DNA from: Aggregicoccus sp. 17bor-14
Lineage (GTDB): Bacteria; Myxococcota; Myxococcia; Myxococcales; Myxococcaceae
Assembly (NCBI RefSeq): GCF_009659535.1
Contig: NZ_VJZZ01000001.1
Span: forward strand, 511,424 to 575,423
Direction of reading: 5' to 3'
Length of the DNA: 64,000 nt
The notes under the pieces were generated by a model. It saw only the letters and a list, made by a program, of their open reading frames with translations. It was not told where the DNA came from and made no database searches. Below, piece after piece: positions 1 through 64,000 of this stretch. Within the stretch, counting starts at the first letter, position 1, and the number at the start of each line of letters is the position of its first letter. Made by a program: the position numbers and the translations under genes.

Positions 1-843
1 GGCGTGCGGGCCGCCGTAGCCCATGGGGACGCCGAAGCGCTGGGCGCTGCCCACCGCCACGTCCGCGCCGAACTCGCCCGGGGGCGTGAGCAGCGTGAGC
101 GAGAGCAGGTCCGCGGCGACGATGAAGAGGCCGCCGGCCGCGTGCACCTTCTCACCGAAGGCCTTGTAGTCGTGCACGGCGCCGTCGGTGGCGGGGTACT
201 GCACCAGCGCGCCGAAGAACTTCTTGGCGCCCAGGTCCACCGTGCGGTGGTCGCCCACCACCACCTCGATGCCCAGCGGCAGCGCGCGGGTGCGCACCAC
301 CTCGATGGTCTGCGGGTGGCAGGAGTCCGAGATGAAGAAGGTGCGCGCCTCGCCGCCCTTCACGGCGAGCGCCACGGCCATGGCCTCGGCGGCCGCGGTG
401 CCCTCGTCCAGCAGGGAGGCGTTGGCCACCTCCATGCCGGTGAGGTCCATCACCATGGTCTGGTAGTTGAGCAGCGCCTCGAGCCGGCCCTGCGCGATCT
501 CCGCCTGGTAGGGCGTGTACTGGGTGTACCAGCCCGGGTTCTGGAAGATGTTGCGCAGGATGACGTTGGGCGTGTGCGTGTCGCTGTAGCCCATGCCGAT
601 GAAGGACCGGAACACCTGGTTCTTCGCGGCGATCTTCTCCAGCTGCGCGAGCAGCTCGTGCTCGCTGGGCTGGGCGGCGATCTTCAGCGGCTCCTTCGAG
701 CGGATGGCCGAGGGGACGGTCTGGCCGATCAGCGTCTCGAGCGAGTCCACGCCGAGGGTGGCGAGCATCGCCTCCAGCTCGGTGGCGTCCGGGCCGATGT
801 GGCGGCCGGAAAACTGCTCCTGGTGCTTCCAGTTCAGGTTCAT
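1..843 (-). CDS. gcvP: Glycine dehydrogenase (P-protein), N-terminal part, cut by window edge
   Basis: P-protein of the glycine cleavage system, the PLP enzyme that decarboxylates glycine and passes the aminomethyl group to lipoyl-GcvH. The 281 codons present begin [18 protein letters not shown] and continue with typical P-protein blocks: [18 protein letters not shown], then [21 protein letters not shown], then the [14 protein letters not shown] stretch. The PLP lysine lies further downstream and is outside the window. The ATG at 843 is the first in frame. The gene follows gcvH by 84 bp on the same strand, so it is the third gene of gcvT-gcvH-gcvP. Full-length single-chain P-proteins are about 950 residues, so roughly 30 percent is seen. 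Identity is secure. Confidence 0.96.
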
Positions 844-927
844 GGTGCTTGGGGCCCTTTGAGCCTTTGAGGCAGAGGTCGCGGAAGGGGTAACGAGAAC
901 GCCCTGTAACAGCCGGCGCCCGCCGAT

Positions 928-1320
928 TTAGTGCGCCTGCTTCGCGAGCAGCTTCTCGTACGCGCTGGCATCCATGAGGCCGTCCAGCTGCTTGGTGTCC
1001 GAGAGCTCGACCTCGACGATCCACCCGGCCGCGTACGGGTCCGAGTTCACGGTCTGGGGGTTGTCGCTCAGGGCGTCGTTCACCTTCACCACCTTGCCGC
1101 TCACGGGGGCGAAGAGCTCGCTCACCGCCTTGGTGGACTCGATGACGCCGAAGGGCTGGCCGGCCGTCAGCGTGGCGCCCACCTTGGGCAGCTCCACGTA
1201 GACCACGTCACCGAGCGCCTCCTGGGCGTGCGAGGTCACGCCCACCACCACCGACTTGCCCGAGGGGCGCGCCCACTCGTGGTCCTTCGTGTACTTCAGA
1301 TCCTGGGGGACAGCGGCCAT
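928..1320 (-). CDS. gcvH: Glycine cleavage system H protein
   Basis: Lipoyl carrier of the glycine cleavage system; it shuttles the methylamine group between GcvP, GcvT and the lipoamide dehydrogenase. The 130-residue length is normal. The lipoylation site is visible as ESTKAVSELFAPVSG, with Lys64 as the modified residue. The N-terminus (MAAVPQDLKYTKDHEW) also fits the family. The ATG at 1320 has AGGAG nine bases upstream, which decides the start. It lies 34 bp after gcvT and 84 bp before gcvP, so the three are probably cotranscribed. Confidence 0.97.
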   Translation of the reverse strand: MAAVPQDLKYTKDHEWARPSGKSVVVGVTSHAQEALGDVVYVELPKVGATLTAGQPFGVIESTKAVSELFAPVSGKVVKVNDALSDNPQTVNSDPYAAGWIVEVELSDTKQLDGLMDASAYEKLLAKQAH

Positions 1321-1354
1321 GGCGTTCTGCTCCTGGAAAGGGGGCTGACGAGAC

Positions 1355-2437
<1,083 letters not shown>

Positions 2438-2477
2438 GGATCTCTCCTGAAAACGTGTGGGGGAAAAAGGCGCGCGG

Positions 2478-2505
2478 ACTATAACTGCGCACCCCCTCCG
2501 ATCAA
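2478..2505 (-). promoter_or_regulatory. Predicted sigma-70 promoter of gcvTHP
   Basis: Read on the minus strand, TTGATC (2500-2505) and TATAGT (2478-2483) are separated by 16 bp, a good match to -35 and -10 boxes in an otherwise GC-rich sequence. The start would fall near 2471, giving a leader of about 35 nt before the gcvT ATG. The gap to metF is only 100 bp, so the opposite-strand promoter must overlap this one; a weak plus-strand TATAAC lies at 2480-2485. Confidence 0.55.
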
Positions 2506-2537
2506 GGTCCCACTGGAGGGCGAGGACGGCGCGCCGC

Positions 2538-3410
2538 ATGAAGATTCGTTATCGCTTGAATCCGTCCAATCCCTGCTTCTCGTTCGAATTCTACCCCCCG
2601 AAGACGGACGACGGCACGCGTGCCCTGCTGCGCACCCTGGAAGAGCTCGCTCCCCTGGAGCCCGGGTTCGTCTCGGTGACGTACGGGGCGGGCGGCAGCA
2701 CGCGCGACCGCACGGTGGACCTGGTGACGCAGATCAAGCGCACCACGGGCATCACGGCGATGGCGCACCTCACCTGCATCGGGCACGACCGCGAGGAGCT
2801 GCGCGCCATCCTGCGCAAGCTCTCGGACGCGCAGGTGGAGAACGTGCTGGTGCTGCGCGGGGACCCCCAGGCGGGCGCGCCCGGCTTCGTGCCCCACGAG
2901 GGGGGCTTCCGCTACGCGAGCGAGCTCGTCGAGTTCATCCGCGGCGAGGACTTCGGCTTCTGCCTCGGCGGGGCCTGCTACCCCGAGGGGCACGTGGAGA
3001 CGGTGAGCCGCGAGGAGGACCTGGTCCACTTGAAGCAGAAGGTGGACGCGGGCCTGGACTTCGTCATCACCCAGCTCTTCTTCGACAACGCCTTCTACTT
3101 CGACTTCGTGGAGCGGGCGCGCCGCGCCGGCATCAACGTCCCCATCGTGCCGGGCATCATGCCGATCACGAACTACGAGCAGCTGCAGCGCTTCACCCGG
3201 ATGTGCGGGGCCACGGTGCCCATGCGGCTCGCGCTGCAGCTCGAGCGCGTGCGCGATCAGCCCGAGGCCCTGATGCAGCTGGGCGTGGCGCACGCCACGG
3301 TGCAGTGCATGGAGCTGCTCTCGCGCGGCGTGCCCGGCATCCACTTCTACACCCTCAACAAGTCCCCCGCGACGCGCATGATCGTGGGGGCACTGCGAGC
3401 TCGCACATGA
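2538..3410 (+). CDS. metF: 5,10-methylenetetrahydrofolate reductase
   Basis: Flavoprotein that reduces 5,10-methylene-THF to 5-methyl-THF for methionine synthesis. The 290-residue product shows the MetF opening FSFEFYPPKTDDGTRALL, then FVSVTYGAGGSTRDRT, the VLVLRGDP block and FVITQLFFDNAFYFDFVERA. Length matches bacterial MetF. The ATG at 2538 matches the family N-terminus; the frame stays open upstream to 2457 but that part lies in the promoter region. Divergent from gcvT and overlapping the next gene by four bases (ATGA), so translation is probably coupled. Confidence 0.96.
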   Translation: MKIRYRLNPSNPCFSFEFYPPKTDDGTRALLRTLEELAPLEPGFVSVTYGAGGSTRDRTVDLVTQIKRTTGITAMAHLTCIGHDREELRAILRKLSDAQVENVLVLRGDPQAGAPGFVPHEGGFRYASELVEFIRGEDFGFCLGGACYPEGHVETVSREEDLVHLKQKVDAGLDFVITQLFFDNAFYFDFVERARRAGINVPIVPGIMPITNYEQLQRFTRMCGATVPMRLALQLERVRDQPEALMQLGVAHATVQCMELLSRGVPGIHFYTLNKSPATRMIVGALRART

Positions 3411-3838
3411 GCGGTCCCGGCGTCGAACTCCCCCCCTCTGACCCCCGTCTGCTGATCCTCCGCCACCTGCGGCCCCCCGCCTTCCTGCTGCTGTGCGTGG
3501 GCATCCTCAACGCGTTCTTCTGCGCGGTGATGGCCGTCGCGCTCGCGCTGCACGCGCACATGCCCTGGGAGGACCCGGCCACCGGCACGCGCGCCGCGGG
3601 CGCCACGCCCACCCTGCCCCTGATCGCGATCCTCGCGTTCTCGGCCATCTGGAGCGCGCTCACCATCCAGGGCGCGCTCAACACGATGCGCCTGCGCGGC
3701 TACGGGCTCGCGGTGGTGGGCGCCATCGGCGCGATGGTGCCCCCGGCGATCACCTGCACGGTGGGGCTGCCCATCGGCATCTGGATGCTGGTGGTGCTCA
3801 ACCGCCCGGGCGTGAAGAGCGCGTTCAACGCGAAGTAG
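3407..3838 (+). CDS. Small integral membrane protein, unknown function
   Basis: A 143-residue protein I do not recognise by family. It has three or four hydrophobic segments: about residues 22-50, 68-90 and a long stretch 98-134 that could cross twice. The ends are polar. It starts inside the metF stop codon (ATGA), so it is translationally coupled to metF. Its stop codon lies inside the tail of folD, which comes from the other strand; the two coding regions overlap by 14 bp. Nothing in the sequence suggests a catalytic role. Confidence 0.85.
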
Positions 3839-4676
3839 CCGCGCGCGCGGCCTGCAGCGTGTTGCGCATCAGCATCGCGATGGTCATCGGGCCCACCCCC
3901 CCGGGCACCGGGGTGATCATCCGGGCGTGCACGAAGGCCGGGGCGAACTCCACGTCGCCCACCAGCGTGCCGTCCGCGCGCCGGTTGATGCCCACGTCGA
4001 TGACGACCGCGCCGGGCTTCACCCAGTGGCCCCGCACCAGCTCGGGCACCCCGGCCGCGGCCACGAGGATGTCCGCCTGGCCAACCTCGCGCGCCAGGTC
4101 GCTCTTGCGGTGGCACACCGTCACGGTGGCGTCCGCCTGCAGCAGCATCAGCGCCATGGGCTTGCCCACGATGTTGCTGCGCCCCACGACGACGGCGCGC
4201 TTGCCCGAGGGGTTGCAGCCCACCCCGCCGAGCAGGTGCATCACGCCCAGCGGGGTGCAGGGGCGCAGGCCCGGGAGGCCCAGCGAGAGGCGGCCCGCGC
4301 TCACCGGGTGGAAGCCGTCCACGTCCTTGTCGGGGCTCACCGCCGCGATCACCGCGTCCACGTCCAGGTGCGCGGGCAGCGGGAGCTGCACGAGGATGCC
4401 GTGCACGGCCGGGTCCGCGTTGAGCCGCGCCACGAGCGCGAGCAGCTCCCCTTGCGAGACGGTCGCGGGCAGCGGGTGCTCCCAGGACTGGAAGCCCACC
4501 TCCGCCGCCGCCCGCTTCTTGCCGTTGACGTAGATCTTCGAGGCGGGGTCCTCGCCCACGCGCACCACGGCGAGCCCGGGCGTGGGCCCGCCGCTCGCGC
4601 GCAGCCGCTCCACGTCCTGCCGCACCTGCTCGCGCACGCGCGCGGCGATTGCCTTGCCGTCGATCAGCTGGGCCAT
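3825..4676 (-). CDS. folD: Bifunctional methylene-THF dehydrogenase / cyclohydrolase
   Basis: FolD oxidises 5,10-methylene-THF to methenyl-THF with NADP and hydrolyses it to 10-formyl-THF. The product is 283 residues, the normal size. Catalytic Tyr49 and Lys53 sit in [15 protein letters not shown]. The [17 protein letters not shown] and [11 protein letters not shown] (NADP site) blocks follow, and [15 protein letters not shown] closes the fold. The frame is open further upstream, but the ATG at 4676 gives the standard [11 protein letters not shown] start. No Shine-Dalgarno precedes it and a promoter ends about 10 bases upstream, so the mRNA may be leaderless. Convergent with the metF operon. 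Confidence 0.97.
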
Positions 4677-4686
4677 GGCGCGGCGC

Positions 4687-4713
4687 TCTATATGGCAAAC
4701 TGGGCAGCGGCAA
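4687..4713 (-). promoter_or_regulatory. Predicted folD promoter, possibly leaderless
   Basis: On the minus strand TTGCCG (4708-4713) and TATAGA (4687-4692) are separated by 15 bp. Transcription would start near 4680, only a few bases before the folD ATG at 4676, and there is no ribosome binding site between them. The spacer is slightly short, so this is tentative. Confidence 0.4.
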
Positions 4714-4734
4714 GGGGGCCTCGCACCGGTGCTC

Positions 4735-5472
4735 ATGGGCAAACTCGTCGGTGCACTGCTGGGGCTCGGCCTGGGGCTCGCCGTGGGCAACCCGCTCGGC
4801 GCGGTGCTGCTGGTGGGCGTGGGGCTGCTCGCGGGCCACCTCTACGACGACCTGCGCCCGCTGCCCGCGCCCTCCGGACCGGACCTCACCGCCGACACCT
4901 GCGCGCTGCTGCTCGAGGTGGCGCGCGCGGACGGCGAGCCGGGGCGCGAGGAGCTGCGCGCGGTGCGCGAGCACTTCGCGGATGCGCTGGGCTATGGCCC
5001 CCAGGCGCTGGGCGCGGTGCGACGCTGCCTGAAGGCGCAGCTGCAGGCCCCGCGCGCGCCCGGGCCGGCCGCGGTAGCGCTGAGAGAAGTGCTCGGTGGC
5101 GCTGAGCGCCTCCGCCTCTTCGAGGCGCTCTGGACCCTCGCGCTCGCCGACGGGCGCGCGAGCAACGCCGAGGTGCAGGCGCTGCGGCGCGTGGCGGGGC
5201 TGCTCGGCATCCCGGCCGAAGCCCAGGCCGAGCGCGAGCAGCGTTCCCTGCAGCCTCCCGCCGAGCCCGCGGGTCACGCGAGCTACGCGGCGCTGGGGGT
5301 TGCGGCGGACGCGAGCGACGCAGCGGTGCGGCGCGCGTTCCGGCGCCTCGCGGCGCAGGCGCACCCGGACCGGGTGGCGCACCTCGGCCGCGCGGAGGGC
5401 GAGCGGGCCACCCTGCGCTTCCAGGAGCTGGAGCGCGCGTACGCCGAGATTCGGAGGCTGCGCGGGCGCTGA
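4735..5472 (+). CDS. DjlA-like membrane co-chaperone (TerB plus J domain)
   Basis: A 245-residue protein with the DjlA layout. There is an N-terminal hydrophobic, glycine-rich anchor at about residues 4-32. A TerB-like helical middle part carries [17 protein letters not shown] and [21 protein letters not shown]-terminal J domain (about 180-245) contains the essential HPD in [14 protein letters not shown]. DjlA proteins stimulate DnaK ATPase at the inner membrane. The ATG at 4735 begins the anchor cleanly; the frame extends upstream but would overlap folD. Next on the strand is the Smr gene, 34 bp away. A second DnaK partner lies at 27.9-29.1 kb. Confidence 0.85.
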
Positions 5473-5506
5473 GGGCGGATTAAGAGTGGGGCTCCCGGGA
5501 GGACGG

Positions 5507-6202
5507 ATGAGCGAGCGCGGTGGCCCGCCGAAGAAGAAGGACAGTGGCTTCAACACCCCCTTCGCGGCGCTCAAGGCGCTGAAGAAGGTACCCGAGCCCG
5601 CGGCGCCGAAGAAGGCGCCCGCGCCGCCCCCTCCCCCGAAGAAGCTCGCGAAGCCGATCGAGGAGGACGACGCCGCGCTCTTCTACGCGGCGATGGACGG
5701 CGTGTCGCAGCTGACCGAGCGCGGCAAACCGCCGCCCGAGGACCCTGCCCTTCCCCGGCTCATCGAGCAGCTCGCGGACGACAACGCCGAGGCGCTCGCG
5801 CAGCTGGCCGAGCTGGTGGAGGGCCGCGGCGACTTCGACATCGCGGAGCGCGGCGAGGTGCTCGAGGGCTCGGCGTCCGGCGGCGCGGACCGCTCGCTGA
5901 TGGAGGCGCTGCGGCGCGGCGACTTCGGGCTCCAGGGCCAGCTGGACCTGCACGGCATGGGGCAGGCCGAGGCCCGCGATGCCGTGGAGCGCTTCCTCAC
6001 CGAGAGCCGACGCGGCCACAAGCGCTGCGTGCTGATCGTGCACGGGCGCGGGCTGCACTCGAAGGACCAGCTGCCGGTGCTCAAGGGCCAGGTGCAGTCG
6101 TGGCTCTCACAGAAGCGCATCGGGAAGCGGGTGCTGGCGTTCGCCACTGCACGTCCGCAGGACGGTGGCGCGGGCGCGCTGTACGTGCTGCTGCGCCGCT
6201 GA
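5507..6202 (+). CDS. Smr-domain protein (MutS2-type C-terminal nuclease fold)
   Basis: 231 residues. The N-terminal third is basic and proline-rich (PAPPPPPKK), the middle is acidic and helical. The C-terminal 90 residues form an Smr domain with LDLHGMGQAEARDAVERFL and the VHGRGLHS motif. Smr domains bind or nick nucleic acid; free-standing ones act in RNA or DNA metabolism, but the substrate here cannot be told. GGGAGGA precedes the ATG at 5507 by five bases and decides the start. It follows the DjlA-like gene by 34 bp. Confidence 0.88.
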   Translation: MSERGGPPKKKDSGFNTPFAALKALKKVPEPAAPKKAPAPPPPPKKLAKPIEEDDAALFYAAMDGVSQLTERGKPPPEDPALPRLIEQLADDNAEALAQLAELVEGRGDFDIAERGEVLEGSASGGADRSLMEALRRGDFGLQGQLDLHGMGQAEARDAVERFLTESRRGHKRCVLIVHGRGLHSKDQLPVLKGQVQSWLSQKRIGKRVLAFATARPQDGGAGALYVLLRR

Positions 6203-6250
6203 GGGGGGGGGCGCCTTTACGCCCGCGCGGCGCTGTGCATACATACCGCC

Positions 6251-7246
6251 ATGGCTCGCGACCTGATCGATCTGCACATCCACGTGGGCGGCGCCGTGGC
6301 GCCCCACATCCTCTGGTCCATCGCCCACCAGCAGGGCTTCAAGCTGCCGGTGAAGGGATACTTCGAGTTCGTGGAGCTGATCACCTCGCGTCCCGGCAAG
6401 GTGGGCAGCCTCGACGACTACCTGAAGATCCTCCACACCTGGACGGAGAAGATCCAGAGCTCGCCCAGCGCCATCGAGCGCAGCGTGTACGAGATCATCG
6501 GCAAGGAGTACCGCGGCAGCCGGGTGACGCAGATGGAGCTGCGCTTCAACCCGATGAAGCGCAACCTCAACAGCGAGCTGGACCTGGACCACATCATCCA
6601 CGCGGCCCTGCGCGGCATGGACCGCGCTTCGCTCGAGTACGGGGTGAAGACGGGCCTCATCTTCTGCCTCGCGCGCGAGTGGGATCACCGGCTCAACAGC
6701 ATCCTGGTCGAGAAGGCGATCAAGTACCGGGGACGCGGCGTCTACGGCATCGACCTCGCGGGCAGCGAGAAGAACGCGATGGAGAAGCGGCCGGACGCCC
6801 TGCGCGAGTTCCAGGATCTCTACGAGCGCGCGCGCAAGGCGGGGCTCAAGTGCACGGTGCACACGGGCGAGACGAAGGGCACCGGCGCCGAGGGCGTGAT
6901 GACGGTGGTGGAGGCGCTGCATCCGCACCGCATCGGCCACGGCATCCTCGCCGCCTACGACGAGAGCGCGATGCGCATCCTGCGCGAGCGCAACGTGCTG
7001 CTCGAGCTGTGCCCCACCTCCAACCTGCACACCAAGGCGGTGGAGGGCCTGGACGAGTTCAAGCACATGGTGCGCACGCTCTGGGACCGCGGGGTGAAGT
7101 TCAGCATCAACACGGACGGGCCCTACCTGCTCGAGACGGACATGAGCAGCGAGGTGGCGCTGATGGAGAAGCACGGCATCCTCACGCCCGACCAGGTGAA
7201 CCAGACGCTCGCCTGGGCGCGCGAGTACTCGTTCATTCCGGCCTAG
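6251..7246 (+). CDS. Adenosine deaminase-like amidohydrolase with altered DD motif
   Basis: Zinc amidohydrolase of the adenosine/AMP deaminase family, 331 residues. Zinc-binding His9 and His11 are in DLHIHVGG. The substrate-binding HTGET, the RIGHG histidine and ELCPTSN follow. The final motif reads SINTDGP (Asp289-Gly290) where classical adenosine deaminases have NTDDP, so the second Asp is lost. The fold and zinc site are intact, but the exact substrate (adenosine or a modified purine nucleoside) is uncertain. No Shine-Dalgarno precedes the ATG; TTTACG and TACATA boxes close upstream hint at a leaderless transcript. pyrD follows after 20 bp, fitting a nucleotide-metabolism operon. Confidence 0.88.
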   Translation: MARDLIDLHIHVGGAVAPHILWSIAHQQGFKLPVKGYFEFVELITSRPGKVGSLDDYLKILHTWTEKIQSSPSAIERSVYEIIGKEYRGSRVTQMELRFNPMKRNLNSELDLDHIIHAALRGMDRASLEYGVKTGLIFCLAREWDHRLNSILVEKAIKYRGRGVYGIDLAGSEKNAMEKRPDALREFQDLYERARKAGLKCTVHTGETKGTGAEGVMTVVEALHPHRIGHGILAAYDESAMRILRERNVLLELCPTSNLHTKAVEGLDEFKHMVRTLWDRGVKFSINTDGPYLLETDMSSEVALMEKHGILTPDQVNQTLAWAREYSFIPA

Positions 7247-7266
7247 GACTTGATATCGGAGGGGCC

Positions 7267-8373
7267 ATGTACCCGCTCCTCCGCACCCTCCTCTTCCTGC
7301 TCCCGGCCGAGGCGGCCCACGAGCTGACCCTCTTCGCCATGCGGCTGCTGAGCCGCTTCCAGGGGCTGTGCCGCTGGCTGCGCGAGCGGGCGCTGGGGCT
7401 GCCGCCGGTGGATCTCTCGGTGGAGCTGGCGGGCCTGCGCTTCGCGCACCCGGTGGCGCTCGCGGCGGGCCTGGACAAGGAGGCGGCGGCGGTGGATGCG
7501 CTGCTCGCCCTGGGCTTCAGTGCGGTGGAGGTGGGCACGCTCACCCCGCGCCCGCAGCCGGGCAACCCCCGCCCCCGCCTCTTCCGCATCCCGGAGCAGC
7601 GCGCGGTGATCAACCGGATGGGCTTCAACAACGGCGGCGCGCTCGCGGCGGCTGAGCGCCTGCGGCGCCGGCGCTGGCAGCCGGCGCCGGTGGGCGTGAA
7701 CATCGGGAAGAACAAGGACACGCCGCTGGAGCGCGCGGTGGACGACTACGTGGCCTGCGTGGACGCGCTCGGGGCGCTGGGCGACTACGTGGTGGTGAAC
7801 GCGAGCTCGCCCAACACCCCCGGCCTGCGCAAGCTGCAGGAGCCCGAGGCGCTGGGCGCCCTGCTGCGGGCGGTGAAGGCGCGGCTCGCGCAGGTGGCAC
7901 CGGGCAAGCCCCTGTTCCTGAAGATTGCCCCGGACCTCACCCCCGAGGCCGTGGACGAGGTGGTGGACGTGGTGCGCAGCTGCGGCCTGGACGGGCTCAT
8001 CTGCACCAACACCACGATCGCGCGGCCCTTCGAGCACCCGGTGGCGAAGGAGGCGGGAGGGCTCTCCGGCGCCCCGGTGCGCGAGCCGGCGAACGCCGTC
8101 ATCCGCCGCGCCTACCAGCGCAGCGGCGGCACGCTGCCCATCATCGGGGTGGGCGGGGTGTTCAGCGCCTCGGACGTGGTGGAGAAGCTGCGCGCCGGCG
8201 CCTCGCTCGTACAGGTGTACACGGGCTTCATCTACGAGGGGCCCGGGATGCCGCGGCGCCTCGCACAGGGCCTGAGCGAGCACCTGCAGCGCGAGGGCCT
8301 CAAGAGCGTGCGCGAGCTGGTGGGCGCGGACGCGCGCAGGGCAGCGCCGCCCGCGGTGCTCGCCACGCCGTAG
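7267..8373 (+). CDS. pyrD: Dihydroorotate dehydrogenase, class 2 (quinone-linked)
   Basis: FMN enzyme of pyrimidine synthesis that oxidises dihydroorotate to orotate and passes electrons to quinone. 368 residues. The N-terminal amphipathic extension typical of membrane-associated class 2 enzymes is present (MYPLLRTLLFLLPAEAAHEL). FMN and substrate blocks include AAGLDKEAAAVDALLALGF and INRMGFNNGG, and VNASSPNTPGLR holds the catalytic serine. The FMN phosphate site GVGGVFSASDV is near the end. The ATG at 7267 is preceded by GGAGGGG. It sits 20 bp after the deaminase gene. A strong hairpin follows at 8384-8422. Confidence 0.97.
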   Translation: MYPLLRTLLFLLPAEAAHELTLFAMRLLSRFQGLCRWLRERALGLPPVDLSVELAGLRFAHPVALAAGLDKEAAAVDALLALGFSAVEVGTLTPRPQPGNPRPRLFRIPEQRAVINRMGFNNGGALAAAERLRRRRWQPAPVGVNIGKNKDTPLERAVDDYVACVDALGALGDYVVVNASSPNTPGLRKLQEPEALGALLRAVKARLAQVAPGKPLFLKIAPDLTPEAVDEVVDVVRSCGLDGLICTNTTIARPFEHPVAKEAGGLSGAPVREPANAVIRRAYQRSGGTLPIIGVGGVFSASDVVEKLRAGASLVQVYTGFIYEGPGMPRRLAQGLSEHLQREGLKSVRELVGADARRAAPPAVLATP

Positions 8374-8383
8374 AAGAGGAAGA

Positions 8384-8422
8384 GGCCCTGCCGACCCCTT
8401 GGAGGGTCCGGCCGGCAGGGCC
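8384..8422. terminator. Bidirectional hairpin terminator between pyrD and DUF4097 gene
   Basis: Ten-base perfect arms, GGCCCTGCCG (8384-8393) and CGGCAGGGCC (8413-8422), lie between two convergent stop codons at 8373 and 8440. There is no T-run, as is common in GC-rich genomes. Confidence 0.65.
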
Positions 8423-8439
8423 CCGAGAAACCTGGATGC

Positions 8440-9129
8440 CTAGCTGCGCGGCTCGACGTCGAGCGCGCCGCTCACGGTGCTGACGTCGATGTCGTGGGCG
8501 CCGGCGCCGTACTGGCGGCTCACGCTGCCCAGCGCCTTGCTCTTGCCGTTGAAGCTGCCGCCCACGGTGGAGTAGTCGACCTTGGCGCTGGCGTGGTCCG
8601 GCAGCTGGAGCTTCACGTCCCCCGCGACGGTGCTCACGTCCGTGTCCGCGACCTCCTGGGGCGCGAGGCGCACCGAGCCGTTCACCGTGCTCACCTTGAG
8701 CGCCTGGGTGGAGCCGGAGAGCTCCACGGCGCCGTTCACGCTGCTGACCTCCTGCCGGCCGCTCACGCCCCTCACCCGCACGGCGGCGTTCACCACCGAG
8801 AGCTCGAGGCGGGCGCCGCGCGGCACCCGAAGCGTGAAGTGCGTGTCCGGCGGGTGGTTGCAGCTGCGGTTCTTCTCCGCGCAGGGCCCGCAGCACAGGC
8901 GCGCCGTCACGGTGTCCCCCTCCTGCTTCACCTCCACCGGGTAGTCGGCGAGCGCCTCGGCGCTGCCCTCCTGACGCGCCTCGACGGTGACCTTCCCCGT
9001 CTCGCTCCCCTCGATGGTGACGGAGCCGTTCACGTCCGAGACGTGCACGTTCGGGGCGGCGCCCGCGTCGAAGGAGAAGGACTGGGGGTTGGGCGTGGCG
9101 GCGAGGGCGAGGAGGAGGAGGGCGTGCAT
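8440..9129 (-). CDS. Exported DUF4097-type beta-helical protein
   Basis: 229 residues beginning with a short signal peptide (MHALLLLALAATPNPQ). The rest is a run of short beta repeats, each with a VSTVNG-like turn: VSDVNGSVTIEG, VSSVNGAVELSG, VSTVNGSVRLAP, VSTVAGDVKLQL, YSTVGGSFNG and VSTVSGALDVEP. This is the layout of DUF4097/DUF4098 adhesin-like proteins of unknown function. A cysteine cluster (CCGPCAEKNRSC) near residues 80-90 may form disulfides or bind metal. It lies 62 bp downstream of the glycosyltransferase on the same strand and could be the last gene of that operon. Location is probably periplasmic or surface. Confidence 0.8.
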   Translation of the reverse strand: MHALLLLALAATPNPQSFSFDAGAAPNVHVSDVNGSVTIEGSETGKVTVEARQEGSAEALADYPVEVKQEGDTVTARLCCGPCAEKNRSCNHPPDTHFTLRVPRGARLELSVVNAAVRVRGVSGRQEVSSVNGAVELSGSTQALKVSTVNGSVRLAPQEVADTDVSTVAGDVKLQLPDHASAKVDYSTVGGSFNGKSKALGSVSRQYGAGAHDIDVSTVSGALDVEPRS

Positions 9130-9191
9130 GCGGGGCCTCGGGAAAGGGAGGGGCTCTGCATGCCCTACGCAGGGCCCGCCCGGCCATTGCA

Positions 9192-10415
9192 TCAGGCGCC
9201 CGCAGCGGCCTCGGCTGCGTGCCCGGGGACCCAGGCAGCGGCCTCGGCCCCCTTCCCTCCCACCACCCTGCGGTACAGGGCGTCGTGGCGGCGCACCATC
9301 TCCGCCAGCGTCAGCTCGCGCTCTACGAAGCGGCGGCCCGCGGCCCCCAGGGCCTCGGCGCGCACGGGGTCCGAGAGCAGCTGGAGGAAGGCGTCGGCGA
9401 GCTGCTCGGGCCGGCAGGGCTCCACCACCAGGCCGCGCGCGCCGTGCAGCACCAGCTCGGGGTTTCCGCCCACGCGGGTGACGACCATGGCGCGGCCTGC
9501 GGCGAGCCCCTCCATCACCGCGTTGGAGAGCCCCTCGGCGCTCGAGCAGAGGACTCCGAAGGCCGCGCGGGCGTAGAGGGCCGGCACGTCCTGGCGGAAG
9601 CCGAGGAAGTGCACCTGGCGCCGCAGCCCCCGCTGCTCGCAGAGCCGCTCGAGCTCGGGGCGGCGGGGGCCGTCGCCCACCAGCAGCGCGTGGAGCACGG
9701 TGCCCCGGCGCGCGAGCAGGGCGAGCGCGTGGAAGAGATCCTCCTGGCGCTTCACCGGGTGGTTCATGTTGGCCACGTGCAGCAGCCAGGGCGCACCGCC
9801 GGTGTCCGGGAGTGGCGCCTGCAGCCCGGCGGCGCTGCGCGCGTCGAAGCGCGGCAGATCCAGCCCGTTGTGGATGACGCTCACCCGGTCCGGCGCGAGC
9901 CCCTCCTCGGACAGGAGCTGGGTGCGGATGGCCTCGGCGTTGACCACCACGTGGTGCGCGAGGCCGGTGAGGTGCGCGTGGAGCGCGCGGCGCGCGGGCC
10001 CCTGCCAGTGCGAGAGATCCAGCCGCCCGACGATGGCCTTCACCCCGGCGAGCCGGCACGCGGGCACCGCCAGCGCCGAGGAGTAGAAGTCGTGCACGTG
10101 CACGAGCTCCACCCGCTGGCGCCGCAGCCAGCGCGCGAGCCGCGCCACCTGCAGCGCGGTGTTCGCCTGGGCGAGCGAGCCCTGCAGCGGGAAGGCCTCG
10201 GGCGCGTGCCCCAGCGCGCGCACCGCCGGCAGCAGCGCCCCGCCCTCCTGCAGCACGCACACCTGCGTGCGGTAGTGCGCGGGCAGGCCGCGCAGCAGCT
10301 CCACCACCTGGACCTCGGTGCCGCCCAGGTGGAAGGAGCGGGTGAACTGCACCAGCCTCAGCGGCCGGGGCGCAGGCAGCGCCCCCGCCTCACGGTGGCT
10401 GCCCTCAGAGGGCAT
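9192..10415 (-). CDS. Glycosyltransferase family 4
   Basis: 407-residue GT-B glycosyltransferase. The N-terminal domain has the acceptor-side loop FHLGGTEVQVVELLRGL. The C-terminal domain holds the nucleotide-sugar site: LLHVANMNHPVKRQEDL, LLVGDGPRRPEL, HFLGFRQDVPALYARA and the EX7E region SSAEGLSNAVMEGLAAG. It probably adds a sugar to a lipid-linked glycan at the cytoplasmic face. Its start overlaps the end of the O-antigen ligase-like gene by 11 bp, so they are coupled and likely work on the same surface polysaccharide. The sugar cannot be deduced. Confidence 0.92.
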   Translation of the reverse strand: MPSEGSHREAGALPAPRPLRLVQFTRSFHLGGTEVQVVELLRGLPAHYRTQVCVLQEGGALLPAVRALGHAPEAFPLQGSLAQANTALQVARLARWLRRQRVELVHVHDFYSSALAVPACRLAGVKAIVGRLDLSHWQGPARRALHAHLTGLAHHVVVNAEAIRTQLLSEEGLAPDRVSVIHNGLDLPRFDARSAAGLQAPLPDTGGAPWLLHVANMNHPVKRQEDLFHALALLARRGTVLHALLVGDGPRRPELERLCEQRGLRRQVHFLGFRQDVPALYARAAFGVLCSSAEGLSNAVMEGLAAGRAMVVTRVGGNPELVLHGARGLVVEPCRPEQLADAFLQLLSDPVRAEALGAAGRRFVERELTLAEMVRRHDALYRRVVGGKGAEAAAWVPGHAAEAAAGA

Positions 10416-11694
10416 GGCGCGTGGGCTCCCACGCGGGCTCCAGCGGTTCGGAGGGCGCGCTCGCGGGGCCGCGCTGGGGCACCAGGGCCGTCGCCTCGCG
10501 CATCCGGGCGAGGCGCTCGGCGCTCGCGGCGAGGCCGAACAGCATGTACAGGTGTGCGGATTGGATGTAGCCGGCGGACAGCTGGCAAATGAGGTAGCCC
10601 ACGATGCTCGCGCCCAGCGCGCGTGCGACCCAGCCGATGTTCGGGTCCAGGCTCGCCTCGAAGGCGCCGCCTACCGCGCCTCCGGCGAAGATGAGGAAGA
10701 GGAAGAAGCCCACCCAGCCCAGCTCGCCGAGCACCTCCAGGAAGAGGTCGTGGGCCACGTAGGCGCGGTGGGACTCCGGCGGGGCGTACAGCGGCCACGC
10801 GAAGCGGAAGCCCCCCGCCCCCACGCCCAGCAGCGGCTTGTCCAGGCTGATGCGGCTGGCCACCTGCCACGCGTAGACGCGGCCCATGGCCGAGGCGTCC
10901 TGGTGGAACTCGGTCACCGTCTCGTTGCGCTTCCAGAAGCTCTCCGGCGCGAACACCACCAGGCCCAGCGCGAAGACGGCCCCGAGCACGATGGCCTGCA
11001 GGCGCCGCTTCTCGCGGATGGCCCACAGCGCCATCGCGGTGGCGAGGCCGCCGAAGCCGCCGCGCGAGTGGGTGAACACGATGGCCACCACGGCGAGCAC
11101 CGCGGCGGCCGTGCACGCGATGCGGAAGAGCCAGCCGGTGCCCTTGCGCGCGATGAAGGCCACCGCGAGCGGCACGACGATGCCCACGTTCATCGCGGTG
11201 CGGTTCGGGTCCGCGTAGATGCCCACCCAGCGGGCGCGGAAGCCCTCCACCAGGTTCTCGCCGACGAGGTACCAGTTGATGACGCCGATGGAGGTGATGA
11301 TGGAGCCCAGCACGAATGCGCCCAGAATCACGGTGAGGCGCTTCTCGTTCGTCACCACGTTCACCACGGCGAGGTAGATGGCGCTCAGCTTGAGCACCTC
11401 GATCGCCACCGCGCGGCTCTCCAGCGGGTTGATGGACCAGCTCATCGAGGCCACCACCACCACCGAGAAGCACATCAGCGAGACGCCGCGCACCCCGTCC
11501 AGGAAGAAGGGCTCGGCGCGCCCCACCCGGCGCATCACCACCAGTCCCGCGGCCAGCCCCGAGGTCAGCAGCGCGAGGCGCAGGGGCGCCAGGGCGGGGA
11601 TCCACTCGCCGGGCACCGCGTACATGCAAAATGCGAAAGCCGTCAGGCAGTAGAACGCGAGCACGTCGCGCTGCCGCCCCTGTTCGCCCACCAT
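10405..11694 (-). CDS. O-antigen ligase / Wzy-type polymerase-like membrane protein
   Basis: 429-residue polytopic membrane protein with ten or more hydrophobic segments. A large non-membrane loop near residues 250-330 contains GVGAGGFRFAWPLYAPPESHRAYVAHDLFLEVLGELGWVG. The H-D-L-F-L-E-x-L-G-E-L-G signature typifies the Wzy/WaaL (O-antigen ligase) superfamily. It would polymerise or attach surface glycan on the periplasmic side. I use the ATG at 11694, which has GGGAGGAG seven bases upstream; a GTG at 11727 would add 11 residues without a ribosome binding site. It overlaps the glycosyltransferase gene by 11 bp. Confidence 0.88.
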   Translation of the reverse strand: MVGEQGRQRDVLAFYCLTAFAFCMYAVPGEWIPALAPLRLALLTSGLAAGLVVMRRVGRAEPFFLDGVRGVSLMCFSVVVVASMSWSINPLESRAVAIEVLKLSAIYLAVVNVVTNEKRLTVILGAFVLGSIITSIGVINWYLVGENLVEGFRARWVGIYADPNRTAMNVGIVVPLAVAFIARKGTGWLFRIACTAAAVLAVVAIVFTHSRGGFGGLATAMALWAIREKRRLQAIVLGAVFALGLVVFAPESFWKRNETVTEFHQDASAMGRVYAWQVASRISLDKPLLGVGAGGFRFAWPLYAPPESHRAYVAHDLFLEVLGELGWVGFFLFLIFAGGAVGGAFEASLDPNIGWVARALGASIVGYLICQLSAGYIQSAHLYMLFGLAASAERLARMREATALVPQRGPASAPSEPLEPAWEPTRHAL

Positions 11695-11808
11695 GCCCAC
11701 TCCTCCCGAGCGACGCTCTGAAAGCACACTTCTGCGACGCCCCCCTCAAGCAGGGTGCGTGCCAGGCTTCCGAGCAGCCATTGCCCGTGGATCCAGTGAC
11801 TTGGCGAG

Positions 11809-11836
11809 GGCTGCGCCGACGGGGGCCCGCGCAGCC
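11809..11836 (-). terminator. Hairpin after the DUF6178 gene
   Basis: GGCTGCGC (11809-11816) pairs perfectly with GCGCAGCC (11829-11836), loop 12 nt. It begins nine bases after the DUF6178 stop codon on the minus strand and precedes the O-antigen ligase-like gene, so it probably separates the two transcripts. No T-run. Confidence 0.5.
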
Positions 11837-11844
11837 TGAAAGAG

Positions 11845-13521
11845 TTACGGCGTCGCGCTGCCCTCCATGGGAAGGATCACGGCCAGCGTGGGGTGGATGC
11901 GCCGCTCCTGGAGGAAGGGCGCACCCAGCTCGGTGCGCAGCCGTTCCAGGGTGGCGTTCACCAGCCGACGCAGCTCGGGCCGGGCGCCCTCCTCCACCGC
12001 CGGCTCCAGGGCCGCGAGGGCGCGCTCGGCGGCGCTCGCGCGCAGGCGGGGCGCCGCGGGCTCCCCCTCGAAGAGGCGCTCGCCCAGCTCGCTCCCGCGC
12101 CCTTCGGGCAGCGGCCGCGGGTCCACCCGGCCCTCCAGCACCGCCATGGCCACGGCGGCGGTGAAGAGGCGCTCCACCTCGAGCGCCTTGAGGTCCACCC
12201 CGAAGCGGGCGAGGCGCTCGCGGGCGCTCGGCTCGCTGCCGCCGAGCAGCGCGCGGAAGATGGCCCCTTGCGCCTCGGCGCGGCCGAGCAGCGCCTCGCT
12301 CAGGGCGAGCTCGCGCAGGTTGCGGAAGGGCACGGCCTCGGCGCCCTGCACCCGCAGCGCGCGCCGCGGACGCTTGCGGCGCAGCGCCTCCACCCCCGCG
12401 GCCTCCTCGGGCATCAGCAAGAGCGTGTCATCCATTCGCGCGAGCGGCGCCTTCACGAGGCGGTCCGCGCGGTACTTGAGCGCGAGCGTGAGCGAGAAGC
12501 CCACCTGGAAGAGGCGCGGCAGGGGCACCTCGCGCACGAGCTCCGCGGCGCGCGCGGGGGCGGCGCCGGTGAGGTGCTCGAGGCCCAGCGAGAGGTAGTC
12601 GCGCACCATCTCGCCCACGCGGCGCAGGGCGTCCAGGTCCCCGGGGTCCGCGGCCTCGGCCACGAGCGCGGCGTTCGCCACCCCGCGCAGCTCGTCCTCG
12701 AGGTTGTCGCGCTCCACCGCGTCCAGCTCGCGGAAGGCCGCCTCCAGGTAGTCCACGTGGCCGCCCGCCGCCGCGAGCGCCTGGCCGGGCGAAGCCGCGG
12801 GCGCGGGCCTCGCTCCGGGGTCCACGTAGCTGAAGAGCCGCACGGCCTCCTCGAGCGGCGGGAAGCCCAGGTCCTGCAGGCGCCCGGCGCGGAAGCGGTA
12901 GGCGATCTCCTCGAGCTCACTGGGCACCTCCCAGCGCGCCGCCTCGAAGAGGCGCACCGCCTCGAAGGGGTTCTCGGCGATGAGATCGTTGAGCAGGTGG
13001 CGCAGGCCGGCGAGCTCCGCGCCCTCCACCTCCTTGAACTCGAGGAGGTAGCGGCCCTCGGGCGTCTCCATGGTGACGCCCTCCGGGTTCACGTCCGGGT
13101 TCTCCTCCAGGTCGTGCACCACGGTGAACTCGCGCAGCAGGTACTCGAGCAGCTCCGCGTCCACGCCGTGCACCTTGCGCAGGAACTCCTCGGGCTCGTC
13201 GCCGCGCGCGGCGCGCAGCCAGGTGAGCAGCGCGTGCGGGTCGATGCGGTCGCGCTCCCAGCCGCCCAGGTCCACGAAGGTGCGGAACTGCGCCGGGCTC
13301 GCGAGCTGCACCAGCTCCGGCGAGTCCGCGAGCCCCACGTCCGCGATGGCGAAGTAGAGATCCTCGGCGGGCATGCTGCGCACCAGGCGCCGGGCGTCCG
13401 GGGCGCTGATCAGCGCATCGAGCCGTGCCTTGGGCGAGAGCTGTGCGAGCTGCCGGCGCAGGCTGCTCAGCCCCTCCTGCGCACCCTTGCCACTTCCCTG
13501 CGGAGTCTTGGAGTCGGACAC
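11845..13521 (-). CDS. DUF6178 family protein, function unknown
   Basis: 558-residue soluble, mostly helical protein. It resembles the DUF6178 family seen in myxobacteria and other delta-type bacteria. Visible blocks include DARRLVRSMPAEDLYFAIADVGLADSPEL, WERDRIDPHALLTWLRAA and ENPFEAVRLFEAARWEVPSELEEIAYRFRAGRLQDLGFPP. Leu-, Glu- and Arg-rich helices fill the rest. There is no signal peptide, membrane segment or catalytic motif I can name. It starts with GTG. Upstream, 39 bp away on the same strand, is engB. The function remains unknown. Confidence 0.85.
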   Translation of the reverse strand: MSDSKTPQGSGKGAQEGLSSLRRQLAQLSPKARLDALISAPDARRLVRSMPAEDLYFAIADVGLADSPELVQLASPAQFRTFVDLGGWERDRIDPHALLTWLRAARGDEPEEFLRKVHGVDAELLEYLLREFTVVHDLEENPDVNPEGVTMETPEGRYLLEFKEVEGAELAGLRHLLNDLIAENPFEAVRLFEAARWEVPSELEEIAYRFRAGRLQDLGFPPLEEAVRLFSYVDPGARPAPAASPGQALAAAGGHVDYLEAAFRELDAVERDNLEDELRGVANAALVAEAADPGDLDALRRVGEMVRDYLSLGLEHLTGAAPARAAELVREVPLPRLFQVGFSLTLALKYRADRLVKAPLARMDDTLLLMPEEAAGVEALRRKRPRRALRVQGAEAVPFRNLRELALSEALLGRAEAQGAIFRALLGGSEPSARERLARFGVDLKALEVERLFTAAVAMAVLEGRVDPRPLPEGRGSELGERLFEGEPAAPRLRASAAERALAALEPAVEEGARPELRRLVNATLERLRTELGAPFLQERRIHPTLAVILPMEGSATP

Positions 13522-13560
13522 GGGGCGAGCCCTACCACAGGGGGCCGCCGGGAGGGGGGA

Positions 13561-14220
13561 TTACGGGCCCCGGGGCTCCTTGGGCTCCTTCGGCTCGGGC
13601 GCGTGCACCGAGCGGCGCCCGAAGGTGTCCAGGAGCGCGTCCCACATCTCCTCGACGCCGATCTTGTCCGTGGAGCTGAAGGGCAGCACGGCCTCGAGCG
13701 GCAGGCCCAGCTCCTCGGCGAGCGCCTTCACGCGCGGCTTGCGGCGCGCCTTGGGGAGGCGGTCGATCTTGGTGGCGGCCACGAGGATGCGGCGGTCATG
13801 CGCCTGGAGGAACTCGAGCGTGCGGTGGTCCTCCTCGGTGGGGCCCACCTCCGCGTCGATGATGCTCACCACCGCCTCGAGCCGGTGCCGCTTCTCGAGG
13901 TAGGTGGTGATCATCTTCTCCCACTGCGCCTTGTCGCTCTTGCTCGCCTTGGCGAAGCCGTAGCCGGGCAGGTCGCACAGGCGCACGCGGTGGCGCAGGC
14001 GGCCGCGCTCGAGGTCCACGTCGAAGAAGTTCAGGGTGCGGGTGCGCCCCGGCGTGTTGGAGACGCGCACCAGCTTCTTGCGGCCGGTGAGCGCGTTGAT
14101 CATGGACGACTTGCCCACGTTGGAGCGGCCCACGAAGGCCACCTCCACGCCGTGGTCGGTGGGGTAGCCGTGCGGCTCCACCGCGGTCGTGACGAACTGC
14201 GAGTCGAGGATCTTGATCAC
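13561..14220 (-). CDS. engB: Ribosome biogenesis GTPase EngB (YihA/YsxC)
   Basis: 219-residue GTPase needed for 50S subunit assembly. The P-loop is GRSNVGKS, switch I follows in VSNTPGRTRTLNFFDVD, the G3 motif is DLPGYGFAKASKSDK, G4 is TKIDRLPKA and G5 is PFSSTDK. Length is typical, with a short proline- and glutamate-rich tail (PEPKEPKEPRGP). It starts with GTG. It lies six bases after the tetraheme cytochrome gene and 39 bp before the DUF6178 gene on the same strand, so the three may form one unit. Confidence 0.96.
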   Translation of the reverse strand: MIKILDSQFVTTAVEPHGYPTDHGVEVAFVGRSNVGKSSMINALTGRKKLVRVSNTPGRTRTLNFFDVDLERGRLRHRVRLCDLPGYGFAKASKSDKAQWEKMITTYLEKRHRLEAVVSIIDAEVGPTEEDHRTLEFLQAHDRRILVAATKIDRLPKARRKPRVKALAEELGLPLEAVLPFSSTDKIGVEEMWDALLDTFGRRSVHAPEPKEPKEPRGP

Positions 14221-14226
14221 CGGGTC

Positions 14227-14721
14227 CTACTTCTTGTCCTGCCCGTGCGGGGAGGCCTCGGCGCGCGCACCGCTGCGGCGCGCGCGCTCGGCGGACCAGT
14301 GGTCGATCGCCTTGAGGCTCTCCACGAAGTTGAACGGCTTGAGCGAGGGGCTGGAGGCGTCGTGACAGGTGCGGCAGCTCTTCTCGCTCGGGTCCACCAG
14401 CCCCACGAGGCGCGAGAGCTCCGCGTCCTTCATCACGTAGCTGGGGGAGTAGTACTGACCGCCCCCGTGGCAGGTCTCGCACGTCACCTGCGCCACCTGC
14501 TGCTCGGCCTGGTTCGGCGCGTGGCAGCTGAGGCAGCGCGCGTCCCCCTTCTGCTGCGTGTTGAGCGAGTCGGTGGCGCGCGCGTGCTTGGACTGCATCC
14601 AGGCGTCGTACGCCTCCGGGTGGCAGCCCTTGCAGCTCTCCGGCCCCACGAAGTCCGCGGCGAGCGCCGCGCTGGAAGTGGCCAGGATGACGAGGAAAAT
14701 CCAGGGTCCGGGAGCGCGCAT
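14227..14721 (-). CDS. Periplasmic tetraheme cytochrome c
   Basis: 164 residues with a cleavable signal peptide (hydrophobic 6-20, AALAAD near the cut). Four CxxCH heme motifs follow: CKGCH (30-34), CLSCH (63-67), CETCH (81-85) and CRTCH (116-120). The spacing and the opening FVGPESCKGCHPEAYDAWMQSKHA recall the cytochrome c554-like domain of multiheme cytochromes. It is presumably a periplasmic electron carrier; the partner is not encoded here. The start is the ATG at 14721; the frame extends upstream but would bury the signal peptide. engB follows after 6 bp, with no obvious functional link. Confidence 0.9.
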   Translation of the reverse strand: MRAPGPWIFLVILATSSAALAADFVGPESCKGCHPEAYDAWMQSKHARATDSLNTQQKGDARCLSCHAPNQAEQQVAQVTCETCHGGGQYYSPSYVMKDAELSRLVGLVDPSEKSCRTCHDASSPSLKPFNFVESLKAIDHWSAERARRSGARAEASPHGQDKK

Positions 14722-14854
14722 GGCAGCGGCGAGCACTAGCAGACCCGGGAAGAGCGCGGCAAGGCAGGAATGGGCGGCTTTGAATGGCGGACACCCGGGC
14801 CGCGTCCCTCGCGCTTGAGGCCCTGCGGCCCTTTCAGTAGGAACCCCGAGACCG

Positions 14855-15349
14855 ATGCGCACCCCTGCCCTGCCCCCGCTCGCCCTGCTGCTCCTGCTGC
14901 TCGCCGCCGCGCCCGCGCTCGCCAAGCCCTGGCAGGGCATCGAGCCCGGGGTGAGCCGGCGCGAGGACGTGCTCAAGCGCTTCGGCACGCCCACCCGCAC
15001 GGTGAAGCCCGAGGCGGGCAAGGCGGGCCCCGAGGTCATCGCCTACCTGGCCAAGCAGGCCATCAAGGGCACCACCCAGGTGCAGTTCAAGCTGGACCCG
15101 GCGAGCGGCGTGGTGGACCGCATCGACGTGTTCCCCGCCCCGGTCATCGACCGCGAGGCGATCGAGAACACCTACGGCGCGGCCTGCCCCACGGGCCCGC
15201 TGCCGGAGACCCCCTGCTACCTCAAGAAGATCACCGAGGACTTCCGCAGCTACTACCTCTACCCCCGCCTGGGGCTCGCCATCTTCTTCAACGAGGACGG
15301 CAAGACGGTGAACTCGTTCATCTTCACCACGCTGCGCGGGGCGAAGTAG
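14855..15349 (+). CDS. Secreted protein of unknown function
   Basis: 164 residues with a classic signal peptide (MRTPALPP, then an 11-residue Leu/Ala core, ALA-KPW cut). The mature part opens WQGIEPGVSRREDVLKRFGTPTRTVKPE, which resembles the start of SmpA/OmlA-like domains, then becomes beta-rich with a Cys pair (CPTGPLPETPC). It ends with TTLRGAK. Function is unknown; an envelope role is likely. Its TAG stop is directly followed by the GTG start of coaE with no gap, so the two are cotranscribed. Confidence 0.82.
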   Translation: MRTPALPPLALLLLLLAAAPALAKPWQGIEPGVSRREDVLKRFGTPTRTVKPEAGKAGPEVIAYLAKQAIKGTTQVQFKLDPASGVVDRIDVFPAPVIDREAIENTYGAACPTGPLPETPCYLKKITEDFRSYYLYPRLGLAIFFNEDGKTVNSFIFTTLRGAK

Positions 15350-15946
15350 GTGCACCTGTACGGGCTCACCGGAGGGATTGCCTCGGGCAAGAGCACCGTG
15401 AGCCGCATGCTGCGCGAGCTGGGAGCGCAGGTGCTGGACGCGGACGTGCTCGCGCGCGAGGTGGTGGCCTCGGGGACGCCCGGGCTCGCGGAGGTGGCAG
15501 CGCGCTTTCCCGGCGTGCTGGGCCCGGACGGAGGCCTGGACCGGGCGAAGCTGGGCCAGCGCGTGTTCGCTGACGCCTCCGAGCGCGCCGCGCTCAATGC
15601 CCTGCTGCACCCGCGCATCGCGCAGGCCTTCCTCGAGCGCACGCAGGCGCTCGCCGAGGCCGGCGCCGCGCGCGTCATCTACGACGCCCCGCTGCTCATC
15701 GAGAACGGGCTGCACACGCGCATGGAGGGGGTCATCCTGGTGGCGGTGCCGCGCGAGGTGCAGCTCGCGCGGCTCATGGCGCGAGACGGCCTCTCGCGCG
15801 AGGCGGCCGAGGCACGGCTCGCCTCCCAGCTCCCGCTCGAGGACAAGCGGCGCCACGCGACCTGGGTGGTGGACAACGCGGGGGAGCTCGCGGCCACGCG
15901 CGCGCAGGTGGAGCGCATCTGGGAGGCCCTGCTCGCACGCGGCTGA
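15350..15946 (+). CDS. coaE: Dephospho-CoA kinase
   Basis: Catalyses the last step of coenzyme A synthesis, phosphorylating dephospho-CoA with ATP. 198 residues. The P-loop is GLTGGIASGKST, the CoA-binding DADVLARE follows, and IYDAPLLIENGLH and QLARLMARDGLSREAAEARLASQ are typical CoaE blocks. Start is GTG immediately after the upstream stop codon, the only start that keeps the P-loop near the N-terminus. Identity is secure. Confidence 0.95.
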   Translation: MHLYGLTGGIASGKSTVSRMLRELGAQVLDADVLAREVVASGTPGLAEVAARFPGVLGPDGGLDRAKLGQRVFADASERAALNALLHPRIAQAFLERTQALAEAGAARVIYDAPLLIENGLHTRMEGVILVAVPREVQLARLMARDGLSREAAEARLASQLPLEDKRRHATWVVDNAGELAATRAQVERIWEALLARG

Positions 15947-15964
15947 CGTATGGTGCGCCCCGCC

Positions 15965-17140
15965 ATGAGTGAGACGCGCGCGCCCGCAGCTGCCCCCAGC
16001 TACTTCGTCACCGGCTTCCCGGGCTTCATCGGCAAGCGGCTGGTGACCCACCTCGCCGAGGCGGAGCCCCGCGCCCACCTCGCGCTCCTGGTGCAGCCGC
16101 GCCACCTGAAGGAGGCGCAGCGGCTGGTGAAGGGGCTCGAGAACCCGGGCCGCGTGGAGCTGCTCACCGGGGACGTGGCGGACATGCACCTGGGCCTCTC
16201 CGGCGAGGAGTACGAGCGGCTGCGCGGCCGCACCACGGACATCTTCCACCTCGCCGCCCTCACCTCGCTCAGCACGCCCAAGGAGACGGCCTGGCGGGTG
16301 AACGTGGACGGCACGCGCAACGTGCTCGAGCTCGCGCGCGACTGCGGCGGGCTGCGGCGCTTCAACCACCTGTCCACCTGCTACGTGTCCGGAGACCGGG
16401 TGGGGGTGATCGCCGAGGACGAGCTGGACCGCGGCCAGGCCTTCCGCAACGCGTACGAGGAGACGAAGTTCCACGCGGAGCGCCTGGTGCAGCGCGCCGG
16501 CGCGAGCCTGCCCGTCACGATCTTCCGCCCCGGCAGCGTGGTGGGCGACAGCCGCACGGGGGAGATCGACCGCTTCGACGGGCCCTACTACCTGGGCATC
16601 CTCCTGGTGACCTCGCCGCTGGTCGCGCCCCTGCCCCTGCCGGGCAACGGCGTCGCGCCGCTCAACGTCATCCCCATGGACTACCTGGTGGAGGCGGTGT
16701 GGACGCTGAGCCGCGACCCCGCGGCCGTGGGGCAGACCTTCCACCTGGTGGACCCCAACCCGATGAGCGCGCGGCGCGTGTACGAGCTCGTCGCGGAGCG
16801 CGCGAACCGCAAGCTGCCGCGCTTCAACCTCTCGGCGCGCGCGGCCGACGTGATGCTGCGGCTGCCGGTGCTCGAGCGGCTCGCGCGCCCGCAGCGCGCG
16901 GCCATCAGCTACGTGAGCCACCTGGCGCTCTACAACTGCCACAACACGCTCGAGCGGCTCGAGGGCACGTCGGTGCGCTGCCCTCCCCTGCTCAGCTACC
17001 TGGACCCGCTGGTGGACTACGTGCGCGGGCAGTACGAGAAGCGCCGCGAGCAGGCGCTCGAGGTGGAGGACCCGCTCGACAGCCCGCTGCCTTCGCCCGC
17101 GGGAGACGACACGGACGGCGGGCGCTCGCGGCGGCACTGA
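15965..17140 (+). CDS. Extended SDR / fatty acyl-CoA reductase-like NAD(P)-binding protein
   Basis: 391 residues. An N-terminal Rossmann fold with TGFPGFIGKRL binds NAD(P); LLTGDVADMHLGLS, IFHLAALTSL and VNVDGTRNVLELA follow. A Y-x3-K pair is in YEETKFHAERL. The layout resembles the reductase part of male-sterility/thioester reductase proteins, so a lipid-linked acyl group is a possible substrate, but this is inference. The tail is acidic and disordered. The ATG at 15965 is my choice; a second ATG at 15950 would add five residues and neither has a clear Shine-Dalgarno. It follows coaE closely, and tandem hairpins follow it. Confidence 0.85.
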   Translation: MSETRAPAAAPSYFVTGFPGFIGKRLVTHLAEAEPRAHLALLVQPRHLKEAQRLVKGLENPGRVELLTGDVADMHLGLSGEEYERLRGRTTDIFHLAALTSLSTPKETAWRVNVDGTRNVLELARDCGGLRRFNHLSTCYVSGDRVGVIAEDELDRGQAFRNAYEETKFHAERLVQRAGASLPVTIFRPGSVVGDSRTGEIDRFDGPYYLGILLVTSPLVAPLPLPGNGVAPLNVIPMDYLVEAVWTLSRDPAAVGQTFHLVDPNPMSARRVYELVAERANRKLPRFNLSARAADVMLRLPVLERLARPQRAAISYVSHLALYNCHNTLERLEGTSVRCPPLLSYLDPLVDYVRGQYEKRREQALEVEDPLDSPLPSPAGDDTDGGRSRRH

Positions 17141-17174
17141 GCAGCCTCCCCACCCGGTCCATCCCCTGAACGAC

Positions 17175-17211
17175 GACGCCCCCTCCCGCGAGCTGCGCGG
17201 AAGGGGGCGTC
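17175..17211. terminator. First of two tandem hairpins between convergent genes
   Basis: GACGCCCCCT (17175-17184) pairs perfectly with AGGGGGCGTC (17202-17211). It lies between the stop codons of the SDR gene (17140) and the Ig-repeat lipoprotein gene (17252) and can serve both strands. Confidence 0.65.
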
Positions 17212-17219
17212 TGGCGAGC

Positions 17220-17239
17220 GGCGCCCCGGGTGGGGCGCC
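17220..17239. terminator. Second tandem hairpin
   Basis: GGCGCCCC (17220-17227) and GGGGCGCC (17232-17239) close a 4-nt loop, eight bases after the previous stem. It is the first hairpin met by transcription from the minus strand lipoprotein gene. Confidence 0.55.
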
Positions 17240-17251
17240 GACCGCGGCTTG

Positions 17252-19936
17252 CTAGCGGACCTCGAGCTTGCCGATGGCGAAGTCGGCGTTCTGCAGCAGC
17301 TCGTCACCCGCGCGGTTGCGCACCGCGGCGCGGAACTTCGTGCCGAGGTTGTTGCCGTCGAACACCGTGCCCACCGTCGCCGTGGCCGGGAGCTTCAGGC
17401 GCACGGAGTAGAACACCTTGCCGGTGGTCAGGTTGGAGTCCGCAGCCACCGCACCGGCGCCCGCGAACTTCTGGCTCGCGCCCGTGTAGAGGACGTTCGC
17501 CCCCGGGCCCGTGGTGGGCAGCGCCGCGCCGATGGCCTTGGGCGCCGCGCCCAGGGACAGCGCCGCGCTCGCCGCCGCAGGCTCCACGAACAGCGTGGAG
17601 TCCGCGACCGCGCGGGTGGTGTCCACCGGCAGGTTCATACCGGCCGAGTAGATGCCGCCGCGCGCCGTGGTGCTGCCCTGGCGGGCGTAGGAGACGTTCG
17701 ACACGAGGTCCAGCTGGACGACGCTGGCGCTCGAGGCGGCCGTGTTGAGGACCAAGCGCACCTTGCCGGCGCCCGCGGTCGGATCCGTGTAGACCAGGCC
17801 GTGGACGGCGGTGGTCGCCTGACCGGAGATGGTGCTGTCACCGGACTGCACCGCAGTGAGGGTCTGGCTGCCCAGCGTCTTGAACGTGACGCTGACCGAG
17901 CCGACGCCGCCCTCGGAGCCCGTGAACACGAGGTCCGCGGGCAGCGTGGCGCTCGCGTCCGTGGAGGTGAACTGCAGCGTCCCGGCGTAGTCCGCGACCG
18001 GGTTGCCGAAGCTGTCCTGCACGCGCACGGTCGCCGTGGCCGGGATGCCCGCGTTGACGCCCGCGGGCAGACCGAGCACGAGGCGGCTCTGGGCGGCGCT
18101 CACCGCGACGGTGGCGGTGCACGACCAGCCCGCGGCCGAGTCGCCCGCGGTGAGGGTCTGGCTGCCGGCCGTCACCAGGGTGGCGGTGAACACGCGGCTG
18201 CCCTGGTCACGCGACGGCACGAACGTCACCGCCGCCCCCAGGGTGGCCTTCGCGTCCGAGGAGCTGAGCGCCACGGTGCCGGCGTAGCCGGTCGCCGTGT
18301 TGCCCTGGGCGTCCTTGACCGTCACGCGCACCGGCAGGCTCGCGCCGGCAGTGCTGGTGGACGGGGTCTCGGAGATCTCGCAGGCGACGGCCGCACCGGC
18401 CCCCACGGCCACCGAGGCCGAGGCGGACAGGCTGTGCGCCGCGTCAGCGAAGGAGACCTGCTGGGTGCCGGTGGTCTTGAAGGTCACCGAGAACGCGTGG
18501 GTGCCCGCGTCGTCAGACGTGAAGGCGTAGTCGGCCGGGAGCACGGCCGCGCTGTCCGTGGAGCTCACGTGCACCGTGCCGCGGTAGCCCGTGGCGGTGT
18601 TGCCGTAGGCGTCCTTCACCGTCGCGGTGAAGGAGGCCGCCGCACCCGCCTCGGAGGAGGCCGGACCGGAGACGACGAGGGCCGCCGCATCCGCCGCGCT
18701 GACAGCCACGGTGGAGGAGGTCGCAGAGAGGCTGCCGCCCACCTCGGTCACGGTGAAGGAGTGGTCACCCGCGGTGCGGAAGCTCACCGAGGCGTGCGCC
18801 ACGCCGTCCACGAAGGTGACCGTGCCGGGCAGCTGGTCCGTCGCGTCCGAGGACGAGAAGGACGCGCTGCCGTTGTAACCGGCCGCCGCATTGCCCTTAC
18901 GGTCGCGCGCGGTGACGGTCACCGCGAGCGGCTCGCCGGCCCGCGCGGAGGCGGGCAGCGGCGCGAGGGTGTAGCTGAGGGCCGAGCCCGGCTTCACGCG
19001 CACCTCGGCAGTGGCCTTGAGCGCGGAGTTGGCCGAGTCCGTGACGGTCACGGTCTGCACGCCGGCCGTGGCGAAGGCCACGGTGATCTGCGCGCGGCCG
19101 TCGCTGCCCACCTGGACGTCCTGCACGGGGACCGCGCTGCCGTCGCTCAGCCGCACCTGGAGGGTGCCGCGCTGCTCGGTGGCGAGGTTGTTGTACGCGT
19201 CCGTGAAGGACACCTGGAAGGTGACGTCCGTGTCCGCGTCCGCCTCCACCGGGACGCTGGAGAGCAGCAGGGTCTTGGCGGCGGCCGCCTTGACCGGGAG
19301 CCCGGCGCTCTGGGTGCTGAAGGAGCCGGTCATCCCACCGCCCACGGTGCCGTTGGCGACGAGCAGCTGCGCGCCCGCCGTCTTGAACACCACGGGAACG
19401 GTCTTCACGCCCTTGTCCGCGGCGGTGAAGGTGAAGTCCCCGGGCAGCTCCGCCTGGGGATCGTTGCTCACCAGGTGCACCGTGCCCGTGTACGAGGGAA
19501 CGGTGGCGCCCGAGGGGTCCACGGCCGTGACCGTGACGTTGGTCGCAGCGCCCGCGACGATGGCCCCCGCCACGGCCAGCTTGAAGCCGGCCGCAGGGGT
19601 GGGGCCCACCGTGACGGTGAGCTTGGACTCGGCACGGTCGCTGCCGTGGCTGGCGGTGAGGGTGTAGACGGTGGTCTCGGTGGGGGAGACGTCCACCGAG
19701 GACTTGCCGGTCACGTCACCCACGCCGTTGTCGATGCTCAGACGGTTGGCGTTGTTGGCGGTGAAGACCAGCTTGGTGTGGCTGCCCTTCGCGATGGTCT
19801 CGGGCGCCGCGGTGAAGACGGCCACCGCGGGCTTTTCGCCACCGCCGCAGGCCGCGAGGCCCACGCACAGCAGGACGAGGAGGTTTCTAGTCATGGGCCG
19901 GGAGTAGGTTCGAGTGGAAGTGATGGCCTGGTTCAC
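17252..19936 (-). CDS. Large surface lipoprotein with six Ig-like repeats
   Basis: 894 residues. A lipobox (CVGLAACGGG) marks it as a lipoprotein. After a first Ig-like domain come six repeats of about 75-110 residues, each with a DxxGNxxTGYxGTVxxSSxD opening and an FKTxGxQ-type strand, as in Big_1/filamin-like adhesins. The C-terminal 150 residues are a different beta domain. The GTG at 19936 overlaps the upstream stop codon (GTGA) and has GGGAG before it, so I use it; an ATG at 19894 would give the shorter signal peptide MTRNLLVLLCVGLAAC. It is coupled to the sortilin-like gene. Likely role is adhesion or cell-surface structure. Confidence 0.85.
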   Translation of the reverse strand: MNQAITSTRTYSRPMTRNLLVLLCVGLAACGGGEKPAVAVFTAAPETIAKGSHTKLVFTANNANRLSIDNGVGDVTGKSSVDVSPTETTVYTLTASHGSDRAESKLTVTVGPTPAAGFKLAVAGAIVAGAATNVTVTAVDPSGATVPSYTGTVHLVSNDPQAELPGDFTFTAADKGVKTVPVVFKTAGAQLLVANGTVGGGMTGSFSTQSAGLPVKAAAAKTLLLSSVPVEADADTDVTFQVSFTDAYNNLATEQRGTLQVRLSDGSAVPVQDVQVGSDGRAQITVAFATAGVQTVTVTDSANSALKATAEVRVKPGSALSYTLAPLPASARAGEPLAVTVTARDRKGNAAAGYNGSASFSSSDATDQLPGTVTFVDGVAHASVSFRTAGDHSFTVTEVGGSLSATSSTVAVSAADAAALVVSGPASSEAGAAASFTATVKDAYGNTATGYRGTVHVSSTDSAAVLPADYAFTSDDAGTHAFSVTFKTTGTQQVSFADAAHSLSASASVAVGAGAAVACEISETPSTSTAGASLPVRVTVKDAQGNTATGYAGTVALSSSDAKATLGAAVTFVPSRDQGSRVFTATLVTAGSQTLTAGDSAAGWSCTATVAVSAAQSRLVLGLPAGVNAGIPATATVRVQDSFGNPVADYAGTLQFTSTDASATLPADLVFTGSEGGVGSVSVTFKTLGSQTLTAVQSGDSTISGQATTAVHGLVYTDPTAGAGKVRLVLNTAASSASVVQLDLVSNVSYARQGSTTARGGIYSAGMNLPVDTTRAVADSTLFVEPAAASAALSLGAAPKAIGAALPTTGPGANVLYTGASQKFAGAGAVAADSNLTTGKVFYSVRLKLPATATVGTVFDGNNLGTKFRAAVRNRAGDELLQNADFAIGKLEVR

Positions 19937-22900
19937 GGAGTGCTCCCGAACTTGGCAACGAGGGCGCTGAGGTCAGCCTCCTCGATGGTGGTGGGGCTGC
20001 CGGTCAGGTCGAGGGTGTTGGAGTAGAAGAGCGAGTTGCTGAAGGCGAGGCCCGCGCTCGGCCCCGTCGCCGGGGTGGTGCCCAGGCGGGTGGCCATGGC
20101 CTGCAGGTCGAAGTAGTCGATGACCCCGTTGCCGTCCCAGTCACCGGTGCTCGGCGCGCTGGCCGGCTCGCTCTCCGGGTGGATCTCCCAGATGCCGCGG
20201 CCGTAGGTGGCCACGCGCACGAGGCCGCCGTTGGAGGAGATGACCACGTCGTAGGTGCGCACCATGGGCAGGCCCTGGCCGTAGCGGGCCCAGGTCTTGC
20301 CACCGTCGACGGTGCGGTAGAGGCCGATCTCGGTGGCCACGTAGATGGTCGAGTCGGTGAGGTCGCTCGGGTCGTACTTCACGCTCCAGATGGGCACGTT
20401 CGGCAGGTCGAAGCCGGTGCCGTTACCGTGGAAGGGCACCCAGGTCTGACCGGCGTCGGTCGTCTTGTAGAGGTGACCCACGGAGTCGGGGACGACGGTG
20501 TTCGCGAGCGTCACGGCGCCAGCGGAGGCCACCAGCCAGGTCTGCTTCACGTCCGTGCCACCCAGGCTGGCCGGGTTGCGGGGGACGGTGACCGCCTGGA
20601 TGAAGCCGATCTGATCCGTGCCGACCGTGACGGCGGTCGCGGCGTTGATCACGTTCACCGCGTTGCCCTTGTCGATGATGATCGCCGAGCCACCGCTGGA
20701 GAGCGGCACGCCGTAGATGCGGGCGGGCACGCCGTCCACCGTGTAGGAGTACGGCGAGACGATCGGGCCGTTGCCGCGGGTGCCGCGCACCGAGCCGGCG
20801 ACCGTGAAGCCCGCGGGCGTCATGCGGGTGAACACGGGGGTCTCGTTCAGCGGATCCACGCGGATGCGGTAGACGTTCAGGCTGCTGTTGGCGACCACCG
20901 AGCCGTTGTCGTCGTTGAGCGCGCCGTAGCGCACGAGGAACGGGATGCCATCACCGGCCGGGAAGCTGGTGGTGAACGCGCGCCAGTTGCTCTTCTCCAC
21001 GCCGTTCTCGAGGCGGGTGGGACGGCTGCAGTCGCGCAGGCGCGGGACACAGAAGCGCCAGCTGCTCTGCACCGAGGCCCAGTACACGGGGTTCTGGCCG
21101 CGCGAGTCGTTGGCCACCGCGTTGCCGATGCCGTCACCGCCGATGATCTGGTCCCAGTTCTGCAGGTCGAAGTCGAAGACGAAGCTCTCGTCGTCGACCA
21201 GGCGGAAGCGGGTGCCGTTGTCCTGCAGGCCGGTGAAGACCACGCTGCCCGTGCCGTAGACCGGGTCACCCGAGCCCACCGCGTAGGGCAGCTGGGTCAC
21301 GAGGCCCACGTCCGGGAACTGCCAGGCCACGGTGGCCGGGCTGGTCACGTCGAACAGGTTGTAGGAGGCGAAGAGGCCGCCGTCCGTGCCGGCGAACGCC
21401 ACCGCGCCCGCGCTGGTGCGGATGATGGTGGCCGTGTGCCAGTCAGCGTGCACGTAGGGCAGGAAGCCGTCCGCCGTGAGGCCGCCGCCGCCCTGGGGCA
21501 GCCAGTGCGCCACGTTCTCCCAGGTCGCGCCGCCGTTGCGGGTGCGCGCACCGCAGAGGTTGCCGCCGATGAGCACGTTGTTGGAGTTACCCGGGTCCAC
21601 CGCGATGGCCAGGTTGTAGTAGCTCTGGTTGTGGCCGATATCGAGGGTCTTGCAGTCGGCGCCGCTGGTCGGGTTGGCCATCGCCGTGGCCTTGGTGCCC
21701 ACCACCGTCCAGCTCGCACCGCCGTCGGTGCTCTTGAGGATGGCCGCGGTGGCGTTGCCCGCCGAGCCACTGTCGATGATGGTGCTGGCCTGGGCGTACA
21801 CGACCGCGTTGCCCGGGTTCGGGGCCGCGTTGCCGGCAATCTGCATGCGGCCGACCTCGCCCGCGCCGCCCGCGGTGAGCGCCGCGGTCAGCGCGCCGGA
21901 GGCGCGCACGGAGACCCAGGTCGCGCCCGAGTCGGTGCTCTTCCAGAAGTCACCGTAGTTGCCCACGGCCGGGTTCGAAGCGCAGGCGGCCACGCCGAGC
22001 GACGAGTTCTGGGTGCCGCTGGCCGGCGTGGGGGGCAGGCCGCCGGGGCAGGCGTACACGCCGCTCACGAGCCACTGGGACTGGCCGCCCGTGGTGCCCA
22101 GGTACGTGAGCGCCCAGGTGGCCTCGCGCACCGGGCCAGTGGCCGCGGTGTTCGGCAGGTCGATGAGGCCGAAGGTCGCACCGCCGTCCGTGGAGCGGTA
22201 GAAGCCGTCGTCCGTGGCGACCAGGATGTTGCTGGAGTTGGTCGGGTCCACCTTGATGTCGCGCACGTTGTTCGTGGCGGTGGGCTTGCCATCCACCGGG
22301 TGCGTGGCCGCGAGGACGATCGGAGCGCCCCAGGTGGCGCCCTCGTCGGTGGACTTCACGATGCCGCCGCCCTGACGGTCGAACGCGTCACCGAGGCCGA
22401 TGAACACCGTCGCCGGGTTGTTCGGGTCGATGTCCAGCGCGCCGATGGCGAGCGAGCCGAGGTTGTCGGTGAGGGGCAGCCAGGTGGGGTACTGGCCGAA
22501 GTCGGTGGCCTTCCAGAGACCGCCGCCGGAGGTGGCGAGGTACACGGTCTTGGGATCGCCCGGCTTCACGCGGATCTGCGTGGGACGGCCCGAGTCGATC
22601 GACTTGTAGTAGGTGCCGTTGTACGAGGAGCGGGCGGTGCCAGGCCCGAGGCTGAGCCAGGGACGGGTGCCGGCGGCGGCCGGGCCGACGGCGTTCGCGT
22701 CACCGAGCGCGCGCACGAAGTTGTCCTGCGAGGCGGGCTTGTTCCAGCGCTCGTTCTCGCGGGCCACGATGCTCAGCAGCTGGTTGTTGAACTCGGCGGG
22801 GCGCGGGCCGACTTCGGCCTGCAGCGCGAGCCGGCGCAGGTCGGCGAAGTCCTGCTCGACCTTCTCGTTCTCCGCCTCGGAGGCGCCCTCTTCCTCCATC

Positions 22901-23091
22901 TCGGGGACGAGCTCCTCCTGCCAGGGGATGAAGTCCGCGCCCTGCGCGAGCGCCTGCTCGGCGCGCTTCACGGCGGCGTCGTGCTTCGCCTCTTTCCAGT
23001 TCTTGTACGCGCCGACCACGGCCGGGGCGCATGCCGCGAGCCCCACCGAAGTCGTCAGTCCAAACAGCTTCCACTTGGTTCTACTAAGCAT
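19933..23091 (-). CDS. Sortilin/BNR-type beta-propeller lipoprotein with dockerin-like C-terminus
   Basis: 1,052 residues. The signal sequence ends in a lipobox (SVGLAAC, Cys21), so it is probably a lipoprotein. A helical, acidic stretch follows to about residue 120. Then a large beta-propeller carries at least seven Asp-boxes of the type STDxGxTW (KSTDEGATW, RSTDGGATF, KSTDSGATW, KSTDGGASW, KTTDAGQTW, RTVDGGKTW and a degenerate RNGGATW), as in sortilin/VPS10 and BNR proteins. The end has DWDGNGVIDYFDLQ, a dockerin- or EF-hand-like calcium loop, with a second half-repeat after it. The ATG at 23091 gives the best signal peptide. Role and ligand are unknown; it precedes the Ig-repeat lipoprotein with a 4-bp overlap. 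Confidence 0.85.
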   Translation of the reverse strand: MLSRTKWKLFGLTTSVGLAACAPAVVGAYKNWKEAKHDAAVKRAEQALAQGADFIPWQEELVPEMEEEGASEAENEKVEQDFADLRRLALQAEVGPRPAEFNNQLLSIVARENERWNKPASQDNFVRALGDANAVGPAAAGTRPWLSLGPGTARSSYNGTYYKSIDSGRPTQIRVKPGDPKTVYLATSGGGLWKATDFGQYPTWLPLTDNLGSLAIGALDIDPNNPATVFIGLGDAFDRQGGGIVKSTDEGATWGAPIVLAATHPVDGKPTATNNVRDIKVDPTNSSNILVATDDGFYRSTDGGATFGLIDLPNTAATGPVREATWALTYLGTTGGQSQWLVSGVYACPGGLPPTPASGTQNSSLGVAACASNPAVGNYGDFWKSTDSGATWVSVRASGALTAALTAGGAGEVGRMQIAGNAAPNPGNAVVYAQASTIIDSGSAGNATAAILKSTDGGASWTVVGTKATAMANPTSGADCKTLDIGHNQSYYNLAIAVDPGNSNNVLIGGNLCGARTRNGGATWENVAHWLPQGGGGLTADGFLPYVHADWHTATIIRTSAGAVAFAGTDGGLFASYNLFDVTSPATVAWQFPDVGLVTQLPYAVGSGDPVYGTGSVVFTGLQDNGTRFRLVDDESFVFDFDLQNWDQIIGGDGIGNAVANDSRGQNPVYWASVQSSWRFCVPRLRDCSRPTRLENGVEKSNWRAFTTSFPAGDGIPFLVRYGALNDDNGSVVANSSLNVYRIRVDPLNETPVFTRMTPAGFTVAGSVRGTRGNGPIVSPYSYTVDGVPARIYGVPLSSGGSAIIIDKGNAVNVINAATAVTVGTDQIGFIQAVTVPRNPASLGGTDVKQTWLVASAGAVTLANTVVPDSVGHLYKTTDAGQTWVPFHGNGTGFDLPNVPIWSVKYDPSDLTDSTIYVATEIGLYRTVDGGKTWARYGQGLPMVRTYDVVISSNGGLVRVATYGRGIWEIHPESEPASAPSTGDWDGNGVIDYFDLQAMATRLGTTPATGPSAGLAFSNSLFYSNTLDLTGSPTTIEEADLSALVAKFGSTP

Positions 23092-23641
23092 AGGCACCCG
23101 AGGGGGTTTCGAGCCGCACCACAACTGAACTTCCGCTTCCGTTTCGACTGCAGGGTCCGCCCGTACTCTGGGCGGGAGGGGGTAGGCCGCAGCGGCCCGG
23201 CGCGCGCTCCGAGGAGGGCGTGCCGGCCAGCGGCTGAGCAGAGGTCAACAGGGACGCGCGCGGGAGAGGCGGCGCGCAGTCGTGCAGGACGGGCTCGAAG
23301 CCGGGCGCAGCGCGCGCGGAGCGGAGATCCGCTCCGGGAGGAGTTCAGAGACCTGCACGCGAAATGCGGCGCCTGAATCCACTGCGTCTGCAAAACAAAG
23401 GGCCATTCCTGCGGCTCCCGGACTGTCGAGGGGAGGAAATTGTGCACGAGTGGAAATCCCGCTGGGAAGGGCCCCCCCCAAAAAAACTGCGGCAAAACGC
23501 CGCATCACTCGGAGAGCAGGCAGCGCGCCGCAGCGCGCCATGACGGGTGGGGGGGGTACTTGCAATCCGGTTGCGTTCTGGGGGTGGTAGCGGACAGCAG
23601 CGCGAAGAGGGGGCTGACGCCACGGGGCCTGCGGGTCCAGG
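23092..23641. other. Large divergent intergenic region
   Basis: At 550 bp this is the longest gene-free stretch in the window. It separates the sortilin-like gene (minus) from a Cys-rich lipoprotein gene (plus). The part from about 23380 to 23500 is less GC-rich than its surroundings, with an A-run and several T-runs when read on the minus strand. It holds an intrinsic terminator-like element for the minus strand (23480-23504) that terminates no visible gene. I see no protein-coding frame with normal codon use here. Confidence 0.7.
23480..23504 (-). terminator. Orphan intrinsic terminator (stem-loop plus seven T)
   Basis: On the minus strand TGCGGC (from 23504) pairs perfectly with GCCGCA, loop GTTTT, followed by G and seven T (ending at 23480). 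It is the only clear T-tailed terminator in the window. No annotated gene ends upstream of it on that strand; the sortilin-like gene starts about 390 bases downstream. It may end a small RNA or act as a leader attenuator. Confidence 0.5.
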
Positions 23642-24127
23642 ATGGAGTGCATGGCTCCCCTCCTCCGCTCCGTGCTCCTCCCTGCCCTGCTGCTCTGCGC
23701 CTGCGCGCGCTCCTCCGAGCCCTCGCCCCGCGCGAGCGCGCCCGCCTCACACGAGGCCTCGACGCAGCCCGCGGCCGCGCCTCGCGAGGCGCCCCGCCCC
23801 GAAGCCTCCCCTGCCGCGGCCGCGCCGGCAGAGCCCGCGAGCGCAGTGCCTCCCGCTGTGGCCGCACCGGAGGCGGGAGCGGGAGGACGCTGCACGAGCG
23901 ACGCCGACTGCGCGCTCACCCGCATCGACGAGAGCGGCTGCTGCGAGACGCTGTGCACGCCGAGGCCCGTGCTGCGCAGCGAGCTCGCGCAGCTCGAGGA
24001 GCGCAAGCGCCAGTGCGGGGCGAGCGCCCAGCGCTGCCCGGATCCGGTGTGCGCGCCCCCGCGCTTCCGCACCGGCGTCGCGTGCCAGGCGGGCCGCTGC
24101 GCGGCGACGCAGCAGTCGGACGACTAG
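23642..24127 (+). CDS. Cysteine-rich lipoprotein of unknown function
   Basis: 161 residues. A hydrophobic signal (about residues 5-18) ends in a possible lipobox, LLLCAC. An Ala/Pro-rich linker of about 60 residues follows. The C-terminal 75 residues form a small cysteine-rich domain, opening RCTSDADCALTRIDESGCCETLC and containing nine or ten cysteines, likely disulfide-bonded outside the cytoplasm. The starts at 23642 and 23651 (second ATG) are both possible. No family assignment. It stands alone, followed by a strong hairpin. Confidence 0.78.
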   Translation: MECMAPLLRSVLLPALLLCACARSSEPSPRASAPASHEASTQPAAAPREAPRPEASPAAAAPAEPASAVPPAVAAPEAGAGGRCTSDADCALTRIDESGCCETLCTPRPVLRSELAQLEERKRQCGASAQRCPDPVCAPPRFRTGVACQAGRCAATQQSDD

Positions 24128-24152
24128 CGCAGCTCCGGGCCCCGCAAGCGGC

Positions 24153-24190
24153 GAGGCCTGCCGTCCCTCGCGCGGAGGGAGGCAGGCCTC
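24153..24190. terminator. Strong bidirectional hairpin
   Basis: GAGGCCTGCC (24153-24162) pairs with GGCAGGCCTC (24181-24190), and an inner TCCCT/AGGGA pair (24164-24168 with 24176-24180) extends the stem. It sits between convergent stop codons at 24127 and 24218. Confidence 0.7.
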
Positions 24191-24217
24191 GAGGTGCCGC
24201 GGGAGGGAGCGTGGCGG

Positions 24218-24976
24218 CTAGAAGTTGAGGCCCACGCGCATCAGCGCGATGGCGCCCTGCTCATCACTCGCCTTGGGCATGTGCCAGCCGGCGAGCACCG
24301 AGGCCTCCAGGATGCGCCACTGGTAGCCCACGGTGCCGCCGCTCACGAGCTCGAACTCGCGGCCGACGCGGCCCCCCGGCGGCTTGCCGCCCATCTCCGC
24401 CTCCTGCTTGAAGCGGGAGTTGAGGCCCACCATCAGGTGCTCGGTGAGCAGGTAGCCCAGGCCCACGTGGCCCTCGAAGTCCGCGTCCTGTCGCTCCATC
24501 TCGTGGCCGGCGACGAAGTTCGCGGTGCCCAGGAGCTGGCCCCAGCGGCGCCCCGCCGAGACGAAGAGCTCGACCTCGCCGCCGTCCGAGCTGAAGCCGA
24601 GCTGCTTGTAGCGCGCACCGGCCGAGAGGTTCACGCCGTGCTTGCCCTGGCGCAGGAACTGGTACTTCGCCTGCACCTCGGGGGTGAAGCCCTCGCCGCC
24701 GCTGCGCAGCTCGCCGCCGGCGCGCAGCGCGAGCCCCGGCAGTGCCACCATCTCCACCGTCTGGGTGACGCCGTAGCCGCTGCTGCCGTCCGCACCGGCC
24801 CGGGTCGCGGTCCCGTTCGTCTCGGCGCGCACCTGCGTGGGCGGCACCGAGGCACTCTCGGAGAGCGGGAAGAAGCGGTCCACCGTGTCGTCCGCCCCGA
24901 CCACCTGCGCGTGGGCGACGGGAGCAGCGAGCGAGACCAGAGCAGTGGTGCGGAGGATGAGCGAGCGGAGAGCCAT
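24218..24976 (-). CDS. Putative outer-membrane beta-barrel protein
   Basis: 252 residues with a signal peptide (MALRSLILRTTALVSLAAPVAHA, cut before QVVG). The mature part is made of alternating amphipathic strands (YQFLRQGKHGVNLSAGARY, GEVELFVSAGRRWGQLLGTANFVAG, FEGHVGLGYLLTEHLMVGLNSRF) and ends in a strand with terminal Phe (ALMRVGLNF), as in BamA-assembled barrels. Function is unknown. The start at 24976 is the only one giving a signal peptide. It stands alone. Confidence 0.8.
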   Translation of the reverse strand: MALRSLILRTTALVSLAAPVAHAQVVGADDTVDRFFPLSESASVPPTQVRAETNGTATRAGADGSSGYGVTQTVEMVALPGLALRAGGELRSGGEGFTPEVQAKYQFLRQGKHGVNLSAGARYKQLGFSSDGGEVELFVSAGRRWGQLLGTANFVAGHEMERQDADFEGHVGLGYLLTEHLMVGLNSRFKQEAEMGGKPPGGRVGREFELVSGGTVGYQWRILEASVLAGWHMPKASDEQGAIALMRVGLNF

Positions 24977-25186
24977 GGGACGCGAAGGATGTCGTCGCGC
25001 CCAGACCGCCGTCAAACGCGCCGCACCGCACCGCGGTCTGCGGCAAGTTGTCGCAGGGGGAGCGGCGCCGGCGGGTCGTCCCCGTCTCTTCTCAGGGCGC
25101 GGCGTCCGGAGGCAGGCCGCGCAAAGCGCGCGCGGAAACCCCGGAGGGCGGAGCGGCCAGCCTCCAGCGGGTGACGTGCAGGGCGT

Positions 25187-25210
25187 GCTGCGCAGGGGCG
25201 AGCGCGCAGC
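25187..25210 (-). terminator. Hairpin directly after the TPR gene
   Basis: GCTGCGC (25187-25193) and GCGCAGC (25204-25210) flank a 10-nt loop. The stem abuts the stop codon at 25211 on the minus strand and would end the DnaJ-DnaK-TPR transcript. Confidence 0.5.
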
Positions 25211-26005
25211 TCAGGAGGCGATGACGCCCTCTTCCAGCAGCTGCGCGAGGATGCGGGCGGTGTCCAGCCGGCTCATCCCCGAGAGCGCGAAGAGGTCCTC
25301 GTAGCTCACCGTGCCGTCGATCTGCGCGAGCACGAAGCCGGCGCGGTGGTCCAGGTTGAGCCAGATGATCTCGTCGTCCTGCAGCCGCACCTTGGGCACG
25401 CGCCCGAGGTCGCCCAGCTTGGACTCGAGCATGGTCATCAGCGTGTGCTCGCTGCGCTCGATGAGCGCCTGCACCTGCGGCTCGTTGGGAGCGAGCTCGC
25501 GCGCCTTGAGCAGCAGGTCCATGGCGCCGGAGTGATCGTCCAGGCCGAGCAGATCCTCGGCGCCGCGCAGCAGCGTCTCCACCTCCGCGCGGGCGCCCGA
25601 GCTCAGGGGCCCCGCGTCGTCCGTGCCGGCGGGCTCCGCGGCGATGAGATCCAGCGCATCGCGCTTGGCGGGCGACACGCTGCTCAGGTGCACACCGGGA
25701 TTCGCCGCGCTGTCCCAGGCGCTGGAGGCGTCCGGCGTGAGCTTGCGCGAGGCCTCCGCGCCCCAGTCCTCGAGCGTGGCAGGCGCGGGGCTGCCGGCGG
25801 GGTCCACACGGATGAAGGGGTTGGTGATGCGGCGCGGGCTCGCGGAGGGCGGCTGATTGGCCTCGAGCAGCTGCTGGCGCGCGCGCTCGTTGCCCGGGTC
25901 CAGCTTCAGCGCCTGCTCGAGCAGCCTGCGCGCGCCCTCCGCATCGCCGCTCAGGCGCAGCCAGAGGGCCGCCTCGATGAGCTGCTCGGTGCGCTCGGCG
26001 CTCAT
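25211..26005 (-). CDS. TPR protein of the DnaK cassette
   Basis: 264 residues, soluble. The N-terminus is TPR-like (LWLRLSGDAEGARRLLEQALKLDPGNERARQQLLEANQ). A polar linker of about 80 residues follows. A second helical part (LLLKARELAPNEPQVQALIER) and a C-terminal winged-helix-like segment (YEDLFALSGMSRLDTARILAQLLEEGVI) close it; that ending resembles the C-termini of some myxobacterial regulators of the DUF4388 type. Its start overlaps the dnaK stop codon (ATGA), so it is translationally coupled to DnaK and probably acts with it. No enzymatic motif. Confidence 0.82.
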   Translation of the reverse strand: MSAERTEQLIEAALWLRLSGDAEGARRLLEQALKLDPGNERARQQLLEANQPPSASPRRITNPFIRVDPAGSPAPATLEDWGAEASRKLTPDASSAWDSAANPGVHLSSVSPAKRDALDLIAAEPAGTDDAGPLSSGARAEVETLLRGAEDLLGLDDHSGAMDLLLKARELAPNEPQVQALIERSEHTLMTMLESKLGDLGRVPKVRLQDDEIIWLNLDHRAGFVLAQIDGTVSYEDLFALSGMSRLDTARILAQLLEEGVIAS

Positions 26006-27846
26006 CGGCCGTTCCCCAGCCGCTGCACCACGCCGCGGAACAGGTTCACCGCGCGCGCCACCTGCTCGAGCGACTGGTGCAGCGCGCCCAGGTCCGTTCC
26101 GCCCAGCGCCGTGCGCGCGCTCGCCGCGGTGTGCTCGGCCTTGGCGAGCGCGTCCTGGCCGAAGTCCGTGCCCTGGGTGAGCTCGCGCACGCGCGGCAGC
26201 AGCTGGGTGAGCTCGCGCAGCGCCTGGTCCAGCTCGGCGCGCTTCGCACGCACCTCCTCGGAGGCGCGCGCCTCCATGAGGTAGTCGCGCTGCTCCTCCA
26301 TGATCCGCTGCAGCTCGTCCTGGGTGAGGCCGCCCGAGGCGGTGACGGTGATCGACTGGCGCTGGTTGGTCTCGGTGTCGCGCGCGGACACGGAGACGAT
26401 GCCCTCGGCGTTGATGTCGAAGGCGACCTCGATCTCCACCTCTCCACGCGGCGCCTGGCGCAGGCCCGAGAGGATGAACTCGCCCAGCAGCTCGTTCTCG
26501 TGCGCGAGCTCCTTCTCTCCCTGCAGCACCATGATCTTCACGGTGCTCTGGTAGTCCTTGGAAGTGTGGAACAGCTCCGTGGTGGAGGTGGGCACGGTGG
26601 TGTTGCGCGGGATGAGGCGGCGCACGTAGCCGCCCGCGATGGCCACGCCCAGCGACTGCGGCGTCACGTCCAGCAGGAGGATCTCCCCCTCCTGGGCGAC
26701 GAGCGCGTGCGCCTGGATGCCGGCTCCCAGCGCTACCACCTCCTCGGGGTGCACCCCCTTGCAGGGCTCGCGCTTGAAGTGGCGCTTCACCTCCTCGGCG
26801 ATGCGCGGCATGCGCGTCATGCCGCCCACGAGGATGATCTCCTTCAGCTCGGAGACGCGCACCTTGGCGTCCTGCAGCACCTCGTCCGCGAGGGTGAGCG
26901 TGCGCTGGATGAGATCGTGGGTGAGCTCCTCGAGCTTGTCGCGCGTGAGCACGGTCTGCAGGTGCATCGCGGCGCCGCCCCCGGGCGGCGTGCAGATGAA
27001 GGGCAGGTTGATCTGCGCCTCGCGCGCGCTGGAGAGCTCCACCTTGGCGCGCTCGGCGGCGTCCCGCAGCCGCTGCAGCGCCATGCGATCCTTGCGCAGG
27101 TCCAGCCCGTGCTCCTTGGCGAAGCCGAACACGAGCCACTCGATGATGCGGTTGTCCCAGTCCTCGCCGCCGAGGAAGGAGTCGCCGCCGGTCGCCACCA
27201 CGTCGAAGACGTCGTTGCCCACCTCCATCACGCTCACGTCGAAGGTGCCGCCGCCCAGGTCGAAGACGGCGATCTTCCCGCGCACGCTCTTGCCGAAGCC
27301 GTAGGCGAGCGCCGCGGCGGTGGGCTCGTTGAGGATGCGCAGCACGTCCAGCCCGGCGATGCGGCCCGCGTCCTTGGTGGCCTGGCGCTGGCCGTCGTTG
27401 AAGTAGGCCGGCACGGTGATGATCGCCTTGGTGACCGCGCGCCCGAAGTGCGCCTCCGCGTCCGCCTTCAGCTCGCCGAGCAGCTGCGCGGAGATCTCCG
27501 GCAGGGACACGTCCCGCCCGCCCAGGCGCACGCGCACGTCGTCGTGCTCGCCGCACACCACCTGGTAGGGCAGCACCTTGAGCGCGTCCTGGACCTGGGG
27601 GCTCGAGAACTTGCGCCCGATGAGCCGCTTGGACGCGGACACCGTCTCCTGCGGGTTGGTGATGGCCTGGCGCTTGGCGATCTGCCCCACGAGCCGCTTG
27701 CCGTTCTTGGCCACCGCCACCACGGACGGGGTGAGGTTCTGCCCCGTCCGGTTCTTGATGACCACCGGCTGACCGCCCTGCACGGTGGCCACCACGCTGT
27801 TGGTGGTCCCCAGGTCGATGCCGATCACCGGTTCACGCTCTGCCAT
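26002..27846 (-). CDS. Hsp70/DnaK-family chaperone
   Basis: 614-residue Hsp70. The ATPase signatures [26 protein letters not shown] and [12 protein letters not shown] are complete, and the substrate domain begins with [19 protein letters not shown]. The end is a shorter helical lid without the EEVD-like or DnaK-type acidic tail. It is probably a second, specialised DnaK rather than the main one: it lacks grpE next to it and is placed between a DnaJ-TPR gene (31 bp upstream) and a TPR gene (overlapping). M. xanthus carries several DnaK paralogues linked to motility or development (for example SglK, StkA); which one this matches I cannot say. Confidence 0.93.
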
Positions 27847-27877
27847 ACACCCCCCACTCTACGCCCAAACGCCGAGG

Positions 27878-29074
27878 CTAGAACGGCCAGCGCAGCTTCT
27901 TGAGCTGCGCCTTGGCCTCGGCGTGCTGGGGCTCCAGCGCAAGTACCTCTTCGAGGTGCTTCTTCGCCAGCTTCTTCGCCCCGGACTCCAGGTGCACCTG
28001 GGCGAGCAGCAGGTGGTAGGCGGCGCGGCGCGGCTGCAGCTCCACGGCGCGCAGGGCGAGCACGCGCACCTCCTTCGCGTCCAGCCCCGCGCTGCGGCCC
28101 ACGCTCGCGGCACGGAAGGCCGCCTCGGCGTTGCCTACATCCAGGGTGGCGGCGAGCCGCAGCGCGGCCAGCGCCCCCTGCAGGTCTCCGGAGCGCTCCA
28201 GCTCCTTGCCGCGGGCGAGCTCGCGCTCGGCGCGCAGCGCCTCGTGGCGCCTGCGCGTCTCGGCGAGCAGCAGCGCGGCCTCGGCGTTCTGCGCATCCAC
28301 CGCCGTCACCTGGTTCAGCTCGGCGAAGGCCTGCTCGTACGCGCCGCGCTCGAGCGCGGCGCGCGCGCGGGCGAGCAGCTCGTTGAGGCGCTGGGTGCGC
28401 GCGAGGTAGGGGTGGCGCGCGAGGCGCGCGCGGCGCTCGGCGCTGCGCTCGGCCTCGGCGGGGTCGAAGGGGGCCGGCGTCGGGGCGGCCGGCGCGGCGA
28501 GCTCCGGGTGCGCCTTGAGGTAGGCGGCGCGCTTGTCCGGCTGGGTGAGCACCGCCTGCGCCTCGCTGAGGCGGCGGAAGATGCGCTCGATGCGCGCGCG
28601 GAAGCTGCCCAGGTTCTTGCCGTAGAAGCGGTCCGGGTGGAAGCGCCGGCTCGCCTCGTAGTAGGCGGCCTTGACGTCCGCGGCGCTCGCCCCGGGCGCG
28701 AGCCCCAGCACGGAGAAGTGATCGTGCTGATCCAGCGCGCGGTCCAGCGCGAGGATCTCCTGCTTGCGCGCCGGCTCGAGCTCCACCTCCTCGGCGAGGC
28801 CCGCGTCCACCGGCTGCGCCGCGGCCTGCGGCATGCTCACGCGGGCGGGCACCAGCGCCCCCTTGGCCCTCAGCGCGAGCAGCACCGCGATGGCGCGCGG
28901 CTCGGGCAGCCCCGAGCGCGCGAGCACCGCGTCGATGCGCGCCGCGCGACCCACCAGGGCGAGCAGTGCGCACTCCTCGGGGTTCAGGCGCAGCGCCACC
29001 GGGTCCACCCCCGGCGCCGCCGCGACGTGGTCGGTCCGGGTCCCCAGGCCGACGATGGTGTGTGACTCGCTCAA
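27878..29074 (-). CDS. J-domain protein with TPR region
   Basis: 398 residues. An N-terminal regulatory-looking part ([27 protein letters not shown], then a helix-turn-helix-like LAL run) is followed by a J domain at about 125-195 with the HPD of [14 protein letters not shown]. The C-terminal half is TPR-like ([36 protein letters not shown] and further repeats). It is the obvious partner of the DnaK encoded next. The start is TTG at 29074; an in-frame TAG lies 33 bases further up and no ATG or GTG lies between, so TTG is the only candidate near the N-terminus. Confidence 0.88.
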
Positions 29075-29149
29075 GGTAGGAAGGTGTGGGTGCGGCGACT
29101 GTCCAGACTAGGACTCCCGGTCTTCCACGTCAAACGAGCGCGGGCCGCT

Positions 29150-30397
29150 TCAGGCCGTGAGGACGCGCTCGAGGATCGCGAGCCCCTCGTCCAGCTCCTC
29201 GCGCGTGACGATGTACGCGGGGGCGAAGCGCACGGTTTTCTCCCCCGCGGCGTTCACCAGCAGGCCCGCCTCGCGGCAGCGGCCGATGAGGGGCGCCACG
29301 TCCTGCGCGAGCTCCACGCCCATGAGCAGGCCGCGGCCGCGCACGTCCTTCACCAGCTGCGGGTGGCGCTGCTGCAGCGCGCGCGCGCGGGAGAGGAAGT
29401 ACTCGCCCTTGGCGCTCACCTCCTCGAGCATCTTCGGGTCCATCACCTTGCGGAACACCACGTTGGCCACCGCGCACGCGAGCAGGTTGCCGCCGAAGGT
29501 GGAGCCGTGGGTGCCGGGCACGAGCGCCTTGCCCAGCTCCTCGGTGCAGAGCATGGCGCCGATGGGGATGCCGTTGCCCAGGCTCTTGGCCATGCTCACC
29601 GCGTCCGGGCGGATGCCCTCGTGCTGGAAGGCGAAGGGCTTGCCGGTGCGGCCCATGCCAGTCTGGATCTCGTCCACCAGCAGGAGCAGCCCCTTCTCGT
29701 CACACAGCGCGCGCAGCGCCTTGAGGAAGCCTGCGGGCGCCGAGCGCACCCCACCCTCGCCCTGGATGGGCTCCACGAGGATCGCGGCAGTGGCGGGCGA
29801 GAGCGCGGCCTTCACCGCCTCCAGGTCGCCATAGGGCACGTGGCGGAAGCCCGGCGGCAGGGGCTCGAAGCCCTTCTGGTACTTCGTCTGGCCGGTGGCC
29901 GTGACGGTGGCCAGGGTGCGGCCGTGGAAGGAGTTCTCGAAGGTGAGGACCTCGAAGCGCTCCGGCTGGCCGCGGTCCTTCATCGCCTTGCGCGCGAGCT
30001 TGAGCAGCGCCTCGTTCGCCTCCGCGCCCGAGTTGCAGAAGAAGGCGCGCTCGAGGCCGCTGGCTTTCGTGAGCTGCTCGGCGAGCGCGATGGACGGCTC
30101 GCTGTAGAAGACGTTGGACACGTGCCACAGCTTGTCCGCCTGCGCCTTGAGCGCCGCGACCGCCTCCGGGTGGCAGTGGCCGAGCGCGCAGGTGGCGATG
30201 CCGCCCAGCAGGTCCAGGTACGCCTTGCCCTCGGCGTCCCACACGCGGCTGCCCTGCCCGCGCTCCAGCACGATGGGCTGCTGCTTGTAGTTGCCCAGCA
30301 GGTGGGCCTTCGCCTTGTCCATCCAGCGCTGGCTGGTGGCGGACGAGGGATCGGCGACGGCGGAGTGGGTGGGGGCGGGCGTGAGAGGCGAGGACAC
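29150..30397 (-). CDS. argD: Acetylornithine / class III aminotransferase
   Basis: 415-residue fold-type I PLP enzyme. Typical ArgD blocks are YLDLLGGIATCALGHCHP, SNVFYSEPSIALAEQL, FFCNSGAEANEALLKLARK, SFHGRTLATVTATGQTKYQ, EPIQGEGGVRSAP, DEIQTGMGRTG and the PLP lysine in SMAKSLGNGIPIGA, then HGSTFGGNLLACA. The likely reaction is transfer of an amino group from N-acetylornithine to 2-oxoglutarate; related omega-amino acid substrates cannot be excluded. GTG at 30397 has AGGAG nine bases upstream. It lies between hslU (52 bp) and the DnaJ-TPR gene on the same strand, with no other arginine gene near. Confidence 0.9.
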   Translation of the reverse strand: MSSPLTPAPTHSAVADPSSATSQRWMDKAKAHLLGNYKQQPIVLERGQGSRVWDAEGKAYLDLLGGIATCALGHCHPEAVAALKAQADKLWHVSNVFYSEPSIALAEQLTKASGLERAFFCNSGAEANEALLKLARKAMKDRGQPERFEVLTFENSFHGRTLATVTATGQTKYQKGFEPLPPGFRHVPYGDLEAVKAALSPATAAILVEPIQGEGGVRSAPAGFLKALRALCDEKGLLLLVDEIQTGMGRTGKPFAFQHEGIRPDAVSMAKSLGNGIPIGAMLCTEELGKALVPGTHGSTFGGNLLACAVANVVFRKVMDPKMLEEVSAKGEYFLSRARALQQRHPQLVKDVRGRGLLMGVELAQDVAPLIGRCREAGLLVNAAGEKTVRFAPAYIVTREELDEGLAILERVLTA

Positions 30398-30449
30398 GGC
30401 GTGAGCTCCTGGGCGTTGAAACCGGTTCGCAGCGGGTGCGGAGGGGACC

Positions 30450-31847
<1,398 letters not shown>

Positions 31848-31850
31848 GGC

Positions 31851-32369
31851 CTAGAGCTCCTCGAAGCTGACGTTCGCGTTGGTGTAGATGTCGATGTCCG
31901 CGGCGATGCCCATGGCGGCCTGGGCCACCTCGCGCGCGGGCAGCTGGGTGTGCTCCATCAGCGCGCGCGCGGCCGCGAGCGCGTAGTGCCCGCCGCTGCC
32001 CACCGCGGCGATGCCGTGGTCCGGCTCCACCACGTCCCCGCTGCCGGAGAGGATGAAGGTCTTCTCCCGGTCCGCCACCACCAGGAGCGCCTCGAGCCTT
32101 CGCAGGAAGCGGTCCGTGCGCCAGTCCTTGCCCAGCTCGACGCAGGCGCGCGCCATGTTCTTCTGGTGCTCCTTGAGCTTTCCCTCGAAGCGGTCGAAGA
32201 GCGTGAACGCGTCCGCGGTGCCGCCGGCGAAACCTGCGATGACGGAGCCGTCCCCCAGCCGGCGCACCTTGCGCGCCGAGTTCTTCATCACCGTCTTGTC
32301 GAGGCTCACCTGGCCGTCGCCCGCGATGACGACCTTGGCGCCGCGGCGCACGCAGAGGATGGTGGTCAT
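31851..32369 (-). CDS. hslV: HslV, proteolytic subunit of the HslUV protease
   Basis: Proteasome-type Thr protease, 172 residues as I call it. After removal of Met the N-terminal Thr2 in [29 protein letters not shown] is the nucleophile, which decides the start at 32369; an in-frame start farther upstream would bury it. [29 protein letters not shown] is the conserved late block. hslU follows after three bases. The upstream gene is xerC, 117 bp away. Confidence 0.97.
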
Positions 32370-32486
32370 GCGCCCGGGTGTAACAAGGCGCACGGAGGGT
32401 TTCCAAGGATTGCCGCAGCCCCTGTACAGCGGGGCACCCTCCCCTGCGTCCCCTCGGCCGCTCGGAGAGCTCAGACCCTCAGGGCC

Positions 32487-33392
32487 TCAGGCCCGGGGAT
32501 GGGCCTTGTCGTAGACGGCCTGCAGCTGATCCCAGCTCACGTGGGTGTAGCGCTGGGTGGTGGAGAGGCTCGCGTGGCCGAGCAGCTCCTGGATGCTGCG
32601 CACGTCCGCGCCGCCGCCCAAGAGGTGCGTGGCGAAGGAGTGGCGCAGCGCGTGCGGGCTCACCTTGCGCGTGAGCGCGCACTGCACCACGTAGGTGTCC
32701 AGGTGGCGCGCGATGCTGCGGGGCGTGAGCCGGCCGCCGCGGAAGTTGAGGAACAGCGCGTCCGGGTCCTGCTTCGCGTGCGGGGTCGCGAGCAGCTCGC
32801 CGCGCCGCTGCAGGTAGGCCTCGAGCGCGCGGATGCTCTTCGCGTTCACCGGGCAGATGCGCTCCTTGCTGCCCTTGCCCATCACCCGCACGAGGCGCCC
32901 GCTGCGGTCCACGTCCAGCAGGTCCAGGCCGCACAGCTCGCTGATGCGCAGGCCGCCGCCGTAGAGGATCTCCAGGATGGCGCGGTCGCGCAGGCCCAGC
33001 ACCGTCTTCTGGCTGGGCACCTCCAGGATGGCGAACACCTCGTCCACCGGCAGCACCTTGGGCAGGGCCTTGGGCAGCTTGGGGCTCTTCACCAGCTTGG
33101 CGGGGCTCGCGGGCAGCAGCTTCTGGCGCACGAGGAAGCGGTAGAAGCTCTTGATGCTCGCCAGGTGGCGCGCGCGGCTCGCCGGGGCGAGGTCCACCGA
33201 GAGCGTGCCGAGGTAGCCGCGGATGGCCGCGTGCGAGCCCGCGAGCAGGCTCGAGCCCATGCGCTCGGTGAGGTAGCGCTCGTAGTCCTGCAGGTCCAGC
33301 AGGTAGTTGCGCACGGTGTGCGCGGAGGCGCCCTGCTGGTCCTCCAGGTGCGCGCGGAACTTCTGCAAGAGCGGCGAGAGCGCCTCGTTCAT
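32487..33392 (-). CDS. xerC: Tyrosine recombinase XerC/XerD type
   Basis: 301-residue recombinase. The N-terminal SAM-like domain (FRAHLEDQQGASAHTVRNYLLDLQDYERYL) is followed by the catalytic domain with Arg149 (GGGLRISEL), Lys173 (MGKGSKER), His247 and Arg250 (SPHALRHSFATHLL), His273 (LLGHASLST) and Tyr282 (QRYTHV). All six catalytic residues are present. It would resolve chromosome dimers at dif with a partner. Its place between trmFO and hslV matches the chromosomal xerC (codV) of Bacillus, which argues for a housekeeping role and against a phage integrase. Confidence 0.93.
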   Translation of the reverse strand: MNEALSPLLQKFRAHLEDQQGASAHTVRNYLLDLQDYERYLTERMGSSLLAGSHAAIRGYLGTLSVDLAPASRARHLASIKSFYRFLVRQKLLPASPAKLVKSPKLPKALPKVLPVDEVFAILEVPSQKTVLGLRDRAILEILYGGGLRISELCGLDLLDVDRSGRLVRVMGKGSKERICPVNAKSIRALEAYLQRRGELLATPHAKQDPDALFLNFRGGRLTPRSIARHLDTYVVQCALTRKVSPHALRHSFATHLLGGGADVRSIQELLGHASLSTTQRYTHVSWDQLQAVYDKAHPRA

Positions 33393-33435
33393 CGTGCGCG
33401 CGAGCTTAGGGAGTGCGGGCGCGCGCGCAAGAAAC

Positions 33436-35109
33436 TCACGGTACGTCCCCGGCCGCGTACACGCCGGGCGTCTGGCCGTGGTCCACCACGTAGACCACCC
33501 GCCCGCCGTCCTCGCCCACGAAGAAGGCGGGCAGCTGCACCCCCTGGTCGAGCGTGCGCTGCTTGCCGGACTCGAGGTTGAGCACCGCGAGGTCGAAGCG
33601 GTTCGCCTCCATGCGCGCGTAGCTCACCAGCGCGCGCCGGCCGTCCTCGCTCAGCTCGTAGGTGTAGATGCCGTCCGCGAGCTTGCGCGCCGCCGGGGTG
33701 GTGCCCACGTCCGCGGCCGCTGCGCCCGCCTGCGGCGCTGCGGCCTGCGCCGCCTCGGCCGGGACCTCGAGCAGATCGCAGGAGCGGCCCTGGCGGATGC
33801 AGTTGGTACGGAACACCAGCGACTCGCCCTTCGTCGAGAAGCCGTAGCCGAAGACGCCGCTCTGGGCGCGGGCGGCCTTCTCCTCCCCCAGCGCGTAGGT
33901 GAACAGGTCCACCGAGTACACCGGCTTGGTCACGCGCGAGAGGAAGGCGAGGCGCTTGCCGTCCGGGCTGAAGCGGTAGTTGGGCACCCGGAAGCCGAGC
34001 TTCTTCGGCTCACCGTCCGGCAGCTGCGCGAGCGTGAGCGTGCCCACGCCGCCCGGCTCCGGCGGCGGCACGAACCGGGCGAGGAAGGCCACCGCGCGCG
34101 AGTCCGGCGAGAAGGTGATGTTCTCCACGCGCTCGCCCAGCGTGCGGCCCGGAGCGCCCGAGGCCGGGCCCACCACGACGCTGCCGGACTCCTGCGGGGA
34201 CTTGCCGTTCTCCGTGCGCGCGAGCCACTTCCCGTCCGGACTGAAGAGGAAGCGGTGGGTGCCGCCCGCGATCCGCTTGGGCTGGAGCTCGGGGAAGCCG
34301 GCCACGTAGAGATCGTAGAGGCTGGAGCCGTCCGTGCTGCGCACCTGGAAGGCCACGTGCTTCGAGTCGGAGGCGACGGTGAAGTTGCCCACCTGGGTCC
34401 CGAGCTTGTGCGGGGCCGTGGGCTTCGCGGTGGACACCACCTCGAGGCCGCCGCCCGCGGTGAGGCGGCGCGTGTAGAGCAGCCACTGCCCATCCGGGCT
34501 GAAGTCCGCGGTGGCCACGTCGCGCGCGACCTCCTGGAAGGGGCCGGCCGGCAGCGCTCCCACCTTGAGCACCCCCTCCTCCACGAAGGCGAGGTGCTTC
34601 GAGTCCCGGCTGGGCAGCAGGTAGGTGACGCCGCGGCCCACGCGCTGGGGCGCTGCGTCCTGGTCCTGCAGCGCGAGCACGTTCAGGTCCCCGGACTGCC
34701 CCGCCGGGCTGTAGCCGGTGAGGTAGAGCAGGTAGTGGCTGTCCGGCGTGAAGAGCATCCCGCCCGGCACGTTGCTCACGCCGTCGCCGAGCGCGCGCGG
34801 CTCGGCGCCGCCCGCGGTGGACACCACCCGCGCGCTGCCCAGGCGCATCTGGGGCGGGATTCCGTCCAGCGCCGGCTTCTTCGCCTGCACCAGGTACACC
34901 GCCCAGCGGCGGTCCGGGCTGAGGCGCAGGTCCTGCGCGTTGCCTGCGGCCAGCAGCGTTCCTTCGGGTGCGGCGGCGCCGCCGGGGGCCGCGGGAGCGG
35001 CCGGGGCCGGCGCCTTCGCCTCCTCGTGGCCGCGCTTGCAGCCTGCGCCCAGCGCGACGAGCACCGAGGACAGGACCACGACCTGGACCGACACCGACCG
35101 CACCGCCAT
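33436..35109 (-). CDS. TolB-like WD/PD40 beta-propeller lipoprotein
   Basis: 557 residues. Signal peptide with lipobox ALGAGC (Cys24), then an Ala/Pro linker of about 25 residues. The rest is a TolB/WD40-like propeller with repeated DSKxxAF, FSPDGxWL and SPDSRAVAF strands (LSPDRRWAVYL, FTPDSHYLLYL, FSPDGQWLLYT, FSPDGKWLAR, FSPDSRAVAFLA, FSPDGKRLAFLS). It starts within the trmFO stop (TGATG), so it is translationally coupled. Its function is unknown; a periplasmic scaffold or sensor is plausible. Insertion of such a gene between trmFO and xerC is unlike the Firmicute order. Confidence 0.88.
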   Translation of the reverse strand: MAVRSVSVQVVVLSSVLVALGAGCKRGHEEAKAPAPAAPAAPGGAAAPEGTLLAAGNAQDLRLSPDRRWAVYLVQAKKPALDGIPPQMRLGSARVVSTAGGAEPRALGDGVSNVPGGMLFTPDSHYLLYLTGYSPAGQSGDLNVLALQDQDAAPQRVGRGVTYLLPSRDSKHLAFVEEGVLKVGALPAGPFQEVARDVATADFSPDGQWLLYTRRLTAGGGLEVVSTAKPTAPHKLGTQVGNFTVASDSKHVAFQVRSTDGSSLYDLYVAGFPELQPKRIAGGTHRFLFSPDGKWLARTENGKSPQESGSVVVGPASGAPGRTLGERVENITFSPDSRAVAFLARFVPPPEPGGVGTLTLAQLPDGEPKKLGFRVPNYRFSPDGKRLAFLSRVTKPVYSVDLFTYALGEEKAARAQSGVFGYGFSTKGESLVFRTNCIRQGRSCDLLEVPAEAAQAAAPQAGAAAADVGTTPAARKLADGIYTYELSEDGRRALVSYARMEANRFDLAVLNLESGKQRTLDQGVQLPAFFVGEDGGRVVYVVDHGQTPGVYAAGDVP

Positions 35110-36467
35110 CACGCGCTCCTCTGCAGGGGTTGAGGCGCGGGGACCGTGGAGAGCCAGGCCTGCAGGTCCGCCTGCGCGCGCGCAGCGTAGCGCGAGCGCT
35201 TCTCCGCCTTCTTCACCCTTCCGGGCAGCGGCGGGAAGAGGCCGAAGATGACGTTGGAAGGTTGATAGTTGTAGTCCGGCGGGTGCGCCTCGCCGGTGAC
35301 GTGCCGGTAGAGCGAGCCCAGGGCGGTGGTGGCCGGGGGCGGCACGAACTCGCGGCCGGTGAGGCGCGCGTGCACCGCGAGCGCGGTGAGCAGGCCGCAG
35401 GCGGCGCTCTCCACGTAGCCCTCCACGCCGGTGATCTGCCCCGCGAAGAAGAGGCGGCGCTCGGCCTTGAGCGAGAGGTCGCGCTCGAGCAGGCGCGGCG
35501 CGTCGATGAAGGTGTTGCGGTGGATCTGCCCCATGCGCAGGAACTCCGCGTTCGCGAGCCCCGGGATGGCGCTGAAGATGCGCTTCTGCTCGCCCCAGGT
35601 GAGGCGCGTCTGGAAGCCCACCATGTTCCAGCTGGTGCCGGCGCGGTCCTCCATGCGCAGCTGCACCACGGCGTACGGCGCCTGGCCGGTGCGCGGGTCC
35701 ATGAGCCCCACCGGCTTCATCGGCCCGAAGGCGAGCGTGTCGGGCCCGCGCTCCGCCATCACCTCGATGGGCAGGCACCCCTCGAAGTAGCGCGGCTCCT
35801 CGAAGGCGTGCGGCACCACCTTCTGGCCCGTGCGGATGGCCTCGACGAAGGCGTAGTACTCCTCGCGGTTCATCGGCAGGTTCAGGTAGTCGTCGCCGTC
35901 CCCCTTGCCGTAGCGGCTCTGGCGAAACGCGATGCCCTGGTCGATGGAGTCCCCGGAGACGATGGGGGCGATGGAGTCGTAGAAATAGAGCTTCTGGCCC
36001 ACGTAGCGCTCGAGCTCGCGGGTGAGCGCGTCGCTGGTGAGCGGCCCGGTGGCGATGACCACGGGCCCCTCGGGGAGCCGCTCCACCTCGCCCGGCTGCA
36101 GCTGGACGGCCCCGTGCACGGCCCCGGTGACGGCGGCGCTGAAGGCCTCGCGGTCCACGGCGAGCGCGTCTCCGGCCGGCACCCGGTGCGCGTCCGCGCA
36201 GCCCAGGATGAGCGACTGCAGCTTCCGCAGCTCCTGGTGCAGCAGCCCCACGGCGCTCTCCGGGTTGTCCGAGCGCAGGGAGTTGGAGCACACCAGCTCC
36301 GCGAGCCCGTCCAGCTTGTGCGCCGGCGAGCGCTTCTGGGGCTTCATCTCGCACAGCGTCACCGGCACCCCGCGCCGCGCCAGCTGCCACGCGCACTCGC
36401 TGCCCGCGAGCCCGCCGCCGATCACCGTCACCCGCTGACTCGACTCACTCGACACCGTGTCCGCCAT
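35109..36467 (-). CDS. trmFO: Folate/FAD-dependent tRNA(m5U54) methyltransferase TrmFO
   Basis: Methylates U54 of tRNA using methylene-THF and FADH2. 452 residues. The FAD site is [16 protein letters not shown], followed by the signature [31 protein letters not shown]-like [15 protein letters not shown] and the [12 protein letters not shown] block. The end carries [22 protein letters not shown]. The ATG at 36467 lies just before the FAD strand and has GGGAG upstream. Its product links with the folate genes at the window start only functionally. A hairpin (36490-36511) sits in its 5' leader. Confidence 0.96.
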
Positions 36468-36750
36468 CGCACGTCTCCCGCCGTCAGAAGCCCGGCAGAA
36501 CAGCGCCGGGCCTTTGCCTGTTAGCAGGAGTGGAGGGCGATTTCTAAGGGCCAGCGAGGCCGGTGGGGACGCGCGTCCCCGCGGCCCCGGAGCCTGCCCG
36601 TCTGCCCTGCGACCTGGCGCCATCCCTGCGTCCCGCCTGTCGGTTTCCCACCCCCACTGTCACACCTAGGTTTGCTCCGTTCCTCGCTCCGGCCCGCGGG
36701 CCCACGCGAGCGCAGTTCACGACGGATTTCGAACCTGGAGCCGCAGGCAC
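36468..36750. promoter_or_regulatory. Divergent promoter region trmFO / DksA-like gene
   Basis: 283 bp with no gene. GCCCGGC (36490-36496) and GCCGGGC (36505-36511) form a 7-bp stem in the trmFO leader. A perfect 12-bp palindrome GGCCCGCGGGCC lies at 36692-36703, about 50 bp before the DksA-like start; such GC palindromes are frequent in this genome, so its meaning is open. No clear -35/-10 pair. Confidence 0.4.
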
Positions 36751-37137
36751 ATGACCCGAACCAAAGACCTCCGCAAGCTGCGTGAGATCCTCCAGCGCCG
36801 CCGCCGCGACATCCTCGAGGCGAGCCTGGGCGTGCACCGCGAGCTGCGGGCCCTGAAGGATCAGGAGCGCGACCCCGAGTACGAGGAGAACGCCCAGTCC
36901 GAGCTCGCCGACTACACGCTGTCCAGCCTCATGGAGACCCAGCGGCGCGAGATCATGCTCATCGACGCGGCGCTGCGCCGCATGGACGAGGGCAGCTTCG
37001 GGCTGTGCGTGGACTGCGACACCGAGATCCCCTTCGAGCGGCTGGAGGCCCTGCCCTTCGCCATCCGCTGCGAGGAGGACGCCACCCGCCACGAGCACGA
37101 GATGCGCGGCGGCCCGATGGCCCTGTACTCGCTGTAG
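36751..37137 (+). CDS. DksA/TraR-family protein with an incomplete zinc site
   Basis: 128 residues. Two long helices (about 5-75) form the coiled coil expected of DksA-type secondary-channel regulators. The zinc-finger part is GLCVDCDTEIPFERLEALPFAIRCEED: Cys86, Cys89 and Cys107 are present but the fourth ligand is Asp110 instead of Cys. His114 and His116 nearby could compensate. The DxxDxA coiled-coil tip of E. coli DksA is not seen. It may bind RNA polymerase or play another role; it is the only plus-strand gene between 25 and 45 kb. Confidence 0.85.
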   Translation: MTRTKDLRKLREILQRRRRDILEASLGVHRELRALKDQERDPEYEENAQSELADYTLSSLMETQRREIMLIDAALRRMDEGSFGLCVDCDTEIPFERLEALPFAIRCEEDATRHEHEMRGGPMALYSL

Positions 37138-37145
37138 AGGAAGTG

Positions 37146-37171
37146 CCGGGAGCGGGCCTAGCCCGCCCCGG
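37146..37171. terminator. Hairpin with the TolQ-like stop codon in its loop
   Basis: An 11-bp stem (37146-37157 with 37161-37171, one bulged A at 37151) closes the 3-nt loop CTA. On the minus strand that loop is the TAG stop codon of the TolQ-like gene. The element lies between two convergent genes and can terminate both. Confidence 0.6.
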
Positions 37172-37877
37172 TCCCTGCGGCACGCAGGCTGCCGCTCTCC
37201 GTCCGGCTGTTGCGCCGCGCGAGCGCGCCCTCCAGCCGCAGCGCCTGGCGCGCCAGCGCCTCCGCCCGCCGCTTCGCCGTGGTCGCGAGCAGCCGGTGCG
37301 CGAGGAGGCAGCCCGCGCTCACCGCCCCCGCCACCACCGCATGGTCCACCAGCAGCGCGCGCAGGCCCTCGCGCACCTCGCCCGAGAGCACGGGCGTATG
37401 CGCGAGCGCGAGCAGGCGCGGTGCGGCGCCCCCCACCCCGGCCAGCAGCGCGAGCCCGCCGAGCCGCGGCAGCCAGCGCAGGCGATTGCCCAGGCGCGGC
37501 GAGGCCTCGGCGAGCGCCGCGTCCAGCGCCGCGTGCACCGCCTCCTGGCCCTCGGAGGCGCGCCGCAGCCCCTGCTGCACGATGGGCGCGAGCGGCTCGT
37601 GCGGCGAGGCCGCGCACAGCTTCGCCGCGCGCTCCAGGTTGCCGCTCGCCACCAGCTTGGAGACCTGATCCATGAAGGGAGAGGGGCCCTGCCCCCCGCG
37701 CGCCATCAGCGCGAGCGAGCGCTCCGCGGCGAGCCCGAGCGCGAGCCCGCCCAGCCCCAGGGTGAACCAGAGCGCGGGGCCGCCGGCCTGCGCGCGAGCG
37801 AGCAGGACCTCGAGGCCCCCGGAGGCGGGGCCTGCGCCCAGCGCTCCGGCGCACAGCTGCGCCACGTTCGCGTTCAT
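37158..37877 (-). CDS. TolQ/ExbB/MotA-like membrane protein without partner
   Basis: 239 residues with an MotA/TolQ/ExbB layout: a first hydrophobic segment near residues 35-57, a cytoplasmic helical loop with FMDQVSKLVASGNLERAAKLC and HAALDAALAEASPRL, and then two more hydrophobic segments (WLPRLGGLALLAGVGG and VDHAVVAGAVSAGCLLAH). Proton-channel energisers of this type need an ExbD/TolR partner, and none is encoded beside it. The ATG at 37877 is chosen; a GTG at 37922 would add 15 polar residues. Function uncertain. Confidence 0.7.
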   Translation of the reverse strand: MNANVAQLCAGALGAGPASGGLEVLLARAQAGGPALWFTLGLGGLALGLAAERSLALMARGGQGPSPFMDQVSKLVASGNLERAAKLCAASPHEPLAPIVQQGLRRASEGQEAVHAALDAALAEASPRLGNRLRWLPRLGGLALLAGVGGAAPRLLALAHTPVLSGEVREGLRALLVDHAVVAGAVSAGCLLAHRLLATTAKRRAEALARQALRLEGALARRNSRTESGSLRAAGTGAG

Positions 37878-38020
37878 ACCCACTGCGAGTTCCTCAGGAG
37901 ACCCCGGCCCGTGGTCCCGCACGCCGCGGCCGTTGCAGCGCGGTGCTGCGGCTTGTACGGGGCGGGCGGCTCACGCGTCAAGCCGCCCTCCCCTTCGTCC
38001 AATACGTCAGGCCGCCGACG

Positions 38021-40573
<2,553 letters not shown>

Positions 40574-40585
40574 GGGTTCTCCTAC

Positions 40586-41704
40586 CTAGACCCTCTCGTA
40601 AAGCTTTCCCGGGTGCTGCACGATCAGCCCCTGCATCTCCAGCTCCGACAGCGCGCTGGCGAGCGCCGCCGGGTCCAGCTCGCTGCGCAACAGCACGTCG
40701 TCGAAACCCCGGGGAACGCGTTCCAACAATCGATAGGCGGCCTTCGCTTCCGCGGAGGTCGCGTCCAGCTGCACCGGCTCCTCCGGCCTCACCACCTGGC
40801 TCGGCTTCAGCCCGAGCGCCTTCCACACGTCGTCCGCCCCCCGGCACAGCCGCGCCTGCCCGCTCTCGATCCAGTCGTTGCACCCCTCGGCGGTGGGGTT
40901 GCGCACGTCGCCCGGTAGGGCGAGCACGGGCCGGCCCTGCAGCACGGCGGCCTCCGCCGTCCGCAGGCTCCCCGACTTCTTCCCGGCCCTCAGCACCAGG
41001 ACCGCGTCAGACGCGCCGGAGATGAGTCGGTTGCGCCGCGGGAAGGAACTCTTGCTCGCCCGCACCCCGGGAGGCAGCTCGCTGAACACCCGGCCGCCGC
41101 CCCCGAGCAGGTGGGGGATGAAGCCGGCCTGGGCGCTGTCCAGCTGGTCCAGCGCCGAGCCCATGAAGGCCCAGGTGTCGCCGCCCGCGTCCAGGGCGCC
41201 CCAGTGGCAGGCCTGGTCCACGCCCACCGCCGCGCCGGAGACGATGCAGCCTCCCTCCTCGGCGACCTGGCGGGCGAGCGTGCGGGCGTAGGGCAGGAAG
41301 CCCTGCTCCGGATGGCGGCTGCCCACCATGGCGATGCGCCGGCGGGGCGCCCCGGGGGCTCCCCGGTAGAAGAGCAGCGGCGGCGCGTCCTCCAGGCCGC
41401 AGAGCCGGTCGGGAAAGGCGGGCTCGCCCTGGAACGCGATGCCCACGCCGGCCTCGGCGCAGCGCTCCTGGATGCGCGCGGCCACGCTCGCGAGCGAGGA
41501 GGCGCGCAGGAGCAGCTGGCGCAGGGCCGGGGGCACCGGGGCCTCGGGCACCCAGTCCCGCGTGGGCAGCTCCAGCAGCGCGCCGAGCGCGCCGCCGCAG
41601 TGGGCCCTCAGCTCCCGCAGCGTCTTGGGCCCCAGCCCGGGCGCAGCCCAGAGCGCGAGCTCCGCGCGGGATTCCACCGACAGTGTGTCGTTCGAAGCGT
41701 CCAC
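40586..41704 (-). CDS. dprA: DNA-processing protein DprA (Smf)
   Basis: 372 residues. Helical N-terminal domain, then the Rossmann-like core with AMVGSRHPEQGFLPYAR, GCIVSGAAVGVDQACHWGAL, FSELPPGVRASKSSFPRRNRLISG and the SGSLRTAEAAVLQGRPVLALPGDV block. The C-terminal 65 residues are a winged helix (FDDVLLRSELDPAALASALSELEMQGLI). DprA loads RecA on single-stranded DNA during natural transformation. GTG start with AAGGG five bases before. topA follows after 12 bp. Confidence 0.95.
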   Translation of the reverse strand: MDASNDTLSVESRAELALWAAPGLGPKTLRELRAHCGGALGALLELPTRDWVPEAPVPPALRQLLLRASSLASVAARIQERCAEAGVGIAFQGEPAFPDRLCGLEDAPPLLFYRGAPGAPRRRIAMVGSRHPEQGFLPYARTLARQVAEEGGCIVSGAAVGVDQACHWGALDAGGDTWAFMGSALDQLDSAQAGFIPHLLGGGGRVFSELPPGVRASKSSFPRRNRLISGASDAVLVLRAGKKSGSLRTAEAAVLQGRPVLALPGDVRNPTAEGCNDWIESGQARLCRGADDVWKALGLKPSQVVRPEEPVQLDATSAEAKAAYRLLERVPRGFDDVLLRSELDPAALASALSELEMQGLIVQHPGKLYERV

Positions 41705-41731
41705 CGTACCCTTCCCCCATCCGGCCGCATC

Positions 41732-41801
41732 TATAGGTCCTATATAGATGATGGGCCCGACAGGGCGGCGGACACTTAAACAGGGCGCGGCCGGCGGTCA
41801 A
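41732..41801 (-). promoter_or_regulatory. dprA upstream region: promoter boxes and AT-rich palindrome
   Basis: On the minus strand TTGACC (41796-41801) and TTTAAG (41775-41780) are spaced by 15 bp. Downstream, 28-40 bases before the dprA start, is TATAGG-T-CCTATA (41732-41744), a near-perfect palindrome with one central base, inside an AT-rich island that stands out in this genome. It could be an operator or a second -10 region (TATATA). Confidence 0.4.
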
Positions 41802-41864
41802 GCCAACCCGGCGCCCCCTCCCCCCGGGACTCCACACCCGGGGTGAAGGCAGGGGGGGGCCCCG

Positions 41865-43163
41865 CTAGCGCTGCGCGGAGGGCGCGGGGGCCACCCGCAT
41901 GAGGGCCCGGTCGCCCGGGACCACCTCGCGGATGGAGCGGGTGAGGAGGCAGTTGGTGGTGCGGTCCTTCACGTCCACCGCGAGGCACACCGCCACGTCC
42001 TCGACCGGGAGGTCGGGGTTCTGGCCCTTGGCGGGGTTCATGAAGTTTCCGCCCAGGTCCTGCTGGCGCACGATGGTGAAGGTGTTGCCCTGCTGCACGC
42101 CGTCGCTGCGGCCGCGGTCGAGCACGACCTCGGTGTGCTCGCCGTAGAGGGTGAGCGCGGGCTCCAGCGCGGTGATGACCGTGGCCTGTACCTGGCGCTC
42201 GTTGGGGCGCGGCGCCACCGTCTCCGCCAGCTGCTCGCCGTAGGGGCCCACCAGGTCGCCGCGGGTCACCTCGTCCCAGGTCTCCTGCACCTGCGCGGTG
42301 ACGAGCTTGTCGGAGACGCGCGTGACGCGCAGCACGCCGAGGAACTTGGTGAGGTAGCCCACCTTGGCGCCGGACAGCGGGTGGTGCACCAGCCTGTCGG
42401 TGCGGAAGATGACGTAGCGGTCGCCGAGCTTCGCGTTGCCCTTGTTCTTGAAGCGCACGTAGACCGTGTCCGGGTACGAGAGCATCAGCGCCTCGGAGAA
42501 GGAGCTGTCGATGCGCCCCGCCTCGTCGAGCTCGCGCGAGGTGACGAAGCCCGCGTGCACCACGCGCCGCCCCTGCTTGGGCACGAAGCCGATCTTGCCG
42601 CTCACCGTCACCTGGCCCTCGTCCGCCGCCTCGAAGGCGCTGGGGGCCTCGAGGTCGCCGCCGCTGGAGGGCAGCTCCGTCGCCGCGACGGCCGGCGCCT
42701 GCTGCGCGCCCGACTCCACCCGCGAGGGGGCCTCCTCGCCCGCGGGGAAGAGGCGCACCAGGTTGCCCGGGTAGATCCAGTGCGGGTTCGCGATCTCCGG
42801 GTTGTAGGACCACACCTTGGGCCAGTACCAGGCGTTGCCGAGGTAGCGCTGGGAGAGATCCCAGAGCGTGTCACCCGGCACCACGGTGTGCACCTCGCCC
42901 GGGGCCGAGACGCGGCCGCCCTGCGGGGCGCGCGCGGGCGCATCCGCCACGTCGGCGCCCTGCGTCTCGCTGCCCTCCTGCTGCTCGGGGGCCTCGGCGT
43001 CCTGGGCGTCGTTCTGGGTGTCGTTCTGCGTGCCTTCGGACTGCTCCGAGGGCTGCGGGGCCGCGGGGGCCTGCTGGGCGCGCGCCGCGAGGGGCGCGAG
43101 CGCGAGCCCGAGGCCGAGGCCCAGGCCGAAGCGGAGCGGGGAGGAGGTGCGGGGGGAACGCAT
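41865..43163 (-). CDS. Exported LysM-domain protein
   Basis: 432 residues. Signal peptide ([22 protein letters not shown]), a Gln/Glu-rich linker, then a LysM domain, VHTVVPGDTLWDLSQRYLGNAWYWPKVWSYNPEIANPHWIYPGNLVRLFP. The C-terminal 250 residues are beta-rich and resemble flagellar- or FlgT-like carbohydrate-binding repeats only loosely; there is no catalytic motif I can name. The LysM module binds peptidoglycan, so it should sit in the periplasm. The ATG at 43163 is preceded by AAAGGA. It follows the YbgF-like gene by 26 bp. Confidence 0.88.
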   Translation of the reverse strand: MRSPRTSSPLRFGLGLGLGLALAPLAARAQQAPAAPQPSEQSEGTQNDTQNDAQDAEAPEQQEGSETQGADVADAPARAPQGGRVSAPGEVHTVVPGDTLWDLSQRYLGNAWYWPKVWSYNPEIANPHWIYPGNLVRLFPAGEEAPSRVESGAQQAPAVAATELPSSGGDLEAPSAFEAADEGQVTVSGKIGFVPKQGRRVVHAGFVTSRELDEAGRIDSSFSEALMLSYPDTVYVRFKNKGNAKLGDRYVIFRTDRLVHHPLSGAKVGYLTKFLGVLRVTRVSDKLVTAQVQETWDEVTRGDLVGPYGEQLAETVAPRPNERQVQATVITALEPALTLYGEHTEVVLDRGRSDGVQQGNTFTIVRQQDLGGNFMNPAKGQNPDLPVEDVAVCLAVDVKDRTTNCLLTRSIREVVPGDRALMRVAPAPSAQR

Positions 43164-43189
43164 GGAGCGACGTCCTTTCAAAATCTGCG

Positions 43190-44095
43190 TCAACGCGGGA
43201 GCGAGGCGAGCCGCTGCTCCGCCTGGCTGGCGGCGGCCGTTCCCGGGTACTGCGTGAGGAGGCGGTTGTAGAGCTCTCGGGCCTCGGTGGACTTCTTGAG
43301 GCGCAGCTGGCACTCGGCGAGGCGAAGCATGCCGTCCTGGACGGCGTCGCCGGCGGGGTAGCGCTTGAGCAGCGCCTCGAAGGCCTGCGCCGCCTCGGGG
43401 AACTCCTGCAGGCCCATCAGCCCGAGGCCGCGGAAGTAGAGCGCGTTGTCCGCGCGGGGGTGGCGGGGGTTCTCGTCCGCGAAGCGCTCGAGGCGCGCCA
43501 CCCCACCCTCCACGTTGCCGGTGCGCAGCGCCGCCACCGCCTGCTCGTACTCGGCCTCGAGCACGTCGGGGTCGCGGGCGTCCGGGGGCAGCGCGGCGCG
43601 GCCGGCGGCCGGGGCGGCGCCGTCCGCGGCGGCGGCAGGCGCAACGGCCTCCGCCTCGCTGATGAGCATCTCCATCTGCTCGGCCGCCGGCTCCACCACG
43701 GGCACCGCGGTGGGAAGCGGCGGCGCGGGCTGCAGCTTGGGTTTGAGCTTCACCACCGCGAGCTCGGGCGGCGCACCGGGAACGCTCGCCACAGCGTCCC
43801 CACCCGCGGCGGCGGGGCCTGAAGGGGGCCCCGCGGGAGGGCTCGCGGTGGAGGCGCGGGCGCGGCCCACGGTGTCGCGCAGCTCCAAGCGCTCGAGGCG
43901 CTGGGCGAGCCGGGCGTTCTCCGCACGCGCCACGCGCAGCTCCGCCTGCAGCTGCTGGAGCTCGCTGCGGCTGGCGGCGTTGGTCGCGCACGCGGTCAAC
44001 ACCCACAGCGGGGCGATGGCGAGCAGACGGCGGATGGGGGGCGCTCCGGATCGAGAGATGCCGGGAGGATACGGACCGGGCTCTCGGAGCGTCAA
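43190..44095 (-). CDS. YbgF/CpoB-like lipoprotein with TPR region
   Basis: 301 residues. A hydrophobic stretch ends in the lipobox WVLTAC. A coiled-coil segment (SELQQLQAELRVARAENARLAQRLERLELRD) and a proline-rich linker follow. The C-terminal 120 residues are TPR repeats (YEQAVAALRTGNVEGGVARLERFADENPRHPRADNALYFRGLGLMGLQEFPEAAQAFEALLKRYP) of the YbgF type, which links peptidoglycan synthesis with Tol-Pal. The start is TTG at 44095 with no visible ribosome binding site, so the true start is doubtful and could lie inside. The LysM gene follows after 26 bp. Confidence 0.82.
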   Translation of the reverse strand: MTLREPGPYPPGISRSGAPPIRRLLAIAPLWVLTACATNAASRSELQQLQAELRVARAENARLAQRLERLELRDTVGRARASTASPPAGPPSGPAAAGGDAVASVPGAPPELAVVKLKPKLQPAPPLPTAVPVVEPAAEQMEMLISEAEAVAPAAAADGAAPAAGRAALPPDARDPDVLEAEYEQAVAALRTGNVEGGVARLERFADENPRHPRADNALYFRGLGLMGLQEFPEAAQAFEALLKRYPAGDAVQDGMLRLAECQLRLKKSTEARELYNRLLTQYPGTAAASQAEQRLASLPR

Positions 44096-44152
44096 GAAAT
44101 CGGCCCGCCCGGGACGGGGGCACGCGCGGGGGGCTGCGCGTGCGCTTCGCTC

Positions 44153-44983
44153 CTACCCGAAGGCGTGCACGGCGAAGCTCAGGTGGCGCCCGCTGCGGCC
44201 GGCGTCCCGGCGGTGGGAGAAGAAGCGGTGGGCATCGCACGCCGTGCAGTCCGGCAGCACGTCCACCTGCCCCTCCCCGAGCCCGGCGTCCCGCAGGCTC
44301 TGGCGCACCGCGCGCGAGAGATCCAGCCGCACCCGCCGCCCTGCCCCGTCCACGTCCACCACCCCGGGGCCGAAGCGCGCCCGGAAGCGCTCGCCGAGCT
44401 CCGGGGAGACCTCGTAGCAGCAGGCCTGGATGCAGGGGCCCACCGCCGCGAGCAGCCGCGAGGGCGCGCTGCCCTGCGCCGCGAGCGCCTCCACCGCCCG
44501 GCCCACGATGTTCGCCTCGGTGCCGCGCCAGCCCGAGTGCACCGCGGCCACCCGGCGCCCCTCGGGGTCCACCAGCAGGATGGGCACGCAGTCCGCAGTC
44601 GAGACGCCCACCCACTGCCCCGGCGTGTCGGTCCACAGCCCGTCCGCCTCGCCCTCCGTCGGCGGCGGTGTGGCCGTGGGCGCCCCGGAGGGGGCGTGCA
44701 CCCGGATCACCCGGTCCCCGTGCACCTGGGAGACCCGGTGCAGCGCGGCGAGCGGCGCCCCGGCGAGGGCGGCGAGGCGCCGGTAGTTCTCCTCCACGTG
44801 GGCGCGCTCGTCCCCCACCGCGAGCCCCAGGTTGAGGCTCTCGAAGGCCCCCTGTGAGACGCCGCCGAGGCGGGTGCTGAAGCCGTGGGGCACGGGCAGC
44901 AGCGCGGAGCGCACGAGGCTGGACGCAGGGGGCCCGCTCGGGCCGGGGTGCGGCGCGGGGCTCTGGGGACGGGTGCTGGACAT
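44153..44983 (-). CDS. pgeF: Peptidoglycan editing factor PgeF (YfiH/DUF152)
   Basis: 276 residues. The family triad is visible: His88 (RVSQVHGDRV), Cys132 (STADCVPILLVD) and His149 (AAVHSGWRGT), followed by VGPCIQACCYEV and the late CTACDAHRFFSHRRD block. PgeF hydrolyses misincorporated L-Ser in UDP-MurNAc precursors; the older name is multicopper polyphenol oxidoreductase. GGGAG sits five bases before the ATG at 44983. It is first in a run with the YbgF-like and LysM genes, all concerned with the cell wall. Confidence 0.93.
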   Translation of the reverse strand: MSSTRPQSPAPHPGPSGPPASSLVRSALLPVPHGFSTRLGGVSQGAFESLNLGLAVGDERAHVEENYRRLAALAGAPLAALHRVSQVHGDRVIRVHAPSGAPTATPPPTEGEADGLWTDTPGQWVGVSTADCVPILLVDPEGRRVAAVHSGWRGTEANIVGRAVEALAAQGSAPSRLLAAVGPCIQACCYEVSPELGERFRARFGPGVVDVDGAGRRVRLDLSRAVRQSLRDAGLGEGQVDVLPDCTACDAHRFFSHRRDAGRSGRHLSFAVHAFG

Positions 44984-45173
44984 GGGGCTCCCGGAGGCGC
45001 CCGGGACCGCCCGGGCAGGGCCCCACAGTGCCCGAGCCGCGGGAGAGGACAAGGGCGAAGCGCGCCCGGGGTGCTGAGGTGTACGGCGAGGTTTGACACT
45101 GTCAGCCCCCTCCCCCGAGAATCGAAGCTTCCGGGGTCGGTGGGACCGATACCTGGGGGGGAGCTCCGCATCC

Positions 45174-46766
45174 GTGACGCTGCTGCGCCTGGACACCGTC
45201 GGCAAGAAGCTCCTCTGGGGCACGGCCGTGCCCGGCACGGTCCTGGCGCTGGCGTCCGCGGGCTGGCTGTGGGGCGAGACCCTGGTGCCGGTGCGAGACG
45301 TGCTCCGGGTGGCGCTGGTCTTCAGCTGCGGGCTGCTCGCGGCCACCACCGTGTCCCTGCACCTCTTCCTGCGCCGGCCGCTGCGCCGGCTCAACGCCGC
45401 CATGCTGCGCGCCGAGGAGGGCGACCTCCTGGTGCGCGCGCACGTCTCCGGCGTGGACGAGCTCGCGCAGCTGGGCGCCTCCTTCAACCGCATGCTCGCG
45501 CGCCTCACGGCGATGAAGGCGGAGGAGATCGACACGCGGCGGGACCTCGCCGCGGCGCGCGGCATGCTCGCCTTCAAGGACGAATTGCAGGACCGCCTCG
45601 TCGAGCTCGCCCTGCTCTTCGACGTGGCGCGCTCGCTCAACGCGACCCTGGAGCTGCCCGAGCTGCTCAGCCGCATCACCGGGCTGGTCTCCGAGCGCCT
45701 GCGCATCTCCACCTTCTCCATCATGCTCACCGGCGGCGCCGGCGAGCTCGAGGTGAAGGACGCCTACCCCTCGAAGGCCGAGGTCGAGGGCGTGTGCTTC
45801 TCGGTGGGCCAGGGCGCCTGCGGCCGCGCGGCCCAGGCGCACCGGGCGCTGTACCTGCCGGACCTGCGCGAGGAGGACAGTGGCTTCGCGCGCGCGGGGC
45901 TCATCGCCGAGGAGGGGGGCGCCCTGCTCTGCGTGCCCCTGGTGCACGCGAGCGAGCTGCTGGGCGTGCTCAACTTCCACCGCCGCGACCCGGGAACCTT
46001 CTCCAGCTCGGAGATCGATCTGCTCACGGCGGTGGCGGACCAGGCCGCCATGGCGGTGAAGAACGCGCGCCTGCACGAGGAGACGGTCGCCCTCACCATC
46101 ACCGACCCGCTCACCGGCGTGCCCAACCGCCGCCACCTCTTCGCGCGCCTGGAGATGGAGCTGGCGCGCGCGAGCCGCTTCGGGACGCAGGTGTCCATCT
46201 TGATGATCGACATCGATCACTTCAAGCTGCTCAACGACGCGGCGGGCCACCGCGCCGGCGACGACACGCTGCGCCGGGTGTGTAGCCTCCTGCGCGGCGC
46301 GGTGCGCCAGGTGGACACGCTCGCGCGCTACGGCGGCGAGGAGTTCATGCTGCTGCTGCCCCAGGTGACGAAGGCCGAGGCGCGCGAGGTGGGCGAGAAG
46401 CTGCGCCGGGCCGTGGAGACCCACGTCTTCCCGAACGGCGCGAGCCAGCCCTCCGGCAAGGTCACGGTGTCCATCGGCGTGGCGAACTGGCCCGTGGACG
46501 CGACCGAGCAGGACCGCCTGGTGGACTGCGCGGACGCGGCGCTGTACGCGAGCAAGCGCGAGGGGCGCAACCTGGTGACCGCGTACGCGACGGGCATGGA
46601 GCTGCACCCGGGGCGCGCGCGCGGCCCGCGCACCACCAGCCGCTCGGAGCTGCCGGCCGCCCTGCCCTCCCCGCGGGCCGTGAGCCGCCCGGAGCTGCCC
46701 GCCGCGGTCGCCTCGAGCGGGGGCGCAGGCCGCCCGCCGCAGGGCAGCTCCGGCTCGACGACCTGA
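45174..46766 (+). CDS. Membrane HAMP-GAF-GGDEF diguanylate cyclase
   Basis: 530 residues. Two transmembrane helices near residues 13-32 and 40-65 with a very short periplasmic loop, a HAMP-like region (RRPLRRLNAAMLRAEEGDLL), a GAF domain (about 160-310) and a GGDEF domain with TDPLTGVPNRRHLF, DIDHFKLLND and the active GGEEF. RQVD five residues before GGEEF is an intact inhibitory I-site. The C-terminal 60 residues are disordered. I prefer the GTG at 45174 (GGGGGAG ten bases upstream, MTLLRLDTVGKKLLWG); a TTG at 45093 would add 27 residues. Convergent with the SGNH gene. Confidence 0.9.
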   Translation: MTLLRLDTVGKKLLWGTAVPGTVLALASAGWLWGETLVPVRDVLRVALVFSCGLLAATTVSLHLFLRRPLRRLNAAMLRAEEGDLLVRAHVSGVDELAQLGASFNRMLARLTAMKAEEIDTRRDLAAARGMLAFKDELQDRLVELALLFDVARSLNATLELPELLSRITGLVSERLRISTFSIMLTGGAGELEVKDAYPSKAEVEGVCFSVGQGACGRAAQAHRALYLPDLREEDSGFARAGLIAEEGGALLCVPLVHASELLGVLNFHRRDPGTFSSSEIDLLTAVADQAAMAVKNARLHEETVALTITDPLTGVPNRRHLFARLEMELARASRFGTQVSILMIDIDHFKLLNDAAGHRAGDDTLRRVCSLLRGAVRQVDTLARYGGEEFMLLLPQVTKAEAREVGEKLRRAVETHVFPNGASQPSGKVTVSIGVANWPVDATEQDRLVDCADAALYASKREGRNLVTAYATGMELHPGRARGPRTTSRSELPAALPSPRAVSRPELPAAVASSGGAGRPPQGSSGSTT

Positions 46767-46788
46767 GCCGGGCTCCCGTCCGGAAGGG

Positions 46789-47379
46789 CTAGCGGATGAG
46801 GCCGCGCACCGTGGGGTAGAGGAACTCCGCCCACTGCGCGTACCCCGCCTCGGAGGGGTGGAAGCCGTCCCCGGAGAAGAACTCGGGGTGGCGCGGGATG
46901 TACGCGCGGCTCGCCCCGTACAGGTCCACCAGGTGCAGGCCGTGGCCGCGCGTCACGGAGGCGATCGCCGCGTTGAAGGGCTCGATGCGCCCCTCGTAGA
47001 GGCTGCTGGGCACCAGCTGCGCCACGGGCGCGAGCGCGAGGTCCGGCAGGTTGCTCACCACCACGGGCGCGCCCGTCTGCTTCATCCGCCGCGCGATGCG
47101 CTCGAGGTCCTCGGCGAAGGCCTCTACGCTGGTGCCCCGCCACAGGTCGTTCACCCCGATGCCCAGGGTGACGAGCGTGGGCTGCGCGGCGACGGCGCGC
47201 TTGAGCTGCCCCTGCACCACGTCCGCGGTGCGCGCGCCGCTCACGCCGAGGTTCGTGAGGCCTACGCTGAGCCCCTCGCGCCGCAGCCGCGACGCGAGGT
47301 GCTCCGGGTAGCCGCCGCCGCGCGCGGCGCCCACCCCCACGGCCGTGCTGTCGCCCAGGGCGACGAGGTGCACGCTCAT
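46789..47379 (-). CDS. SGNH/GDSL-family hydrolase
   Basis: 196 residues. Block I is ALGDSTAVGVG (catalytic Ser), block II is TNLGVSGART, block III is TLGIGVNDLWRG and block V is DGFHPSEAGY with the catalytic Asp and His. No signal peptide, so it is probably cytoplasmic. Lysophospholipase, thioesterase or deacylase activity is possible; substrate unknown. It is 13 bp downstream of the HtrA-like gene on the same strand, so they are likely cotranscribed. Confidence 0.92.
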   Translation of the reverse strand: MSVHLVALGDSTAVGVGAARGGGYPEHLASRLRREGLSVGLTNLGVSGARTADVVQGQLKRAVAAQPTLVTLGIGVNDLWRGTSVEAFAEDLERIARRMKQTGAPVVVSNLPDLALAPVAQLVPSSLYEGRIEPFNAAIASVTRGHGLHLVDLYGASRAYIPRHPEFFSGDGFHPSEAGYAQWAEFLYPTVRGLIR

Positions 47380-47392
47380 CGGCCGCCGGGCC

Positions 47393-48871
<1,479 letters not shown>

Positions 48872-48994
48872 GGTATTCCGAACCTAAAGCGGATTGTCGG
48901 CCCCGCAAGGCAAAGCGCCCTGCGGCGGGGAGGCAAACACCGGAGCGGTCGGCGTGTTCCCTGCCGTGCGTGGAGGGCCTGCGAGACCGTCCGC

Positions 48995-50590
48995 CTAGCC
49001 CGGGCGGTACACCCGGTAGTCGATCTCCGGGAACACGTTGTCGCGGCTCTCCAGCTGCGCGAGCGAGCCCTCGTCGATGCCGCCCGGCCCCGCGCGCAGC
49101 TGCTCGTGCAGTTTCTGGAAGCGCAGCACGTGCTCCTTCGTGCGGCGCAGCGCGTAGTCCACCATGGTGCCGGTCTTGAGGATGAAGGCCCAGTCGCTCG
49201 CCTGCGCGAGCAGCAGCTCGCGCGCGGCCTGGTTCAGCGCGCGCCGCTGCAGGGTGTTGGCCTCGGGGAAGTCGCGGGCGAGCTCCACCATGCGCTTCGC
49301 GCACTGCAGCAGGTGGCGGTAGAGCCAGTCGTTCGCCGGGTCCAGCCACATGTTCGCGTACCCGCGCTCGCCCCAGGAGGACATGGGTGGCGTGGCCACC
49401 TGGTTCTCCGGGAACTGCTCGAGGTCGTCCGTCGGGGTGACCAGCTGCAGCGAGTCCTTCAGCTGGGCCGCCTGGCGGATGAGGGCGTCGATGAAGTGCG
49501 GCCCCTCGAACCACCAGTGCCCGTAGAGCTCGGCGTCGTAGGGGGCCACCACCACGGGGCGGCGCGCGCCCATGCGCGAGGCGAGGTGCTCCACCTGCTT
49601 CTGGCGGTTGAAGAGGAAGTTGCCCGCGTGCACCCGGGCCCGCTCGCGCGCGGCCTCGGGATCGTAGGGGGCCTTCTCCGCCGTCTTGCCGGTGATGCGG
49701 AAGTACTTGAAGCCGGTGTTCTTGCGGTCCCCGGTGGGCTGGATGAAGGGGCGCACGTAGTCCAGGTCGAGGTCCCAGCCGATGTCCCGGTAGAACTCGC
49801 GGTACACGGGGTCGCCCGGGTAGCCCGTCTCCGAGCTCCACACCTGCTGGCTGCTCTCCGGGTCGCGCGCGTACGCGGCCACGCCGGCCTCGGTGTAGAT
49901 GGGGGCGTAGGGGCCGAAGAGCGGGCGCGGGGTCGCGTCCGTGACCCCGTGGGTGTCCGTGAAGAAGAAGCGGATGCGCTCGGCGGCGAGGAAGCGCTCC
50001 ACGCCCGGGTAGTAGCCGCACTCGGCGAGCCAGATGCCGCGCGGGTCGCGCCCGAAGTTCTGGCGGTAGTGGTTCGCGGCGACGGTGATCTGCGCGCGCA
50101 CCGCCTCGGGCACCGGCTGCATCAGCGGCAGGAAGCCGTGGGTGGCGCAGCAGGTGATGATCTCGAGGAACCCTGCATCCTGCAGCCGGCGGAAGGCCCC
50201 CACCAGGTCGCGCCCGTAGCGCCCGTTGAAGGCCTGGCGCAGCGCCTCGAAGTGGTCTCGGTAGAAGCGCGCCACCGGCCCGAAGGTGGCGTCGTCGCGG
50301 GTGCGGTGCACCTCGCGCGCGCCCAGCTCGCACAGCTGATCGAGCCGCCGCGCGTAGCGCGCCACGAGCAGCTCGTCGCGCAACATGGTGACGAGCGTGG
50401 GGGTGAGCGTCAGCGTGAGGCGGAACGGCACCCGGTCCTCGACGAGCTGGTCGAAGACGCGCAGCAGCGGCAGGTAGGTCTCCGAGATGGCCTCGAAGAG
50501 CCAGTCCTCCTCGAGGAAGTCCTCGTGCTCCGGATGGCGGACGAAGGGCAGGTGGGCGTGCAGAACGATCGCGAGCGATCCCTGGCTCAT
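48995..50590 (-). CDS. GH57 family alpha-glucan enzyme (branching enzyme or amylase)
   Basis: 531 residues. GH57 motifs in order: LHAHLPFVRHPE, the CCATHGFLPLM region, GIWLAECGYYPGVE with the nucleophile Glu, and VAPYDAELYGHWWFEG with the acid Asp. The C-terminal DUF1957-type domain is present. Close relatives are 1,4-alpha-glucan branching enzymes and alpha-amylases; substrate and product cannot be told from sequence alone. It is cytoplasmic (no signal peptide). Located 11 bp downstream of the DUF4912 gene, a pairing that recurs in other bacteria to my recollection. Confidence 0.9.
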   Translation of the reverse strand: MSQGSLAIVLHAHLPFVRHPEHEDFLEEDWLFEAISETYLPLLRVFDQLVEDRVPFRLTLTLTPTLVTMLRDELLVARYARRLDQLCELGAREVHRTRDDATFGPVARFYRDHFEALRQAFNGRYGRDLVGAFRRLQDAGFLEIITCCATHGFLPLMQPVPEAVRAQITVAANHYRQNFGRDPRGIWLAECGYYPGVERFLAAERIRFFFTDTHGVTDATPRPLFGPYAPIYTEAGVAAYARDPESSQQVWSSETGYPGDPVYREFYRDIGWDLDLDYVRPFIQPTGDRKNTGFKYFRITGKTAEKAPYDPEAARERARVHAGNFLFNRQKQVEHLASRMGARRPVVVAPYDAELYGHWWFEGPHFIDALIRQAAQLKDSLQLVTPTDDLEQFPENQVATPPMSSWGERGYANMWLDPANDWLYRHLLQCAKRMVELARDFPEANTLQRRALNQAARELLLAQASDWAFILKTGTMVDYALRRTKEHVLRFQKLHEQLRAGPGGIDEGSLAQLESRDNVFPEIDYRVYRPG

Positions 50591-50601
50591 GGCGCGCTCC
50601 T

Positions 50602-52413
50602 CTAGCGTCCCCGCCCGGAGGGCGAGGGAGACCAGGACGTCTGATCGGAGCTGCCCTCGCTGCGCGGCGGGGCCTCCAGATACGTGGGGGAGGAAGGCTG
50701 CTCGGCGGCGGGCCCCGGAGGAGGCAGCTCGCTCTCGCGGCGCACCTCGACCAGGTCCTCGAAGCCGCCGCTGCCCGGCAGGGGCACGCGGCGCCAGGTG
50801 ATGTACTCGCGCACGGTGGCGGCCGGCGGGAGCGCGGCCGGCTGCGGCTCGAGCGCGCCGAGCCGCGGCACGCCCGCCGCGGGCACGCGCATGAAGCGCA
50901 CGGAGTGATCCGCGGAGGGGCCCTCGGGCGGCAGCTGCACGCGGTTGGTGGAGTGGCCGATGCGCCGCGAGCGCCCGTCGCGCCCGACGAAGTGCAGCTC
51001 CACCCGGTAGGCGCGGCCGGGCGTGAGGCCGTGCAGGTAGAAGCTGCGCGACTCGAGCGCGAAGTCCTGCTCGCGCACCATGCGCTCGCCCTCGAAGACG
51101 CGCAGCACGGCGCGCGGCTCGCTCACCCCGTTCAGGGCGCGCTCCCGGGCGGCCTGGGAGATGTCCCAGAAGACGAAGAGGGTACGCGGATCACGCGGGA
51201 GGGCGATGGCGGCGTCGTCCGCATACTCGGAGGGCAGCTCGCCCATGCCCTGGCTGGAGGGGTGCGGCGCGGACACCTCGTGAGCAGGCGGGTGGGTGAG
51301 GTGGTGGCGGCGCGCCTCCTCTTCCCCGGCGACGCGCGCGACGAAGAAGCCCTCGACGAGGGGTTCGGCCTCGTGCTGCTCCATTGCAGACAGTTCCTCG
51401 GTTTCGCCGTGCAGGGCGGGCTCGTGGGCAGAGGGTGGGCGGATGGGCGCCGGCGATGCGGGCGCGGCGGACTCGGCCGATGGTGGGGTCGCCTCCTCCG
51501 GAATGCTCGTGGCGACAGGCCCCTCGGCTGCCGGAGGTCCAACCGATGACGCTTGCTGCGCCGCAGGTTCAGGTCGCGAACGGGGGCGCGCCGGGAAGCT
51601 CACGACCTCGGCGCGCGCCGTGGTGGCCGGGGCTGGTACCGGGCCGTCCCGGAAGGGCTCCGGTGGCGCGCCAGCCGCTGCGGCCTCCTCGGTGGCCGAC
51701 GGTGCGGCCGCGGGGGCCGCCCGCTTCGCGGCCGTCTTGCGAGCAGGCGCCTTCTTCTGCGCGGGCTTGCTGGCGGCAGTGTCCTCGGCTGCCGCAGGCG
51801 TGCGCGCCGCTGCCTTCGGGCCAGGCGCGGTCCGGGCCGCCTGCGACTCCGCTGCGGGGACCTCGACCGCGGGTGCGTCCATGGGCACAGCTTCAGGCGC
51901 GGGGCGCGGCGCCGGGGCCTCCGCAGCCACGGCCTTCCGGGCCGGTGCCTTCTTCGCCGCGGGCTTCTCGGGGGCGTCCTCGGCTGCGCGCCCGGATGCG
52001 GCCGTCTTCCGGGCCGCGGCCTCGGCCGGCGCAGCAGGAGGCCCCTTCACGACCTCCTTCGCGGCAGGCGCAGGCGTGGCCGTCTTGGCGGCCGCCCTCG
52101 GCGCTGCCGGCTTCGCGTCCGTCTTCTGCGCGGACTTCGTCGTTGCCGTCTTCGGCGCGGGCTTCGGCGCAGCCGTCTTCGCCGCCTTCTGCGCGGGCTT
52201 CGTCGTCGCCGTCTTCGCGGCCACCTTGGCCGCAGTCTTTGCGGCCGAGCGCCCGCCGGCGACGAGGCCCGCCACCTTCGCCACCGCGGGGACGGCGGTC
52301 ACGAGCGCCGCGACGAGCTCCGCCTTCGTCTTGAGCTTGCTGTGTCCGGGGCCCAGGTGCTTGCGGGCCAGCTCCCGCAAGTAGGCCACGGTGACGCTCT
52401 TGAGATCTTGCAT
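50602..52413 (-). CDS. DUF4912 protein with SAP/Rho-N-like start and histone H1-like linker
   Basis: 603 residues. The first 40 (LKSVTVAYLRELARKHLGPGHSKLKTKAELVAAL) look like a SAP or Rho-N-type nucleic acid-binding helix pair. About 180 residues of Lys/Ala/Pro repeats follow (AAKTAAKVAAKTATTK and many variants), as in histone H1-like proteins. A Pro/Ser-rich stretch leads to a DUF4912 domain (about 375-500) with ALPRDPRTLFVFWDIS and FYLHGLTPGRAYRVEL. Role unknown. No ribosome binding site precedes the ATG, and a promoter ends about seven bases upstream, so it may be leaderless. The GH57 gene follows after 11 bp. Confidence 0.85.
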   Translation of the reverse strand: MQDLKSVTVAYLRELARKHLGPGHSKLKTKAELVAALVTAVPAVAKVAGLVAGGRSAAKTAAKVAAKTATTKPAQKAAKTAAPKPAPKTATTKSAQKTDAKPAAPRAAAKTATPAPAAKEVVKGPPAAPAEAAARKTAASGRAAEDAPEKPAAKKAPARKAVAAEAPAPRPAPEAVPMDAPAVEVPAAESQAARTAPGPKAAARTPAAAEDTAASKPAQKKAPARKTAAKRAAPAAAPSATEEAAAAGAPPEPFRDGPVPAPATTARAEVVSFPARPRSRPEPAAQQASSVGPPAAEGPVATSIPEEATPPSAESAAPASPAPIRPPSAHEPALHGETEELSAMEQHEAEPLVEGFFVARVAGEEEARRHHLTHPPAHEVSAPHPSSQGMGELPSEYADDAAIALPRDPRTLFVFWDISQAARERALNGVSEPRAVLRVFEGERMVREQDFALESRSFYLHGLTPGRAYRVELHFVGRDGRSRRIGHSTNRVQLPPEGPSADHSVRFMRVPAAGVPRLGALEPQPAALPPAATVREYITWRRVPLPGSGGFEDLVEVRRESELPPPGPAAEQPSSPTYLEAPPRSEGSSDQTSWSPSPSGRGR

Positions 52414-52426
52414 AGACGTGGCTCGC

Positions 52427-52454
52427 GTTTAAGCCCGCGCTTGCGGGCGGTCAA
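52427..52454 (-). promoter_or_regulatory. DUF4912-GH57 promoter with inverted repeat in the spacer
   Basis: TTGACC (52449-52454) and TTAAAC (52427-52432) on the minus strand, 16-bp spacer. The spacer is GCCCGC-AAGC-GCGGGC, a 6-bp inverted repeat with a 4-nt centre. The start would be near 52420 and the ATG is at 52413. Confidence 0.45.
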
Positions 52455-52579
52455 CGCGTGAATCCCCTTCTGTTCGTCGCTCGACCGGGCCCTCGCAGTG
52501 CGCCGGCCGAGGCACCGATTCCCCGGCGATGACGCCCGGCGATGACACCCGGTGCAGCGCCCGGGTATCCTCGGCACGC

Positions 52580-54307
52580 GTGAGCGATCTGCCCAGAGTG
52601 CTGCTCTGCAGCTACGAGGTCGTCCCGGGACCGACGGGGGCCTCCCGCCGGGTGGGCGAGTACCTGCGCGCGCTGCAGGAGCGCTACAGCGTCGTGGTGC
52701 TGTGCGCGAAGACGCCCGATCACGCGCACATCGAGAAGCTGCACGGCGCTCGCGTGCTGCGCGTCCCGGTGGGCACGGGAGACCTCACCTCGCGGCTGCA
52801 GACCTACGAGCGCGCGGTGCGCCGTCAGCTGGAGAGCGAGGAGTACGCAATCGCCCACTTCTTCGAGCCCGCGGCCGGCCACGCGCTGTGCGAGCTCCGG
52901 GGCGAGCACGGCGCCCGCCTCGTCTACGAGGCCCAGGGCTTTCCCTCGCTGGAGCTCCCCGCCCGGCACCCCGGCGTCGAGGTCGATGCCCGGCTCGTCT
53001 CGGGACTGCGCGACCAGGAGCTGCACTGCCTGCGCCGCGTGGACCGGGTCATCGTGGGCTCCGAGCTCACGCGCCGCTACGTCCTCGGCCTGGGAGTCGA
53101 CGAGACGGCGGTGCGGGTGCTGCGGGCGCCGGTGCCGGTCCTCCCCTCCCCTGCCACTTCCGTGGAGGCGCCCCTCTCCGCGCCGCTGGAGATCCTGTAC
53201 CTGGGCAGCCAGGTCGCCTGGCAGGGGCTCACCTGCCTGCTCAACGCCGTGGCGCTCGCCTCGACCCAGGCGCCCGTGCACCTGCGGCTCGTGGGACCGC
53301 GGCATCCGGTCTACGCCCCCTCACTCGAGGTGCTGACGGCCGAGCTCGGGCTGCAGGAGCGTGTCGAGTGGGTGGGCCCCGTCTCGCCGGAGCAGCTGCC
53401 CGCGGTGCTCGCTCGCGCCGACGTGGGCGTCGCGCCGCTCGAGGACGTGGAGCGCAACCGGGTGCAGGGCGGTGCGCTCGCGAAGCTGAGCGACTACCTC
53501 GCGGCGGGCAAGCCGGTGATCGCCTCGGACCTGCCGCTCACGCGCGCACAGCTTCCGGAGGGCGCCGCGCTGCTGCACCCACCCGGCGATGCGCGCGCGC
53601 TCGCGGCCCACCTCGTCACCCTCGCCCGCTCCCCATCGCTGCGCCGGCGGCTCGGCGCCGAAGCGCGTGCGTTCGCGGCCCGGACGCTGGACAGCGCGCG
53701 CGTGGGCGCCGAGCTGCTCGCGCTCTACGACGGGCTGCTCTCGCCCGCCGCCGCGCGCCCGCGCCCCCCCGGGCTGCGCGCCTCCGCGCCACACCCGCCC
53801 ATGCACGAGCGCGAGACGGATCCCGCGTCGACGGTGCGGGCCCTCAGCGCCGCCGAGCAGCCGACGGATCCCGCGCGCCCCGTGGCTCCGCGCATCGCCG
53901 CCCCGCCTCCGCTGCCGCCGCGCGTGCCCTCGCGCGTGGGGATTCCCGCGATCCCTGCGCCCCCCGCCGCGCGCCCTCCAGCGACGCCCGCGCCGCAGAG
54001 AGCAGAGATTTCCAGAGCGGCCGTCTCGGCGCCCGCGAAGGGGTCCACCCATGGGTTGGAGCCGGCCGAAGAGCTGACGGAGGACGTCGAGGAGGCCGAG
54101 GAGATCCTCGAGGCGGACGCGCTCGACGAGCCCACCCTCTCCCCCTGGTTCGCGCAGGCCGCGCACGGCTACTGCCCGCCAGAGGGTGCGCGCTTCACGC
54201 GCCACACCCCGCCCACGAACTTCCCGGGCCGCGAGGAGGAGACGGATCCCGCGCGCGCAGCGCCGCGCACACCGGCGCCCTCCCTGCCACGGACCAAGCC
54301 GCGCTGA
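52580..54307 (+). CDS. GT4-like glycosyltransferase with disordered C-terminal tail
   Basis: 575 residues. Residues 1-385 are a GT-B glycosyltransferase: VVPGPTGASRRVGEYLRAL in the N-lobe, EILYLGSQVAWQGL, LRLVGPR and VGVAPLEDVERNRVQGGALAKLSDYLAAGKPVIA in the C-lobe. The remaining 190 residues are Pro/Ala-rich and acidic, with a repeated ETDPA sequence and AEELTEDVEEAEEILEADALDEP, and are probably disordered. The start is GTG at 52580; an ATG at 52529 in the same frame would add 17 residues. Sugar and acceptor unknown. It is divergent from the DUF4912-GH57 pair and lies upstream of aglZ. Confidence 0.85.
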   Translation: MSDLPRVLLCSYEVVPGPTGASRRVGEYLRALQERYSVVVLCAKTPDHAHIEKLHGARVLRVPVGTGDLTSRLQTYERAVRRQLESEEYAIAHFFEPAAGHALCELRGEHGARLVYEAQGFPSLELPARHPGVEVDARLVSGLRDQELHCLRRVDRVIVGSELTRRYVLGLGVDETAVRVLRAPVPVLPSPATSVEAPLSAPLEILYLGSQVAWQGLTCLLNAVALASTQAPVHLRLVGPRHPVYAPSLEVLTAELGLQERVEWVGPVSPEQLPAVLARADVGVAPLEDVERNRVQGGALAKLSDYLAAGKPVIASDLPLTRAQLPEGAALLHPPGDARALAAHLVTLARSPSLRRRLGAEARAFAARTLDSARVGAELLALYDGLLSPAAARPRPPGLRASAPHPPMHERETDPASTVRALSAAEQPTDPARPVAPRIAAPPPLPPRVPSRVGIPAIPAPPAARPPATPAPQRAEISRAAVSAPAKGSTHGLEPAEELTEDVEEAEEILEADALDEPTLSPWFAQAAHGYCPPEGARFTRHTPPTNFPGREEETDPARAAPRTPAPSLPRTKPR

Positions 54308-54442
54308 GCGCTGACCGAAAGGTCTTCCGGCGCACAGTGATGGCAGGCAACCGAGCGCGCGCACGATGCTTTCCATCCATCGCGCACGCCCGGTAGGCTG
54401 CGGCGGTTTCACTCCTCTCTCTCAGTGGGTCCCAAGAGCGCC

Positions 54443-57400
54443 ATGGAGCGTCGCGTCCTCATCGTCGAAAGCCAGAACGAGTTCGCCCTGAGCATGGCGA
54501 GCGTGCTGCGGAGCGCGGGCTACCAGACGGCCATGGCTCCCACGGCGGCCGATGCGCAGCGCGAGCTGGAGAAGCGGCGGCCGGACCTGGTGGTGGTGCG
54601 CGCCGAGCTGCCGGACCAGTCCGGCTTCACGCTCTGCGGCCAGATCAAGAAGGGCAAGTTCGGCCAGAACCTGCGCGTGCTGCTGCTCTCCTCGGCCACG
54701 GGCGTGGAGGGGCTGAACCAGCACCGCCAGACGCCGGCCGCGGCGGACGGCTACCTCCTCATCCCCTTCGAGATGGGCGAGCTCGCGCAGATGAGCGCGG
54801 GCATCGTGGCCCCGCCTGCGCCCGCCTCCCCCGAGCGCGACGCGCTCGAGGCCTCGATGGATGCCTCGATGGACTCGGCGCTCGCGGGCGAGGCACCGCG
54901 CGAGGCCGCCCCGCAGCCGCCCCCCATCCGCACGCAGGCAGCCGGCGGCCCCCCGCGCCTGCCGCGCCGCGAGCGCCGCAGCGCGATCAACGACGAGGAC
55001 CGCGCCTTCCTCGACCGGGCCTTCCAGTCGATCGCGGACCGCAAGGCGGAGCTGCTCGCCGAGAGCCGCCAGGTGCGCCGCACGCCCCCGCGCCGCGAGC
55101 AGATGGGCACGCCCGAGGGCAAGATCCAGATCCTGCGCGACGAGCTCAAGACGCGCGAGGCCCAGCTGGCCCGGCTCTCCGAGATCTGGAGCGTGCGCGA
55201 GCGGGAGCTGCTCTCGGTCGAGGACCGCCTCCACGAGAAGGACGTGGAGCTGCAGGGCCTGAAGATGCAGGTGGACGACCTGCTGCGCCGCTTCAACGAG
55301 GCGCAGAACACCATGCTCCTGAAGGAGCGCGAGCACGGTGCCACGGTCGACGATCTCATCCTCCAGAAGTTCGCCACCGAGAAGGACCTCATCGAGGTGG
55401 TGGCGGCCAAGGAGAAGGACATCAACGTCCTGCGCCGCGAGGCGAGCAACCGCGAGGACGAGCTCGCGCGCCGCGCCGGGGAGCTCGAGGAGCTGCGCCG
55501 CCAGCTCGAGGCGGCCGAGAAGCACACCTCGGTGCTCACGCTGGAGTTCGAGGTCAAGGAGCAGTCGCTGCAGGACGCGCTGCGCGGGCGCGAGGGCGAG
55601 GTCGCCCAGCTGACCGAGCGCGGCCAGAACCTGGAGCAGACGCTCGCGCAGACGCTGGCCGAGCGCGACGCGCGCTACGCGGAGCTGGCCGGCGAGCAGC
55701 AGGCCCTGCAGGACACCCTGGAGGCGGCGCGCGCCGAGCGCGAGCGCACCGTGCACGCGCTCGAGCAGCGCGCCCAGGGGGCCGAGGAGCACGGGCGCCA
55801 GACCGAGGAGGCGCTGCGCGAGGCACGCGCCGAGCGGGCCGCCTTCCAGGAGCGCACGGACGCGCAGGTCGCCGAGCTGGAGCAGGCGCTGGCCACGGCC
55901 ACCGGCGAGCGCGACCAGGTGCGCGCCGAGAAGGACGCGCTGGAGGAGGAGCTGACCGGCCGCCTCGCCGAGCGGGACGCGAAGGTCGCGGGGCTCGAGG
56001 CGGAGCTCTCGGAGACCATCGCCCGCGGCGAGCGCGCGGAGGCGGAGCTCAACGCCGCCATCCAGCAGCACCTCGAGCGCATCGGTGAGCTGGAGGGCGA
56101 GGTGGAGTCCGGCCGCGCCCACCTCGCCGACCGCGAGGAGGAGCTCACCGGCGAGCTGCGCGCGCTCTCCGAGGCGAAGGACACGCTCGAGCACACCCTG
56201 CGCGGCGAGCTGCAGGTGCTCTCCACCGCCAAGGACGCACTGGAGCTCGAGCTGCGCGGGCAGCTGCAGGCCCTCTCGGACGCGAAGGACGCGCTCGAGG
56301 AGGCGCTGCGCGGCGAGCTGCAGGCGCTCTCCACGGCGAAGGACACGCTCGAGGCGGAGCTGCGCGGCGAGCTCGAGGCGCTCACCGAGGCGAAGGACGC
56401 GCTGGAGCAGGACCTCAGCGGCCAGCTCGAGGCGAGCCAGCGCGCGGGCGAGGAGCTGCAGGCCCGGGTGATGTCGCTCGAGGAGACGGTGTCCGCGCGC
56501 GAGGCGAGCCTCGAGGCGCTCGAGGCCCGGCTCGCCGAGACCGAGGCGCAGCTCGCGGACACGCGCGGCAACCTCGAGGCCACGGGGCAGACGCTCGCCT
56601 CCACCGAGGCGACCCTCTCCGAGACGCAGGAGGCCCTCTCCAGCACCCGCGGCGAGCTGGAGGCCACGGCGCAGACCCTGGCCCAGACCCAGGAGAGCCT
56701 CTTCGAGACGCAGACCCAGCTCGAGCAGACCCGCGAGCAGCTGTCCGGGACGCAGGCCCAGCGCGAGGCGCTCACGGCGGAGCTCGCCGAGACGCAGGGC
56801 ACGCTCGCGCGCACGGTGCAGGAGCGCACGGACCTCGAGGCGGAGCTGCACGGGGCGCGCGAGGAGCTGGAGCGCGGCGCCGAGGCGCTGCGCGCGAGCG
56901 AGGAGGCGCGGGCCGCGCTGGACGCGGAGCTCAACGCGCAGCTCGCGCAGGTGCGCACCGAGCTCGCGGAGCTGCAGGGCCAGTACGAGGCGGAGCGCAG
57001 CGCGCACCAGCAGCTGGTCGAGGACAGCGCCGCGCAGCAGCAGGCGCTGCAGGAGCAGCTCACCCAGGCGCAGGACCAGGGCAACGACCTGGCCGAGCAG
57101 CTCTTCGCGACGAACCAGGAGCTGGGCGCGCGCGTCGCCGAGGTCACCCAGCTGGGCAGCCAGCTCGCGGCGACCGAGGATGCGCGCGCGGGGCTCGAGG
57201 AGCGGCTGCAGGCGCTGACCGCGGACTCCCAGCGGCGCGAGGAGCTGCTGCACAACGACCTGGCCAAGGCCGGCCAGGAGCTGGAGGACGCGCGCAGCCG
57301 GCTCACCGTGCTCTCGCAGGAGAAGCAGCGGCTGGGCGAGGCGCACGCGCGCGAGCTCGCGGCGCGCGCCGAGCAGCTCAAGCAGGCGGAGGCGCGCCTG

Positions 57401-58357
57401 CGCGCGCAGGCCGAGGAGGGCCGGCGCCAGACGGAGCAGCTCAACGCCCAGCTCGCGGCGCTGGCCGGCGAGCGCGACGGCGTGCGCAAGGAGCTCGCCG
57501 AGCGCGACGAGCAGCTGCGGGTGGCGGGCGTCGCCCAGGCGAAGCTGCTCAACGAGCGCGACGGGCTGGGCGCCCAGCTCCAGCAGTCGCAGGCGCGGCT
57601 GCAGGAGGCCCAGCAGGCGCAGGCCGCCGAGCGCGCGGAGGCGAAGCGCCAGGCGGACGAGCTCGCGGCGAAGCTCGCCCGCGCCGAGGCCCGCATCGTC
57701 CAGGTGACGCAGGAGGCCCAGGCGCGCGCCGCGGACGCGGACGCGAAGCTGCGCGACGCGCAGGGCCAGCTGGGTGTGCGCGCGAAGAAGATCCAGGAGC
57801 TGGAGCTCGCGGTCGAGAACGCGCACGGCGCCAAGGTGCGCGTGGAGAAGGAGTCCGCGGCGAAGCTCGCGAGCACCGAGACCCGCGCGAACGAGGCGCA
57901 GGTGAAGCTCGCGGCGGCCCAGCGCGAGCGCAAGGACCTCGAGGCCCGGCAGCACAAGGAGATCGAGGACCTGCTCGCGAAGCAGAAGGCGGAGCTCGAG
58001 CGGCGCGAGGCGATCAAGGCCCAGGAGGTGGCCCGCCTGCAGCAGTCCGTGCAGGAGAAGAGCAAGGCCCTCAAGGTGGTGGAGCTGGAGCTTGCCCGCT
58101 ACAAGGCGAAGGCCCCGGCGGCCGGCGCGGCCGCCCCCGCGGCCCGCCCGGTGGCCGGCGTGGCGCTCGCGGATGCGGCCGTCACGGCCGTGGCCGCCCC
58201 CCGCCCTGCCCCTGCGGCGCGCCCGGCGCCTGCGGCGGCCGCCCCTGCGCGCCCTGCGGCCCCGGCGCGTCCCGCGGCCGCCCCCGCGGCGAGCGCCCCC
58301 GTGCCCCCGCCGGAGGAGGCGGACTGGACGGCGCTGGTCGACGAGCTGGACAAGTAG
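54443..58357 (+). CDS. aglZ: AglZ-type gliding motility protein (pseudo-receiver plus long coiled coil)
   Basis: 1,304 residues. Residues 1-115 have a response-regulator fold that has lost its chemistry: the acidic pair is Glu9-Ser10, the phospho-Asp place is Arg53 (VVVRAELPD) and the lysine place is Ile107 (YLLIPFE). A Pro-rich linker follows. From about residue 210 to 1225 the sequence is coiled coil, including TPEGKIQILRDELKTREAQL. An Ala/Pro tail ends it. M. xanthus AglZ (about 1,395 residues, filament-forming, needed for adventurous gliding) has this layout; FrzS is similar but shorter. ATG at 54443 is used; GTG at 54425 is possible. No other motility gene is adjacent. Confidence 0.9.
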   Translation: MERRVLIVESQNEFALSMASVLRSAGYQTAMAPTAADAQRELEKRRPDLVVVRAELPDQSGFTLCGQIKKGKFGQNLRVLLLSSATGVEGLNQHRQTPAAADGYLLIPFEMGELAQMSAGIVAPPAPASPERDALEASMDASMDSALAGEAPREAAPQPPPIRTQAAGGPPRLPRRERRSAINDEDRAFLDRAFQSIADRKAELLAESRQVRRTPPRREQMGTPEGKIQILRDELKTREAQLARLSEIWSVRERELLSVEDRLHEKDVELQGLKMQVDDLLRRFNEAQNTMLLKEREHGATVDDLILQKFATEKDLIEVVAAKEKDINVLRREASNREDELARRAGELEELRRQLEAAEKHTSVLTLEFEVKEQSLQDALRGREGEVAQLTERGQNLEQTLAQTLAERDARYAELAGEQQALQDTLEAARAERERTVHALEQRAQGAEEHGRQTEEALREARAERAAFQERTDAQVAELEQALATATGERDQVRAEKDALEEELTGRLAERDAKVAGLEAELSETIARGERAEAELNAAIQQHLERIGELEGEVESGRAHLADREEELTGELRALSEAKDTLEHTLRGELQVLSTAKDALELELRGQLQALSDAKDALEEALRGELQALSTAKDTLEAELRGELEALTEAKDALEQDLSGQLEASQRAGEELQARVMSLEETVSAREASLEALEARLAETEAQLADTRGNLEATGQTLASTEATLSETQEALSSTRGELEATAQTLAQTQESLFETQTQLEQTREQLSGTQAQREALTAELAETQGTLARTVQERTDLEAELHGAREELERGAEALRASEEARAALDAELNAQLAQVRTELAELQGQYEAERSAHQQLVEDSAAQQQALQEQLTQAQDQGNDLAEQLFATNQELGARVAEVTQLGSQLAATEDARAGLEERLQALTADSQRREELLHNDLAKAGQELEDARSRLTVLSQEKQRLGEAHARELAARAEQLKQAEARLRAQAEEGRRQTEQLNAQLAALAGERDGVRKELAERDEQLRVAGVAQAKLLNERDGLGAQLQQSQARLQEAQQAQAAERAEAKRQADELAAKLARAEARIVQVTQEAQARAADADAKLRDAQGQLGVRAKKIQELELAVENAHGAKVRVEKESAAKLASTETRANEAQVKLAAAQRERKDLEARQHKEIEDLLAKQKAELERREAIKAQEVARLQQSVQEKSKALKVVELELARYKAKAPAAGAAAPAARPVAGVALADAAVTAVAAPRPAPAARPAPAAAAPARPAAPARPAAAPAASAPVPPPEEADWTALVDELDK
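56153..56422 (+). repeat. Five 54-bp tandem repeats inside aglZ
   Basis: Encodes five 18-residue units (residues 571-660 of the aglZ product) of the form ELxALSxAKDxLExxLRG. Units match at most positions but not at every base, so the array is old or under selection at protein level. Confidence 0.85.
56531..56761 (+). repeat. Eleven strict Leu/Thr heptads inside aglZ
   Basis: Residues 697-773 are eleven consecutive seven-residue units, each with Leu at position 1 and Thr at position 4 (LAETEAQ, LADTRGN, LEATGQT and so on to LSGTQAQ). Threonine at a core place is unusual. Confidence 0.85.
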
Positions 58358-58378
58358 GCCTGGCGCCGCGCGCCGGCC
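58357..58378. terminator. Hairpin after aglZ
   Basis: GGCC-T-GGCGC (58357-58366) pairs with GCGCC-GGCC (58370-58378), one bulged T, 3-nt loop. It starts at the last base of the aglZ stop codon and lies between convergent genes. Confidence 0.5.
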
Positions 58379-58391
58379 TCGGGCCCGCTGG

Positions 58392-58604
58392 CTACAGCGC
58401 GGCCCGGGCCTCGCGCACCAGGTCCTTGAGGTGCAGGTCGCCGAAGAGGTCGTGCAGGGTGACGCTCGAGCCATTGGCGCGGGCGTGGGCCTTCTGCCAG
58501 CGCGCGTACACCACCCGGCCCGTCACGTAGACGAGCAGGAGCGGGAAGCCGCCCGGCACCAGCACCACGACCATCGACAGCAGCATCCGCATCCACAGCA
58601 ACAT
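58392..58604 (-). CDS. Small membrane protein of unknown function
   Basis: 70 residues. One long hydrophobic segment (residues 1-33, rich in Leu, Met and Val, with LVPGGFPLLLVYV) could cross the membrane once or form a re-entrant hairpin. A basic stretch (RVVYARWQKAHAR) and a short helical tail (LHDLFGDLHLKDLVREARAAL) follow. No homology that I recognise. The ATG at 58604 is the earliest before the hydrophobic part; later ATGs in frame are possible. Convergent with aglZ. Confidence 0.6.
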   Translation of the reverse strand: MLLWMRMLLSMVVVLVPGGFPLLLVYVTGRVVYARWQKAHARANGSSVTLHDLFGDLHLKDLVREARAAL

Positions 58605-58755
58605 GACCACGCGCCCCCGGCGTCCAATTCTCGGCGGGGTAGATGCACCCTGCGTGCCCACGTTGCGAAAAAAATTTCCCACCGTGCTTCCGGGCACTTG
58701 GCCGGCCGCCGGTCGCGCGCTGCGGGCGGCCTGTCGCGTCGGAGGGAGAAAACCC

Positions 58756-58769
58756 TGGCATTTTTGCCA
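58756..58769 (+). promoter_or_regulatory. Inverted repeat upstream of the MoxR gene
   Basis: TGGCA-TTTT-TGCCA lies 39 bp before the MoxR start, in a relatively AT-rich part of the 203-bp divergent gap. It may be an operator. It is not a sigma-54 site: the GG and GC elements are too close together. Confidence 0.35.
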
Positions 58770-58807
58770 CAGTGGCCCGGAAACCTTTCCAGGTAAGGTC
58801 CCCCGCC

Positions 58808-59743
58808 GTGAGCCCTACCAGCCCCGACATCATCACCCTTCGCAGCGTGGAGGAGGCCGCCCAGCGGCTCGAGCAGGTCGGCTACCTGCCCTCACCGGAG
58901 ATCGCCACCGCCGCCTTCCTCGCGGACCGGATGGACAAGCCCATCCTGGTGGAGGGGCCGGCCGGGGTGGGCAAGACGGAGCTCGCGAAGGCGCTGGCGC
59001 AGGGGCTGGGCCGCGAGCTCATCCGGCTGCAGTGCTACGAGGGCCTCGACGAGGCCAAGGCGCTCTACGAGTGGGAGTACGCGAAGCAGCTGCTGTACAC
59101 CCAGCTGCTCAAGGACAAGATCGGCGAGATGGTGCAGGGCACCGGCTCGCTCTCGGAGGCGGCGGACCGGCTCGCCGGCAGCGACGCGGTGTTCTTCTCC
59201 GAGCGCTTCCTGCTGCCCCGCCCCATCCTGCGCGCCCTGCTCTCCGAGCGCCCCGCGCTCCTGCTGGTGGACGAGATCGACAAGGCGGACCCCGAGTTCG
59301 AGGCCTTCCTCCTCGAGGTGCTCTCGGACAACGCCGTCACCCTGCCGGAGCTGGGGACCTTCAAGGCGCGCCACGTGCCGCGGGTGCTGCTCACCTCGAA
59401 CAACGCGCGCGAGCTCTCGGACGCCCTCAAGCGCCGCTGCCTGCACCTGCACATCGACTTCCCGGACCGCGAGCGCGAGCTGCGCATCGTGCGCTCGCGC
59501 CTGCCCCACGTGGCGCAGGCGCTCGCCGAGCAGGTGGTGGAGGCGGTGGCGGCCATCCGCGCACTGGAGCTGAAGAAGGCCCCCTCCATCAGCGAGACCC
59601 TGGACTGGGCGCAGAGCCTCGCGCTGCTCAACGCGGACGTGCTGAGCGCGGACCTCGTCGCCGCCACGCTCAACGTGGTGCTCAAGCACGAGGGCGACAT
59701 CGAGAAGGCGCGCGGCAGTCTGTCTCAGATCGCGCAGGGCTGA
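58808..59743 (+). CDS. MoxR-family AAA+ ATPase
   Basis: 311 residues. Walker A is EGPAGVGKTELAKALA (about 50-57), the MoxR segment LIRLQCYEGLDEAKALYEW follows, Walker B is LLLVDEIDKAD, and TSNNARELSDALKRRCLHLHIDFPD contains the arginine finger. MoxR proteins act as chaperones in assembling enzyme complexes, normally beside DUF58 and von Willebrand A-domain proteins; none is encoded here. GTG start at 58808 with AAGG ten bases before. The gene stands alone. Confidence 0.9.
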   Translation: MSPTSPDIITLRSVEEAAQRLEQVGYLPSPEIATAAFLADRMDKPILVEGPAGVGKTELAKALAQGLGRELIRLQCYEGLDEAKALYEWEYAKQLLYTQLLKDKIGEMVQGTGSLSEAADRLAGSDAVFFSERFLLPRPILRALLSERPALLLVDEIDKADPEFEAFLLEVLSDNAVTLPELGTFKARHVPRVLLTSNNARELSDALKRRCLHLHIDFPDRERELRIVRSRLPHVAQALAEQVVEAVAAIRALELKKAPSISETLDWAQSLALLNADVLSADLVAATLNVVLKHEGDIEKARGSLSQIAQG

Positions 59744-59805
59744 CACCGGCCGGGGCGCGACCCTTGCGACGCGTTGCCCTTCGCCGGCAGGGTGCGCATC
59801 TGGCG

Positions 59806-59833
59806 TTGACTTACCCGGCGCGCCGGGTACTTT
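59806..59833 (+). promoter_or_regulatory. ilvE promoter with a perfect 16-bp palindrome as spacer
   Basis: TTGACT (59806-59811) and TACTTT (59828-59833) are spaced by 16 bp. The perfect palindrome ACCCGGCGCGCCGGGT (59813-59828) fills the spacer, reaching the first base of the -10 box. A dimeric repressor bound there would block RNA polymerase. The -10 is only 3 of 6, which fits a regulated promoter. Confidence 0.5.
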
Positions 59834-59864
59834 GCGTTCAAACCTTTCCCAAGGACCCACCCTC

Positions 59865-60815
59865 ATGTCCTCCTCGACCTCCTCGCAGGGCGTGCGCGCC
59901 GACCAGATCTGGCTCGATGGCAAGCTGATGAAGTGGGACGAGGGGCACGTGCACGTGATGACGCACGCGCTCCACTACGGCCTGGGCGTGTTCGAGGGGA
60001 TCCGCGCCTACCGGACGCAGGACGGGCGGCTCGCGATCTTCCGGCTGAAGGAGCACATCCGCCGGCTCTTCGACTCGGCGCACATCTGCATGCTGAAGAT
60101 GCCCTTCACCGAGGCGCAGCTGGAGGAGGCCTGCCTCGAGCTGCTGCGCAAGCAGAAGGACCTCTTCGCCAACGGCGCCTACCTGCGCCCCATCGCCTTC
60201 ATGGGGGACGGGGCCATGGGCCTGGGCGCGGTGAACCCCACCCGCGTGGCGGTGACGGCGTGGGACTGGGGCGCGTACCTGGGCGACAAGGGCATCCGCG
60301 AGGGCATCCGCGCGAAGATCAGCTCCTTCACCCGCCTGCACGTGAACGTGAACATGGTGCGCGGGAAGATCACCGGCCAGTACGTGAACTCCATCATGGC
60401 CAAGCGCGAGGCGGTGCTCGCCGGCTACGACGAGGCCATCCTCCTGGACGCGAACGGCTTCGTGGCCGAGGCCTCGGGCGAGAACATCTTCCAGGTGAAC
60501 AAGAAGGGCGTGATCAAGACCCCGCCCCTCTCCTGCCCCATCCTGGACGGCATCACCCGCGACTCGGTCATCCGCATCCTCCAGGACGCGGGCCACACCG
60601 TGCAGGAGGTGACCTTCACCCGCGACGCGCTCTACGTGACGAACGAGATCTTCTTCACCGGCACGGCCGCGGAGATCACCCCGGTGCGCGAGATCGACAA
60701 CCGGCAGGTGGGCACGGGCAAGCCGGGGCCCATCACGCAGCTCGTCCAGGAGACGTACTTCCGGGCGGTGCGCGGGCAGGAACCCCGGTACGCCGAGTGG
60801 CTGACCTACGTCTAG
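59865..60815 (+). CDS. ilvE: Branched-chain amino acid aminotransferase
   Basis: Class IV PLP aminotransferase for Val, Leu and Ile, 316 residues. The blocks HALHYGLGVFEGIRAYRT, LFDSAHICMLKMPF and GAYLRPIAFMGDG are typical; the PLP lysine should be Lys168 (VRGKITGQYVNSIMAK). LDANGFVAEASGENIFQV and TGTAAEITPVREIDNRQVG finish the family pattern. AAGGA lies nine bases before the ATG at 59865. The gene is alone, 121 bp after moxR and 149 bp before the Fic-like gene, each of which has its own promoter-like sequence. Confidence 0.96.
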   Translation: MSSSTSSQGVRADQIWLDGKLMKWDEGHVHVMTHALHYGLGVFEGIRAYRTQDGRLAIFRLKEHIRRLFDSAHICMLKMPFTEAQLEEACLELLRKQKDLFANGAYLRPIAFMGDGAMGLGAVNPTRVAVTAWDWGAYLGDKGIREGIRAKISSFTRLHVNVNMVRGKITGQYVNSIMAKREAVLAGYDEAILLDANGFVAEASGENIFQVNKKGVIKTPPLSCPILDGITRDSVIRILQDAGHTVQEVTFTRDALYVTNEIFFTGTAAEITPVREIDNRQVGTGKPGPITQLVQETYFRAVRGQEPRYAEWLTYV

Positions 60816-60860
60816 CCGGAGGGCGGGCGCACGGCCCGTAGAGGGCGCCGGGCGTTTTAA

Positions 60861-60889
60861 TTGTCCTAAGCGCGCGGAATTTCTACAAT
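60861..60889 (+). promoter_or_regulatory. Promoter of the Fic-like gene
   Basis: TTGTCC (60861-60866), a 17-bp spacer and TACAAT (60884-60889): the best sigma-70-type match I found in the window. The leader of about 70 nt contains a stem CCGGGGA/TCCCCGG (60914-60920 with 60930-60936). Confidence 0.6.
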
Positions 60890-60964
60890 CACGGCGTCGT
60901 TTCCACCCGCGGTCCGGGGAAGGGGCATTTCCCCGGGGCCCGCGCGCGAAGGAGCCGTACGTCC

Positions 60965-61798
60965 GTGAAGGAACGCTACCAAGAGATCGACGAGAAGAAC
61001 GACTCCCTTCGCGAGTACCTCGACATCTACAAGTCGAAGTCGAAGGAGTTCCTCGAGCGCTTCGAGATGTCGTGGATCTACCACGACGCGGCGCTGGAGG
61101 GCGTCGTCTACACGCCGCAGGAGCTGCAGGTGGCGCTGCACCCGCAGCGCGGCGCGGCGGAAGCGTCCATGGTCCCGGTGGTGCTGGAGATCCGCAACCA
61201 CAAGGCCGTCTGCGACTACATCCGCGAGGAGGCCACGGGCGGCAAGAAGCAGGCGCAGATCACGCTGACCACGATCAAGCGCATGCACGACCTGTTCGCG
61301 GGCAACACGCCCGAGGCACAGGCGGCGCGTGCGGCGGCGGAGCGGCGCGAGCGCACCGAGAAGGAGCTGGCGAAGGAGCGCGAGAAGGGCGGCTACCGCA
61401 AGGACATGCCCCTGCACCGCACCTACTTCCACGACATCGCGCAGCCGGCGAAGATCCCCGCCCTGCTCGAGAAGCTGGTGGACTACACCGCGAGCGCGGA
61501 GTTCCGCGAGTTCCACCCGCTGAAGCAGGCGGCCACGGTGCAGCACCAGTTCCTGCAGATCTTCCCCTTCACCGAGCACAGCGGGAAGGTCGCGCGCATG
61601 TGCTCGAACCTCATCCTGCTGCGCCACGGGTACATGCCGGCGGTCATCCACTCCATCGACCGGCAGAAGTACTACGAGAGCTTCCGCGCGCCCGTGGGCG
61701 CCTTCCGCACGCTGCTGATGGACGCGATCGAGAACTCGCTCGACAACGGGCTCAAGTACTTCCGCGACCTCAACCGCCGCTACAAGGCGATCAACTAG
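60965..61798 (+). CDS. Fic-fold protein with degenerate active site
   Basis: 277 residues. Fic proteins transfer AMP from ATP to target hydroxyls using HPFxxGNGRxxR. Here that region reads FPFTEHSGKVAR (residues 200-211): Phe200 replaces the catalytic His, Ser206 replaces Asn and Lys208 replaces Arg, while Pro, Phe, Gly and the last Arg remain. The N-terminal helix carries ALEGVVYTPQEL, like the Fic inhibitory-helix region (ExG). The enzyme is therefore probably inactive as an AMP transferase, or does something else. GTG start with AAGGAG ten bases upstream; a good promoter lies at 60861-60889. nfo follows after 17 bp. Confidence 0.82.
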   Translation: MKERYQEIDEKNDSLREYLDIYKSKSKEFLERFEMSWIYHDAALEGVVYTPQELQVALHPQRGAAEASMVPVVLEIRNHKAVCDYIREEATGGKKQAQITLTTIKRMHDLFAGNTPEAQAARAAAERRERTEKELAKEREKGGYRKDMPLHRTYFHDIAQPAKIPALLEKLVDYTASAEFREFHPLKQAATVQHQFLQIFPFTEHSGKVARMCSNLILLRHGYMPAVIHSIDRQKYYESFRAPVGAFRTLLMDAIENSLDNGLKYFRDLNRRYKAIN

Positions 61799-61815
61799 TC
61801 CCCCACCCCGCCGCC

Positions 61816-62646
61816 GTGATCCTCGGAGCCCACGAGTCCATCGCCGGCGGCGTGAGCCAGGCCTTTGCCCGCGCCGAGGCCCACGGCGCGAAGAGCCTGC
61901 AGATCTTCACCAAGAACGCGCGCGGCTGGAGCGCCCCGCCCCTCGCGGACGCGGAGGCCGCGGCCTTCCGGCGCGAGGCCGCGCGCACGGGGCTCCCCTC
62001 CGTCGCCCACGGCAGCTACCTGGTGAACCTCGCCACCGAGGACGCCGGCCACCGCGAGCGCTCCCTCGCGTGCGTCACCGAGGAGCTCACCCGCTGCGAG
62101 CGCCTGGGGGTGAGCCTGCTCGTGCTGCACCCGGGCGGCCACCCGGACGAGAAGCGCGGGCTGAGGCTCATCGCCGAGGGGATCGACGAGGTCCACGCCC
62201 GCACGCCCGGCTTTCGCGCCCGCCTCTGCCTCGAGGTGACGGCCGGCCAGGGGAATTGCCTGGGCTGGCGCTTCGAGCACCTCGCGGAGATCTTGAATCA
62301 GGTGAAGGCCGAGTCCCGCGTCTCTCTGTGCCTGGACACCTGCCACCTCTACGCGGCCGGCTACGATCTGGCCACCGAGCGCGGCTATGCGCAGGTGATG
62401 GACGCGTGCGACCGGCTGGTGGGGCTCGAGCGCGTCGCCTGCTTCCACCTGAACGACTGCAAGAAGGGCCTCGGCTGCCGCGTGGACCGCCACGAGGAGA
62501 TCGGCCGGGGAGCACTCGGGCTGACGGCCTTTCGCTGCCTCGTCAACGATCCCCGCTTCCGGGACACCGTCGGGGTCCTGGAAACGCCGGTTCCGGAGCG
62601 TTATTCAGACGCTCTTCAGCTTCTCCACTCGCTGGTCCAGACGTAA
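61816..62646 (+). CDS. nfo: Endonuclease IV (AP endonuclease)
   Basis: Zinc-dependent AP endonuclease of base excision repair, 276 residues. Opens ILGAHESIAGGVSQAFARAEAHGAKSLQIFTKNARGW; later LVLHPGGH, the metal-binding CLDTCHLYAAGYDL, HLNDCKKGLGCRVDRHEEIGRG and a late ETPVPERY. GTG at 61816 is the only start fitting the family N-terminus; no ribosome binding site is seen, so it may be coupled to the Fic-like gene 17 bp upstream. A DHH phosphoesterase follows after 18 bp. Confidence 0.95.
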   Translation: MILGAHESIAGGVSQAFARAEAHGAKSLQIFTKNARGWSAPPLADAEAAAFRREAARTGLPSVAHGSYLVNLATEDAGHRERSLACVTEELTRCERLGVSLLVLHPGGHPDEKRGLRLIAEGIDEVHARTPGFRARLCLEVTAGQGNCLGWRFEHLAEILNQVKAESRVSLCLDTCHLYAAGYDLATERGYAQVMDACDRLVGLERVACFHLNDCKKGLGCRVDRHEEIGRGALGLTAFRCLVNDPRFRDTVGVLETPVPERYSDALQLLHSLVQT

Positions 62647-62664
62647 AAGCGTCCCTCGCCCGCC

Positions 62665-63795
62665 ATGCCTGTCTCCCCCACAGCCCCCGGCCGTAAGCCT
62701 CCGGCCCCCGTCCCCGCGCCGCTCCCGGAGGACGGATCGGAGCCCCCGCCGAGGCTCGCGCACCTGCCGGCGCGCGACAAGCTCGAGCGCCTGCTGCGGG
62801 TGGCCAAGGGTCACAAGCGCGCGCTCATCGTCACCCACGACAACCCGGACCCGGACTCCATCGCGGCCGCGGTGGCGCTGGGCCACGTGCTGGAGAGCTG
62901 CGCGGGCGTGGAGGCGGAGGTCGGCTACGGGGGCATCATCGGGCGCGCGGAGAACATCGCCTTCGTGAAGGTGCTGCGCCTGCCCGTCACGCACATCAGC
63001 CAGCTGAACTTCGACGACTACGATCTCTTCGGCCTCGTGGACACGCAGCCGCCCGTGGGCAACCACTCGCTGCCCTCGCGAATCCGCACGGACATCGTCG
63101 TGGACCACCACCCCTTGCGCGACGAGAGCCTGCTCTGCCCCTTCGCGGACGTGGGCGGCGACTTCGGCGCCACCTCGACCATGCTGGTGGAGTACCTGCG
63201 CGCGGCGCGGCAGGAGCCCTCGGTGGAGGTGGCCACCGCGCTCTTCTACGGCATCAAGGCGGACACCCGGGACCTGGGCCGCGAGACGACCCAGACGGAC
63301 GTGGACAGCTACCTGTGGCTGTTCCCGCGCTGCGACAAGCAGCTGCTGGGGCAGATCGAGCACCCGGTGCTCCCCGCGCGCTACTTCCAGCTCTACCACA
63401 CGGCCTTCGAGCGGGCGAAGGTGCACGGCACCGCGATCGTGACGAACCTCGAGGAGGTCTACTCGCCGGACATGGTCGCCGAGGTCGCCGAGCGGATGAT
63501 GTTCCTCGAGGGGATGAAGTGGAGCCTCGCGTACGGGACCTTCCGCAACCAGCTCTTCGTCTCCCTGCGCGTGAAGGACCGCCGCATGAACGCGGGCCGC
63601 CTCATCCGCGAGATCTGCGACAACAAGGGCGGCTCCTCGGGCGGCCACGGGAGCATGGCGGGTGCGCGCCTGCCGCTCTCGGGCAACGCCGCGAAGCGCA
63701 AGGCCTTCAAGCGCGAGCTCGTGGCGCAGTTCCTCGAGGCCTTCGGCGTCTCCGAGGAGCGCCCGGTGGCCCTGCTGTCCGCGCAGGACACGTGA
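62665..63795 (+). CDS. DHH/DHHA1 phosphoesterase (NrnA/RecJ-like)
   Basis: 376 residues. DHH motifs: VTHDNPDPDSIAAAVALG (first Asp pair), FGLVDTQPP, VDHHPLRDE (DHH), and DFGATSTMLVEYL. The DHHA1 domain ends with KGGSSGGHGSMAGARLPL. Such proteins degrade nanoRNA, pAp or cyclic dinucleotides; with a diguanylate cyclase in this window, c-di-GMP-related pGpG is an attractive but unproven substrate. A Pro-rich N-terminal tail of about 30 residues is extra. Ends with GTGA overlap with the next gene. Confidence 0.9.
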   Translation: MPVSPTAPGRKPPAPVPAPLPEDGSEPPPRLAHLPARDKLERLLRVAKGHKRALIVTHDNPDPDSIAAAVALGHVLESCAGVEAEVGYGGIIGRAENIAFVKVLRLPVTHISQLNFDDYDLFGLVDTQPPVGNHSLPSRIRTDIVVDHHPLRDESLLCPFADVGGDFGATSTMLVEYLRAARQEPSVEVATALFYGIKADTRDLGRETTQTDVDSYLWLFPRCDKQLLGQIEHPVLPARYFQLYHTAFERAKVHGTAIVTNLEEVYSPDMVAEVAERMMFLEGMKWSLAYGTFRNQLFVSLRVKDRRMNAGRLIREICDNKGGSSGGHGSMAGARLPLSGNAAKRKAFKRELVAQFLEAFGVSEERPVALLSAQDT

Positions 63796-64000
63796 TCTAC
63801 TGGGATCACAACGCGTCCACCCCCCTGCGCCCCGAGGTGGCCGCGCAGCTCGCGCAGGCGCTCTCTGCGGGCGCCCCCGCCGCGAACCCCTCGAGCACGC
63901 ACCGCGAGGGGCGCGCCGCCCGCGCGAGGCTCGATGCGGCGCGCGCCCGGGTGGCCCGCGTGCTGGGCTGCGAGCCGAAGGAGGTGTGCTTCACCGCCTC
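63792..64000 (+). CDS. Cysteine desulfurase, N-terminal part, cut by window edge
   Basis: Sixty-nine complete codons are present and the window ends inside the next. The opening IYWDHNASTPLRPEVAAQLAQAL and NPSSTHREGRAARARLDAARARVARVLG match NifS/IscS-type cysteine desulfurases, which supply sulfur for Fe-S clusters or tRNA thiolation. The PLP lysine lies beyond the window. Start is GTG at 63792, overlapping the upstream stop codon by four bases. NifS, IscS or SufS class cannot be fixed from this part. Confidence 0.9.
   Translation, partial: MIYWDHNASTPLRPEVAAQLAQALSAGAPAANPSSTHREGRAARARLDAARARVARVLGCEPKEVCFTA

Follow-up and report, generated by a model that had tools for sequence, protein, structure and literature searches.

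What does a stem-loop shaped like an intrinsic terminator do where no gene precedes it on its own strand? The question is raised by a hairpin of Aggregicoccus sp. 17bor-14 that sits between two divergent genes, one on the minus strand for a protein of the sortilin/BNR type and one on the plus strand for a cysteine-rich, lipoprotein-like protein. The locus belongs to a 64,000-nt stretch of DNA that was analyzed as a whole and is referred to here as the window. Its features, in window coordinates, are as follows.

19933..23091, minus strand: sortilin/BNR-repeat gene that lies downstream of the hairpin and starts with ATG at 23091 or TTG at 23124
23472..23479, minus strand: run of eight G (G8) adjoining the T tract; the plus strand reads C8 A7
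23480..23486, minus strand: tract of seven T (T7), one G past the stem
23487, minus strand: the single G between stem and T tract
23488..23504, minus strand: terminator-like hairpin, TGCGGC-GTTTT-GCCGCA, 6-bp stem and 5-nt loop
23493-23488, minus strand: 3' arm, GCCGCA
23498-23494, minus strand: loop, GTTTT
23504-23499, minus strand: 5' arm, TGCGGC
23520-23539, minus strand: tandem GCAGCGCGCC (two copies), which folds into another stem-loop shortly before the hairpin
23549..23556, plus strand: second G8 run of the same intergenic region
23642..24127, plus strand: divergent cysteine-rich gene; start ATG at 23642 or 23651
24128..24217, both strands: spacer between convergent genes; very strong hairpin on either strand (-63.1 and -60.8 kcal/mol), no T tract

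The elements of the hairpin were read from the sequence, and a terminator scan returned the same stem. Two features of intrinsic terminators are present, namely a GC-rich stem with a short loop and a T tract right behind the stem. In isolation, the stem folds at -9.9 kcal/mol, and it still forms in the minimum-energy folds, including that of the 81-nt context; the context fold is of unremarkable stability (z -1.5; matched by 14 of 200 shuffles). The region of the compound T7/G8 tract, TTTTTTTGGGGGG, occurs once in the genome. The preliminary description of this DNA had placed an intrinsic terminator, a stem with a clean T run, at 23480-23504, and it described both the terminator-like anatomy and the orphan position correctly. 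The hairpin is real and of an ordinary kind, and its function is putative.

The product of the sortilin-like gene matches the Pfam family BNR (PF02012) at 31.9 bits, above the cut-off of 27, and Sortilin-Vps10 at 29.4 bits, under the cut-off of 33. The cysteine-rich protein has no Pfam match, and homologues of its gene are found in 14 of the 97 other genomes of the comparison set. Both proteins presumably carry a lipoprotein-type signal, which we recognized by eye. The simple gene caller missed the lipoprotein-like gene at 23642-24127, and the scans label the hairpin 'after_gene_3end' or 'between_codirectional'; we read the arrangement as divergent. The nearest minus-strand gene before the hairpin ends at 24218, 714 nt away, with the plus-strand gene intervening, so that the hairpin indeed follows no gene on the minus strand, as had been noticed. 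Between the end of the T run and the ATG at 23091 there are 388 nt. This agrees, as a distance, with the '390-nt leader' proposed earlier for the sortilin-like gene; the status of this segment as a leader gained no support.

One account of such a structure is coincidence, a random GC palindrome beside a random intergenic A/T tract, with no function. Under strict criteria (at least 5 pairs, at least 4 of them GC, at most one G-U pair, a loop of 3-8 nt, a gap of 0-2 nt and a run of at least five T), the hairpin at 23504-23488 is the sole stem followed by T5 or more in the 64-kb window, which bears out the initial remark that no other stem of the window has a clean T run. A looser scan (five T among eight bases), conducted in four overlapping stretches of the window, yields 20 sites against 16.3 expected; none of the other 19 has an uninterrupted T5. 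The other T7 run of the window (58674-58668) has no hairpin before it. In a sample of 864 kb, consisting of the window and a further 800 kb of its genome, runs of A or T of length 6 or more number 10, all intergenic; two are of length 7, both inside the window, and the hairpin under study is the one case among the 10 in which a hairpin directly precedes the run. Among 60,000 sampled intergenic positions, a 6-bp Watson-Crick stem with at least 4 GC pairs ends 0-2 nt ahead of 1.46%, and a 5-bp stem ahead of 5.9%. By chance, therefore, about 0.15-0.6 sites are expected at the 10 runs, compared to one seen; for the two T6+ runs of the window, the chance of a hairpin is roughly 3-12%, and extrapolation to the full 6.9 Mb of the genome predicts about one 6-bp site. 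When 264 kb were dinucleotide-shuffled, in three replicates only, the outcome was 1, 0 and 1 sites with T5+ and 0, 1 and 0 with T6+, and the real sequence has one.

In 1.955 Mb, stems of at least 5 bp with T5 or more occur at 13 sites, compared with 8 mirror controls, in which the T run is placed before the stem; among the 13, the hairpin under study is followed by the longest T tract. Stems of at least 6 bp with T6 or more number 3 against 0 mirror controls, a small count under a threshold that was chosen after the results had been seen. A GCGGC/GCCGC stem with T5 occurs once in the whole genome, and its reversed control does not occur. Across 40 genomes, the pattern of a GGGC/GCCC stem with T6 gives 38 matches (three places are counted twice) against 28 controls, and at least 11 of the 38 resemble the hairpin of the rimP gene discussed below. 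T-tract hairpins are rare in the sampled DNA and only slightly above chance, and the particular hairpin exceeds chance weakly. Coincidence is disfavored by the T tract, unusually long for this genome and placed right behind a perfect stem, and by the stricter class of 3 versus 0, small as it is. The idea that T-tract hairpins as a class mark leaders was discarded because most mirror controls (5 of 8) lie in divergent regions as well. As a separate observation, the G8/C8 runs at 23472-23479 and 23549-23556, which are 69 bp apart in one intergenic region, with one of them abutting the A7 run, are two of the eight intergenic G8/C8 runs of the 864-kb sample; G8 runs in the window are not above chance (5 matches versus 8.16 expected).

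How genes generally end in this genome bears on what an isolated T-tract hairpin might be. Taking a 50-nt stretch that folds at -30 kcal/mol or lower as the criterion, 62 of the 142 convergent gene ends in the sample have such a strong stem, compared to 12 after shuffling, whereas among divergent leaders the count is 39 of 454 versus 37 after shuffling. In the first sample of 52 convergent ends, at least four T among the eight bases past the stem were found at 9 and, after shuffling, at 0, indicative of a modest T bias at gene ends. The hairpin of the convergent spacer 24128..24217 probably serves as end signal for two genes, the plus-strand one and the minus-strand one at 24218-24976. The intrinsic terminators of mycobacteria have been described as few in number and I-shaped (PMC12288462); in Streptomyces avermitilis, a report assigns a U-rich motif to about a quarter of the mapped ends, which are taken as stronger stops (PMC8780764); and a survey of 13 genomes describes U trails as anti-correlated with GC content (PMC8355165). 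The strong-stem gene ends found here resemble the accounts of mycobacteria and S. avermitilis. Among the titles listed in literature searches, none concerned Myxococcus terminators or transcript maps. As with the I-shaped terminators described for mycobacteria (PMC12288462), hairpins serve as the presumed stop signals of a GC-rich genome; the strong-stem end hairpins of this genome, however, follow stop codons, are much stronger than the hairpin under study and mostly lack a T tract, so that the latter is of the opposite type, with a weak stem and a strong T tract. With the L-shaped rho-independent terminators of the E. coli type it shares the GC stem, the short loop and the unbroken T tract right behind the stem but differs from them in that the stem is short, no gene precedes it on the same strand and it was not found in relatives; moreover, the L-shaped class barely exceeds its control in this genome. 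Given these strong-stem, T-poor gene ends, an isolated T-tract hairpin should not be taken by default for a gene-end signal and merits a check for a leader, as at rimP-nusA, or for chance. The hairpin by itself matters little; the finding that sampled convergent ends of this GC-rich genome are often strong stems with few Ts is a useful side result.

A leader function was one of the earlier proposals: the hairpin would end transcription prematurely within a long leader and so control the expression of the sortilin-like gene. The orientation, sense with respect to this gene and 388 nt upstream of it, would allow this, and the same genome has an attenuator-type leader hairpin, in that the three best T6 hairpins of the sample include one just before two genes that we take, from their sequences, to be rimP and nusA. 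Its position in the fetched locus (L111) is the following.

1510-1535 (G000:C9, about 259009-259034), plus strand: hairpin of the rimP-leader type with its T run, the two together spanning 1514-1535; rimP starts at 1562 and nusA at 2117

The motif AAAGTGGGC...GCCC..TTTTTT lies ahead of rimP-nusA in 10 of 11 fetched loci, from ten genomes of the order (L111-L118, L120, L121), a fraction that is not a conservation rate because the 11 loci were picked for likeness from the GGGC/GCCC and T6 matches (24 of 40 genomes matched). The eleventh locus (L119) is a different gene; at about 1486 of that locus (G000:C3:315064-315085, minus strand), a T6 GGGC/GCCC hairpin lies about 37 nt before the predicted start, with a 4-bp stem that falls under the cut-off of the 1.955-Mb scan. 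The rimP-leader has been called the most ubiquitous transcription attenuator in the paper that describes it (PMC2965389), and, judged by sequence, the hairpin of L111 matches the published rimP-leader. Rfam gave no match at the gathering score on the rimP-nusA loci, and a lax search of L111 gave none named rimP-leader. The presence of this leader hairpin suggests that T-tract hairpins are probably obeyed by the polymerase of this bacterium, and its detection across several families of the order indicates that a hairpin that matters can be found with the methods used.

The hairpin under study shares with the rimP-leader, as described (PMC2965389), the combination of hairpin and T tract ahead of a gene, with no same-strand gene preceding, but it lacks the features that the account gives as the leader's own, that is, the GGGC...GCCC signature, a distance of 4-130 nt before rimP and recurrence in the order; membership in this family was rejected, as both the sequence and the gene differ. 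It is also far from its gene, in contrast to the 26 nt between the T run and rimP in L111. Furthermore, none of 13 sortilin-like homologues has such a hairpin, the window has no Rfam match at the gathering score, including any leader family, and no promoter-like site above shuffles was found on the minus strand upstream of the hairpin. No conserved element that might act as a sensor was found, and in the minimum-energy folds the hairpin persists. Attenuation of the sortilin-like gene received no positive support and appears unlikely.

The comparison with related genomes was made with a set in which the genus is represented by this genome only. In a DNA search with 23092-24127 against 98 genomes, including its own, with four candidates scored per genome, no match over the hairpin was found in the 97 other genomes among the matches listed; matches were obtained in 45 of the 98, and those outside its own genome, all short and GC-rich, were set aside as reflecting composition. 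The exact 24-base hairpin sequence has no match in the GTDB r220 contigs, from which the own genome may be left out, and a search of these contigs with the sortilin-like protein found no relative. The upstream regions (up to 600 nt, either strand) of 13 distinct sortilin-like homologues and of 13 distinct homologues of the lipoprotein contain no stem with T4 or more. In this survey, overlapping loci were counted once, and starts were estimated from alignments (that of L045 about 165 nt too early). Sortilin alignments beginning past residue 150 (L009, L010, L014, L021, L023, L024 and L055) were dropped, as were loci with less than 150 nt upstream (L005 and L008, and L019, L025 and L039 for the lipoprotein). 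When the fetched loci were scanned in full for T5+ hairpins, two others came up besides the hairpin under study, both within genes.

Within the G026 homologue (L006, L014, L020): T5+ hairpin
Antisense to the G084 homologue (L045), inside its first codons: T5+ hairpin

The search for the hairpin in related genomes, which had been suggested at the outset, accordingly did not find it, neither in the listed matches of the 97 genomes nor in the GTDB contigs nor next to the 13 and 13 homologues, as coincidence would predict. Given that the homologues are only about 30-47% identical, the absence argues against an ancient function and leaves a recent one unaffected. The same results weigh on a further suggestion, that the hairpin terminates a short non-coding RNA starting at about 23510-23640. 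The terminator shape, the absence of a gene before it and the second stem-loop just upstream are compatible with such an RNA, but no DNA match over the hairpin was listed in relatives, no Rfam family was matched, the 81-nt fold is not unusual and no promoter rises above shuffles; a small RNA, for which no positive support emerged, is very unlikely. Two microRNA matches, returned by Rfam for 23080-24220 at a lax E-value, are far under the cut-offs and were dismissed as chance.

The promoter analysis consisted of sigma-70 and sigma-54 scans of 23092-24217, and their best scores did not leave the range given by 200 letter shuffles. The best promoter-like match on the minus strand, at 23468-23439, lies just downstream of the hairpin, with a score of 12 that the best site reached in 37 of the 200 shuffles. 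One interpretation is that the locus acts as DNA on the two divergent genes, with TGCGGC-N5-GCCGCA as the operator of a dimer or the A/T tract as an upstream promoter element. That the inverted repeat is perfect and stands in a divergent promoter region, with the promoter-like match directly downstream, is in keeping with this, but the promoter score is within the shuffles, and the genome has 4 sites with the palindrome compared to 8 with the reversed control, which gives no sign of an operator network; we consider a DNA element quite unlikely. A transcription-factor operator recurring in the genome was rejected on the same count.

The reading that we favor, with a probability of about 0.4, is that the hairpin is an intrinsic-terminator-like, lineage-specific element that would insulate the sortilin-like gene from stray minus-strand transcription. 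RNA polymerase would enter leftward, either by reading through past 24128-24217 or from stray or divergent starts close to the lipoprotein gene; at the stem and the U7 tract, about 390 nt short of the sortilin-like gene, it would be released, and that gene would depend on a promoter of its own nearer by. Divergent initiation from prokaryotic promoters has been reported (PMC10268837) and could supply minus-strand transcripts that reach the hairpin. Should the sortilin-like gene be transcribed from the match at 23468-23439, the hairpin would shield that promoter from transcription arriving from upstream. Insulation is suggested by the canonical shape (GC stem, short loop, T7), by the 3 versus 0 mirror controls in the stricter class, one of the three being the rimP-nusA leader hairpin, together with a T tract whose length is unmatched among the 13 sites, and by the promoter-like match right behind the hairpin, where insulation would want it, with its score within shuffles. 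Against insulation, T-tract hairpins are hardly enriched (13 versus 8, 38 versus 28 and 20 versus 16.3), the stem is short and weak with an unremarkable context fold, and the hairpin was not found in relatives; in addition, a strong hairpin already marks the end of the minus-strand gene 24218-24976, which leaves less need for a backstop. Coincidence is almost as likely as insulation. A lineage-specific switch, in which slippage in the T7-G8 tract, with the second G8 nearby, would vary the strength of the terminator and hence sortilin-like expression between cells, is highly improbable.

Whatever the role of the hairpin, the cysteine-rich lipoprotein and the sortilin-like protein may work together, judging from their genes. 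Homologues of the two genes are adjacent on the same strand in G035:C35 (L019, L039) and G084:C237 (L045), and the genes are divergent here.

Follow-up and report, generated by a model that had tools for sequence, protein, structure and literature searches.

A FICD-like Fic-fold protein without the catalytic histidine is conserved in almost every myxobacterium

The 64,000-nucleotide stretch of Aggregicoccus sp. 17bor-14 DNA analyzed here (the window) contains an open reading frame, fic, at positions 60965 to 61798 of the forward strand, which starts with GTG and encodes a protein of 277 amino acids. The product was classed as a His-less Fic-fold protein of FICD type, putatively class II, from a PF02661 match, an AF2 model, alignment with VIA-align, and the presence of orthologues across the phylum. 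A Shine-Dalgarno site read from the sequence (GAAGGAG, approximately 60948 to 60954, +) is present in most aligned relatives. The sigma-70 promoter proposed in the initial annotation was recovered in a consensus scan as TTGTCC-17-TACAAT (60861 to 60889, +), with 9 of 12 consensus matches and 0.1 such elements expected in shuffled sequences. This sigma-70-like element is conserved across genera: a TTGTCC-17-TA[CG]AAT-like sequence is kept between diverged flanks at Hyalangium-, Archangium-, Myxococcus-, and Corallococcus-type loci. The upstream neighbor (59859 to 60815, +) encodes an ilvE-like class IV aminotransferase (PF01063), which synteny places upstream of fic in several classes. Downstream lie nfo, encoding endonuclease IV (61816 to 62646, +; TIGR00587, 266 bits) and fragmented or absent in relatives, and a gene for a DHH/DHHA1 phosphoesterase (62665 to 63795, +; PF01368 and PF02272), which by synteny is the downstream neighbor in most of the class. 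Elsewhere in the window, positions 54425 to 58357 (+) encode a protein of 1310 aa in which a receiver domain (PF00072) precedes a very long tail that is probably coiled-coil.

The 277-aa product matches PF02661 at 48.9 bits against a curated cut-off of 24 and belongs to the Fic/Doc (Fido) fold family; a match to the NCBIfam model for XopAC (20.7 bits against a cut-off of 450) reflects the shared Fic core alone, and this identity was rejected. The canonical Fic motif, HPFx[DE]GNGRxxR, contains the catalytic His of AMPylating Fic proteins, and the corresponding sequence here is FPFTEHSGKVAR. The N-terminal class II signature, (S/T)xxxE(G/N), is represented in the family by the helix position and the EG, with Ser/Thr replaced by Asp or Glu in all members scored. 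FICD/HYPE, the human class II Fic that acts as the AMPylase and deAMPylase of BiP, combines transmembrane, TPR, and Fic parts in one chain and carries the canonical motif; the myxobacterial protein, with the Fic part alone and an altered motif, is not a FICD orthologue by that definition. In FicTA systems, the antitoxin with the inhibitory motif is encoded by a separate small gene next to fic; here the inhibitory helix is in the Fic chain itself, and the neighbors found in a survey of open reading frames of at least 90 aa were ilvE, nfo, DHH, AAA, or TPR genes. One further Fic is encoded in the same genome (G000:C11:574-891, L001), with the canonical motif HPFLDGNGRIGR.

The altered catalytic loop, F200-PFTEHSGKVA-R211, is encoded at 61562 to 61597 (+) and was delineated from the sequence and a residue tally. 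Its His, first Gly, Asn, and first Arg (now Lys) are replaced, and its Pro, Phe, second Gly, and last Arg are retained, in agreement with the initial annotation, which described a Fic protein that had lost the catalytic His, Asn, and first Arg. In a profile alignment with FICD (FICD numbering from PMC4342408), F200, E204, S206, K208, and R211 are equivalent to His363, Asp367, Asn369, Arg371, and Arg374, respectively, and E45 in the N-terminal helix to Glu234. The tally compared 121 distinct family members (at least 202 bits against the family profile) with the 21 nearest canonical Fics (at most 118). Motif position 1 is Phe in 107 members, Tyr in 9, Met in 5, and His in none, versus His in all 21 canonical proteins; position 7 is Ser (115), Thr (4), or Asn (2), versus Asn in all 21; and position 9 is Lys (86), Arg (24), or another residue in the remainder, versus Arg in all 21. 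Position 12 is Arg in every member that covers it, and the loop acid, E204, is mostly acidic across the family. HPF..GNGR..R is present in 21/21 of the nearest canonical Fics, and the remaining Fics detected in family-bearing genomes are almost all canonical as well, so the motif change is specific to the His-less family. A true His elsewhere in the active site, the caveat attached to the initial annotation, was sought by alignment, and no conserved replacement was found in the loop, where H205 is His in 55/121 members. A misaligned loop that conceals a His was rejected on the same ground, the sole HPF strings (in three members) being located upstream of the loop.

The differences extend beyond the loop. 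In the inhibitory-helix motif, H40-D41-A-A-L-E45-G46 (61082 to 61102, +; tally of 121 against 21 and FICD alignment), the inhibitory Glu is retained (Glu in 111 members and Asp in 9), and the Ser/Thr site at position 41 has become acidic (Asp in 82 and Glu in 38 of the members scored, versus Ser in 20 and Thr in 1 of the canonical set). H40 is found in 120/120 members scored; most of the canonical relatives have Asn there. In Fic enzymes, the flap serves to position the target (PMC4342408, PMC8373988); here it carries a family-specific motif, R145-K-D-M-P-L-H151-R-T-Y154-F-H156-D-I (61397 to 61438, +), with the family consensus R-[KR]-[DE]-x-P-x-H-R-x-Y-x-H. Within it, R145, Y154, and H156 occur in 121/121 members and are likewise invariant in alignment A1, and H151 occurs in 116, with Tyr in the other 5. 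Ten positions are fully conserved among the weighted sequences (H40, G46, R145, Y154, H156, P201, G207, R211, R233, and Y236), and these map to the inhibitory helix, the flap, the loop, and the region after the loop. The site aligned with Asn407 of FICD, which contacts adenine (PMC4342408), is unconserved in the family. Judged from these alignments, the change amounts to a coordinated rebuild of the motif, the inhibitory helix, and the flap; the initial annotation had noted neither this coordination, with its acidic helix residue and invariant flap His and Tyr, nor the age of the change or FICD as the nearest structural relative.

A search of other genomes, as the initial annotation had recommended for this motif variant, revealed matches in 142/147 genomes of the class (115/116 of those of good quality) and in 178/195 genomes of the phylum Myxococcota (about 143/149 of those of good quality); every match with E ≤ 0.001 was counted, so a small number of low-scoring ones may belong to other Fics. 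The match in genome G062, for example, is a canonical Fic (L207). True phylum members have E values of about 1e-68 to 1e-116 against the family profile, save for a few that are fragmented or incomplete; Myxococcus xanthus, Hyalangium, Corallococcus, Archangium, Pyxidicoccus, and Anaeromyxobacter are among the carriers that have names. Among the sampled genomes outside Myxococcota, only G321 (8e-62) and G284 (9e-44, split over two contigs) have matches distinct from ordinary Fics; they represent two small separate phyla in which the family occurs in 5/5 and 1/1 genomes. Two genomes without a proper match were examined. In G129, the DHH gene runs into the end of a contig, which would fit an assembly gap. 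G062 has no DHH gene either, so that the missing fic there reflects either a gap or a deletion. A record titled Comamonas sp. KCTC 72670 (L099) contains a myxobacterial locus with 81% identity and identical gene order, and this assembly is probably misnamed or mixed.

In a quickly built tree without bootstrap, midpoint-rooted for drawing only, a branch with an SH-aLRT value of 99 separates the family (48 members) from 21 canonical relatives. The single clade suggests that the His was lost once, long ago. The altered Fic has persisted over roughly the whole history of the phylum, with one copy in almost every myxobacterium. Purifying selection on it is strong: dN/dS for pairs of close relatives ranges from 0.00 to 0.25, is mostly near 0.1, and in the majority of pairs falls below the values for ilvE and the DHH gene. 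A pseudogene or an assembly error is ruled out by this range and by the 121 distinct members; together with the phylum-wide distribution and the conserved promoter, it upholds the earlier view that the gene is not decaying.

Fic proteins are usually patchy accessory genes, such as toxins and effectors. This one lacks the canonical chemistry, is present almost universally across an entire phylum, and is more constrained than the adjacent metabolic gene in most comparisons. Since the altered version has been kept so long, it probably does some other, apparently undescribed, job. The family is a natural experiment on the capabilities left to the Fic fold after the loss of AMPylation, and it is found in organisms with routine genetics, among them Myxococcus xanthus. 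Literature searches, with subscription journals mostly outside their scope, found no paper on a phylum-wide, constrained His-less Fic family. A Fic without the His is not new in kind: the published Doc clade D2 has Gln in place of the catalytic His (PMC4454073). Those proteins differ in being small and Doc-type, in keeping the other motif residues (Qx[FY]x[DE][GV]NKR), and in number, 45 sequences having been described (PMC4454073).

The AF2 model (mean pLDDT 90.9, pTM 0.89; input of 56 window and locus sequences) was compared with known structures. Foldseek and VIA-align both ranked human FICD first (Z 28.6, rmsd 2.4 over 242 residues, 24% identity), followed by BT_2513 (Z 24.8) and AvrB (Z about 11.8). 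Middling Z values mean little for helical folds; the FICD value is far above that range and is backed by sequence, with the family profile matching FICD at E 2e-32. The likeness to FICD covers the whole Fic-domain fold, the N-terminal inhibitory helix with its Glu, the last motif Arg, and the loop Pro and Gly. Unlike FICD, the myxobacterial protein lacks the catalytic His, the Asn, and (in most members) the first Arg, has an acidic residue at the inhibitory Ser/Thr site, carries a distinct and slightly longer flap with invariant His and Tyr, and is not fused to a TPR domain. BT_2513 (3cuc) is the best single-sequence PDB match (E 4.5e-12) and, like bacterial class II Fic proteins, shares the architecture of the family, but it retains the canonical HPF..GNGR..R. 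AvrB, a rhamnosyltransferase on a Fic fold without the Fic motif (PMC10866546, PMC2686095), also lacks the Fic His and retains the loop Pro and Gly (PMC2686095), but it is a plant-targeted effector with an inserted domain and no recognizable sequence kinship to the family. BepC from Bartonella likewise combines a Fic fold with an altered motif, and no enzymatic activity was found for it (PMC8401265); it differs in binding a triphosphate nucleotide, in having Lys for the loop acid, and in being a secreted host effector of narrow distribution.

AMPylation by FICD requires His363 and the loop Asp (PMC4342408), and deAMPylation by EfFIC requires the His, the loop acid, and the conserved Glu (PMC6408439). 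By sequence, the myxobacterial protein is intact, constrained, and widely kept, and lacks residues needed for these reactions in the characterized relatives. The initial annotation had put forward a regulator, a binding protein, or a phosphocholine- or phosphate-transferase variant as candidate roles. We favor, with reservations, a used but non-AMPylating pocket in an ancient FICD-like Fic-fold protein that acts as a ligand-gated binder or as an enzyme with another chemistry. On this reading, the protein is of the class II (FICD-like) type and apparently vertically inherited, with one orthologue per genome; its AMPylation and deAMPylation machinery would have been lost a single time, at or ahead of the origin of Myxococcota, and its pocket rebuilt. 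The flap would still bind a target-protein peptide by beta-augmentation, as in other Fic proteins. P201, G207, and R211 of the loop, together with E45, H40, D/E41, H151, Y154, and H156, may form a pocket for an anionic or phosphorylated ligand; it is the alignment to FICD that would place H40, H151, Y154, and H156 in a shared pocket. With such a pocket, the protein could be a binder gated by its ligand or could catalyze something other than AMP transfer.

The enzymatic half of this explanation can be stated separately, as a Fic fold reused for another transfer or hydrolysis with H156, H151, Y154, H40, D/E41, and E45 as base or metal ligands, and in that form it is a tentative possibility. The invariance of Y154 and H156, the presence of H40 in every member scored, and an acidic position 41 throughout would suit it, and AvrB, chains of which are among the structural matches, provides a precedent (PMC10866546, PMC2686095). 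However, the flap His could serve target or nucleobase binding only, and AvrB is a weaker structural match than FICD. An enzyme that defines the phylum, in which the His was exchanged for an active site built from H40, D/E41, E45, H151, Y154, H156, and R211 to carry out a reaction needed by nearly all Myxococcota, is similarly conceivable without being probable. We consider it rather unlikely that the protein is a pure scaffold, a pseudoenzyme acting through protein-protein contact with its pocket unused. BepC shows that a Fic domain can act through contact alone (PMC8401265), and both the loss of the catalytic His, Asn, and first Arg and the unconserved equivalent of the adenine-contacting Asn407 (PMC4342408) agree with such a role; yet conservation is strictest in the loop, flap, and inhibitory helix, where divergence would be expected if the pocket were unused. 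This concentration of invariant sites argues for a used pocket over a bare scaffold, and a pocket refashioned for another ligand accounts for the pattern better than one that is dead and drifting. The invariant residues could have a folding role, and the conserved Glu and last Arg might be retained merely as a structural salt bridge. Continued AMPylation or deAMPylation by means of another base appears very improbable; weak AMP transfer of that sort would still be compatible with the sequence. The class II Glu, the last motif Arg, and the mostly acidic loop residue are retained, but a FICD His363 mutant keeps only about 4-6% activity (PMC4342408), mutation of the His abolishes deAMPylation by EfFIC (PMC6408439), and further losses affect the Asn, the adenine contact, and, often, the first Arg.

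Least probable is a partnership with nfo in DNA repair. The gap between fic and nfo in the window is 17 nt and no terminator was found between them on the + strand, making it likely that the two genes are cotranscribed here, as the initial annotation had stated. That arrangement is not a general feature of fic. In Hyalangium and in many Myxococcus and Corallococcus genomes, fic is intact but the adjacent nfo is missing or only a C-terminal fragment of it is left, and nfo was undetected beside fic at most loci examined outside the class; a general tie was rejected, and nfo partnership as a general role is already largely refuted. At L004, L006, L087, L088, L103, L106, and other loci, nfo is reduced or gone between an intact fic and the DHH gene, which points to loss of endonuclease IV in several lineages. 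The usual order in the class is ilvE, often an AAA ATPase gene, fic, often nfo, and the DHH/DHHA1 phosphoesterase gene; fic is retained whichever neighbors are lost, and ilvE and the DHH gene are its most regular neighbors. A tie to the AAA gene located between ilvE and fic in many relatives was also rejected, a search of the window's own genome, run without a positive control, having given no match to that gene. Outside the class, a patatin-like gene, ilvE, or an AAA gene precedes fic in several families, and in several families a TPR-repeat gene lies downstream (L074, L076, L080, L086, L237, and L242). The AAA ATPase, uncharacterized and exemplified by L087:4542-5876 and its relatives, is encoded directly 5' of fic in many Myxococcota of more than one class and weakly matches the anti-phage ATPase IteA.
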